This document shows, in pieces, positions 1 to 37,570 of a stretch of DNA of 37,570 nucleotides. Source of the stretch: Oscillibacter valericigenes. Lineage in GTDB: Bacteria; Bacillota; Clostridia; Oscillospirales; Oscillospiraceae. Position numbers and translations under genes: made by a program. The DNA is taken from positions 1-37,570 of the forward strand of contig NZ_JAFBIQ010000021.1 in NCBI RefSeq assembly GCF_021531315.1, written 5' to 3'. Positions within the stretch are counted from its first letter, which is position 1. Each line of letters begins with the position of its first letter. The notes beneath the pieces were generated by a model. It ran no database searches and was not told the DNA's origin. It was given only the letters and a program-made list of their open reading frames with translations.

Positions 1-715
1 AAAAGCGCTTGGAAACGGTGTCGATGACGACGATGTTGTCGGGAGCCTCCTCAGCAAAGGAGCCGAAGGACTGCAGCGGCTCGCCGCCGTAGACGAACTC
101 GCGGTAGGCTTCGTCGCCGATGAGGAAGAGGTCGTGCTTCTTGGCGAGGTCAACGAGCATCTTCATCTCGTCGTCCGTCAGCACCACGCCGGTGGGATTG
201 CCGGGGTTCGTGACCATGATGGCGCGGGTGTGGGCATTGATGAGCGGCTCGATCTTCGCGCGCTCGGCGTAGTGATAGCCCTCCTCGGGGCAGGTCGGGA
301 TGGGGGTGATGGACGCGCCGCAGGTGCGCACCATCGTGTTGTAGTTGGGGTAGAACGGCTCGGGGATCAAAATCTCGTCGCCGTCGTCGAGGATGCACTG
401 GAGGGTGATGGCAAGCGCCTCGCTGCCGCCGGTGGTGATATAAATTTCACTCGTGTCGAAGTGCATGTCGAGCTTATCGTAGTAGCCCTGGATAGCGTCG
501 ATCAGCTCGGGGATGCCGGGGGAGGGTGCGTAGGCGAGCACCGGCTGCTCAAACTTGCGGATGGCCTCAAAAAAGGCAGGGGGCGTCTGCACGTCGGGCT
601 GGCCGATGTTCAGGTGATAGACGTTGATGCCGCGCGCCTTGGCCGCCACCGCGTAGGGGTGGAACTTGCGCATTGGGGACTGGCCGCATTTTTCGACCTT
701 GCTGGAAAACTTCAT
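1..715 (-). CDS. Pyridoxal-phosphate class I/II aminotransferase (aspartate aminotransferase-like), partial
   Basis: The reading frame starts at an ATG preceded by a strong AAGGAGGA site and runs off the left edge, so only the N-terminal ~238 residues are present. The protein reads as a fold-type I aminotransferase. It has an N-terminal HxNIGQPDVQTPP segment, a TTGGSEAL cofactor-phosphate loop, NPGNPTG (substrate/PLP pocket), a DEAYREF segment whose Asp contacts the pyridine nitrogen, and VSKRF at the truncated end, whose Lys would form the Schiff base. Such enzymes transfer amino groups between amino acids and 2-oxo acids in the cytosol. The exact substrate (aspartate, aromatic or branched-chain) cannot be read from this fragment. 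It lies downstream of and codirectional with the DUF523 gene, but has its own promoter at 790-818. Confidence 0.9.
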   Translation of the reverse strand, partial: MKFSSKVEKCGQSPMRKFHPYAVAAKARGINVYHLNIGQPDVQTPPAFFEAIRKFEQPVLAYAPSPGIPELIDAIQGYYDKLDMHFDTSEIYITTGGSEALAITLQCILDDGDEILIPEPFYPNYNTMVRTCGASITPIPTCPEEGYHYAERAKIEPLINAHTRAIMVTNPGNPTGVVLTDDEMKMLVDLAKKHDLFLIGDEAYREFVYGGEPLQSFGSFAEEAPDNIVVIDTVSKRF

Positions 716-789
716 AAAGGGTTCCTCCTTATGTCATATTTTCACATAGGCCTCCGCAATCTGCAAAGAGCCGTTCACAACAACATAAA

Positions 790-818
790 ATTATACCGTA
801 GAGCCGATAAAAAAACAA
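790..818 (-). promoter_or_regulatory. Sigma-A-type promoter for the aminotransferase gene
   Basis: On the minus strand the -35 is TTGTTT (813-818) and the -10 is TATAAT (790-795), with a 17-nt spacer. It lies about 75 nt upstream of the aminotransferase start codon, in the gap between the DUF523 gene and the aminotransferase. The -10 is perfect and the -35 moderate. Confidence 0.6.
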
Positions 819-850
819 GTCGTTCATGCGCCGAAAGCACATGGAAAAAC

Positions 851-1312
851 TTAGGTAGAATGACCGAAATGACATAAAATATCCGCTAAATCGCGACTGC
901 CTTCGCTATAAACCGCAATGCTCTCCGCTTTTAGCAGCTCTGCCGTCACACCGTCGCCCGCCGTGAGCGCGCCGGTAAAGCTGCCGTCGTAAATTTCGCC
1001 GCTGCCGCAGCTCGGGCTGCGCTCCTTGAGCACGGCGGCGGCGATTCCCTCGCGCCGCGCGAGCTCCAGCGCCTTTTCCGCGCCGCGGAGGTATTCCGCC
1101 GTCACGTCGCGCCCGTCCCGCATCACCACGCGCTCACCGCGCCGCTCGCTCGGCGTGCGCGGCGTGGGCAGTCCGCCGAGCACCTCGGGGCAGACGGGGA
1201 TCAGCTCAAATCGTTCCGCGAGGGCGCATACAGCCTCGTTTTTCTTTGCTTTGCCGTCGTAGCGGCAGGGCGTGCCGAGCAGGCACGCGCTTACAAGAAG
1301 CTTCGGCTTCAT
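851..1312 (-). CDS. DUF523 family protein
   Basis: This is a 153-residue protein of the DUF523 (YbbK-like) family. It begins with the family hallmark SACLLGTPCRYDG, with Cys at residues 9 and 16, and continues with a PVCPEVLGGLPTPR block and a central SPSCGSGEIYDG motif. The conserved cysteines suggest metal or Fe-S binding, but no reaction is established for the family. The start codon overlaps the stop of the NUDIX gene by 4 bases (ATGA), so the two are translationally coupled, with NUDIX first. The length is normal for a stand-alone DUF523 protein. Confidence 0.88.
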   Translation of the reverse strand: MKPKLLVSACLLGTPCRYDGKAKKNEAVCALAERFELIPVCPEVLGGLPTPRTPSERRGERVVMRDGRDVTAEYLRGAEKALELARREGIAAAVLKERSPSCGSGEIYDGSFTGALTAGDGVTAELLKAESIAVYSEGSRDLADILCHFGHST

Positions 1313-1806
1313 CTTCCGACCTCCAATCTCTTCCCGTTGAGCTGCGCGAGCACGAGCGTGTCGCCCTCGTATTTGAGCTTGAGCGAGAAAAACGGTTCGT
1401 CGGTGTCGAGCAGGCGCAGAAAAATTTTGTCGCCCTCCCAGAGCTTGAGCTTCAATAGCTCACTCTTTTTGATCCACGCAAGCTCGCCCTCGTCGCACTC
1501 GCGCGGCGTGCCTGTCCAGCCGTCGGCGGTGAAAAGGTGCATATACTCCGTCTCGTAGATGTCGGAAATAAAGGTCACGATGCCGCGGCAGCGCCAGCTT
1601 GTGAGCGTCAGGCCCGTTTCCTCCAGCGTTTCGCGCAGCGCACAGTCCTCGGGGGCCTCGCCCTCCTCAAACTTGCCGCCCACGCCGATCCATTTGTCGT
1701 GGTTGAGGTCGTTTTCTTTCTTCGTGCGGTGGAGCATCAGATATTCCTCGCCGCGCTCGATGTAGATGAGGGTGGAGTTGATGGCGCGGAAACAGTTCTT
1801 TCCCAT
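1309..1806 (-). CDS. NUDIX hydrolase, 8-oxo-dGTP diphosphatase-like
   Basis: This is a 165-residue cytosolic NUDIX hydrolase. The NUDIX box is complete at about residues 44-66: GKFEEGE, then seven residues, then RETLEETGL, giving the Mg-binding REx2EE core. Proteins of this type hydrolyse nucleoside diphosphate-X compounds. The N-terminal order (an ST-LIYIER strand, then LMLHR) resembles MutT-like 8-oxo-dGTP diphosphatases of Firmicutes, but substrate assignment is inference. The start at 1806 was chosen over upstream starts because GCAAGGAGG lies 6 nt before it and the family N-terminus begins there; the upstream extension looks non-coding. It is the first gene of a two-gene operon with the DUF523 gene. 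Confidence 0.88.
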   Translation of the reverse strand: MGKNCFRAINSTLIYIERGEEYLMLHRTKKENDLNHDKWIGVGGKFEEGEAPEDCALRETLEETGLTLTSWRCRGIVTFISDIYETEYMHLFTADGWTGTPRECDEGELAWIKKSELLKLKLWEGDKIFLRLLDTDEPFFSLKLKYEGDTLVLAQLNGKRLEVGR

Positions 1807-1835
1807 GGTTTGCCTCCTTGCGGTCACTTTCCTCC

Positions 1836-1864
1836 AGTATAAAAGCACAGCGGGAAAAAAGCAA
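1836..1864 (-). promoter_or_regulatory. Promoter for NUDIX-DUF523 operon
   Basis: On the minus strand the -35 is TTGCTT (1859-1864) and the -10 is TATACT (1836-1841), with a 17-nt spacer. It lies 30 nt upstream of the NUDIX start codon, in the divergent region shared with yqfC. Confidence 0.6.
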
Positions 1865-1878
1865 GCGCAAGCGGACAG

Positions 1879-1907
1879 GCAAGTTTTCGCGCCATCGCTC
1901 ATACGCT
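1879..1907 (+). promoter_or_regulatory. Possible sigma-E-like (mother-cell) promoter for yqfC-yqfD
   Basis: GCAAGTT (1879-1885), a 14-nt spacer and CATACGCT (1900-1907) resemble the Bacillus sigma-E consensus KMATATT-N14/15-CATACAHT. Five of seven -35 bases and seven of eight -10 bases match. It is placed 31 nt upstream of the yqfC start codon. The yqfC and yqfD genes are sigma-E-dependent in B. subtilis, which fits, but the -35 is imperfect. Confidence 0.4.
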
Positions 1908-1937
1908 CAGAGCGGACAAACGAAGGGGGGACGCGCG

Positions 1938-2216
1938 ATGGAAGAGAGGGGAAGGGAATACCTCGCCCGCATGGCGGAGCTGTTCGACCTGCCTGCCGAC
2001 GCGGCGGCGGGCTTGAGCCACATGGAGCTGCTCGGCGACCGCCAGCTCCTTTTGGAGGGGCACGAGGGTCTGCTTGCCTACGGTACGGAGCTGATCGAAC
2101 TGAGCGTGGGCGGGGCGGTCGTGCGCGTGATCGGCGCGGGGCTGACGCTCAAGGGCATGACTGAGCGCGAGGTCCGCATCGGCGGGCGCATCGACGGCAT
2201 CGAATTTCTGCGGTAG
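1938..2216 (+). CDS. yqfC: Sporulation protein YqfC
   Basis: This is a 92-residue protein of the YqfC/YabP family, small beta-rich proteins made in the mother cell during sporulation. The sequence LSHMELLGDRQLLLEGHEGLLAYGTELIELSVGGAVVRVIGAGLTLKGM carries the family pattern of an 'ELxGN/D' strand, 'G-LxYTxxxIxL' and 'I-GxxLxLKxM' (given here in shortened family form with its central part about residues 28-78). The start at 1938 has a GAAGGGGGG site 8 nt upstream. The gene sits directly before yqfD, as in Bacillus. The biochemical role is unknown; a link to spore coat or engulfment is inferred from family members. Confidence 0.88.
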   Translation: MEERGREYLARMAELFDLPADAAAGLSHMELLGDRQLLLEGHEGLLAYGTELIELSVGGAVVRVIGAGLTLKGMTEREVRIGGRIDGIEFLR

Positions 2217-2232
2217 CGGGGAGGGAAAGAAA

Positions 2233-3429
2233 ATGAACCGTGCTGTGGAGCTGCTGCGCGGGAGCGTGCGCGTGCGTGTGGAGAGTGACTTTCCCGAGCG
2301 GGTGCTGAATCTCTGCGGTGCGCACGGCGTCGCCTTTTCCGACCTTCGCTGGGAGAGCGCGAGCGCGCTCTCCTTCACCGTCCGCGCCGCCGAGCGAAAA
2401 AAGCTTGAGCGGCTGCTCACCCCGCTCGGTGCCTCGCTGCGCGTCGAGCGCGCGGCGGGCGCACCCTTTTTTCTGCGCCGCCTGCGCCGCCGCTACGCCC
2501 TGCTCGCGGGCCTTGCGGCGCTCGCGGCGCTGCTGTTTCTCAATTCCTTCTTCATTTGGGACTTTTCCGTCAGCGGCAGCGAGACCGTGCCGGCGGAGAA
2601 GATCCTGCGTGTGCTGGAAGAGCAGGGGCTGCGCCGCGGCAGCTTTGCCTATTCCTTCCGCCCGCAGGATGTCTGCAACCGCGCCCTGCCCAAGCTGCCC
2701 GAGCTTGCGTGGCTGACCGTCAATGTCCGCGGCTGCCGCGCCTATGTCAGCGTACGCGACCGCGTGCCGAAGCCGGTGCTTGCCGACGAGCACACGCCCA
2801 CGAATGTCGTCGCGCGGCGCGACGCCCTCGTCACCGAGGTCCGCGCCTACGACGGCAAGGCGGTGGTGCGCCGCGGCTCGACCGTCACGGCGGGCCAGCT
2901 CCTGATCTCCGGCGCGGTGCAGACCGAAGGCGTCGAGCGGCCGAACATCGCCAGCCGCCTGCTCGCCGGCCGCGGCGAGGTGTGGGGGAGGACATGGTAC
3001 GAGCTTTCCGTGAAAATTCCTCTGCAATATGAGGAAAAATGCAGCTATGGCGCCGAAAAGCACGGCTACGCCCTGATCATCGGTGAAAATCGGGTAAAAT
3101 TTGGCAGAAAAGAGAGTAGCAATTTGGGCGGCGGTTGTGATAAAATAATATGTCAGACAAGGCTGACCCTGCCGGGCGGCATGGTGCTCCCGCTCGTCTG
3201 GGAGAAAACGACGCTGCGCCCCTATGAAACGCGCACCGTCACCCGCTCGCGCGAGGAGGCGGAGCAGCTGGGCGCGCGGCTCCTCACCGCCTGCCTTCTC
3301 ACGCGCATCGACGGCAGCGTGACCGCCACGCGCGTCGCCTCGGCGGTGCAGGGCGGGGAGCTGCTCGTCACGCTCTCGGCGGAGTGCCGCGAGCAGATTG
3401 GCAGGGTCGTGCCTATGACGGCGAACTGA
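2233..3429 (+). CDS. yqfD: Sporulation protein YqfD
   Basis: This is a 398-residue membrane protein of the YqfD family, made in the mother cell during sporulation and conserved in spore-forming Firmicutes. The first ~85 residues form a soluble region ending in basic RRLRRR. A single hydrophobic segment follows at about residues 91-110, and the remainder is a large extracytoplasmic beta-rich domain with the family pattern WDFSVSGSETVPAEKILRVLEEQG. It begins 16 nt after yqfC with a GGGGAGGGAAAG site. Length and topology match the family (~390-400 residues). Its molecular function is not established. The gene ends in TGA and is followed at once by a GC hairpin (3439-3457). Confidence 0.9.
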   Translation: MNRAVELLRGSVRVRVESDFPERVLNLCGAHGVAFSDLRWESASALSFTVRAAERKKLERLLTPLGASLRVERAAGAPFFLRRLRRRYALLAGLAALAALLFLNSFFIWDFSVSGSETVPAEKILRVLEEQGLRRGSFAYSFRPQDVCNRALPKLPELAWLTVNVRGCRAYVSVRDRVPKPVLADEHTPTNVVARRDALVTEVRAYDGKAVVRRGSTVTAGQLLISGAVQTEGVERPNIASRLLAGRGEVWGRTWYELSVKIPLQYEEKCSYGAEKHGYALIIGENRVKFGRKESSNLGGGCDKIICQTRLTLPGGMVLPLVWEKTTLRPYETRTVTRSREEAEQLGARLLTACLLTRIDGSVTATRVASAVQGGELLVTLSAECREQIGRVVPMTAN

Positions 3430-3438
3430 ACACATTTT

Positions 3439-3457
3439 CCCGCGGCGCCGCCGCGGG
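3439..3457. other. Perfect GC hairpin between yqfD and phoH
   Basis: CCCGCGGC and GCCGCGGG form an 8-bp perfect stem with a GCC loop, ending 5 nt before the phoH ribosome-binding site. No T-run follows, so it is not an intrinsic terminator. It could stabilise the upstream mRNA end or tune phoH translation. Confidence 0.5.
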
Positions 3458-3481
3458 TGCAGAGAAAGGACAAGCTCTTTT

Positions 3482-4450
3482 ATGGAACAGCGCATCAGCA
3501 TCGAGCGCCTTGAACAGGCGATCAACCTCTTCGGCTCGTTTGACGAGAATATCCGCCTCATCGAGGCGGAGTTTCATGTCACCGTCGCCAACCGCGAGGG
3601 CGAGCTGCGCGTCAACGGCGAGCCGGAGGATACCATGCTTGCCTGCAAGGCGCTCTCCGCGCTCCTCACGCTGAGCAACCGCGGCGAGCCGATCAACGCG
3701 CAGAATGTCCGCTATGTCATCGGCCTCGCCCGTACGGGGCAGGAGGATAAGATCGGCGAGCTGACGCAGGATGTCATCTGCATCAGCGCCAAGGGCCGCC
3801 CCATCAAGCCCAAGACCATCGGCCAGAAGGAGTATGTGGACTCCATCTTCCAAAACGCCGTCACCATCGGCGTCGGCCCTGCCGGCACGGGCAAGACCTA
3901 TCTTGCCGTCGCCGCGGCGGTCGCGGCGTTCCGCGAGCGCAAGATCAACCGCATCATTTTGACCCGCCCCGCGGTCGAGGCGGGCGAGCGGCTGGGCTTT
4001 CTGCCGGGCGACCTGCAAAGCAAGGTCGATCCCTACCTCCGCCCGCTCTACGACGCGCTCTTTGATATGCTCGGCGCGGAGACCTATCAGAAGTACCTTG
4101 AGCGCGGCAACATCGAGGTCGCACCGCTGGCCTATATGCGCGGCCGCACGCTTGACGACAGCTTCATCATCCTCGACGAGGCGCAGAACACCTCCTGCGA
4201 GCAGATGAAAATGTTCCTCACGCGCATGGGCTTCGGCTCGAAAATGGTCATCACCGGCGACGCCACGCAGATCGACCTGCCCGTGGACAAGCTGAGCGGA
4301 CTCAAGCAGGCGGTGCGGGTGCTCAAAAATGTCGAGGGCATCGGCATCTGCGAGCTGACCGATCAGGATGTCGTGCGCCATGTCATGGTCCAGCGCATCA
4401 TCAAGGCCTACGCGGACTATGAGGACGCGCGAAACAGCAAGAGAAAATAA
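3482..4450 (+). CDS. phoH: PhoH family ATPase (PhoH-like)
   Basis: This is a 322-residue cytosolic PhoH-type ATPase. The N-terminal ~110 residues are the KH-like extension typical of the PhoL/YqfE form. The Walker A GPAGTGKT lies at residues 132-139 and Walker B FIILDEAQN about 90 residues later, followed by sensor-type ITGDATQIDLP. The family is associated with RNA metabolism and commonly sits beside ybeY, as here (22 nt upstream), which supports a role in RNA quality control or ribosome maturation; the precise reaction is inferred. The start at 3482 is preceded by AGAAAGGA. In Bacillus a 7TM-HD protein gene (yqfF) separates phoH and ybeY; it is absent here. Confidence 0.93.
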   Translation: MEQRISIERLEQAINLFGSFDENIRLIEAEFHVTVANREGELRVNGEPEDTMLACKALSALLTLSNRGEPINAQNVRYVIGLARTGQEDKIGELTQDVICISAKGRPIKPKTIGQKEYVDSIFQNAVTIGVGPAGTGKTYLAVAAAVAAFRERKINRIILTRPAVEAGERLGFLPGDLQSKVDPYLRPLYDALFDMLGAETYQKYLERGNIEVAPLAYMRGRTLDDSFIILDEAQNTSCEQMKMFLTRMGFGSKMVITGDATQIDLPVDKLSGLKQAVRVLKNVEGIGICELTDQDVVRHVMVQRIIKAYADYEDARNSKRK

Positions 4451-4472
4451 AGAGACAAGAGGTTGACATAAA

Positions 4473-4967
4473 ATGAAACACGAACATCTCATCACCATTG
4501 AAAGCGACATCGACGCGCTTCAGGACGAGGAGCTTTTTGCCATGCTGCGCGAGACCATCTCCGCCGCGCTCGACGCCGAGGGCGTTGACCTCCCCTGCGA
4601 GGTCAATGTGCTGCTCACCGACGACGAGGGTATTCAGGAGGTCAACGAGCAGATGCGCGGCGTGAACGCGCCGACCGATGTGCTCAGCTTCCCCATGCTT
4701 GAGCTCGCCCCCGGCGAGCATCCGACTGCGGAGGACGAGGACCCCGGCAGCGACACTGTGCCGCTCGGCGATATGTGCATCTCGATCGAGCGCGCGCAGG
4801 CGCAGGCGCAGGAATTCGGACACTGCTTCGCCCGCGAGATCAACTACCTCGCCGTCCACTCCGTGCTGCATCTGCTCGGCTACGATCACATGGACGAAGG
4901 CCCCATGAAGGCGCAGATGCGCGAGCATGAGGAGACTGTGATGAAACGCCTCGACCTTGAGAGATAA
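4473..4967 (+). CDS. ybeY: Endoribonuclease YbeY (rRNA maturation factor)
   Basis: This is a 164-residue metal-dependent endoribonuclease that acts in 16S rRNA 3' end maturation and ribosome quality control. The zinc-binding HxxxHxxxxxH signature is complete: H129, H133 and H139 in HSVLHLLGYDH. Upstream conserved blocks are also present: VNEQMRGVNAPTDVLSFPM (the family's N-x-x-x-R-x-x-D-x-P-T-D-V-L-S-F-P) and LGDMCISIERA. The insertion of about 15 acidic residues around PTAEDEDPGSDT is common in Clostridia. It follows phoH by 22 nt and is probably cotranscribed with it and era. Confidence 0.95.
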   Translation: MKHEHLITIESDIDALQDEELFAMLRETISAALDAEGVDLPCEVNVLLTDDEGIQEVNEQMRGVNAPTDVLSFPMLELAPGEHPTAEDEDPGSDTVPLGDMCISIERAQAQAQEFGHCFAREINYLAVHSVLHLLGYDHMDEGPMKAQMREHEETVMKRLDLER

Positions 4968-5024
4968 AAACATAGTACCACTATTAAATTGTTCAACACC
5001 AAAGAAAGTTGAGGATCACCTGCT

Positions 5025-5921
5025 ATGCAAAAGACAAAAACCGCGATGATCACCCTCTGCGGACGCCCGAATGTCGGCAAATCCAGCCTGACCAACGCGC
5101 TTGTGGGCGAGAAGATCGCCATCGTCTCCAATAAACCGCAGACTACGCGCAACCGCATCTGCGGCGTCGTGACCGAGGGCGACACACAGCTCGTCCTGCT
5201 CGATACGCCGGGCTTCCATAAGCCGCGCAGCCGTCTGGGCGACTACATGGTCAAGGTCGCGCGCGACTCCATCGCGGATGTCGACCTCGTCGCGCTGCTC
5301 GTCGAGCCGGTGCCGCATGTCGGCATCCCCGAGCAGGAGCTGATCAAGAAGCTGCGGCAGGCGCACCTGCCCGCCGTTTTGTGCATCAACAAGATCGACA
5401 CCATTGCGAAAAAGGACGATCTGCTTGCGGTCATTGCCGCTTACAGCGAGGCCTACCCCTTCGACGCCATCTTTCCCATCTCCGCGCGCACGCGCGACGG
5501 GCTCGACGAGCTGCTGAATGAGTTCAAGAAGTACGCCGTCGAAGGCCCGCAGCTCTTCCCTGACGGCATGACCACCGACCAGCCCGACCGGCAGGTCGTG
5601 GGCGAGATCGTGCGCGAGAAGCTGCTGCGCAACCTTGATAAGGAGATCCCCCACGGCACCGCCGTGGAGATCACGCGCTTCATCGAGCGCGACGACGAGG
5701 TCATCGAGGTGGACGCGACCATCTACTGCGAAAAGGCGGGCCACAAGGGCATCATCATCGGCAAAAACGGCGCGATGCTTAAAAAGATCTCCACCGAGGC
5801 GCGGCAGGACATCGAGCGCTTCATGGGTACGAAGGTCTACCTCCAGACCTGGGTGAAGGTCAAGGAAAACTGGCGCGACAACATGAATTATATCCGCTCG
5901 TTCGGCTACAACGACCAATAA
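5025..5921 (+). CDS. era: GTPase Era
   Basis: This is a 298-residue GTPase that binds the 3' end of 16S rRNA during 30S assembly. The GTPase motifs are all present: G1 GRPNVGKS (13-20), G2 region KPQTTRNRI, G3 DTPGFH, G4 NKID, and a G5-like ISAR. The C-terminal type II KH domain contains GIIIGKNGAMLKKI. The start uses GTTGAGG 11 nt upstream. In B. subtilis dgkA and cdd lie between ybeY and era; here only 57 nt separate them and neither gene is present. Confidence 0.96.
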   Translation: MQKTKTAMITLCGRPNVGKSSLTNALVGEKIAIVSNKPQTTRNRICGVVTEGDTQLVLLDTPGFHKPRSRLGDYMVKVARDSIADVDLVALLVEPVPHVGIPEQELIKKLRQAHLPAVLCINKIDTIAKKDDLLAVIAAYSEAYPFDAIFPISARTRDGLDELLNEFKKYAVEGPQLFPDGMTTDQPDRQVVGEIVREKLLRNLDKEIPHGTAVEITRFIERDDEVIEVDATIYCEKAGHKGIIIGKNGAMLKKISTEARQDIERFMGTKVYLQTWVKVKENWRDNMNYIRSFGYNDQ

Positions 5922-5980
5922 AAAATTTCCAGCCATATTCCCTTTTCTTTTTCTCATGCTAAGCCCAAGAGGTGAAGCGC

Positions 5981-6085
5981 ATGGACAACGGCTACTACGA
6001 GCTTTTTCTGCAAACCGGCAGCCCGACCTTTTATCTGCTGGCCAAGCAGACCGAGGAGTGTGAACAGCTGAGCGATGCCCGATAA
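5981..6085 (+). CDS. yqzL: YqzL-like small protein
   Basis: This is a 34-codon gene starting at ATG 5981 behind an AGAGGTGAAG site and ending in TAA inside the recO start region (11-nt overlap with recO). The peptide begins MDNGYYELFLQTGSPTFYLL. The 'W/Y-xLFxxTGSxxxYLLxK' pattern is that of the YqzL family, which lies between era and recO in Bacillus and many Clostridia. The function is unknown. The overlap suggests translational coupling to recO. The match in pattern, size and position is good despite the short length. Confidence 0.78.
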   Translation: MDNGYYELFLQTGSPTFYLLAKQTEECEQLSDAR

Positions 6086-6824
6086 GCTTGTTACCCGCGG
6101 CCTCGTGCTCCGCGCGACGGAGACAAAGGAGGCCGACTACATCTTAACCGTCCTCACGGCGGAGCACGGCAGGCTCTCCGTCATCGCGCGCGGCGCGCGG
6201 CGGCGCTCGAGCCGGCTTGCCGCCGCCTGCCAGCACCTTGCCTTTTCCGAGCTGGTACTCTACCGCCGCGGGAACTGGTACTACCTCGACGAGGCGTCCA
6301 CGCTGACGCTCTTCGACGGTCTGCGCGCCGACCTCGAGAAGCTCTCGCTCGCGTCGTATTTCGCCGAAATGACCGAGGCGGTCACGAGCGAGGACCTGCC
6401 CGCGGACGAGGTCTTGTCGCTGCTGCTCAATTCGCTCTACGCGCTCGACGCGCTCGACCGCCCGAACGAGCTGGTGCGCGCTGCCTTCGAGCTCAAGCTG
6501 CTCTCGCTCTCGGGCTACGAGCCGCTGCTCGCTGACTGCGCCGTGTGCGGGGAGGAGTCTCCCGCCGAGCCGCTCTTCGACGCGATGCAGGGCGTGGTGC
6601 TGTGCAGAAAATGCGCGGGGCCGACCGGCGGCGTTCCGCTCGACGCGGGCGCGCTTGCCGCCATGCGCCACATCGTTGGCGCGCCGTCCAAGCGATTGCT
6701 GTCATTCACGCTCGAGCCTGCCTCGCTCGCGCGCCTGAGCGCGGCCTGCGAGACCTTTGCCGCCGCGCAGCTCGACCGACGCTTCAAAACGCTCGATTTC
6801 TACAAATCCATCAAGCTGACATAA
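6075..6824 (+). CDS. recO: DNA repair protein RecO
   Basis: This is a 249-residue recombination mediator that helps RecR load RecA on SSB-coated single-stranded DNA and anneals complementary strands. The N-terminal OB fold (about residues 1-80) has the typical TRGLVLRATETKEADYILTVLT start and a VIARGARR motif. The helical C-terminal part carries a zinc site, C155-x2-C158 and C177-x2-C180. Length is normal (~250). It overlaps the small yqzL-like gene and is followed 14 nt later by mutS2, so era-yqzL-recO-mutS2 is probably one transcription unit. Confidence 0.95.
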   Translation: MPDKLVTRGLVLRATETKEADYILTVLTAEHGRLSVIARGARRRSSRLAAACQHLAFSELVLYRRGNWYYLDEASTLTLFDGLRADLEKLSLASYFAEMTEAVTSEDLPADEVLSLLLNSLYALDALDRPNELVRAAFELKLLSLSGYEPLLADCAVCGEESPAEPLFDAMQGVVLCRKCAGPTGGVPLDAGALAAMRHIVGAPSKRLLSFTLEPASLARLSAACETFAAAQLDRRFKTLDFYKSIKLT

Positions 6825-6838
6825 AATAGGAACACATC

Positions 6839-9226
6839 ATGACAGAACTGTTTGAAAAATCCATCCGTGTGCTCGAGCTGCCGCAGCTTTTGGAGCGCCT
6901 TTCGCAAAAGGCGGTCAGCGCGGCGGCGAAGGAGCGCGCGCTGCGCCTGACGCCCGCCGACGACGCGGACGAGGTGCGCCGCCTGCAGGACGAAACGGAC
7001 GCCGCCCGCGCCCTCATCGGCCTGCGCGGCAGCCCGTCGTTCTCCGGCGTGAAGGATGTGCGCGAATCGCTCTCCCGCGCCGAGCGCGGCGGTATGCTCA
7101 ACCCCCGCGAGCTGCTGACCGTCGCGGGACTGCTGACGAACTCCCGCCGCGTGCGGGAATATTACGAGGCCGACCAGGGCGAGGGCAGCGTCCTCGACCG
7201 GATGTTTGCCTCGCTCCACACCAACCGTTTTTTAGAGGAAAAGATCACCACCTCCATCCTCTCCGAGGACGAGATCGCCGACGCTGCCAGTACGGAGCTG
7301 GCGGACATCCGCCGCCACAAGCGCGCCGCGAGCGCGAAGGGGCGGCAGATCTTGCAGAAGATCATCTCCTCCCCCAGCTATAAGAGCACCCTGCAGGAGG
7401 CGCTCATCACGCAGCGCGACGGGCGCTTTGTCGTGCCCGTCAAGGCGGAGCACCGCGGCGACCTGCCCGGTCTTGTGCATGACATTTCCGCCTCCGGCGC
7501 GACGCTTTTCGTCGAGCCGATGGGCGTCGTGCAGGCGAACAACGAGCTCAAGGAGCTGGAGGCCAAGGAGAAAAAGGAGATCGAGCGCATCCTCTTCGCC
7601 CTCTCCGCCGAGGCGGCGGGCTTTGCCGAGGCGATCTTGTGGGACTATGACATTCTCGTCCACCTCGACCTCATTTTCGCCCGCGGCGAGCTGAGCTATC
7701 AGATGGACGCCGCACGCCCCGAGATCCGAACGGACGGCAGCGTGTACCTGCGCCGCGCCCGACACCCCCTGCTCGACCCCGCCAAGGCAGTGCCCATCGA
7801 CATCGAGCTGGGGCGCAGCTTCGATACCCTCGTCATCACCGGCCCGAACACCGGCGGCAAGACCGTCAGCCTCAAGACCCTCGGCCTTCTCTGCCTGATG
7901 GCACAGTGCGGGCTGCACATTCCCGCGGGCGACCGCAGCGCCGTGAGCGTCTTTACCGGCGTGCTTGCCGACATCGGCGACGAGCAGAGCATCGAGCAGA
8001 GCCTGTCGACCTTCTCGGCACACATGAAGACCATCGTGAATATCCTCAACGAGGCGGACGGCAGCTCTCTCGTCCTCTTCGACGAGCTCGGCGCGGGCAC
8101 CGACCCGGTCGAGGGCGCGGCGCTTGCCATCGCGGTCATCGAGCATGTCCGCGCGCGCGGCGCGAGGGTCGCCGCCACCACGCACTATGCCGAGCTCAAA
8201 ACCTTTGCCATGACCACCGCGGGCGTGGAGAACGCCAGCTGCGAGTTCGATGTCGAAACGCTCTGCCCGACCTATAAGCTGCTCATCGGCATCCCCGGCA
8301 AGTCCAACGCCTTCGCCATCTCCGCGCGGCTCGGCCTCGACCCGCGCGTCATCGAGACCGCCAAGGCACAGATGGACGCCGAGAGCATCCGCTTTGAGGA
8401 TGTGCTGACCCAGCTTGAGATCAAGCGCCAGCAGCTCGAAAAGGAAAAGGAAGAGATCGACCGCCTGCACGCCAGGCAGGAGGAGGATTCCCGCCGCGCG
8501 CGCGAGTTCCGCGCCCAGATGGAGCGCGCGAAGGAGAATGCCCGCAGCCGCGGCGAGGCTGAGGCCAAGCGCATCCTTTCCGACGCCAAGAGCGCGGCGG
8601 ACGCTGCCTTCCGCGAGCTGGACGCGCTGCGCCGTGCGCAGAAAAAGCAGCTCGACGCGCAGGCGATGAACGAAAAGCGCGTGGAGATCGTCTCCGAGCT
8701 CAACGCCGCGCGTGAGCGCGCGGGCGTACACGACGAATCGCGCGAGCCGATCCCCGCGCCGTCCCGCCCCATCCGCGCGGGCGACCTTGTGGAGATCCCC
8801 GGCACCACAAAGCCCGCCGAGGTCACGGCGGTCAAGGGCGACAAGCTGGTGCTGAAGGCCGGCGTTCTCTCCATGACCGTCAAGAACGACGAGGTGCGCC
8901 TCATTGAGGACGATGAGCGCGCCGCGCTCAAAAAACCCTCCGCACCCGCGCAGCCGAGCCGCCGCATCCTCAATACAGCCGCCGCCGCACGCGAGCTGGA
9001 CCTGCGCGGCATGGAAACGCTTGAGGCCGAGAGTGTGCTGGAAAACTACCTCGACGCCGCGCTCCGCGCGCATCTCGAAACTGCCACCATCATCCACGGC
9101 AAGGGCACCGGCGCGCTGCGCAAGGCGGTGCAGGCGAGCCTGCGTAAGAATAAGATGGTCAAGTCTTTCCGCCTCGGCAACTACGGCGAGGGCGAGAGCG
9201 GCGTGACCATCGTGGAATTCAAGTGA
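6839..9226 (+). CDS. mutS2: Endonuclease MutS2 / ribosome-rescue ATPase
   Basis: This is a 795-residue MutS2 protein. It has the MutS core and clamp (about 1-310), an ABC-type ATPase domain with Walker A GPNTGGKT (335-342), Walker B ...LVLFDELGAGTDPVEG, a long charged coiled coil (about 515-640), a KOW-like linker, and a C-terminal Smr endonuclease domain (719-795) with LDLRGM and HGKGTGALR motifs. In Bacillus the protein (RqcU) splits collided ribosomes; in Helicobacter it suppresses homologous recombination. Length is typical (~780-790). It lacks the mismatch-recognition domain of MutS1. It is the last gene of the era-recO run. Confidence 0.95.
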   Translation: MTELFEKSIRVLELPQLLERLSQKAVSAAAKERALRLTPADDADEVRRLQDETDAARALIGLRGSPSFSGVKDVRESLSRAERGGMLNPRELLTVAGLLTNSRRVREYYEADQGEGSVLDRMFASLHTNRFLEEKITTSILSEDEIADAASTELADIRRHKRAASAKGRQILQKIISSPSYKSTLQEALITQRDGRFVVPVKAEHRGDLPGLVHDISASGATLFVEPMGVVQANNELKELEAKEKKEIERILFALSAEAAGFAEAILWDYDILVHLDLIFARGELSYQMDAARPEIRTDGSVYLRRARHPLLDPAKAVPIDIELGRSFDTLVITGPNTGGKTVSLKTLGLLCLMAQCGLHIPAGDRSAVSVFTGVLADIGDEQSIEQSLSTFSAHMKTIVNILNEADGSSLVLFDELGAGTDPVEGAALAIAVIEHVRARGARVAATTHYAELKTFAMTTAGVENASCEFDVETLCPTYKLLIGIPGKSNAFAISARLGLDPRVIETAKAQMDAESIRFEDVLTQLEIKRQQLEKEKEEIDRLHARQEEDSRRAREFRAQMERAKENARSRGEAEAKRILSDAKSAADAAFRELDALRRAQKKQLDAQAMNEKRVEIVSELNAARERAGVHDESREPIPAPSRPIRAGDLVEIPGTTKPAEVTAVKGDKLVLKAGVLSMTVKNDEVRLIEDDERAALKKPSAPAQPSRRILNTAAAARELDLRGMETLEAESVLENYLDAALRAHLETATIIHGKGTGALRKAVQASLRKNKMVKSFRLGNYGEGESGVTIVEFK

Positions 9227-9318
9227 TGCCCTGTCCGCGCGATATGGACAAATCGCCACTTTCGGCAGACTGTCCGAACGAAAAGCCGCGATTTCTCCGA
9301 AGTTTGTAAAAAAGTGGA

Positions 9319-9346
9319 TTGACGAATGGCGGACAGATGGTATAAT
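9319..9346 (+). promoter_or_regulatory. Sigma-A promoter of ptsH
   Basis: TTGACG (9319-9324), a 16-nt spacer and a perfect TATAAT (9341-9346) lie 42 nt upstream of the ptsH start codon, in the 162-nt gap after mutS2. Confidence 0.8.
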
Positions 9347-9388
9347 ATACTCAATATCCCGTTAGTCTGATTTGGGAGGATTGAGAGA

Positions 9389-9652
9389 ATGGTTACACAG
9401 GAAGTCACGATCAACAACGAGGTCGGCCTGCACGCGCGTCCCGCGACCTTTTTCATTCAGAAGGCCAACGAGTTCAAAAGCGGCATTTGGGTGGAGAAGG
9501 ACGAGCGCCGCGTAAACGCCAAGAGTCTGCTGGGCGTGCTGTCCCTCGGCATCACGAAGGGCACCACCATCACCCTGCTTGCCGACGGCAGCGATGAAAA
9601 GGAAGCCGTTGCCGCGCTTTGCGAGCTGGTTTCAGGCAACTTCGGCGAATGA
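9389..9652 (+). CDS. ptsH: Phosphocarrier protein HPr
   Basis: This is an 87-residue HPr of the phosphoenolpyruvate:sugar phosphotransferase system. It passes phosphate from enzyme I to sugar-specific IIA proteins through His15, in GLHARPAT. The regulatory Ser46 lies in NAKSLLGVLSLG; in Firmicutes HPr kinase phosphorylates this serine to allow CcpA corepression. Both residues are present, so it reads as true HPr rather than Crh (which lacks His15). It stands alone with its own promoter and terminator; ptsI is not adjacent. The start has a GGGAGGATTGAG site. Confidence 0.93.
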   Translation: MVTQEVTINNEVGLHARPATFFIQKANEFKSGIWVEKDERRVNAKSLLGVLSLGITKGTTITLLADGSDEKEAVAALCELVSGNFGE

Positions 9653-9672
9653 TCATCACATCTTAAAGGAAA

Positions 9673-9702
9673 GGCGGTTTCGCGTGGCGAAGCCGCCTTT
9701 TT
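9673..9702 (+). terminator. Intrinsic terminator after ptsH
   Basis: A 10-bp stem (GGCGGTTTCG with CGAAGCCGCC, one G-T pair) with a 5-nt loop, followed by TTTTT. It closes the ptsH transcript 20 nt after the stop codon. Confidence 0.85.
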
Positions 9703-9730
9703 CCAACCGCGAAGAAGGGAGGGGAGCACG

Positions 9731-11563
9731 ATGACGAAGGAGGAGCTGCTGGAAAAGGCAAACGACCTGCCGCTTGCCCCGGGCGTCTATCTGATGATGG
9801 ATGCATCGGGCCGGGTCATCTATGTCGGCAAGGCGAAACACCTCAAAAACCGCGTCAGCCAGTATTTCCAGCTCGGTACGGGACACAACGAAAAGACACG
9901 CCGCATGGTCGCGCAGGTCGATCGCTTCGACACGATCTTCGTCTCCAGTGAGTTTGAGGCACTGGTGCTCGAAAACTCCCTCATCAAGCAGCACCAGCCG
10001 CGCTACAATATCCTGCTCAAGGACGATAAGGGCTACCCTTTCGTCCGCCTCTCCCGCGCTCCCTACCCGCGCTTTACGATGGTCAACCGCACGGCGGAGG
10101 ACGGCGCGCGCTACTTCGGCCCCTTCGGCGCGCGCGGCGAAACGCGCGCCGCCATCGACGCGGTCTGCGCGGCGTTCCGCCTGCCGACCTGCGCGCGGCA
10201 GTTTCCGCGCGACATCGGAAAGGAGCGCCCCTGCCTCAACCACCACATGGGACGCTGCGACGGCTTTTGCCGCGGCGAACCGGACGCGGAGGAATACCAA
10301 AAGCGCATCGAACAGGCCTGCTCCCTGCTCTCGGGCCACTATAAGACGCTCGCACGCGAGCTGAAGACCGAGATGGAGCACGAGGCGGAGCAGCTGCACT
10401 TCGAGCAGGCCGCCGTCCTGCGCGACCGCATCAGCGCCATTGAGCTGCTTGGCAAGCGCCAAAAGGTCATCGCGGGCATCTGCGCCGACACCGACCTCTG
10501 GGGCCTCTACACGGGCGCCGCCAAGTCCGGCTGGGCTGTCGTCCATGTCGAGGACGGCAGCGTGACAGGCCGCGAGACGAGCCTTTTCGCCGCCCCCACC
10601 GACGAGACCGAGGCAGACACGCTCTCGGCGCTCCTCTCCCAGTATTATCTCCCGCGCGGCGTGCTGCCGCGCGAGATCCTGCTGCCCTTTGCTGTCGACG
10701 AGTGTTCGGAGCTCGAAACGGTGCTCACCGCCCGCGCGGGGCATCGCGTCACGCTGCGCGTGCCGCAGCGCGGCGAGAAGGCAGAGCTGCTGGCGCTGGC
10801 CGAGCGCAACGCCCGCGAGGAGGTCGAGCGCGTCACCACCGCCGCCGAGCGCGAGGATAAAACGCTCAAAAGCCTTGCCGCCATGTGCGGTCTTGCCGCC
10901 GCGCCGCGGCGCATGGAGTCCTACGACATCTCCAACACAGGCGCGAGCGACATTGTCGCCTCAATGGTCGTCTATGCGGGCGCAAGGCCGCTCAAGCGCG
11001 CCTACCGCCGCTTCAAAATGAAGTCTGTCAGCGCCCACCCCGACGACTACGCCTCAATGGAGGAGGTGCTCACCCGCCGCCTGCGGCGCTACGCCGACGG
11101 CGACGAGAAATTCGCGCCGCTGCCCGATGTGTTCCTCATCGACGGCGGCAGAACGCACGCCGCGGTCGCAGAGAAGGTCTGCGCGGCCTTCGATGTGCAT
11201 ATTCCCATCTTCGGCATGGTCAAGGACGAGCGCCACCGCACCCGCGCCCTCACCACCGCCGAGGGACACGAGATCGACCTGCGCGCCGATCCTGCGGTTT
11301 TCGCCCTCATCGGGCAAATTCAGGAGGAAACGCACCGCTTTGCCATCACCTACCACCACGAGAGCCACACGCGCAGCTCCGTCGCCTCCGCGCTCGACGC
11401 CATCCCCGGCGTCGGCGAAGCGCGAAAGCGCAGGCTGCTCGCCCGCTTCAAGAGCGTCAAAGCGATCCGCGAGGCGGAGCTGAGCGCCCTGCAGGCGGAG
11501 CTGGGCCGCGCCGCGGGCTGCGCGGTGTACGACCATTTTCACCCCAAGGAGGAAACAACATGA
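9731..11563 (+). CDS. uvrC: Excinuclease ABC subunit C
   Basis: This is a 610-residue UvrC, the dual-incision nuclease of nucleotide excision repair. The N-terminal GIY-YIG domain shows LAPGVYLMM and RVIYVGKAKHLKNRV (residues ~17-45) with the catalytic Tyr/Arg context. A Cys-rich stretch (CLNHHMGRCDGFC) follows at ~168. The UVR motif LHFEQAAVLRDRI, which binds UvrB, lies near residue 220, then the RNase H-like endonuclease domain (DISNTGASDIVASMV, DVFLIDGG), and a C-terminal helix-hairpin-helix pair (LDAIPGVGEARKRRLLARF). The start has a GAAGGGAGGGG site. Its stop overlaps the start of the pyruvate-kinase-like gene (ATGA). Confidence 0.96.
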   Translation: MTKEELLEKANDLPLAPGVYLMMDASGRVIYVGKAKHLKNRVSQYFQLGTGHNEKTRRMVAQVDRFDTIFVSSEFEALVLENSLIKQHQPRYNILLKDDKGYPFVRLSRAPYPRFTMVNRTAEDGARYFGPFGARGETRAAIDAVCAAFRLPTCARQFPRDIGKERPCLNHHMGRCDGFCRGEPDAEEYQKRIEQACSLLSGHYKTLARELKTEMEHEAEQLHFEQAAVLRDRISAIELLGKRQKVIAGICADTDLWGLYTGAAKSGWAVVHVEDGSVTGRETSLFAAPTDETEADTLSALLSQYYLPRGVLPREILLPFAVDECSELETVLTARAGHRVTLRVPQRGEKAELLALAERNAREEVERVTTAAEREDKTLKSLAAMCGLAAAPRRMESYDISNTGASDIVASMVVYAGARPLKRAYRRFKMKSVSAHPDDYASMEEVLTRRLRRYADGDEKFAPLPDVFLIDGGRTHAAVAEKVCAAFDVHIPIFGMVKDERHRTRALTTAEGHEIDLRADPAVFALIGQIQEETHRFAITYHHESHTRSSVASALDAIPGVGEARKRRLLARFKSVKAIREAELSALQAELGRAAGCAVYDHFHPKEETT

Positions 11564-12537
11564 CCGGAAAACTCTACGGCACGCTCGGTCCGAGCTGTGC
11601 CGATCCCGATACCCTGCGCGCCCTGCTGCGCGCGGGGATGCGCGGCGTGCGGCTGAACCTCTCCCACTGCACGCTGGCAGAAAGCGCGCCGTGGCTCGCT
11701 TCGCTCCGCCGCGCCGAGGCGGCGGAGGGCGTCTCCTGCGACCTGCTCATCGACCTGCAAGGACCCGAGCTGCGCATCGGCGCGCTCGCCTCTCCGCTGA
11801 CGCTGCGCGCGGGCGAAACACTCACGCTCGGCGAGGCATTTCCCGTGCCGCCCTGCCTGCGCGGCAGCCTGCTCGACGGCGACGAGCTGCTGCTTGACGA
11901 CGGCGCACTCTCCCTGCGCGTGACGGACGCGGAGGGGCTGGTCTGCCGCGTGGAGCGCGGCGGCGTGCTCTCCTCCCGCAAGAGCCTTGCCGTCGTGGGC
12001 CGCGAGCTGCCCGCACCCGCGCTCACGGAGATGGATATGGAAAATCTCCGCCGTGCCAAGGAGTATGGCGTTACCGCACTCATGCAGCCCTTCGTCCGCG
12101 GCGCGGACGATCTGCGCGCCGTGCGCGCTGCCCTGCGCGAGACCGGCGCGGAGGAGCTGAAAATTTTTGCCAAGATCGAAAATCAGACGGGACTGCACAG
12201 GCTCGACGAGATCATCCCCCTCGCGGACGTGGTGATCTGCGCCCGCGGCGACCTCGGCAACGCCATGCCGCTCTGGGAGCTGCCCCGCGCGCAATCGCTC
12301 ATCACACGCAAGTGCCGCGCGGCGGGACGGGCGTTCATGATCTCCACGCAGATGCTCCACTCGATGCACCACGCCGCCGTGCCCACGCGCGCCGAGGTCA
12401 CGGATGTTTATCAGGCGGCAAAGAGCGGCGCGGACTATCTGCTGCTCACCGGCGAGACCGCCGCGGGCGAGTATCCGGTCGAGGCTATGACCTACTTTGC
12501 GAAGATCGCTGCGAACGGCTGGGCCGACGCGGAATGA
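11560..12537 (+). CDS. Short pyruvate-kinase-like protein lacking the C-terminal domain
   Basis: This 325-residue protein covers the TIM-barrel and B domain of pyruvate kinase. It shows GTLGPSC, RLNLSHC, DLQGPELR, FAKIENQTG (catalytic Lys plus metal-ligand Glu), ICARGDLG (metal-ligand Asp), STQMLHSM (Thr) and VPTRAEVTDVYQA...LLTGETAAGEYPVEAM. Ordinary bacterial pyruvate kinases are ~470-590 residues; the allosteric C-terminal domain is missing here. The DTKGPE loop reads DLQGPE, changing a conserved Lys. It could still be a catalytic, unregulated enzyme or have a related function; activity is inference. The start overlaps the uvrC stop by 4 bases and the gene ends 17 nt before selA, placing it firmly in the selenocysteine operon. 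Confidence 0.82.
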   Translation: MTGKLYGTLGPSCADPDTLRALLRAGMRGVRLNLSHCTLAESAPWLASLRRAEAAEGVSCDLLIDLQGPELRIGALASPLTLRAGETLTLGEAFPVPPCLRGSLLDGDELLLDDGALSLRVTDAEGLVCRVERGGVLSSRKSLAVVGRELPAPALTEMDMENLRRAKEYGVTALMQPFVRGADDLRAVRAALRETGAEELKIFAKIENQTGLHRLDEIIPLADVVICARGDLGNAMPLWELPRAQSLITRKCRAAGRAFMISTQMLHSMHHAAVPTRAEVTDVYQAAKSGADYLLLTGETAAGEYPVEAMTYFAKIAANGWADAE

Positions 12538-12554
12538 GAAGGGAGGACGGAGAG

Positions 12555-13928
12555 ATGGACAAGGCGCTGCTGCGCAATATCCCCAGGGTGGACGAGCTGC
12601 TCGCCCCCGTGCGCGCGCTCTGCCCCAACGCCTCATCCGCCGCCGTCACGGCGGCGGTGCGCCGCACGCTCGACGCGCTGCGGAAGGATATTCTCTCGGG
12701 CGCGGCGCGGGAGCTGCCGGGGCGTGACGCGCTCTGCGCCCTTGCCGTCGCATACGCGCGCAGCACGGAGACGCCCTCGCTCCGTCCGGTCATCAACGCC
12801 ACAGGTGTCGTGCTGCACACCAATCTCGGCCGCGCCTGCCTGAGCGAGCGCGCGGCGAAGGCTGCGGCTGATGCCGCCGCGCACTACTCCACGCTCGAAT
12901 ACGACATCGAAAGCGGCGAGCGCGGCTCGCGCAGCGCCCATGTCGAGGCGCTGCTCTGCCGCCTGAGCGGCGCGGAGAGCGCGCTGGTCGTCAACAACAA
13001 CGCCGCCGCCGTCCTGCTGCTCCTTACGGCGCAGGCCGCCGGCGGCGAGGTCATCGTCTCGCGCGGCGAGCTCGTCGAGATCGGCGGCAGCTTCCGCGTG
13101 CCCGACATCATGGCCGCCTGCGGCGCGGTGCTGCGCGAGGTCGGCACGACGAACAAGACCCGCGCGGCGGACTACGCCGCCGCCATCGGCGAGAATACCC
13201 GCGCGCTGATGAAGGTTCACACGAGCAACTACCGCGTTGTCGGCTTCACCGAGAGCGCGGACCGCGCAGAGCTTGCGGCGCTTGCCCACTCCCACGGTCT
13301 GCCGTTTTTCGAGGACCTCGGCAGCGGCAGCCTTTTCGACTTGGAAGCGTTCGGCATCCATGGCGAGCCGACCGTGCAGGGCTCCGTCCGCGCGGGCGTG
13401 GATGTAGTCACCTGCTCGGGCGATAAGCTGCTCGGCGGCCCGCAGGCGGGCATCCTCGTGGGAAAGAAGCAGTACATTGACGCGCTCAAGCGCCACCCGC
13501 TCACCCGCGCCCTGCGCGTGGACAAGCTGACCCTCGCGGCGCTGGAGGCGACGCTGCGCGCCTATGCCGACGGCACGGCGGGAAATACGCTCCCGACGCT
13601 CGCCATGCTCGCGGCACCGCCGGACACTTTGCGCGAGCGCGCGGAAACGCTCTGCGCGCGTCTTGCGGAAAAGGGGGTCTGCGCTGAGACCGTTTCGGAG
13701 GAGGACGCGGTCGGCGGCGGCAGCGTGCCGACGCAGACCCTTCCGGGCTATGCCGCGGCGGTCACGCCGCGTGCTTGCCGCGTGGATGAGCTGGCCGCAA
13801 GGCTGCGGCAGCGCGAGGTACCCGTCGTTGCGCGCATCGCGCACGAAAGGCTGCTGCTGTGCGTCCGCACTCTGCGCGCGGACGAGCTGGACGCGCTTGC
13901 CGCCGCCGTCGCGGAGTGCGGGCGATGA
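12555..13928 (+). CDS. selA: L-seryl-tRNA(Sec) selenium transferase
   Basis: This is a 457-residue PLP enzyme that converts seryl-tRNA(Sec) to selenocysteinyl-tRNA(Sec) using selenophosphate. It has the N-terminal tRNA-binding helical part (IPRVDELL...), the [19 protein letters not shown] block, [40 protein letters not shown], and the Schiff-base lysine K291 in [13 protein letters not shown]. Length matches the family (~460). The start at 12555 has GGGAGGACGGAGAG upstream. It overlaps selB by 4 bases. selD is not in the window. Confidence 0.96.
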
Positions 13929-15841
13929 AGCACATCATCATCGGCACCGCCGGCCATGTCGACCACGGCAAAACGGCGCTGGTCAAGGCGCTCACCGGCG
14001 TGGATACCGACCGCCTCGCCGAAGAAAAGCGGCGGGGGCTCACCATCGAGCTGGGCTTTGCGCGGCTCGACTTTCCCGACGGCAGCTATGCCGGCATGGT
14101 GGATGTGCCGGGACACGAAAAATTCATCAAAAATATGCTCGCCGGCGCGGGCGGCATCGACCTTGCGATGCTTGTCATCGCGGCGGACGAGGGCTTCATG
14201 CCCCAAACGGTCGAGCATCTGAGCATCCTCTCGCTGCTCGGTGTGCGCGGCGGCGCGGTCGTGCTCACCAAGTGCGATCTGGCCGACGCCGAAACGCTCG
14301 TGCTCGCGCGCGGGGAGATCGCTTCGCGCACGGCGGGGACCTTCCTTGAAGGCGCGCCCGTCGTCGAGACCTCTGCCGCCACGGGAGAGGGCATCGAAGA
14401 GCTGAGGGAGACCCTGCACGAGCTTTTGCGGCAAACGCCGGAGAAGAGCGTCCGTCTTCCGTTCCGCCTGCCCATCGACCGCGTGTTTTCGGTCGACGGC
14501 TTTGGCACCGTCGTCACGGGCACGCTCATCGAGGGTGCGCTGCGCCTTGGCGACGAGACGGAGCTGCTGCCCTCGGGCAAGCGCGCGCGTGTGCGCAGCC
14601 TGCAAATTCACGGCCAAAGCGTTGTGTGCGCCTACGCAGGTCAGCGCGCAGCGGTGAACCTTGCGGGTATCGGAAAGGCGGAGGTCTCCCGCGGCGAAAC
14701 GCTGGCAAGGCCGGACAGCGTCCGCTTATCGCACCTGCTCGACGTGCGCCTTTCCTGCCTGCGCGAGAGCGCGCGCAGCATCGAAAACGGCTCGCGCGTC
14801 CACTTCTGCCACGGCACGGCGGTGCAGCTCGCCAAGGTCGTCCTGCTCGAGCGCGACGCCCTCGCCCCCGGCGAGAGTGCCTACGCCCAGCTCCGCTTCA
14901 CGGAGGAGGTCGCCGCGAAGTGCGGCGACCGCTTTGTCGTCCGCTTCTATTCTCCGCTTGAGACCATCGGCGGCGGCATCGTTCTCGACGACGCGCCCGC
15001 GCGCCACAAGCGGAACGACGCCGCGGTGCTTGCCTCCCTTGCCGTCCGCGAAAACGGCAGCGGCGCGGCGCGCGTTTTGCAGGCGCTCGCGGACTTTGAT
15101 ACCGCGCTGCCCACGGCGGCGCAGCTTGCCGCCCGCCTCGGCGCGGAAGAGGAACGGCTTGCGCAGGAGATAGCCGCTCTGCTCGCACGGGGCGAGGCCG
15201 CCGAGCCGCTGTCCGGCCGCTATGCCGCCTCCTCGGCACTCGACGCGCTTTGGGCGCGCTGCGAGGCGCTGCTTACAGGCTATCACGCGAAAAATCCGCT
15301 CCACGCGGGCATCCGCGCCTCGGAGCTGCGGCAAAAGCTCCTGCATACCGCCGAGCCGGCGCGCGCGGATGCACTGCTCACGCTCTTCGTGCGCGAGGGA
15401 AAACTCAGATGCACCGCGGGGCGCTATGCCCTTGCGGACTTCACCGTGCGCTACACGAAGCGCCAAGCGGCGCTGCGCACCGAATTGCTGGAGACCTACC
15501 GCGCGATGGGTCTGCGTCCCGAGCGCACGGAGCGCGTGCTTGCCCGCTTTGCCGCGCGCGACCGCACCGAGGCCGAGCGCGTGCTCGAGAGCCTGCTCAC
15601 CGACGGCGCGCTGGTGCGCCTTGCGCCGCAGACCTACCTCTCCGGCGCGGTCTACGCGCAGGTCTGCGAGACGGCGCGCGCCCACTTTGCCGATCACGAT
15701 ACGCTCACGCTCGCACACTTCCGCGACCTGCTCGCCACCTCGCGCGATCAGGCGTTGCTGCTGCTCGAATGTCTCGACCGCAGCGGCCTTACCAGGCGGG
15801 AGGGCGAGGTGCGGCGCGCCGGCGGCGCACTGTATCAATAG
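13925..15841 (+). CDS. selB: Selenocysteine-specific elongation factor SelB
   Basis: This is a 638-residue translation factor that brings Sec-tRNA to UGA codons marked by SECIS hairpins. The EF-Tu-like domains 1-3 come first: G1 GHVDHGKT (10-17), G3 DVPGHEKF and G4 TKCD. The C-terminal ~270 residues are the winged-helix repeats that bind the SECIS RNA, ending with the [19 protein letters not shown] and [32 protein letters not shown] blocks (the latter the terminal winged helix, about residues 595-628). It starts inside the selA stop (ATGA) and ends 6 nt before tRNA-Sec. Length is typical for SelB (~610-640). Confidence 0.96.
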
Positions 15842-15847
15842 ACCTAT

Positions 15848-15945
15848 GGGGGTGGATGGGCGCTGGTGTGCCCCGCGGTCTTCAAAACCGTCTGCGGGAG
15901 GCTCAAAACCTGCCGGATGAGTTCGATCCTCATACACCCTCGCCA
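15848..15945 (+). tRNA. selC: tRNA-Sec (anticodon TCA)
   Basis: This 98-nt sequence folds as a selenocysteine tRNA. It has an extended acceptor stem (GGGGGTGG with ACACCCTC, one wobble and one weak terminal pair), a 6-bp D stem (GGGCGC with GTGCCC) closed by a 4-nt TGGT loop, and an anticodon arm with loop CTTCAAA (anticodon TCA). A long variable arm follows, then a T arm ATGAG-TTCGATC-CTCAT, discriminator G and an encoded CCA. The 6-bp D stem, 4-nt D loop and TCA anticodon are diagnostic. It lies 6 nt after selB, giving the compact order selA-selB-selC. Confidence 0.95.
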
Positions 15946-15954
15946 AAAAAAGAG

Positions 15955-15989
15955 GAGCCACGGCCCGAAAGTGGGCGTGGCTCTTTCTT
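15955..15989 (+). terminator. Intrinsic terminator of the uvrC-sel operon
   Basis: GAGCCACGGCCC pairs with GGGCGTGGCTC (one bulged base), followed by TTTCTT. It lies 10 nt after tRNA-Sec and closes the selenocysteine operon. Confidence 0.8.
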
Positions 15990-16069
15990 GATTTTTGTTG
16001 CGGAATACACAGTATATTGCGGAAAAGTGTTGATTTAAAGCACAAAATATTGCATTCGATGCACATGAC

Positions 16070-16098
16070 TTGACAAATCGCGGGGAATGGGTTATACT
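16070..16098 (+). promoter_or_regulatory. Sigma-A promoter of the 3D-domain protein gene
   Basis: Perfect TTGACA (16070-16075), 17-nt spacer, TATACT (16093-16098). It lies about 100 nt upstream of the start codon. The transcription start would fall near 16105, just before the WalR-like box. Confidence 0.85.
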
Positions 16099-16113
16099 CC
16101 ACAGGTCTAAAAA

Positions 16114-16154
16114 GTTACAAAATGGTTACAATAAAATGACAATTGTAACCATTT
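16114..16154 (+). promoter_or_regulatory. WalR-type box and 13-bp inverted repeat in the leader
   Basis: GTTACA (16114-16119), 5 nt, GTTACA (16125-16130) is the reverse complement of TGTWAH-N5-TGTWAH, the WalR (YycF) direct-repeat consensus, with no mismatch. Overlapping it, 16120-16132 and 16142-16154 form a perfect 13-bp inverted repeat with a 9-nt loop. The right arm holds a further TGTAAC half-site (16144-16149). The position, about 10 nt after the predicted transcription start, would suit repression or control through an RNA hairpin. WalR regulates cell-wall hydrolase genes, including 3D-domain proteins, in Bacillus; regulation here is inference. Confidence 0.6.
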
Positions 16155-16201
16155 GAAAGCGCCGGTCTTTTCGGCGCAACGCAAAAAAACGGAGGTCATC
16201 T

Positions 16202-17224
16202 ATGTTAGCAAACTGGAAGGAGCGGATCTTTCCGCTCAATCGGCGGCAGGCGGTATTCGCCATGCTGCTGTGTCTGGTGCTGGCTGTGAATGCGGTCCCC
16301 GCCCTGCGCGCAAGCGCGCTCTACCTGATTACCGACGGCGAGGAGACCACAGCGGTCGGCCTTGCCGAGCCGGTGACGGCAGACAAACTGATCGTTGTCG
16401 GTTCGGCGGACGGCTCTGCCGAGCTGCGCTTTGAGGGCGGGCACAAGGTCACAGTCACCCGGGGTGAAGATTTTGTGCAGTATGCCACGACCCGCGCCAA
16501 TGAAACGGCCGCCGCGCTTTTAAAGCGCATGGATGTTTCCGTCGGGCCGATGGAAATGGTCAAGGTCGATGTGAGCGAGCCTGACATCGCCATTGAGATC
16601 GCTTCCAGCTTCACCTACTACGAAACGCTCACCGAGTCGGCGGCGCACGCCACGGTCTACGCCGAGAACTGCCGGATTCCCAAGGGCAAGACCGAAGTCT
16701 ATCAGCAGGGCATCGACGGTACGCGCGAGGTGGTCTATGAGGTCGTTTACGCCGACGGCGAGCTGGTCTCGCGTCAGGCAGTCGCCGAGCAGAACAACAC
16801 CAGCGTCACCGAATACGCCTATGTCGGCACGCTCGTGGAGGAGGTGCAGGCGGGCGATACCATCGCCTCGGTCGTCAAAAACAGCGACGGCAGCGGCTAT
16901 CTGCGCATGAAGTCCGGCGACTCGCTGCACTTCAGCGGCTCGATGGAGGTCACCTGCACCGCCTACACCACCGGCCACGATGGCGTGGGCACCCGCACCG
17001 CGACCGGCACGAGCGTGGCGCGCGGCTGCGTGGCGGTGGATAAGTCGGTCATTCCGTTGGGTACGACCATGTTCATCACCACCGCCTCCGGCTCCTACAC
17101 CTACGGTATGAGCCATGCGGAGGACACCGGCGTGCGCGGCGCGAAGATCGATCTCTATATGGATACCTACGACGAGTGCATCCAGTTCGGCCGCCGCAGC
17201 TCCATCGCCTATTTCCTCGACTGA
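16202..17224 (+). CDS. YabE-like secreted protein with G5 and 3D domains
   Basis: This 340-residue exported protein has a basic N-terminus and one hydrophobic segment (about residues 18-36; signal peptide or anchor). A DUF348-like N-terminal region follows, then a G5 domain (about 140-210: IPKGKTEVYQQGIDGTREVVYEVVYADGELVS), and a C-terminal 3D domain (about 245-338) with VTCTAYT, CVAVDKSVIPLGTTMFI, AEDTG and KIDLYMDTYDE. The 3D (double-psi beta-barrel) fold with these Asp residues is shared with lytic transglycosylase MltA and Rpf2/YabE proteins, so peptidoglycan remodelling outside the cell is the likely role. In Bacillus yabE lies near rsmA; here rsmA is also close (18181). A promoter and WalR-type box precede it. 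Start: ACGGAGGTCATCT before ATG. Confidence 0.88.
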   Translation: MLANWKERIFPLNRRQAVFAMLLCLVLAVNAVPALRASALYLITDGEETTAVGLAEPVTADKLIVVGSADGSAELRFEGGHKVTVTRGEDFVQYATTRANETAAALLKRMDVSVGPMEMVKVDVSEPDIAIEIASSFTYYETLTESAAHATVYAENCRIPKGKTEVYQQGIDGTREVVYEVVYADGELVSRQAVAEQNNTSVTEYAYVGTLVEEVQAGDTIASVVKNSDGSGYLRMKSGDSLHFSGSMEVTCTAYTTGHDGVGTRTATGTSVARGCVAVDKSVIPLGTTMFITTASGSYTYGMSHAEDTGVRGAKIDLYMDTYDECIQFGRRSSIAYFLD

Positions 17225-17240
17225 GAGAAGAATAGAGAAG

Positions 17241-17272
17241 AAAAAACCGGAAGCATCCGCTTCCGGTTTTTT
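17241..17272. terminator. Bidirectional terminator between the 3D-protein gene and tauE
   Basis: AAAACCGGAAGC and GCTTCCGGTTTT form a 12-bp stem with an ATCC loop, A-rich on the left and T-rich on the right. It serves both convergent genes. Confidence 0.85.
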
Positions 17273-17282
17273 GCCGCTTTTC

Positions 17283-18059
17283 TCAAAGCAGCAGCTCATA
17301 GAGCATTTTCACAAACAGCAGCCCCAGCACGAGGAACATCACATTGCGGATCTTCTTGCTGCCGCCGTGGATGGCGTAGCGTGCGCCGAGATAGTTGCCG
17401 AGGAGACTGCACAAAAGGGCGGGCAGTGCCAGCGCCCAGAGCACCTGTCCGTGCAGGACCCACACCGCGGCGGAGGCGGCGCAGGAGGCAAGGTTGCCCG
17501 CCTTGGCGCAGCCGCCGGCGGTGATCAGGTCGAGCGAGAGAAGCGCCGTGAAGCCGAGGATCATGAAGGTGCCGGTGCCCGGGCCGATCAGCCCATCGTA
17601 GCAGCCGAACACCAGCCCCACGAGGGCGGAGCGCATCAGCTCCTGCCGCGGCGTATAGACCGGACGCTCTTCGGCGGGGATATCCTTTCCGAAGTCCTTC
17701 TTGACGCTCAGGAAGATGGCGACGCAGGGCAGCGCGACGAGCATGATCGTTTCCAGTGCTTTTTCGGAGATGAGCGCCGCCAGCTCCGTGCCGACCGCCG
17801 AGCCGATGAGCGCACAGACCGCCGCCGTGACTGCGGGGCGCAGCAGAATCTTGCCGTTGCGGAAGTATTTGACGGTGGATGCGATAAGCCCCGTGCCGTT
17901 GACGATTTTGTTCGTTCCCATCGCAAGATGGGCGGGGATGCCTGCCATCAGATAGGCGGGCATGGTGATGAGCCCGCCGCCTCCGGCGACGGAATCGACA
18001 AAGCCGCCGAGCAGCACGAGCGGCAGCACGATAAGGTAGGTAACAGGCGTCAGTTCCAT
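17283..18059 (-). CDS. TauE/SafE family membrane permease
   Basis: This is a 258-residue integral membrane protein of the TauE/SafE (DUF81) family, putative exporters or importers of sulfite, sulfonates or other small anions. The hallmark glycine-rich repeats occur twice: GGFVDSVAGGGGLITMPAYL near the N-terminus and GCYDGLIGPGTGTFMIL near the middle, the usual two-fold duplicated architecture with about 7-8 membrane segments. The start at 18059 is preceded by AAAGAGGTCAC; upstream extension in frame overlaps the rsmA promoter region and was rejected. It stands alone, so the substrate cannot be guessed. Confidence 0.9.
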   Translation of the reverse strand: MELTPVTYLIVLPLVLLGGFVDSVAGGGGLITMPAYLMAGIPAHLAMGTNKIVNGTGLIASTVKYFRNGKILLRPAVTAAVCALIGSAVGTELAALISEKALETIMLVALPCVAIFLSVKKDFGKDIPAEERPVYTPRQELMRSALVGLVFGCYDGLIGPGTGTFMILGFTALLSLDLITAGGCAKAGNLASCAASAAVWVLHGQVLWALALPALLCSLLGNYLGARYAIHGGSKKIRNVMFLVLGLLFVKMLYELLL

Positions 18060-18180
18060 AAAATGTGACCTCTTTATATGAATATCGGCAAGATCATAGC
18101 ACAGAAACGAAAAAAATGCTACTCTTTTTCCGCGCGCTGTGATAAAATGTCCTAAACCTTTTACCCGCAAGGAGAACGAC

Positions 18181-19047
18181 ATGGAGTATTGTGACCTCGC
18201 CGCCATCGAGGCGCTGCTGCGCCGCCACGGCTTTCATTTCAGCAAGTCCATGGGACAGAATTTCCTCATCGACGCCTCCATCCCCGCCGCCATCGCCGAG
18301 GCGAGCGGAGCGGGGGAGGACAACGCTGTGCTGGAGATCGGCCCCGGCATCGGCGCGCTCAGCCATGAGCTGTGTGCGCGCGCGGGCAAGGTCGTTGCGG
18401 TCGAGCTGGACAGGGCCCTGCCGCCGATCCTCGCCGAGACGATGGCGAACTACGACAATTTCGAGGTCGTGTCCGCCGACATTCTCAAAACCGACCTCCC
18501 CGCGCTCGTGCGCGAGAAATTCGCGCCGCTCACGCCCGTCGTCTGCGCGAACCTGCCCTACAACATCACCACGCCCGCCCTCACCGCGCTCATCGAGTCA
18601 AAGTGCTTTGAGAGCATCACCGTGCTCGTGCAGAAGGAGGTCGCCGAGCGCCTGTGCGCCGCGCCGGGGACCGCCGCCTATGGCGCCTTCTCCGTCTATA
18701 TGCAGTACCACACCGCACCGCAGCTTTTGTTCGAGGTCGACCGCGAGTGCTTCCGGCCGCAGCCGAAGGTCACCTCCGCCGTGCTGCGCGCCGAGCTGCG
18801 CAGGGAGCCGCCCGTCGCGGTGGAGGACGAGAAGTTCTTCTTCCGCGTCGTCTACGCCGCCTTCGCGCTGCGCCGCAAAACGCTCGTCAACAGCCTGATG
18901 ACAGGCTTCGGCAGTCAGCTCAGCAAAGAGCAGCTCGCCGAGGCGGTCGTCTCCGCGGGCCTCGAGCCGACGGTCCGCGGGGAAAAGCTCGGGCTGGAGG
19001 AGTTCGCCCGCCTCGCCCGCGCGCTCGCCGCGCGCCTGCCGTCTTGA
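18181..19047 (+). CDS. rsmA: 16S rRNA (adenine(1518)-N6/adenine(1519)-N6)-dimethyltransferase
   Basis: This is a 288-residue KsgA/RsmA, which dimethylates two adenosines near the 3' end of 16S rRNA during late 30S assembly using S-adenosylmethionine. The sequence shows SKSMGQNFLID at the N-terminus, motif I EIGPGIGALS, the catalytic motif IV NLPYNITTP, and the C-terminal basic FALRRKTLVNSL that binds RNA. The start has a CAAGGAGAACGAC site. It is divergent from the tauE-like gene. Length is normal (~280-290). Confidence 0.95.
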   Translation: MEYCDLAAIEALLRRHGFHFSKSMGQNFLIDASIPAAIAEASGAGEDNAVLEIGPGIGALSHELCARAGKVVAVELDRALPPILAETMANYDNFEVVSADILKTDLPALVREKFAPLTPVVCANLPYNITTPALTALIESKCFESITVLVQKEVAERLCAAPGTAAYGAFSVYMQYHTAPQLLFEVDRECFRPQPKVTSAVLRAELRREPPVAVEDEKFFFRVVYAAFALRRKTLVNSLMTGFGSQLSKEQLAEAVVSAGLEPTVRGEKLGLEEFARLARALAARLPS

Positions 19048-19088
19048 CGGCGGAAACCCACTTATAGAAAATAATAATAAGCTGATTT

Positions 19089-19147
19089 ATTGCTATTGAA
19101 CGTTCTTTCTGCTAAACTGCTGGAACAGGAGGACTCTCAATAGCAAT
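19089..19147 (+). repeat. 11-bp inverted repeat around a candidate promoter upstream of pckG
   Basis: ATTGCTATTGA (19089-19099) and its perfect reverse complement TCAATAGCAAT (19137-19147) are separated by 37 nt. The left arm overlaps a candidate -35 TTGCTA (19090-19095), with TAAACT (19113-19118) 17 nt downstream as the -10. The arrangement looks like two operator half-copies on either side of a transcription start, which would place pckG under repressor control. No regulator is identified. The rest of the 217-nt gap shows nothing else I can name. Confidence 0.45.
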
Positions 19148-19264
19148 TTTCTCTGTGCATCGGCCAGCTCCCTCTCTCATTTCGGGATGACAGCGCGCTA
19201 CACAGCCACGGGGCAAAAATTTTTCCTTTGCTCCGCGGATCATGCTGAGGAGAAAAGAAACGAG

Positions 19265-21091
19265 ATGACAAAGACCGCAGGAAAGTCCGCCCTCAAGTGG
19301 CTGGACAAGAAGACCGCGCTCACGCGCAACGAGGCCGTCCTTCAGTGGATGGAGGAAATGGCCGCCATGACGCAGCCGGACAAGATCGTCTGGATCACCG
19401 GCGAGGAGGAGCAGCTTGAGGCACTGCGTGCGCAGGCCGTCGAGGAGGGCATCCTCATCAAGCTCAATCAGGACAAGCTCCCCGGCTGCTATCTCCACCG
19501 CACCGACCCGGACGATGTCGCCCGTGTCGAGGACCGCACCTTCATCTGCTGCGAGCGTGAGGAGGATGCAGGCCCTACCAACCACTGGATGGACCCCAAG
19601 GAAATGTATGCGAAGATGTACGCCCTCGCCGACGGCGCCTACAAGGGCCGCACGATGTATGTCATTCCCTACTCCATGTCCATCATCGGCTCGCCGTTCG
19701 CCAAGTACGGCTTTGAGCTGACGGACTCCATCTATGTCGTTTTGAATATGGCGATCATGACCCGTATCGGCAAGGCCGTGTGCGACGCGCTCGGCGACGA
19801 TACCGGTTTCATCAAGGGGCTGCACTGCCAGTGCGATCTCGATAAAGACAACAAGTACATTGTCCACTTCCCGCAGGACAATACCATCATTTCCATGAAT
19901 TCCAACTACGGCGGCAACGTGCTTCAGGGCAAGAAGTGCTTCGCCCTGCGCATCGCCTCCAACCTCGGTCGGCAGGAGGGCTGGATGGCCGAGCACATGC
20001 TCATTCTCGGCATCCAGAATCCCCGCGGCGAGATCAAGTATGTCTCCGCCGCCTTCCCCTCCGCCTGCGGCAAGACGAACCTTGCCATGCTCATTCCGCC
20101 CGAGGGACTTCAGCGCTGGGGCTGGCGCGTTTGGTGCGTGGGCGACGATATTGCGTGGCTGCGCATCGGCAAGGACGGCAGGCTTTGGGCCGTCAACCCC
20201 GAAAACGGCTTCTTCGGCGTCGCTCCCGGCACCTCGATGAAGTCCAACCCCAACGCCCTCATCTCCACGCATAAGGACACCATCTTCACCAACGTCGCCC
20301 TCGACCTGAGTGACAACACCGTCTGGTGGGAGGGGCTCAACAAGACGCCGCCCGCCCGCGCGATCGACTGGCGCGGCCGTCCGTGGACACCGCAGAGCCC
20401 CGAAAAGGCCGCGCATCCCAACAGCCGCTTCACCGCGCCCGCACGCAACTGCCCCTGCCTGAGCCCCGAGTACGACAATCCCGAGGGCGTGCCCATCAGC
20501 GCTATCGTCTTCGGCGGCCGCCGCGCCAAGACCGCACCGCTGGTCTACCAGTCCTTCAACTGGCAGCATGGCGTGTTCGTCGGCTCCATCATGGCCTCGG
20601 AGACCACTGCCGCCGCCACCGGTCAGGTCGGCGTCGTGCGCCGCGATCCCATGGCGATGCTGCCCTTCTGCGGCTATCACATGGGCGACTACTGGCAGCA
20701 CTGGCTGGATATGGGCAAGAAGATCCCCCACCCGCCCAAGATCTTCAACGTCAACTGGTTCCGCACCGACGACGAGGGCCACTTCGCATGGCCCGGCTTC
20801 GGCGACAATATGCGCGTGCTGCAGTGGATCATCTCCCGCGCGGACGATGAGATCGGCGCGGCGGAGACCGCGCTCGGCTACGAGCCGAACACGCACGACA
20901 TCGACATGGAGGGCCTCGAGATGTCCATGTACGATATGCGCCGCCTGCTCTCCGTCGACCGCGACCTCTGGCTGCAGGAGTGCTCCGACGCCCGCGCCTA
21001 CTACGAGAAGATCGGCAAGGTGCCCGAGGAGCTTTATGAGGAGCTTGATGCCCTTGAAATGCGCCTCAACCGCGGCTACAAGATCAAGTAA
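19265..21091 (+). CDS. pckG: Phosphoenolpyruvate carboxykinase (GTP)
   Basis: This is a 608-residue cytosolic enzyme interconverting oxaloacetate plus GTP with PEP, CO2 and GDP. It is of the GTP family: AGPTNHWMDP (substrate site), NYGGNVLQGKKC, the P-loop FPSACGKTN with the reactive Cys at residue 268, VGDDIAWLRIGKDGRLWAVNPE, HPNSRFTAPARNCP, and DWxxGVFVG-type SFNWQHGVFVGS. The ATP-type found in most Firmicutes has a different fold signature and is ~530 residues. The start at 19265 has GCTGAGGAG upstream; an in-frame ATG at 19187 exists but has no good ribosome site. In an anaerobe the enzyme may run either in gluconeogenesis or towards oxaloacetate. Confidence 0.95.
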   Translation: MTKTAGKSALKWLDKKTALTRNEAVLQWMEEMAAMTQPDKIVWITGEEEQLEALRAQAVEEGILIKLNQDKLPGCYLHRTDPDDVARVEDRTFICCEREEDAGPTNHWMDPKEMYAKMYALADGAYKGRTMYVIPYSMSIIGSPFAKYGFELTDSIYVVLNMAIMTRIGKAVCDALGDDTGFIKGLHCQCDLDKDNKYIVHFPQDNTIISMNSNYGGNVLQGKKCFALRIASNLGRQEGWMAEHMLILGIQNPRGEIKYVSAAFPSACGKTNLAMLIPPEGLQRWGWRVWCVGDDIAWLRIGKDGRLWAVNPENGFFGVAPGTSMKSNPNALISTHKDTIFTNVALDLSDNTVWWEGLNKTPPARAIDWRGRPWTPQSPEKAAHPNSRFTAPARNCPCLSPEYDNPEGVPISAIVFGGRRAKTAPLVYQSFNWQHGVFVGSIMASETTAAATGQVGVVRRDPMAMLPFCGYHMGDYWQHWLDMGKKIPHPPKIFNVNWFRTDDEGHFAWPGFGDNMRVLQWIISRADDEIGAAETALGYEPNTHDIDMEGLEMSMYDMRRLLSVDRDLWLQECSDARAYYEKIGKVPEELYEELDALEMRLNRGYKIK

Positions 21092-21110
21092 AGACAAACA
21101 GACGAAGAGA

Positions 21111-21138
21111 AGGACGCTGCCCGACGGGCAGCGTCCTT
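21111..21138. terminator. Bidirectional terminator between pckG and the SLH protease gene
   Basis: AGGACGCTGCCC pairs perfectly with GGGCAGCGTCCT around a 3-nt loop. It lies 19 nt after pckG and 17 nt after the end of the convergent minus-strand gene. The flanking T/A tracts are short. Confidence 0.75.
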
Positions 21139-21155
21139 CCTGCTTGTCATCCTTC

Positions 21156-22442
21156 TTATTCCTCCGCCTCGGCGGCCTCGTGCGCCGCGGCCACGGCCTC
21201 GCGCACCTCCTCGAGCGTCATGCCTTCGCCGGAGAGCTCGGCCTCCATCGCGGGATCGACCGGCACGCAGAGGTACATGTTGTTGCCATAGGCGTAGGCG
21301 CCGGTCGTCACGGCGACGGCATGGCCGAGCGCATTGAGCAGCACACCGCCGCTCGAGCCGCGCGAGATCGTCGCGTCGCTGACGATGCAGGGGCGCGCGG
21401 ACAGATCGGTCTCGTGCGCGGTGGAGCTGATGACGCCCTCACTGAGCGCCAGCCCCAGCCCCAGCGGGTTGCCGATGGCGTACACCGCGTCGCCGACCCG
21501 CGCCTCCCTCGCGCCCGCAAGGGGAATGGCATGGAAGCGGGGGATGTTCTCGCCCTCCTCGCTCGTGCGCGCGATGCGCAGCACCGCGAGGTCGATCCCC
21601 TCGTCATAGTACAGCACACGCTCGATCGCGCACACCTCGCCGGTCGCAAGCGTCGCCGTGCCGGCGACAGCGCCGTCGATGGAGTGGTAATTCGTTACGG
21701 CAAGGCCGTCCGAACGGATGAGAAAGGCGCTGGCGTTGGCGGACGCATTTCCCTTCTCGACCGCCTTCTCGCTGTTGTAGAGCTTCAGGCAGAGCACAGC
21801 GGAGAGCGTGCGGTCGGCGGCCTCGCGCGCCGTCAGATACTCGTCGCGCAGACCGAGCGCGTCGACCGCGGCGGCGGTGCAGAGCCTTTTGGTCAGCAGT
21901 GTGTCGAGCAGCGTGCCGCCGTCCCTTTTGGGATAGGTCAGCGCCGCGAGCGCCGTTTCAAAGAGGTCGCCGCGCGTGAGCGTACCGTCGAGCGGGCGGG
22001 AGATCAAGCCGATGCGCAGCGCCGTGCGCGCAGCGTCGGAGCCGAGCTCTTCGCCGTAGCCGAGGGCGCGCAGCAGCATCGCGCACCAGAGCTTTGCCTC
22101 CAGCGCGCCGTTGGGCAGATATTCGCTCCAGTCGATCAGGTTCTGATAGGCGCAGTAGTTCACCGCGCTCCATGCCCAGCGGGGCACATCCTTCCAGCCG
22201 CAGTTTCGTTTGTCGGCACGGGCAGCCTTCTCCGCGCCGAGCAGCCGCACGAGCAGCGCAGCGGCTTGCTCCTGCGTGGCGTCGGCATCGGCATCGTAGC
22301 CGCTGCCGGTGCCGGAGACAAGGCCGAGGGACGCAAGGGCGCGCGCGGCACGCGCTCCGTCGCCCTCCAGCGCCTGCGCGGCGGGGAGCAGGGAGACCGT
22401 CAGCGCGAGCGCGCAGACGAGGGACAGCAGTTTCTTTTTCAT
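21156..22442 (-). CDS. Secreted SLH-like / trypsin-like (S1C) serine protease
   Basis: This 428-residue protein has a Sec signal peptide (MKKKLLSLVCALALTVSLLP, cleavage after AQA). Residues ~30-215 resemble degenerate S-layer-homology repeats: LASLGLVSGTG, ATQEQAAALLVRLLG, WKDVPRWAWSAVNYCAYQNLI and AKLWCAMLLRALGY. A trypsin-like protease domain follows, with a plausible triad His253 (VTNYHSIDG), Asp284 (EGIDLAVLRI) and Ser364 (RGSSGGVLL), plus the HtrA-type GNPLGLG segment. No PDZ domain is seen, unlike HtrA. It probably acts at the cell surface, anchored by the SLH part, in protein quality control. The start at 22442 has GGAGGTCGCCC. Its promoter lies at 22476-22504. Confidence 0.83.
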   Translation of the reverse strand: MKKKLLSLVCALALTVSLLPAAQALEGDGARAARALASLGLVSGTGSGYDADADATQEQAAALLVRLLGAEKAARADKRNCGWKDVPRWAWSAVNYCAYQNLIDWSEYLPNGALEAKLWCAMLLRALGYGEELGSDAARTALRIGLISRPLDGTLTRGDLFETALAALTYPKRDGGTLLDTLLTKRLCTAAAVDALGLRDEYLTAREAADRTLSAVLCLKLYNSEKAVEKGNASANASAFLIRSDGLAVTNYHSIDGAVAGTATLATGEVCAIERVLYYDEGIDLAVLRIARTSEEGENIPRFHAIPLAGAREARVGDAVYAIGNPLGLGLALSEGVISSTAHETDLSARPCIVSDATISRGSSGGVLLNALGHAVAVTTGAYAYGNNMYLCVPVDPAMEAELSGEGMTLEEVREAVAAAHEAAEAEE

Positions 22443-22475
22443 GGGCGACCTCCGATGCTTTTGAAATCTGCCGCC

Positions 22476-22504
22476 ATTATGACACAGTTCGCGCCAAAGG
22501 GCAA
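22476..22504 (-). promoter_or_regulatory. Promoter of the SLH protease gene
   Basis: On the minus strand, TTGCCC (22499-22504), 17-nt spacer, CATAAT (22476-22481). A 15-nt palindromic sequence, TTCCCGCGCGGGACA (22511-22525), abuts the -35; the same word occurs upstream of glmS. Confidence 0.6.
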
Positions 22505-22581
22505 CTCTTTTTCCCGCGCGGGACATAGGCCGCGCGAACGCGGCATAAAAATGAGCAGATCATTTTCAGGGAGGCCAACCG

Positions 22582-23214
22582 ATGAAAAAGCTTGCCGCCG
22601 CGATTTTCAGCGCCCTTTTGCTCCTGATTCCGCTCACCGCCTGCACAAAGGAGACCGACACGCGCGCCGAGCGGGTGCGGGATCGATACGCCGCGCCCCT
22701 CGCCTACGCCGCTGCCGCCGAGGTCGCTCTTGCGGGCGAGACGGAAGATGTGCGCTGCACGCTCCGCTTCGACGCGGACGGGACGGAAACGCGCGTCACC
22801 GTCCTCGCGCCGGAGCTGCTCGCGGGCGTGACGGCGCGCCTCGGCGAGGACGCGCTCAGGCTTGAATACGACGGCCTCGTGCTCGACGCGGGCGGACCCA
22901 TCGGCGGCGTCAACGCCGTGAGCTGCGTCCCGCTCGCGCTGCGCGCCGTCGGAGAGGGCTGGCTGCTCGAGCGCGGCGAGGAAGACCTCAGCTATGGCGG
23001 CGGGACCGTCCGCGCCCTGCGCCTGCGCTTTGAGAGCGAGGCGGACGGCCATACCATCGAGACCGCCGTTTGGTTCGGCGCGGATGACACGCCTCTGTAC
23101 GCCGAGATCGCGGAAAATGAAAAAATTACCGCATATATGGAGTTTACGAGCTTTGCTTTTTGTGATACAATAACGCAAGACACCCAGACCCCCTCCCCCG
23201 GCGCTGACGGATAA
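22582..23214 (+). CDS. Predicted lipoprotein of unknown function
   Basis: This is a 210-residue protein with a lipoprotein signal, MKKLAAAIFSALLLLIPLTAC, where Cys21 would be lipidated and anchored on the outer face of the membrane. The mature part is acidic, beta-rich and shows alternating charged strands (VRCTLRFDADG, LRLEYDGLVLD, VRALRLRFESEADG). This is reminiscent of the LolA/LppX-like half-barrel fold, but that is only an impression. I recognise no named family. It begins behind a CAGGGAGG site, divergent from the SLH protease. A candidate promoter for the downstream mazF lies within its 3' end. Confidence 0.8.
   Translation: MKKLAAAIFSALLLLIPLTACTKETDTRAERVRDRYAAPLAYAAAAEVALAGETEDVRCTLRFDADGTETRVTVLAPELLAGVTARLGEDALRLEYDGLVLDAGGPIGGVNAVSCVPLALRAVGEGWLLERGEEDLSYGGGTVRALRLRFESEADGHTIETAVWFGADDTPLYAEIAENEKITAYMEFTSFAFCDTITQDTQTPSPGADG
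23143..23171 (+). promoter_or_regulatory. Candidate promoter for mazF inside the lipoprotein gene
   Basis: TTTACG (23143-23148), 17-nt spacer, TACAAT (23166-23171), about 200 nt upstream of the mazF start. This is the only AT-rich stretch in the 3' end of the lipoprotein gene. Confidence 0.5.
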
Positions 23215-23367
23215 GCACCGCCGCCGCGCTTTTGGCATAGGATAGCGTGGGCGGGGGAGCAGAGAAATTCAGCGCGCTCCGTATAAATCCCGCCCGAGTG
23301 TGGGAGAATGAATGTGACCGGCCGTGAAGACCGCGGCGGGAACTTCTTCTCGGAGTGTGAACGAAGC

Positions 23368-23733
23368 GTGGATACCAATGTCAGACGAGGCGATATCTAT
23401 TACGCCGACCTCTCTCCCGTGGTCGGGAGCGAGCAGGGCGGCGTGCGACCGGTGCTCATCATCCAGAACGACACCGGCAACCGATACAGCCCGACGGTGA
23501 TCGCCGCCGCCATCACATCGCAGACGAATAAGGCGAAGCTGCCGACGCATATCGCGCTCTCCGCGCCGGACCACGGTCTGCCGCGCGACAGCGTGGTGCT
23601 GCTCGAGCAGGTTCGCACGCTTGACAAGCGCCGTCTGCGCGAGCGCATGGGGCGTGTGGACGGCGCGCTCATGGAGCGCATCGACGCCGCCATCGCAGTG
23701 AGCTTCGGGCTTGGCAATACGCAGCTGATCTGA
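23368..23733 (+). CDS. MazF/PemK-type mRNA interferase (EndoA-like)
   Basis: This is a ~121-residue toxin-family ribonuclease. The fold signature [30 protein letters not shown] is almost identical to Bacillus NdoA/EndoA over residues ~6-35, followed by [37 protein letters not shown] and a C-terminal helix. Such enzymes cut single-stranded RNA at short motifs (UACAU in Bacillus). I place the start at GTG 23368, because the homologous proteins begin 4-6 residues before RRGD. An in-frame ATG at 23308 would add 20 residues with no family counterpart and has no properly spaced ribosome site. No MazE-like antitoxin gene lies next to it. Confidence 0.85.
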
Positions 23734-23735
23734 AA

Positions 23736-23777
23736 GCGCCCGAAGGAAGGGAACGGCGCGTTCCTTTCCTTCGGCGC
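23736..23777 (+). terminator. Hairpin after mazF (probable terminator without a long T-run)
   Basis: GCGCCCGAAGGAAGGGAA and TTCCTTTCCTTCGGCGC form a ~17-bp stem with one bulge and one wobble, starting 3 nt after the mazF stop. The stem is long, but no U-tract follows, so it may be an mRNA-stabilising end rather than a classical terminator. Confidence 0.5.
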
Positions 23778-23823
23778 GGAAAAAGACATATCCCACCCGC
23801 ACGAAAGAAAGGCAAGGTACATC

Positions 23824-24396
23824 ATGAAAAAAACTCCTCACGCGCTCACGCGGCTCCTCACGCTCCTGCTTGCGAGCCTGACGCTTCTTTCGATCTCCGT
23901 CGTCGCCGCGGGCACGGCGGGCTCGTCGTCCGATCCGCTCGTGACGCTGAGCTATCTCAACGAAAAGTTCCTGCCGGAGCTTTTGACTAAGGCGGACGAA
24001 AAGCTTGCCGCGCGCAGCGACACGGCCTCGAAGGCGCTCGCCGCGCAGGTGGACGCCGACATCAAAAAGCTCGAGGAAAAATACGGCTCACAGTCTGCGG
24101 GCGCGGGTGCGGGCGCGCCCTCCGGCGCGGCGGAGAGCTTCACGGTCGTGACCATGACGAGCGGACAGACGCTCTACGGCGCGATCGGCTGCGAGGTCAT
24201 GCTGCGCGTCGGCACGGCGGCGGTCGTCTCGCCCTCGAGCCCCGGCCTCATCGACTCCACCGACGGCACGACGCTGGAGAACGGCAAGGCGCTCACAAAA
24301 AATCACCTCTGCATGATGACCATAGAGGAACGCGGCGTCAAGGCGACCGCGGCGACCACCAAGCTGCTCGTGCGCGGCGCCTATGAGGTGAAGTAA
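23824..24396 (+). CDS. Secreted protein of unknown function
   Basis: This is a 190-residue protein with a Sec-type signal sequence (hydrophobic residues ~11-29, cleavage near VAAGTA). The mature part starts SSDPLVTLSYLNEKFLPELL, a segment I associate with exported proteins of Oscillospiraceae-type genomes. A charged helix follows (residues ~55-87), an Ala/Gly linker (GAGAGAPSGA) and a small beta domain (residues ~105-190) with QTLYGAIGCEVMLRVGTA and GLIDSTDGTTLENGKALTKNHLCMM. I do not recognise a named domain. The ribosome site is AAAGGCAAGG. A strong terminator follows 17 nt downstream. Confidence 0.78.
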   Translation: MKKTPHALTRLLTLLLASLTLLSISVVAAGTAGSSSDPLVTLSYLNEKFLPELLTKADEKLAARSDTASKALAAQVDADIKKLEEKYGSQSAGAGAGAPSGAAESFTVVTMTSGQTLYGAIGCEVMLRVGTAAVVSPSSPGLIDSTDGTTLENGKALTKNHLCMMTIEERGVKATAATTKLLVRGAYEVK

Positions 24397-24413
24397 AAAG
24401 CGAAATAAGCAAG

Positions 24414-24449
24414 GCTGCCTGTGCATAGAGTGTACAGGCAGCTTTTTTT
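24414..24449 (+). terminator. Intrinsic terminator after the secreted-protein gene
   Basis: GCTGCCTGTGCA pairs with TGTACAGGCAGC (one G-T pair), loop TAGAG, followed by TTTTTTT. Confidence 0.88.
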
Positions 24450-24465
24450 GCGGGGAGGCGGTAGG

Positions 24466-24708
24466 ATGGACGCTCAGACGGTATGGCGGCGCGGCGCGCC
24501 GCTGCGTTTTCCGAACGCGCGCTGGGAGCTGGCCTTTTCCTGCGCCCTGCGCCGCGAGCGCGGCGGGAGGCTTGAGCTGGCGCTTCCGTATTCTCCCGCG
24601 CGCCCCTGGCCGCTCCCCGAGCTCTTCTGCTTTGCGCGTGTGGAGCAGATCGGCGCGCAGCCCTACATCATCTATGCCTTTGATGAAAAGAAGGCCCCAA
24701 TATTTTGA
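24466..24708 (+). CDS. Small hypothetical protein
   Basis: This is an 80-residue basic, aromatic-rich protein: MDAQTVWRRGAPLRFPNARW at the start, IIYAFDEKKAPIF at the end. No signal, membrane segment or known motif is seen. The ATG is preceded by GGGGAGG at good spacing, and the frame's GC-rich third positions look coding. Against it, the gene is short, lies just after a terminator and has no obvious promoter of its own. Probably real but unclassified. Confidence 0.5.
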   Translation: MDAQTVWRRGAPLRFPNARWELAFSCALRRERGGRLELALPYSPARPWPLPELFCFARVEQIGAQPYIIYAFDEKKAPIF

Positions 24709-24800
24709 AAAACCTCAAAATTATGTCTACCAATTTCAAAAAGACTGTGCTACAATAAGCTTGGCACAGTACCAAAACCAAAAAAATGAGGTGCAGCGAT

Positions 24801-25259
24801 ATGAAATGCCCCTATTGCGGTTACAAGGAAAGCAAGGTCGTCGATTCCCGTCCGGCGGAGGAGGGCAGCAGCATCCGCCGCCGCCGCGAGTGCCTGTCGT
24901 GCGAGAAGCGCTTTACCACCTATGAAACGGTCGAGAGCCTGCCGATGGTCGTCATCAAAAAGGACGGCAGCCGCCAGAGCTTCGACCGCAGCAAGGTTCT
25001 GCGCGGCATGATCCGCGCCTGCGAGAAGCGCCCCGTGCCCTTTGATGAGCTCGAGCGCATCAGCGAGGAGATCGAGCAGAACCTGCAAAACTCCCTTGAG
25101 CGCGAGGTCTCGACCGAATCCATCGGCGAGCAGGTGATGGACAAGCTGCGCTCGGTGGACGAGGTGGCCTATGTCCGCTTCGCCTCGGTCTACCGCCAGT
25201 TCAAGGACATCGACACCTTCATGCGCGAGCTCAATAAGCTCCTGGCCGACAAGACCTAA
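24801..25259 (+). CDS. nrdR: Transcriptional regulator NrdR
   Basis: This is a 152-residue repressor of ribonucleotide reductase genes that senses ATP/dATP. An N-terminal zinc ribbon, [17 protein letters not shown]...[17 protein letters not shown], has four Cys (residues 3, 6, 31, 34) and is followed by an ATP-cone domain (about residues 49-139: [21 protein letters not shown]). The start at 24801 fits the universal MxCPxC N-terminus and has TGAGGTG before it. The stop converges with, and overlaps by 4 bases, the end of the DUF4363 gene. No nrd genes or paired NrdR boxes are visible nearby. Confidence 0.95.
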
Positions 25260-25639
25260 AGGATATTTTTGATCGAAATTTCCTCCATCTCCCGCAAAAG
25301 CGCAAGCTGCGTGAGCAGCTCGGCGGTGTTGGCGCAGAACTCGGCGCCCTCCTCCGCCGCGGCAAAGCTGCGCGACACGGCGAAGAGCGCCTCCGCCGCG
25401 TCCAGCTCCTCGTGCTCGACCATGATGTGAAAATAGGTCTGCCGCGCGTCCCACGCGGCGTAAACGGCGTCCAGCGCCTCGCGCGCACCGTCCCAGTCCT
25501 CCGCCTCGGCGGCGGCAAGGGATAGCTCCACGCCCGCGCACCAGTCCTCCACGCTTCGGGCGACAAAGTGCGCGTTGGCCATCGCGCCGCCGAAGAGCAG
25601 CGCGAGCACCAGCAGGGGAGAGAGCCAGTATTTTCTCAT
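25256..25639 (-). CDS. DUF4363 family protein
   Basis: This is a 127-residue protein with one N-terminal membrane segment (residues ~4-22, [20 protein letters not shown]) and a helical C-terminal domain rich in Glu and Ala. It has the family pattern of '[20 protein letters not shown]', '[12 protein letters not shown]' and '[24 protein letters not shown]' (each quoted as a short block). DUF4363 genes typically follow DUF421 genes in Clostridia, exactly as here, with a 4-base start/stop overlap. The function is unknown; the pair probably forms a membrane complex. Its 3' end overlaps that of nrdR by 4 bases. Confidence 0.85.
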
Positions 25640-26319
25640 CGTGCGCCCTCCTTTCCGACGCAGAGGATCTTGCCCGCGTCGTCGATGCTCAGCAGCAGCA
25701 CCTCGCGCGCGGCGTGAAAGCCGCGCGAGGACAGCTCGCGCGTAAGCCACTCGCGGCTCAGCCCGCGGTAGGCGAGCGCGTCGTCGAGCACGCGCCCGTC
25801 GTTGATGAGCACCTGCGGGAGAAAGAGGTCGTCCTTCACCGCACGGCCGAGCTGCTTGGGCGTCGCCGGCTGCTCGGCGGGATAGAGCAGTACGGAGAGC
25901 TGCCCGCTCGTCTCCAGAATGGCGTACTTCACGGTCGTGAGGTCCGTCACCCCCTGGCTGCGCAGCTCCTCGGTCAGCTCGTCGAGCGTAAAGCGGTTCG
26001 CCCGCATGGCGGCTTGCTGCAATACGCCGTCCTTGATGAGCGTGGTCGGGCTGCCGCACACCAGCCGCCGCAGTCGGATCGAGCGCATACTGCCGTAGGA
26101 GAGCAGCATCGAGAGCGAGAGCAGCGTTATGATCGGCACCACGCCGTTCAAAAGCGGGATGCCGAAGTCCTGCATCGGCACGGCGGCAAGGTCGGAGATG
26201 AGCAGCGTGAGCACCAGCTCCGTCGGCTCCAGCTCGCCGATCTGGCGCTTGCCCATCAGCCGCAGTCCAAGCATGATGATGAGGTACAAGAGGATCGTGC
26301 GCACAAAGGCGGTGACCAT
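25636..26319 (-). CDS. DUF421 family membrane protein (YetF-like)
   Basis: This is a 227-residue DUF421/YetF protein. Three membrane segments occupy the first ~85 residues (MVTAFVRTILLYLIIMLGLR, TELVLTLLISDLAAVPM, VPIITLLSLSMLLSYGSM), with the conserved MGKRQIGELEPTELVLTLLISDLA motif spanning the first loop (residues ~24-46). The cytoplasmic or outer C-terminal domain has the family's GSPTTLIKDGVLQQAAMRANRFTLDEL and LRSQGVTDLTTVKYAILETSGQLSV blocks. YetF-type proteins are conserved in spore-formers; function is unsettled. The start at 26319 has GCAGGGAGGC. It is the first gene of the DUF421-DUF4363 pair. Confidence 0.92.
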   Translation of the reverse strand: MVTAFVRTILLYLIIMLGLRLMGKRQIGELEPTELVLTLLISDLAAVPMQDFGIPLLNGVVPIITLLSLSMLLSYGSMRSIRLRRLVCGSPTTLIKDGVLQQAAMRANRFTLDELTEELRSQGVTDLTTVKYAILETSGQLSVLLYPAEQPATPKQLGRAVKDDLFLPQVLINDGRVLDDALAYRGLSREWLTRELSSRGFHAAREVLLLSIDDAGKILCVGKEGAR

Positions 26320-26461
26320 GAGAAAGCCTCCCTGCAAAAGTCGTTCGCCTTATTTTGTCCCGCGCGGGAACATTTTATTGCCATCTTCCGTCATAGATTG
26401 ACGGTGGAGATAATTTTCCAGGCACAGACGAAGAAAGGAGTTTTCGGAGAAAAACCGACAA

Positions 26462-26626
26462 AGCGCCATGAGCCTCCCTCGCGGAGGACGACGAGGCGGG
26501 AGGTGATCGAAGTTTCGGCGGATGCCTCCCCGCGCGGTTCCGGCGCGTACACAGCCGACAAATACGCGGGCGACCGCGGAACAAAGGGGCTGTGACGGAA
26601 CGGAAAAGGTGAAATTCTGTGCGTTT
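26462..26626 (+). ncRNA. glmS ribozyme (glucosamine-6-phosphate-activated)
   Basis: The glmS leader contains the conserved self-cleaving ribozyme. The cleavage-site context A^GCGCC is at 26462-26467, GACGAGG at 26490-26496, GGGAGGTGATCGAAG and TTTCGGCGGATGCCTCCC form the catalytic pseudoknot core (about 26498-26529), and ACAGCCGACAAA and GAACAAAG(GGGCTGT) form the P3/P4 support region. Glucosamine-6-phosphate acts as coenzyme for cleavage, leading to degradation of the glmS mRNA. Its place directly upstream of glmS confirms the call. The 3' boundary is approximate. Confidence 0.95.
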
Positions 26627-26640
26627 CCCCTTTTGATCGT

Positions 26641-26681
26641 GCAGGGCGCGCCGCGCCCTGCGGCGGAGCATTGTGCTCCGC
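26641..26681 (+). repeat. Two adjacent GC hairpins between the ribozyme and glmS
   Basis: GCAGGGCGCG/CGCGCCCTGC (26641-26661, perfect palindrome about one central base) is followed at once by GCGGAGCA/TGCTCCGC (26663-26670 and 26674-26681, 3-nt loop). They end about 20 nt before the glmS ribosome-binding site. No T-run follows. Confidence 0.65.
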
Positions 26682-26716
26682 GGACTATTTTGAGATCATA
26701 AAGGAGAACTTTATTT

Positions 26717-28555
<1,839 letters not shown>

Positions 28556-28564
28556 ACGAAAAAA

Positions 28565-28592
28565 GGAAGCTCCGACATTCGTCGGAGCTTCC
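28565..28592. terminator. Bidirectional terminator between glmS and the VanY-like gene
   Basis: GGAAGCTCCGAC and GTCGGAGCTTCC form a perfect 12-bp stem with a 4-nt ATTC loop. An A-tract on the left gives a T-run for the minus strand. It lies between the two convergent stop codons. Confidence 0.85.
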
Positions 28593-28595
28593 TGT

Positions 28596-29480
28596 TCACT
28601 TTCTCACATAGTAGGCGTAGTATTCCTCGAAGGTCAGGCCGTTTTCATAGATGAAGGCCGCGGCCTCGGTGCCGACATAGCGGTAATGCCAAGGCTCGAA
28701 CTTATAGCCGGTGATGTACTCCATGCCCTCGCCGTAGCGCAGGATGAAGCCGAAGCGGTGCGCATTGTCGCGCATCCACTCGAACTGCTTGGACTTCTTA
28801 AAGCCGTTGAGCGTGCCGCCGGGGACGGAGACATCGAGCGCGAGGCCGGTCTGATGCTCGCTGTAACCGGCGTGGGCGGAGTAGCGGTCCGCGGCGGCCG
28901 CGCCGTCGCGCGCCGAATAGCGCGCGTACAGGCTGCTCTGGAGCGAATAGCTGCGGTAGGGCGAGATGTTGACAAGATGCAGTCCGGTCTCCGCCCACAG
29001 CGCTTCGACGAGGTCGCAGAAGGCGTCGTTGACCTCGCTTTTGAGCTTGCCGCCGTTGGAGTAGGCAGGCTCGACCGTCACGAGGTCGTCCGGCACATAG
29101 TCGCTTGCGAGGCGGCTGTACTTGTTGACGAGGATGAGGTTTCCATCCGCAAGCTCCGCATCCGCGGCGGCGGTGTAGCGCGGCAGGTCGTTGTCCGTGT
29201 TCACGATGCGCAGCACCTGCTCGAGCGTCCAGCTGCCCTTGGTGCGATAGGCAAGGTAGCGCGACAGCCGCACCTCGTCGTAGTGCGGGAGACGGCCAAT
29301 GGCGTCGGCGAAGGACTGCTCTTCAAACCACGCGGCGGGCGTCTGGGCGAGGTCGGTCAGGGCCGCCTGCTCCTCCGCGCTGAGCGCGGGAGGCTCCGGC
29401 GCGGTCTCGGAGGCGGGCGCGAAGGGAACGGCGCCGAGCAGAACGCTCAGCGCGAGTGCGATCAAGGGTGCGGAGGACAT
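28596..29480 (-). CDS. M15-family D-Ala-D-Ala carboxypeptidase (VanY/DacB-like)
   Basis: This is a 294-residue exported zinc peptidase. The N-terminus has a signal-like segment (LIALALSVLLGAVPFAPAS), then a helical linker with LPHYDEVRLSRYLAYRTK. The M15B catalytic domain (about 150-290) shows SPYRSYSLQ, YSEHQTGLALDVS (first His and Asp metal ligands) and EPWHYRYVG (catalytic Glu and third ligand His). Such enzymes trim the terminal D-Ala from peptidoglycan stems; LD-carboxypeptidase activity is possible. No vancomycin-resistance genes lie nearby, so it is a housekeeping wall enzyme. The ribosome site AGGAG is ~11 nt upstream. Confidence 0.9.
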   Translation of the reverse strand: MSSAPLIALALSVLLGAVPFAPASETAPEPPALSAEEQAALTDLAQTPAAWFEEQSFADAIGRLPHYDEVRLSRYLAYRTKGSWTLEQVLRIVNTDNDLPRYTAAADAELADGNLILVNKYSRLASDYVPDDLVTVEPAYSNGGKLKSEVNDAFCDLVEALWAETGLHLVNISPYRSYSLQSSLYARYSARDGAAAADRYSAHAGYSEHQTGLALDVSVPGGTLNGFKKSKQFEWMRDNAHRFGFILRYGEGMEYITGYKFEPWHYRYVGTEAAAFIYENGLTFEEYYAYYVRK

Positions 29481-29499
29481 ATTGGGGTCATCTCCTGAT

Positions 29500-29976
29500 T
29501 TAATCTAAAGTATGGTTTGCGGGGGAGAGCTTGCCGCCCTCGACCGTCAGTACGCAGTAGGTGGGGCGGCGGTAGTCGCCGATGCTGCCGGGGTTGACGA
29601 GCCACAGCCTGTCGTGATAGTCGATGTAGGGCTTGTGCGTGTGTCCGTAGAGCAGGGCCTGCGCGCAGCGCGCACGCGCCTCGTAGGACGCGCGCAGCAG
29701 CGAGGACTTCACGCCCAGCGTGTGCCCGTGGCAGAGCAGCATCGGGCAGCCGCCGAAAAGGACGAGCCGCTCGGGCTCCTCAAAGCGGCCGAGGTCGCAG
29801 TTGCCCGGCACCTGCTCAAGCGGAATATCGGGATAGAGCCGGTGCAGCGTCTCCGCGTCGCGCCAGCCGTCGCCGAGGTGGACGATGGCGTCGATCATGT
29901 CGGGACGCTCCCACTCCACGGCGCGGGACAGGTTGTCCGCATTGCCGTGGGAATCGGAAAAAACAAGAATTTTCAT
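29500..29976 (-). CDS. YfcE/MJ0936-family metallophosphoesterase
   Basis: This is a 158-residue calcineurin-like phosphoesterase with the complete set of dimetal motifs: FSDSHGN (Asp, His), VHLGDG (Asp), PGNCD (Asn), LLCHGHT (His) and YGHTHKP (His). YfcE-type enzymes hydrolyse phosphodiesters in vitro; the physiological substrate is unknown. The start at 29976 overlaps the stop of the upstream membrane-protein gene (ATGA), so both are one operon. Longer in-frame upstream starts fall inside that gene and were rejected because the family starts MKILVFSDSHG. Confidence 0.92.
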   Translation of the reverse strand: MKILVFSDSHGNADNLSRAVEWERPDMIDAIVHLGDGWRDAETLHRLYPDIPLEQVPGNCDLGRFEEPERLVLFGGCPMLLCHGHTLGVKSSLLRASYEARARCAQALLYGHTHKPYIDYHDRLWLVNPGSIGDYRRPTYCVLTVEGGKLSPANHTLD

Positions 29977-30464
29977 AGCAGCGCAGTTACTCCGTAGGTG
30001 AGAAGCGAGATGATGACGCCCGCGAGGAACACGCCCGCGGTAATGGCGGGCACGGCGAGCTTGAGCCGCAGATCCAAAAGCGCCGCGATCAGCGCACCGG
30101 TCCACGCGCCCGTTCCGGGCAGCGGAACGGCGACAAAGAGCAGCAGCCCCCAGGTCTGATATTTTACCACCCTGTCGCTCTTGCGCCGCGCCTTTTGCTC
30201 AAGCCTGTCCACCCAGCGCCCGAGGCGCGGGATGTGGACGCGCACCCATGCAAAAACGCGCCGCGCGAAGAGGATGATGAACGGCACGGGCAGGAGATTG
30301 CCGAGCAGGGCCGCAAAAAACGCCTCCCGCAGCGGCAGCCCCATCGCCACGCCCGCGGGAAGGCCACCGCGCAGCTCGACCACGGGCAGCATGGAGATGA
30401 GCAGGGTGGCGAGGAATTTCCCCTCGCCCGCCGCGAGCAGCCATTGTGAGAGCGATTCCGCCAT
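29973..30464 (-). CDS. Small multidrug export family protein (COG2426)
   Basis: This is a 163-residue integral membrane protein of the Sm_multidrug_ex family (COG2426). It contains the family's E-L-R-G-G-L-P block (LPVVELRGGLPAGVAMGLPL), a second segment AALLGNLLPVPFIILFARR, the basic loop RLEQKARRKSDRVVKYQTWGL and the PLPGTGAWTGALIAALLDL motif. Four membrane segments are likely. The transport role is by family name only and is poorly supported experimentally. The start at 30464 has GAAAGGAAACGG. It is the first gene of a two-gene operon with the phosphoesterase; promoter at 30498-30526. Confidence 0.88.
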   Translation of the reverse strand: MAESLSQWLLAAGEGKFLATLLISMLPVVELRGGLPAGVAMGLPLREAFFAALLGNLLPVPFIILFARRVFAWVRVHIPRLGRWVDRLEQKARRKSDRVVKYQTWGLLLFVAVPLPGTGAWTGALIAALLDLRLKLAVPAITAGVFLAGVIISLLTYGVTALL

Positions 30465-30497
30465 GAGCCGTTTCCTTTCTCGAATGATGACCTCCTT

Positions 30498-30526
30498 ATT
30501 ATATAAAAAAGCGCAGGAAAATACAA
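30498..30526 (-). promoter_or_regulatory. Promoter for the COG2426-phosphoesterase operon
   Basis: On the minus strand, TTGTAT (30521-30526), 17-nt spacer, perfect TATAAT (30498-30503), 34 nt before the start codon. Confidence 0.65.
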
Positions 30527-30548
30527 GAAAAGATTTGCGCAAAAACGC

Positions 30549-30576
30549 AAAAGGGGACGGCCCGTGGGCCATCCCC
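30549..30576 (-). terminator. Intrinsic terminator after the Gln/Asn peptide gene
   Basis: On the minus strand GGGGATGGCCC and GGGCCGTCCCC form a stem of about 10-11 bp (one G-T pair), followed by TTTTGCGTTTTT. It starts 18 nt after the stop codon of the small gene. Confidence 0.75.
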
Positions 30577-30593
30577 TCCGCTTCTATGCAGGC

Positions 30594-30683
30594 TCAGCGC
30601 TGGTTGCTGTTCTGATTTTGGTTCTGGTTCTGATTGCCGTTCTGGTTCTGCTCCTTGTTCTGGTTCTGATTTTTCTCCTTCAT
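30594..30683 (-). CDS. 29-residue Gln/Asn-repeat peptide, probably sporulation-specific
   Basis: A very short gene with a textbook ribosome site (AAAGGAGG, 8 nt before ATG). The peptide is almost entirely N, Q, K and E: MKEKNQNQNKEQNQ, then GNQNQNQNQNSNQR. It has no signal or membrane segment and would be soluble and unstructured. It has its own promoter (30720-30749, matching the forespore sigma-F consensus) and terminator (30549-30576), strong evidence that this is a real transcription unit. Low-complexity Q/N-rich small proteins recall gamma-type small acid-soluble spore proteins of Bacillus, but no homology can be claimed. The repeat itself (AAC/CAG-type codons read as GTTCTG on the plus strand) could alternatively be a simple repeat. 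Confidence 0.7.
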   Translation of the reverse strand: MKEKNQNQNKEQNQNGNQNQNQNQNSNQR

Positions 30684-30719
30684 GTCTGCGCCTCCTTTCG
30701 CGTGTTCTGCTACGGCGGA

Positions 30720-30749
30720 TAGTATCTCCGTCCCCGAAAGAAAATATAC
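30720..30749 (-). promoter_or_regulatory. Sigma-F (forespore)-type promoter for the Gln/Asn peptide gene
   Basis: On the minus strand, GTATA (30745-30749), 15-nt spacer, GGAGATACTA (30720-30729). This matches the B. subtilis sigma-F consensus GYWTA-N15-GGnRAnAHTR at every defined position. It also approximates the sigma-G pattern with mismatches. The predicted start of transcription lies ~30 nt before the ATG. No sigma-A promoter is visible in this gap on this strand. Confidence 0.6.
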
Positions 30750-30772
30750 GCGGGAATTTCCGCAAATTATCG

Positions 30773-30801
30773 TTGACAAATCGCGCGCGGAGTGGTATCA
30801 T
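30773..30801 (+). promoter_or_regulatory. Sigma-A promoter of the infC-rpmI-rplT operon
   Basis: Perfect TTGACA (30773-30778), 17-nt spacer, TATCAT (30796-30801). It lies ~167 nt upstream of the infC start, leaving room for a regulatory leader. Confidence 0.82.
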
Positions 30802-30904
30802 ACCTACGCAAAACAAAGAAGAGCGGCAGCATCCGTTCTCACCTCCAGCCACAGGCGAAGGGGTCAATGATCGAAAAAGCGCGCGGGCGCTTTGCGTTTG
30901 TTGT

Positions 30905-30933
30905 ACGGGTGCGGCATGGCTGCGCTCGTTTTT
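30905..30933 (+). terminator. Intrinsic terminator in the infC leader (attenuator)
   Basis: ACGGGTGCGGC (30905-30915) pairs over 11 bp with GCTGCGCTCGT (30919-30929, three G-T wobbles), loop ATG, followed by TTTTGTTT. It lies between the promoter and the infC start codon. In B. subtilis the same operon is attenuated by binding of ribosomal protein L20 to the leader. An upstream helix (AAAGCGC/GCGCTTT near 30874-30892) may belong to the competing structure. Confidence 0.6.
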
Positions 30934-30967
30934 GTTTGGTAAAATCATTTGATGGAGGTGCTTCGGT

Positions 30968-31486
30968 ATTAGCAAGGATGTGCATCAGCTCAATGAGGAC
31001 ATTCGAGACAGTGAGGTTCGTCTGATCGGCTCCGGCGGCGAGCAGCTCGGCATCATGTCTGCCGCGCAGGCGCAGAAGATCGCCGACGAGCAGGGGCTTG
31101 ATCTGGTCAAGATCTCCCCGCAGGCCACGCCCCCCGTGTGCAAGCTCATGGACTACGGAAAGTTCCGCTTCGAACAGGGCAAGCGCGAGAAGGAAGCGAA
31201 GAAGAACCAGCATGTCGTCGAGATCAAAGAGATCCGCATGTCGCCCGGTATCGACATCGGCGATTTCAACACGAAGCTCAAGAATGCCCAGAAGTTCCTT
31301 GCCGACGGCAACCGCGTCAAGGTCTCGGTCCGTTTCCGCGGCCGCGAGATGGCGCACACCGAGATCGGCAGGGATTTGCTGGTGCGCTTTGCCGAGCAGT
31401 GTGCCGAGGTGGCGACATTGGATAAAGAGCCCAAGCTGGAAGGCCGCAGTATGTCGATCTTCCTCTCCCCCAAGACAGGGAAATAA
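30968..31486 (+). CDS. infC: Translation initiation factor IF-3 (AUU start codon)
   Basis: This is a 172-residue IF-3, which keeps ribosomal subunits apart and proofreads the initiation codon on the 30S subunit. The N-terminal domain (HQLNEDIRDSEVRLIGSGGEQLGIMSA) and C-terminal domain (EIRMSPGIDIGDFNTKLKNAQKFL ... VSVRFRGREMAHTEIG) are complete. The family requires a start at SKDVHQLNED. The only candidate codon there is ATT at 30968, 8 nt after GGAGGT (30954-30959). AUU initiation of infC is known in E. coli and other bacteria and gives autoregulation. A start at GTG 30980 would cut four residues and lose the ribosome-site spacing. Confidence 0.93.
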   Translation: MSKDVHQLNEDIRDSEVRLIGSGGEQLGIMSAAQAQKIADEQGLDLVKISPQATPPVCKLMDYGKFRFEQGKREKEAKKNQHVVEIKEIRMSPGIDIGDFNTKLKNAQKFLADGNRVKVSVRFRGREMAHTEIGRDLLVRFAEQCAEVATLDKEPKLEGRSMSIFLSPKTGK

Positions 31487-31522
31487 TTCCGCGATCACAA
31501 TACACGAAAAGGAGAAACTACC

Positions 31523-31720
31523 ATGCCCAAGCTGAAGACCCACAGCGGTGCCAAAAAGAGATTTAACCTGACCAAGACCGGCAAGGTCAAGAAGGCCAAG
31601 GCCTTCAAGAGCCACATTCTGACCAAGAAGCCCACCAAGCGTACCCGTCATCTGCGCGCGGGCGGCTATGCCGACGCCACCGTCGAGTCGACGATCCGCA
31701 AGATGATCCCCTACAAATAA
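31523..31720 (+). CDS. rpmI: 50S ribosomal protein L35
   Basis: This is a 65-residue, very basic ribosomal protein: [20 protein letters not shown] at the N-terminus and the conserved [15 protein letters not shown] block. It is the middle gene of infC-rpmI-rplT, 36 nt after infC, behind an AAAAGGAGA site. Length matches the family (64-66). Confidence 0.97.
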
Positions 31721-31755
31721 AAAACTAACGATACGCTTTAAGGAGGCTTACTGAT

Positions 31756-32106
31756 ATGGCACGTGTTAAAGGCGCGATGATGACGCGCAAGAGAAGAAAC
31801 AAGACCCTCAAGCTCGCCAAGGGCTACTGGGGCAACAAATCCCGTCACTTCAAGATGGCCAATCAGGCCGTGATGAAGTCCCTGACCTACGCTTACACCG
31901 GCCGCAAGCTCAAGAAGAGAGACTTCCGCAGCCTGTGGATCACCCGCATCTCCGCTGCCTGCAAGCTCAACGGCATGAACTACTCCACCTTCATGCATGG
32001 CCTGAAGGTCAAGGGCATCGAGATCAACCGCAAGATGCTCAGCGAGATGGCGATCAACGACGCCGCCGCGTTCACCGCGCTCTGCAAGCTCGCGAAGGAA
32101 GCGTAA
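31756..32106 (+). CDS. rplT: 50S ribosomal protein L20
   Basis: This is a 116-residue L20: [20 protein letters not shown] at the start, [40 protein letters not shown] and the C-terminal [20 protein letters not shown]. It binds 23S rRNA early in 50S assembly. In Bacillus it also represses its own operon through the infC leader, and the leader terminator at 30905-30933 fits that. Strong ribosome site TTAAGGAGG. Confidence 0.97.
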
Positions 32107-32120
32107 CTGCGCAAACGAAA

Positions 32121-32149
32121 AGAGACACCGACCTCGGTGTCTCTTTTTT
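32121..32149. terminator. Terminator of the infC operon (also facing trmB)
   Basis: AGAGACACCGA pairs perfectly with TCGGTGTCTCT around a 2-nt loop, then TTTTT. An A-tract on the left side gives a short T-run for the convergent trmB transcript. Confidence 0.88.
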
Positions 32150-32164
32150 GCTTTTTTGCGGCCG

Positions 32165-32839
32165 TTATTCCTCCGCCGCGGGCAGCGTTTCCGGCTCCTC
32201 CCAGTCCTCCATCGTGGCGACCAGACGGTGGATGGGCGTTCCCAGCTCGTGGAACTTCGCCTCATAGTCGGTCATCACGCCGACGGTGCCGTTCGCGTGC
32301 AGGTCGTCCGTCACCTCGGAGAGCGTGAAGCCAAAGCACGGGATCTCCTCCACCGACCAGGCAAACAGCGGCGCGTTGTCCGTCTTGAAGTGGATCTGCC
32401 CGCCGTCCTTGAGCACCTTGCGGTAGAGCCTTAAAAAGTTGCCGTGCGTCAATCGGCGCTTGGCGTGGCGCTTCGTCGGCCACGGGTCGCAGAAGTTGAT
32501 ATAGATGCGCTCCACCTCGCCCGGGGCGAAAAACTCGGGCAGGAGGTTCGCGTTCGCGTCGATGAAGCGGACATTCTTCAGCCCCTCGGCGGCGCAGCGC
32601 TCCATGGCGACCACCATCGCGTCGGGCACCATCTCCACCGCGACAAACAGCACATCCGGCTCCGCCGCCGCCGTGCCGGCGGTGAAGCGCCCCTTGCCGC
32701 AGCCGAGCTCCACGCGCAGCTCGCGGCAGTCTGGCATCAGCTCACGCCAGTGACCGCGCTGTGCGGCAGGGTCTTTGATCTGATAGTCCGCGCAGCGCTC
32801 CATGCGCGGCAGCAGGTTCTTCTTTTTTCTCATTCGCAT
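32165..32839 (-). CDS. trmB: tRNA (guanine(46)-N7)-methyltransferase
   Basis: This is a 224-residue SAM-dependent methyltransferase that makes m7G46 in the variable loop of tRNAs. The SAM-binding ELGCGKGRF motif, the VEMVPDAMV segment, the family signature YINFCDPWPTKRHAKRRL and the C-terminal HFKTDN and SEVTDDLHAN/YEAKF blocks are all present. The start at 32839 (MRMRKKK) is chosen because GCGAGGT lies 8 nt upstream; an alternative ATG is two codons later. It converges on rplT. Confidence 0.95.
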   Translation of the reverse strand: MRMRKKKNLLPRMERCADYQIKDPAAQRGHWRELMPDCRELRVELGCGKGRFTAGTAAAEPDVLFVAVEMVPDAMVVAMERCAAEGLKNVRFIDANANLLPEFFAPGEVERIYINFCDPWPTKRHAKRRLTHGNFLRLYRKVLKDGGQIHFKTDNAPLFAWSVEEIPCFGFTLSEVTDDLHANGTVGVMTDYEAKFHELGTPIHRLVATMEDWEEPETLPAAEE

Positions 32840-33036
32840 GGGAAATACCTCGCTTTTTGCGTTCATTTCCTGCCTATCATAGCGGAAACGCGCCGATAAA
32901 ACAAGTGAAAAATGCATCGAATCCGTCAGAGAGCGGAAAATTGCCGCAAGAACTGCGTGACATTGTTAAAAATGAAGCAATTCTTGCAAAAAACAGGGCG
33001 AAAACGGAAAAAATTCGAAAAGAAATGATATTCCTC

Positions 33037-33065
33037 TTGCAAAATGCGAAGGGAATGCATATAAT
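33037..33065 (+). promoter_or_regulatory. Sigma-A promoter of crt-hbd
   Basis: TTGCAA (33037-33042), 17-nt spacer, perfect TATAAT (33060-33065), 35 nt before the crt start codon. The rest of the 261-nt gap between trmB and crt is AT-rich and shows nothing else. Confidence 0.75.
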
Positions 33066-33100
33066 AGTTGCATCATAAGAGAACAAAAGGAGGGCATACC

Positions 33101-33877
33101 ATGTCTTTCGTGACCTATGAGCCGCGCGGCGCGGTCGCCTATCTCATCATCGACCGCCCCGAGGCGCTCAACGCGCTCAACTCGCAGGTGCTCGCCGATC
33201 TTGACGCGGCGCTCGACGCCGTCGACCTCGATACCGTCCGCTGCCTGATCGTGCGCGGCGCGGGGGAGAAGTCCTTTGTCGCGGGCGCGGACATCGCGCA
33301 GATGAAGGGCCTGACCAAGACGGAGGGCGAGACCTTCGGCAAGCAGGGCAACGATGTGATGCGCAGACTCGAGACCTTTCCCATCCCCACCATCGCGGCG
33401 GTCGGCGGCTACGCGCTCGGCGGCGGCTGCGAGCTGGCGATGAGCTGCGACTTCCGCCTCTGCTCCGATACCGCCGTGTTCGGCCAGCCCGAGACGGGTC
33501 TCGGCATCACTCCCGGCTTCGGCGGTACGCAGCGCCTTGCGCGCCTCGTCGGCCCCGGCATGGCAAAGCAGCTGATCTACACCGCCCGCAACATCAAGGC
33601 AGACGAGGCGCTTCGCATCGGCCTTGTCAACGCCGTCTACCCGCTCGTCGAGCTGTACGGCGCGGCGGAGAAGCTCGCCTCTCAGATCGCGGCGAACGCG
33701 CCCATCGCGGTGCGCGCGGCGAAGCGCGCCATCAACGAGGGTCTTGACCTTGCGATGGATGAGGCCGTGGCGGTCGAGGAGCGCGCCTTCGGCTCCTGCT
33801 TCGAGACTGCCGACCAGCAGGAGGGCATGGGCGCCTTCCTCGAAAAGCGCAAGCACGAACCGTTCACCAACAAGTAA
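33101..33877 (+). CDS. crt: Short-chain enoyl-CoA hydratase (crotonase)
   Basis: This is a 258-residue crotonase-fold enzyme. The oxyanion-hole region AGADIAQM, the first catalytic Glu in GGGCELAMSCD and the second in GQPETGLGITPGFGGTQRL are intact, as expected for hydration of crotonyl-CoA or its reverse. The C-terminus FLEKRKHEPFTNK is like Clostridium Crt. Together with hbd, 48 nt downstream, it carries out the crotonyl-CoA/3-hydroxybutyryl-CoA steps of the butyrate pathway. Thiolase, Bcd and Etf genes are not in the window. Ribosome site AAAGGAGGGC. Confidence 0.93.
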   Translation: MSFVTYEPRGAVAYLIIDRPEALNALNSQVLADLDAALDAVDLDTVRCLIVRGAGEKSFVAGADIAQMKGLTKTEGETFGKQGNDVMRRLETFPIPTIAAVGGYALGGGCELAMSCDFRLCSDTAVFGQPETGLGITPGFGGTQRLARLVGPGMAKQLIYTARNIKADEALRIGLVNAVYPLVELYGAAEKLASQIAANAPIAVRAAKRAINEGLDLAMDEAVAVEERAFGSCFETADQQEGMGAFLEKRKHEPFTNK

Positions 33878-33925
33878 GCGTTACTTGATAACCTATCAAT
33901 CTTAATTCACAGGAGGAACATAAAA

Positions 33926-34762
33926 ATGAAAGTTGCAGTTTTCGGCGCCGGCACCATGGGCAGCGGCATCGCTCAGGTCTTCGCGGCGCACGGCCACACC
34001 ACGCTGATGTACGCTTCCAGCGTCGCTTCCGCGCAGCGCCACAGAGAGAAGCTTGACGCCTCTCTCCAGAAGCGCGTCGAGAAGGGCAAGATGACGCAGG
34101 AGGCCAAGGACGCCCTGATGGCGAACATCCTCGTCGAGGAGAAGTCCGCCGCCGCGGACGCCGACCTCGTCATCGAGTGCGCCAAGGAGGAGATGGCCTA
34201 CAAGCGCGCCATGCTCACCGAGCTGGACGAGATGTGCAAGGACTCCACCATCTTTGCCACCAACACCTCTTCTCTCTCCGTCACCGAGATGGGCCTCGGC
34301 CTCAAGCACCCCGTCATCGGTATGCACTTCTTCAATCCCGTGCCGAGCATGAAGCTCGTCGAGGTCATCCGCGGTGCGAACACCACGCAGGAGACCTTTG
34401 ACTTCATCTACAAGCTCTCCGAGGAGATCGGCAAGCAGCCGGTCGAGGTCGCCGAGGCCCCCGGCTTCGTCGTCAACAAGGTCCTCATCCCCATGATCAA
34501 CGAGGCCATCGGCCTTGTTGAGACCGGCGTCGCCTCCGTCGAGGACATCGACAAGGCGATGATGCTCGGTGCGAACCATCCCATGGGCCCCCTCGCCCTC
34601 GGCGATTTCATCGGCCTCGATGTCTGCCTCGCCATCATGAATGTCCTGCTCGAGGAGACCGGCGATCCCAAGTACCGTCCCGCCCTGCTGCTCAAGAAGA
34701 TGGTGCGCGGCGGTCAGCTCGGCCGCAAGTCCGGCAAGGGCTTCTACGATTACAGCAAGTAA
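33926..34762 (+). CDS. hbd: 3-hydroxybutyryl-CoA dehydrogenase
   Basis: This is a 278-residue NAD(P)-dependent 3-hydroxyacyl-CoA dehydrogenase. The Rossmann motif [21 protein letters not shown] begins the protein (residues 3-23). The catalytic region [13 protein letters not shown], the His-containing [17 protein letters not shown] and the C-terminal [19 protein letters not shown] and [10 protein letters not shown] blocks are intact. It reduces acetoacetyl-CoA to 3-hydroxybutyryl-CoA before Crt acts. Length matches clostridial Hbd (~280). Ribosome site ACAGGAGGAAC. Confidence 0.95.
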
Positions 34763-34793
34763 TTTTTCGGCAAAATATAACAGAATACAACAG

Positions 34794-34821
34794 AAAAGAG
34801 CCGGTTTCGACCGGCTCTTTT
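34794..34821 (+). terminator. Intrinsic terminator after hbd
   Basis: AAAAGAGCCGGT pairs perfectly with ACCGGCTCTTTT around a TTCG tetraloop, ending in a T-run, 31 nt after the hbd stop. Confidence 0.92.
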
Positions 34822-34919
34822 CTCAACCGACGAGGGGGCAGGGTGTCCGCTCCGGCCTCTTCGGCGGGGGGGACGACAAGCCGGCCAAGAGCCGCCCGCC
34901 GGAATTTTGAGCCGCGCAC

Positions 34920-34948
34920 TTGACAAACGCGGCAGGCGGGCGTATACT
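34920..34948 (+). promoter_or_regulatory. Sigma-A promoter of thrS
   Basis: Perfect TTGACA (34920-34925), 17-nt spacer, TATACT (34943-34948). Transcription would begin near 34955, at the 5' edge of the T-box leader. Confidence 0.85.
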
Positions 34949-34954
34949 GCTATC

Positions 34955-35187
34955 CGTTAAAAAGGCATTGACGGAGAAGAAACCGCGGCGCAGCGCACAG
35001 AGAGGGACGCACTTTGGTGCAAGCGTCCTGCGAAAAGCGGCGGCAGTACCACTCCCGAGCAGCCCGCGTCGAGCGGGACGGGTTCGCCCGTTACAGCGGA
35101 CACAAGCGGCGCGCAAGCGCAAGCAGGGTGGAACCGTGGAGTTATAATGCTTCACCCCTGATACCGTCGGGGGTGGAGCTTTTTTTG
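34955..35187 (+). promoter_or_regulatory. T-box leader of thrS (threonine)
   Basis: The leader carries the T-box sequence AGCAGGGTGGAACCGTGG (35122-35139), which pairs with the free CCA end of uncharged tRNA. A terminator GCTTCACCCC/GGGGTGGAGC (35149-35158 with 35170-35179) followed by seven T residues lies just downstream. Stem I has the AGAGAGGGA opening (from ~35000) and a GAGC segment preceded by AGTACCACTC (35045-35054), in which ACC is the likely specifier codon for Thr. Uncharged tRNA-Thr would stabilise the antiterminator and allow thrS expression. Confidence 0.93.
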
Positions 35188-35218
35188 CACCCTCAAAGTC
35201 AAATGGAGGTATAGAAAC

Positions 35219-37030
35219 ATGTCCGAAGAAGTCAAGATCAACGAAGAAAACCAGTACAGCTTTGAAAATCCCGAATACCGCAAAACCTATTGGCACACCT
35301 GCTCCCATGTGCTCGCGCAGGCGGTCAAGCGCCTCTGGCCCGAGGTGAAGCTTGCCATCGGCCCGAGCATCGACAATGGCTTTTATTACGATCTCCTCGC
35401 GCCCTTCTCCTTCACGCCGGAGAACCTCACCGAGATCGAGGCGGAGATGCGCAGGATCTGCAAGGAGAAGCTCAAGCTCGAGCGATTTGAGCTGCCGCGC
35501 GGGGAAGCCATCAAGTTCATGGAGGAAAAGGGCGAGCCGTTCAAGGTCGAGCTCATCCAAGACCTGCCCGCCGACGCCCACATCAGCTTTTATAAGCAGG
35601 GCGAGTTCACCGACCTCTGCGCAGGCCCGCACCTCGACTCCACTGGCCGCATCAAGGGCAACGCCGTCAAGCTGACCGCCTGCAACGCCGCCTACTGGCG
35701 CGGTGACAGCAAGCGCGAGGTGCTCCAGCGCATCTACGGCATCGCCTTCCCGAAGAAGGAGGAGCTGGACGCCTACCTCGCCGAGCGCGAGGAGGCGATC
35801 AAGCGCGACCACAACAAGCTCGGCCGCGAGTTAGAGTATTTCACCACCGTCGAGTGCATCGGTCAGGGCCTTCCCGTGCTGCTGCCCAAGGGCGCGCGCG
35901 TCATCCAGCTGCTCCAGCGCTGGGTGGAGGATACCGAGCAGAAGCGCGGCTATCTGCTCACCAAGACGCCGCTGATGGCCAAGCGCGAGCTCTACAAGAT
36001 CTCCGGCCACTGGGACCACTACCTCGACGGCATGTTCGTCATGGGCGACCCGCAGGACGAAACGAAGGAGTGCTTCGCCCTCCGCCCGATGACCTGCCCG
36101 TTCCAGTATCAGGTCTACCTCAACCGCGGCCGCAGCTACCGCGACCTCCCCATGCGCCTCGGCGAAACCTCCACGCTCTTCCGCAACGAGGACTCCGGCG
36201 AGATGCACGGCCTCATCCGCGTTCGCCAGTTCACCATCTCCGAGGGCCATCTCGTGCTGCGCCCCGACCAGCTCGAGGAGGAATTTAAGGGCTGCCTCGA
36301 CCTCGCCAAATACTGCCTCGGCACCGTCGGCCTGCTCGATAAATGCACCTTCCGCTTCTCCCAGTGGGACCCCGCGAACCCCAACAACAAGTACGAGGGC
36401 ACCGCGGCGCAGTGGGATCATGCCCAGAGCGTGATGGAGCGCATCCTCAAGGACCTCGATGTCAACTACACCGTCGGCATCGACGAGGCGGCGTTCTACG
36501 GCCCCAAGCTCGACATTCAGTATAAGAATGTCTACGGCAAGGAGGATACCCTCGTCACCATTCAGATCGATATGCTCCTTGCCGAGCGCTTCGGCATGTA
36601 CTACATCGACGAGAACGGCGAAAAGGCGCTGCCCTACATCATCCACCGCACCTCGCTCGGCTGCTACGAGCGCACGCTCGCCTACCTCATCGAGGAGTAT
36701 GCAGGCGCCCTGCCGACATGGATGGCGCCCGAGCAGGTGCGCTTCCTGCCCGTCACCGACCGCGCGGCGGATTACTGCGCCGAGCAGGCGCGGGCGCTCG
36801 AGGCCGTGGGCTTCCGCGTCACCGTCGACTACCGCAACGAGAAGATCGGCCGCAAGATCCGCGACGCGCAGATCGAGAAGATCCCCTATATGCTCGTCGT
36901 CGGCGACCGCGACATGGAAAACGGCACCGTCTCCCCGCGCCACCGCGCGGACGGCGACCTCGGCGCGATGCGCATGGACGAGTTTGCCGCCCTGCTCAAG
37001 GCCGTGGTGGACAACAAGGAGAAAAAGTAA
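35219..37030 (+). CDS. thrS: Threonine-tRNA ligase lacking the TGS domain
   Basis: This is a 603-residue class II synthetase. The editing domain comes near the N-terminus: H26-x3-H30 and C134-x3-H138 (CAGPH), matching the Ser-tRNA(Thr) editing site of E. coli ThrRS. The catalytic core has zinc ligands C293, H344 and H476, a motif 2 FRNED (RxE), and a class II C-terminal anticodon-binding domain. The usual N-terminal TGS domain (~60 residues) is absent; the first His comes only 25 residues after the start. The usual NCPGH motif reads TCPFQY (292-297), and GFTQDDAH reads QFTISEGH. T-box control for Thr supports the assignment. Confidence 0.93.
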   Translation: MSEEVKINEENQYSFENPEYRKTYWHTCSHVLAQAVKRLWPEVKLAIGPSIDNGFYYDLLAPFSFTPENLTEIEAEMRRICKEKLKLERFELPRGEAIKFMEEKGEPFKVELIQDLPADAHISFYKQGEFTDLCAGPHLDSTGRIKGNAVKLTACNAAYWRGDSKREVLQRIYGIAFPKKEELDAYLAEREEAIKRDHNKLGRELEYFTTVECIGQGLPVLLPKGARVIQLLQRWVEDTEQKRGYLLTKTPLMAKRELYKISGHWDHYLDGMFVMGDPQDETKECFALRPMTCPFQYQVYLNRGRSYRDLPMRLGETSTLFRNEDSGEMHGLIRVRQFTISEGHLVLRPDQLEEEFKGCLDLAKYCLGTVGLLDKCTFRFSQWDPANPNNKYEGTAAQWDHAQSVMERILKDLDVNYTVGIDEAAFYGPKLDIQYKNVYGKEDTLVTIQIDMLLAERFGMYYIDENGEKALPYIIHRTSLGCYERTLAYLIEEYAGALPTWMAPEQVRFLPVTDRAADYCAEQARALEAVGFRVTVDYRNEKIGRKIRDAQIEKIPYMLVVGDRDMENGTVSPRHRADGDLGAMRMDEFAALLKAVVDNKEKK

Positions 37031-37045
37031 ACAGCGCTTTCGCCT

Positions 37046-37079
37046 CAAACAGCCGCTCAAAGGAGCGGCTGTTTGTTTT
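37046..37079 (+). terminator. Intrinsic terminator after thrS
   Basis: CAAACAGCCGCTC pairs perfectly over 13 bp with GAGCGGCTGTTTG around AAAG, followed by TTTT. Confidence 0.9.
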
Positions 37080-37288
37080 CCGCTCCCTTGGCGGAAATGA
37101 CGGAAGGACTGCGCCGAACTTGCAATGATTGTAATGGATCACATCGAAAATTCCGATAGAAAGAAAGCGTTAACATTTTTTCTGACCGAAATTTTGTGAG
37201 AAATAACGGACAAGGCAAATGAATTCAAGGGATAGAAAAAAAGATTTCCCCCTCCTTTTGTGCGAAAAGCCAAAAGTTGAAAAGCATC

Positions 37289-37317
37289 TTGCAATAAAAC
37301 TTGCAATAAGTTATAAT
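37289..37317 (+). promoter_or_regulatory. Sigma-A promoter of the last lipoprotein gene
   Basis: TTGCAA (37289-37294), 17-nt spacer, perfect TATAAT (37312-37317). The preceding stretch 37080-37288 is AT-rich and appears non-coding. The leader to the ATG is ~140 nt. Confidence 0.75.
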
Positions 37318-37321
37318 GGCT

Positions 37322-37432
37322 ATGCCTCAAAGAGGCACATCGACCGTTTTGGGGATCGCAAAAGCGTCGGGCGGCGTTTTTGCACAGCATCGGACAATGT
37401 TGTGCAAAAGGCCCCTGCCGGACGCCGCGGCC
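37322..37432 (+). promoter_or_regulatory. Structured leader of unknown class
   Basis: A small hairpin GCCTC-AAAG-AGGC-like (37324-37336) is followed by a long stem: TTTTGCACAGCAT (37378-37390) pairs with ATGTTGTGCAAAA (37397-37409) over 13 bp (one G-T) with loop CGGACA. Flanking GCGTCGGGC (37364-37372) can pair with GCCGGACGC (near 37417-37425), extending the structure. It does not match any riboswitch consensus I know. No clear terminator follows. Confidence 0.5.
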
Positions 37433-37464
37433 GCCGAAACGGGAAAATAAAAAGGAGATTGCGT

Positions 37465-37570
37465 ATGAAAAAGTTTTTAGCTCTGATCCTGTCTGTCGCC
37501 ATGGTCTTTGCTCTGGTCGCCTGCGGCGATAAGGGCACGGATGCTCCCACCCCCGGCGGCGACACCCAGC
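37465..37570 (+). CDS. Lipoprotein, N-terminal fragment
   Basis: The first 35 codons of a gene cut by the window edge. MKKFLALILSVAMVFALVAC is a typical lipoprotein signal with Cys20 to be lipidated, followed by a Gly/Asp/Pro/Thr-rich linker (GDKGTDAPTPGGDT). Such starts are typical of ABC-transporter substrate-binding proteins in Clostridia, but the family cannot be determined from this fragment. Ribosome site AAAAGGAGATTG, with its own promoter at 37289-37317. Confidence 0.85.
   Translation, partial: MKKFLALILSVAMVFALVACGDKGTDAPTPGGDTQ

Follow-up and report, generated by a model that had tools for sequence, protein, structure and literature searches.

In the window, by which we mean the whole 37,570-nucleotide stretch of DNA analysed here, the infC operon and a COG2426 gene flank a complete small transcription unit that is read from the minus strand. 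We read this unit as a forespore micropeptide gene whose hydrophilic, disordered product would act in the manner of a minor or gamma-type SASP, and we put the probability of this overall reading at about one half. It is highly probable that the unit is a short gene translated under its own promoter, as its conservation shows, and that it serves sporulation from a sigma-F-type promoter, as promoter class and the decay of the unit in one relative (G011) both suggest. The original prediction had placed a sigma-F-type promoter, a strong ribosome site, a 29-codon N/Q gene and a terminator-like hairpin at 30549-30749; direct reading bore out each element, and the interval correctly spans promoter to terminator. 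The features of the locus in this genome, G000, are as follows.

30720 to 30749, minus strand: forespore-type promoter GTATA-N15-GGAGATACTA (GTATA at 30749-30745, a 15-nt spacer, GGAGATACTA at 30729-30720), with an equivalent in all 15 genomes that carry the gene
30704 to 30711, minus strand: conserved leader element AGCAGAAC, a motif found in 12 of the 18 genomes of the genus, with a slightly different leader in three further carriers
30691 to 30698, minus strand: ribosome-binding site AAAGGAGG; the form GAAAGGAGG occurs in 14 carriers and GGAAGGAGG in G008
30594 to 30683, minus strand: 29-codon gene (ATG at 30683, TGA at 30596-30594) with the product MKEKNQNQNKEQNQNGNQNQNQNQNSNQR
30550 to 30579, minus strand: intrinsic terminator-like hairpin of 13 pairs with a T-rich tail, read from the sequence
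30498 to 30526, minus strand: separate sigma-A-type promoter of the downstream COG2426 gene, TTGTAT-N17-TATAAT
29973 to 30464, minus strand: gene for a COG2426 / Sm_multidrug_ex membrane protein (Pfam PF06695, E 1.3e-43), a neighbour outside the unit
30773 to 30801, plus strand: divergent sigma-A-type promoter of the neighbouring infC operon

The 29-residue peptide, of about 3.5 kDa, is 69% N+Q, and the N/Q-run pattern CARAAYMARAAYMARAAY is unique to this locus in the 2.48-Mb G000 genome, with two overlapping matches against none for the reversed control. No Rfam family reached its gathering score at the peptide locus, and a search at a lax threshold returned sub-threshold matches only, none over the peptide ORF on its strand. 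On the plus strand, the leader of the infC-rpmI-rplT operon (30810-30943) gave a full-length, sub-threshold match to the Rfam L20_leader family (23.3 bits vs 58.7, E 0.027), and the hairpin-rich start of this leader is kept in relatives that have infC at the peptide locus.

Using the COG2426 protein as an anchor together with the leader motif, we sought the gene in a genus set of 18 genomes that includes G000. Homologous small ORFs, which the original prediction had suggested looking for, were present in 15 of the 18. Twelve genomes hold an N/Q-rich version (25-42 residues, N+Q 50-87%), and three hold changed versions: 40 residues with 38% N+Q in G015, eight residues with 75% in G016, and 23 residues with 17% in G008. 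The locus is present in G011 and the peptide gene absent from it, while neither the COG2426 anchor nor the leader motif was found in the incomplete assemblies G003 (68% complete) and G017 (64% complete). Promoter, leader and ribosome site can be aligned across all 15 carriers, and the distance from the -10 element to the start is 35-37 nt in every one of them. The start codon is ATG in 14 carriers and GTG in G006; the peptide begins with MK in 14 and with MN in G016, and the last residue is K or R in 13 of the 15. The interior has little fixed residue order, judging by an alignment of 13 of the 15 peptides from which the most altered, those of G008 and G016, were left out; length drifts and composition is mostly kept. 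The original prediction would have been undermined by a start, ribosome site and promoter left unconserved behind a drifting repeat. We found the opposite, with all three conserved, although the repeat itself does vary in length and order.

Tandem Repeats Finder detects 6- and 18-base periodicity across the ORF, and this periodicity, along with the free drift of N/Q order, would fit a DNA repeat, arisen by chance or selfish, that only looks like an ORF. We give this explanation almost no credence, however, because 15 genomes preserve the start, ribosome site, promoter, spacing and codon choice, and because relatives with the same upstream region arrange N and Q differently. The frame that encodes N and Q is the one opened by the conserved start in each carrier except G008, where N/Q is low. 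Furthermore, codon choice in the 15 peptides is like that of neighbouring genes, which argues against a freely drifting repeat: CAG and CAA are used 99:1 for Gln, compared with 52:2 in nine genes of the window, and AAC and AAT 141:36 for Asn, compared with 54:8. At the level of sequence, this pattern of codons and conservation is that of a translated gene selected for composition and not of a free repeat, and the N/Q peptide ORF is confirmed as a real, conserved gene.

Its distribution appears narrow. The leader motif was found in seven of 400 sampled genomes of the family, all seven among the nine members of this genus in the sample, and in none of the 391 from outside it. Of 80 named COG2426 loci, only two were found to have a small N/Q-rich ORF preceded by a ribosome site (L045 and L046, which appear to correspond to G016 and G007); in the other 78 no such ORF was found within stretches of up to about 3.5 kb, some of which are shorter upstream (e.g. 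L102). A profile search of 300 family genomes matched only two, both from this genus; because it missed known carriers in the sample (G004, G012, G006 and G016), its silence elsewhere carries little weight. The peptide gene has so far been seen in one genus; unrelated N/Q peptides at other loci of other genera could have escaped the profile search, which was too insensitive. Within the genus, the leader motif AGCAGAAC followed by GAAAGGAGG marks the gene and provides a simple finder for it. Our literature search found no paper whose listing describes such a peptide.

The anatomy of the locus, in which a hairpin and then a gene (COG2426 in 14 of 15 carriers) come after a short ORF dominated by two amino acids, resembles that of an amino-acid attenuator. 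Accordingly, ribosomes stalling at Asn or Gln codons of a leader peptide might govern read-through of the terminator into COG2426. The hairpin does begin within 25 nt of the peptide stop codon in all 15 carriers, with a clear T-run after it only in some. Yet unlike attenuator leaders, the peptide gene has its own sporulation-type promoter, and the downstream gene has its own promoter too: a sigma-A-type element resembling TTGNNN-N17-TATAAT precedes COG2426 at 14 of 15 loci checked, namely 13 of 14 carriers and G011, with none found in G014 and with G015 outside the set. The two genes also occur apart. In G015 (85% complete) COG2426 was not found, and the peptide gene is kept with yfcE next to it; conversely, G011 keeps COG2426 and its promoter without the peptide. 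Moreover, N and Q are almost gone from the G008 version, and PF06695 is not known to be linked to Asn or Gln. Comparison of these loci mostly excludes the leader-peptide explanation, which we regard as very improbable.

The unit is similarly separable from its other neighbour. In a signature search over 1-1.5 kb upstream, infC was seen beside the peptide gene in nine of the 15 carriers, and the remaining six show no infC signature in about 1-1.3 kb. Interference between the divergent promoters of the peptide gene and infC was considered and set aside, since infC was seen next to the gene in only those nine. The promoter of COG2426, the arrangement in G015 and the infC counts together argue against both COG2426 attenuation and infC interference. 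At seven loci (L003, L007, L011, L012, L013, L015 and L016), the hairpin that follows the peptide gene contains the -35 box of the COG2426 promoter (TTGTGC or TTGTAC), so that the terminator and the next promoter overlap.

To place the peptide promoter among forespore promoters, we scored all promoter sets with one neutral forespore seed. All 15 carrier genomes have a promoter that scores at least 10 of 11 within 100 nt upstream of the peptide gene, whereas only 219 of 7500 mononucleotide shuffles made from these stretches do. The sigG gene is a sigma-F target in Bacillus, and alpha/beta SASP genes are classic sigma-G targets. A at position 7 of the -10 element occurs in 15/15 peptide, 4/4 sigG-gene and 11/13 gpr promoters and in 2/13 SASP promoters, and T at position 2 of the -35 element in 12/15, 4/4, 10/13 and 1/13, respectively; these yardsticks are thin, as the sigG-gene set comes from three genomes with one gene fetched twice, and the gpr set comprises the 13 of 16 stretches above the score cut. 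Two more sigG-gene stretches (G006 and G010) share the form GTATG-N14-GGAAAGAATA, and one gpr copy (L161, in G003) has a -10 element identical to that of the peptide gene, GGAGATACTA. By these letter counts, the peptide promoter groups within the genus with the sigma-F-like set. It appears to resemble sigG and gpr promoters (sigma-F type) more than alpha/beta SASP promoters (sigma-G type), a class assigned by comparison. In C. difficile, the sigma-F and sigma-G consensus elements are very similar, and they are told apart by positions other than those that separate our sets, according to the available part of PMC3789822. The G000 genome shows no enrichment of the strict sigma-F pattern GTATR-N14-16-GGNRANAMTA, which has two matches compared with four for the reversed control, so the promoter match is convincing only by its place and conservation and not as a genome-wide motif. 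The SASP genes of the genus have a conserved leader of their own: GCGATACCCAA lies directly 3' of the promoter at 13 of 13 loci (L129-L140 and L144), another gene-specific forespore leader like AGCAGAAC of the peptide gene.

Most of the genus carries sporulation genes. Matches of SigF/SigG grade (about E 1e-69 or better) occur in 17 of the 18 genomes, SpoIVA in 16, GPR in 15 and a SASP in 14. G000 has SpoIVA, GPR and a SASP (a PF00269 gene away from the peptide locus), and it encodes SigF behind SpoIIAA- and SpoIIAB-like genes; the SpoIIAB-like match is above its cut-off, SigF has TIGR02885 as its best match but falls below the cut-off, and SigG is above one cut-off. SpoIIR is either absent from the genus or too diverged for TIGR02837, which matched in none of the 18 genomes despite the 17 with SigF/SigG-grade matches, and so it is unusable as a second sigma-F yardstick. 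In G004 (100% complete) and G009, SigF/SigG-grade matches and SpoIVA are accompanied by no alpha/beta SASP detectable by PF00269.

The only genome of the 18 in which SigF/SigG, SASP, SpoIVA and GPR were all missing is G011 (locus L014), a draft that is 89% complete and whose best sigma match is RpoD. By its gene content, G011 seems to have lost sporulation altogether. The flanks of its peptide locus, namely the leader of infC and the promoter of COG2426 (TTGTGC-N17-TATAAT), are intact. What lay between them has decayed: forespore promoter, ribosome site and ORF have all disappeared, and a degraded hairpin is left. In the COG2426 tree, G011 falls among the carriers beside G008 (91/72, not strong), with no fork on the path to G011 starred, and given this placement the peptide module was most likely lost. 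N/Q is already low in G008, so the decay may predate the loss in G011. The joint loss of sporulation markers and peptide module is one event in one draft genome and not a statistic. From promoter and distribution, the peptide is most likely part of the forespore programme.

The sequences of the different versions point to a product that would be short, disordered and very polar, with composition mattering more than order. Its likeliest role would be that of an abundant forespore product resembling the minor or gamma-type SASPs: a hydrophilic filler, a reserve of amide nitrogen and amino acids for outgrowth, or both. We hold this role tentatively. Extreme composition, a strong ribosome site and tolerance of sequence change all fit it. 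The eight-residue version in G016 and the N/Q-poor versions in G008 and G015 are contrary to it, unless those lineages gave the role up; all three genomes retain SigF/SigG-grade matches and a SASP. The original prediction of a small forespore protein for storage or filling is favoured in its first part by the conserved gene, the sigma-F-type promoter and the decay in G011, where no sporulation marker was found, while storage pure and simple sits poorly with eight residues in G016 and with N/Q contents of 17% in G008 and 38% in G015.

The closest model for such a role is found in Bacillus. The gamma-type SASP SspE is Gln/Asn-rich and disordered, and much longer than this peptide. Like our candidate it is made in the forespore, and it is hypothesised to be an amino acid reserve (PMC8452069, from the part available). 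The peptide differs in having a sigma-F-type rather than a sigma-G-type promoter, and homology is not indicated, as the four of 15 members searched (G000, G009, G014 and G015) had no match in Pfam or NCBIfam at E up to 10; nor did these four match the alpha/beta SASP domain PF00269. It also differs in occurring in a clostridial lineage: the available portions of PMC3533761 and PMC8452069 report that clostridia lack SASPs of the gamma type, in agreement with the original prediction. The minor SASPs of Bacillus (SspH to SspP and Tlp) are likewise small, lineage-limited forespore proteins, although, as far as the accessible text of PMC3533761 goes, they are mostly limited to bacilli. It is possible but doubtful that this clostridial lineage independently evolved a counterpart to the gamma-type SASPs, a near-pure Asn/Gln peptide that the forespore makes early on to fill the core or to store amide nitrogen and that is selected for composition rather than sequence. 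The minor SASPs themselves have different sequences that are not almost pure N/Q.

Alternatively, the peptide could form a gel or aggregate in the spore, as a low-complexity protein might. N/Q-rich runs favour such behaviour, and a parallel exists in GerG of Clostridioides difficile, a precedent for a species-specific, Asn-rich spore protein: it is about 30% Asn, has repeats that vary in number and gels in vitro, as the part of PMC5241399 available to us describes. GerG differs, by the same description, in having repeats of the GMPNNMSNNMNSNM type, which contain much Met and Pro, and in governing Csp incorporation (PMC5241399), and its repeats are dispensable for function. Since the N/Q-rich peptides of this genus are also just 25-42 residues long and contain charged residues, we consider gel formation quite unlikely.

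The main rival to a SASP-like role is a regulatory one, in which a forespore peptide would bind a sigma factor, a protease or a membrane protein, or the RNA itself would act, with the N/Q run as a loosely constrained spacer. Small forespore regulators exist, the leader and the initial MK are better conserved than the rest, and the eight-residue and low-N/Q forms persist with promoter and ribosome site. However, no conserved motif extends past MK and composition, most N/Q-rich versions have little predicted RNA structure in the ORF (folded without a shuffle control), and no Rfam family was found at gathering score. We regard a regulatory peptide or RNA as unlikely on this balance.

A forespore micropeptide with a role like that of the minor or gamma-type SASPs would bear on a broader question in spore biology, because little is known of the proteins that serve clostridial spores for storage or filling. 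If our reading is true, it would suggest that micropeptides which evolve fast and are confined to one lineage can take on such tasks.
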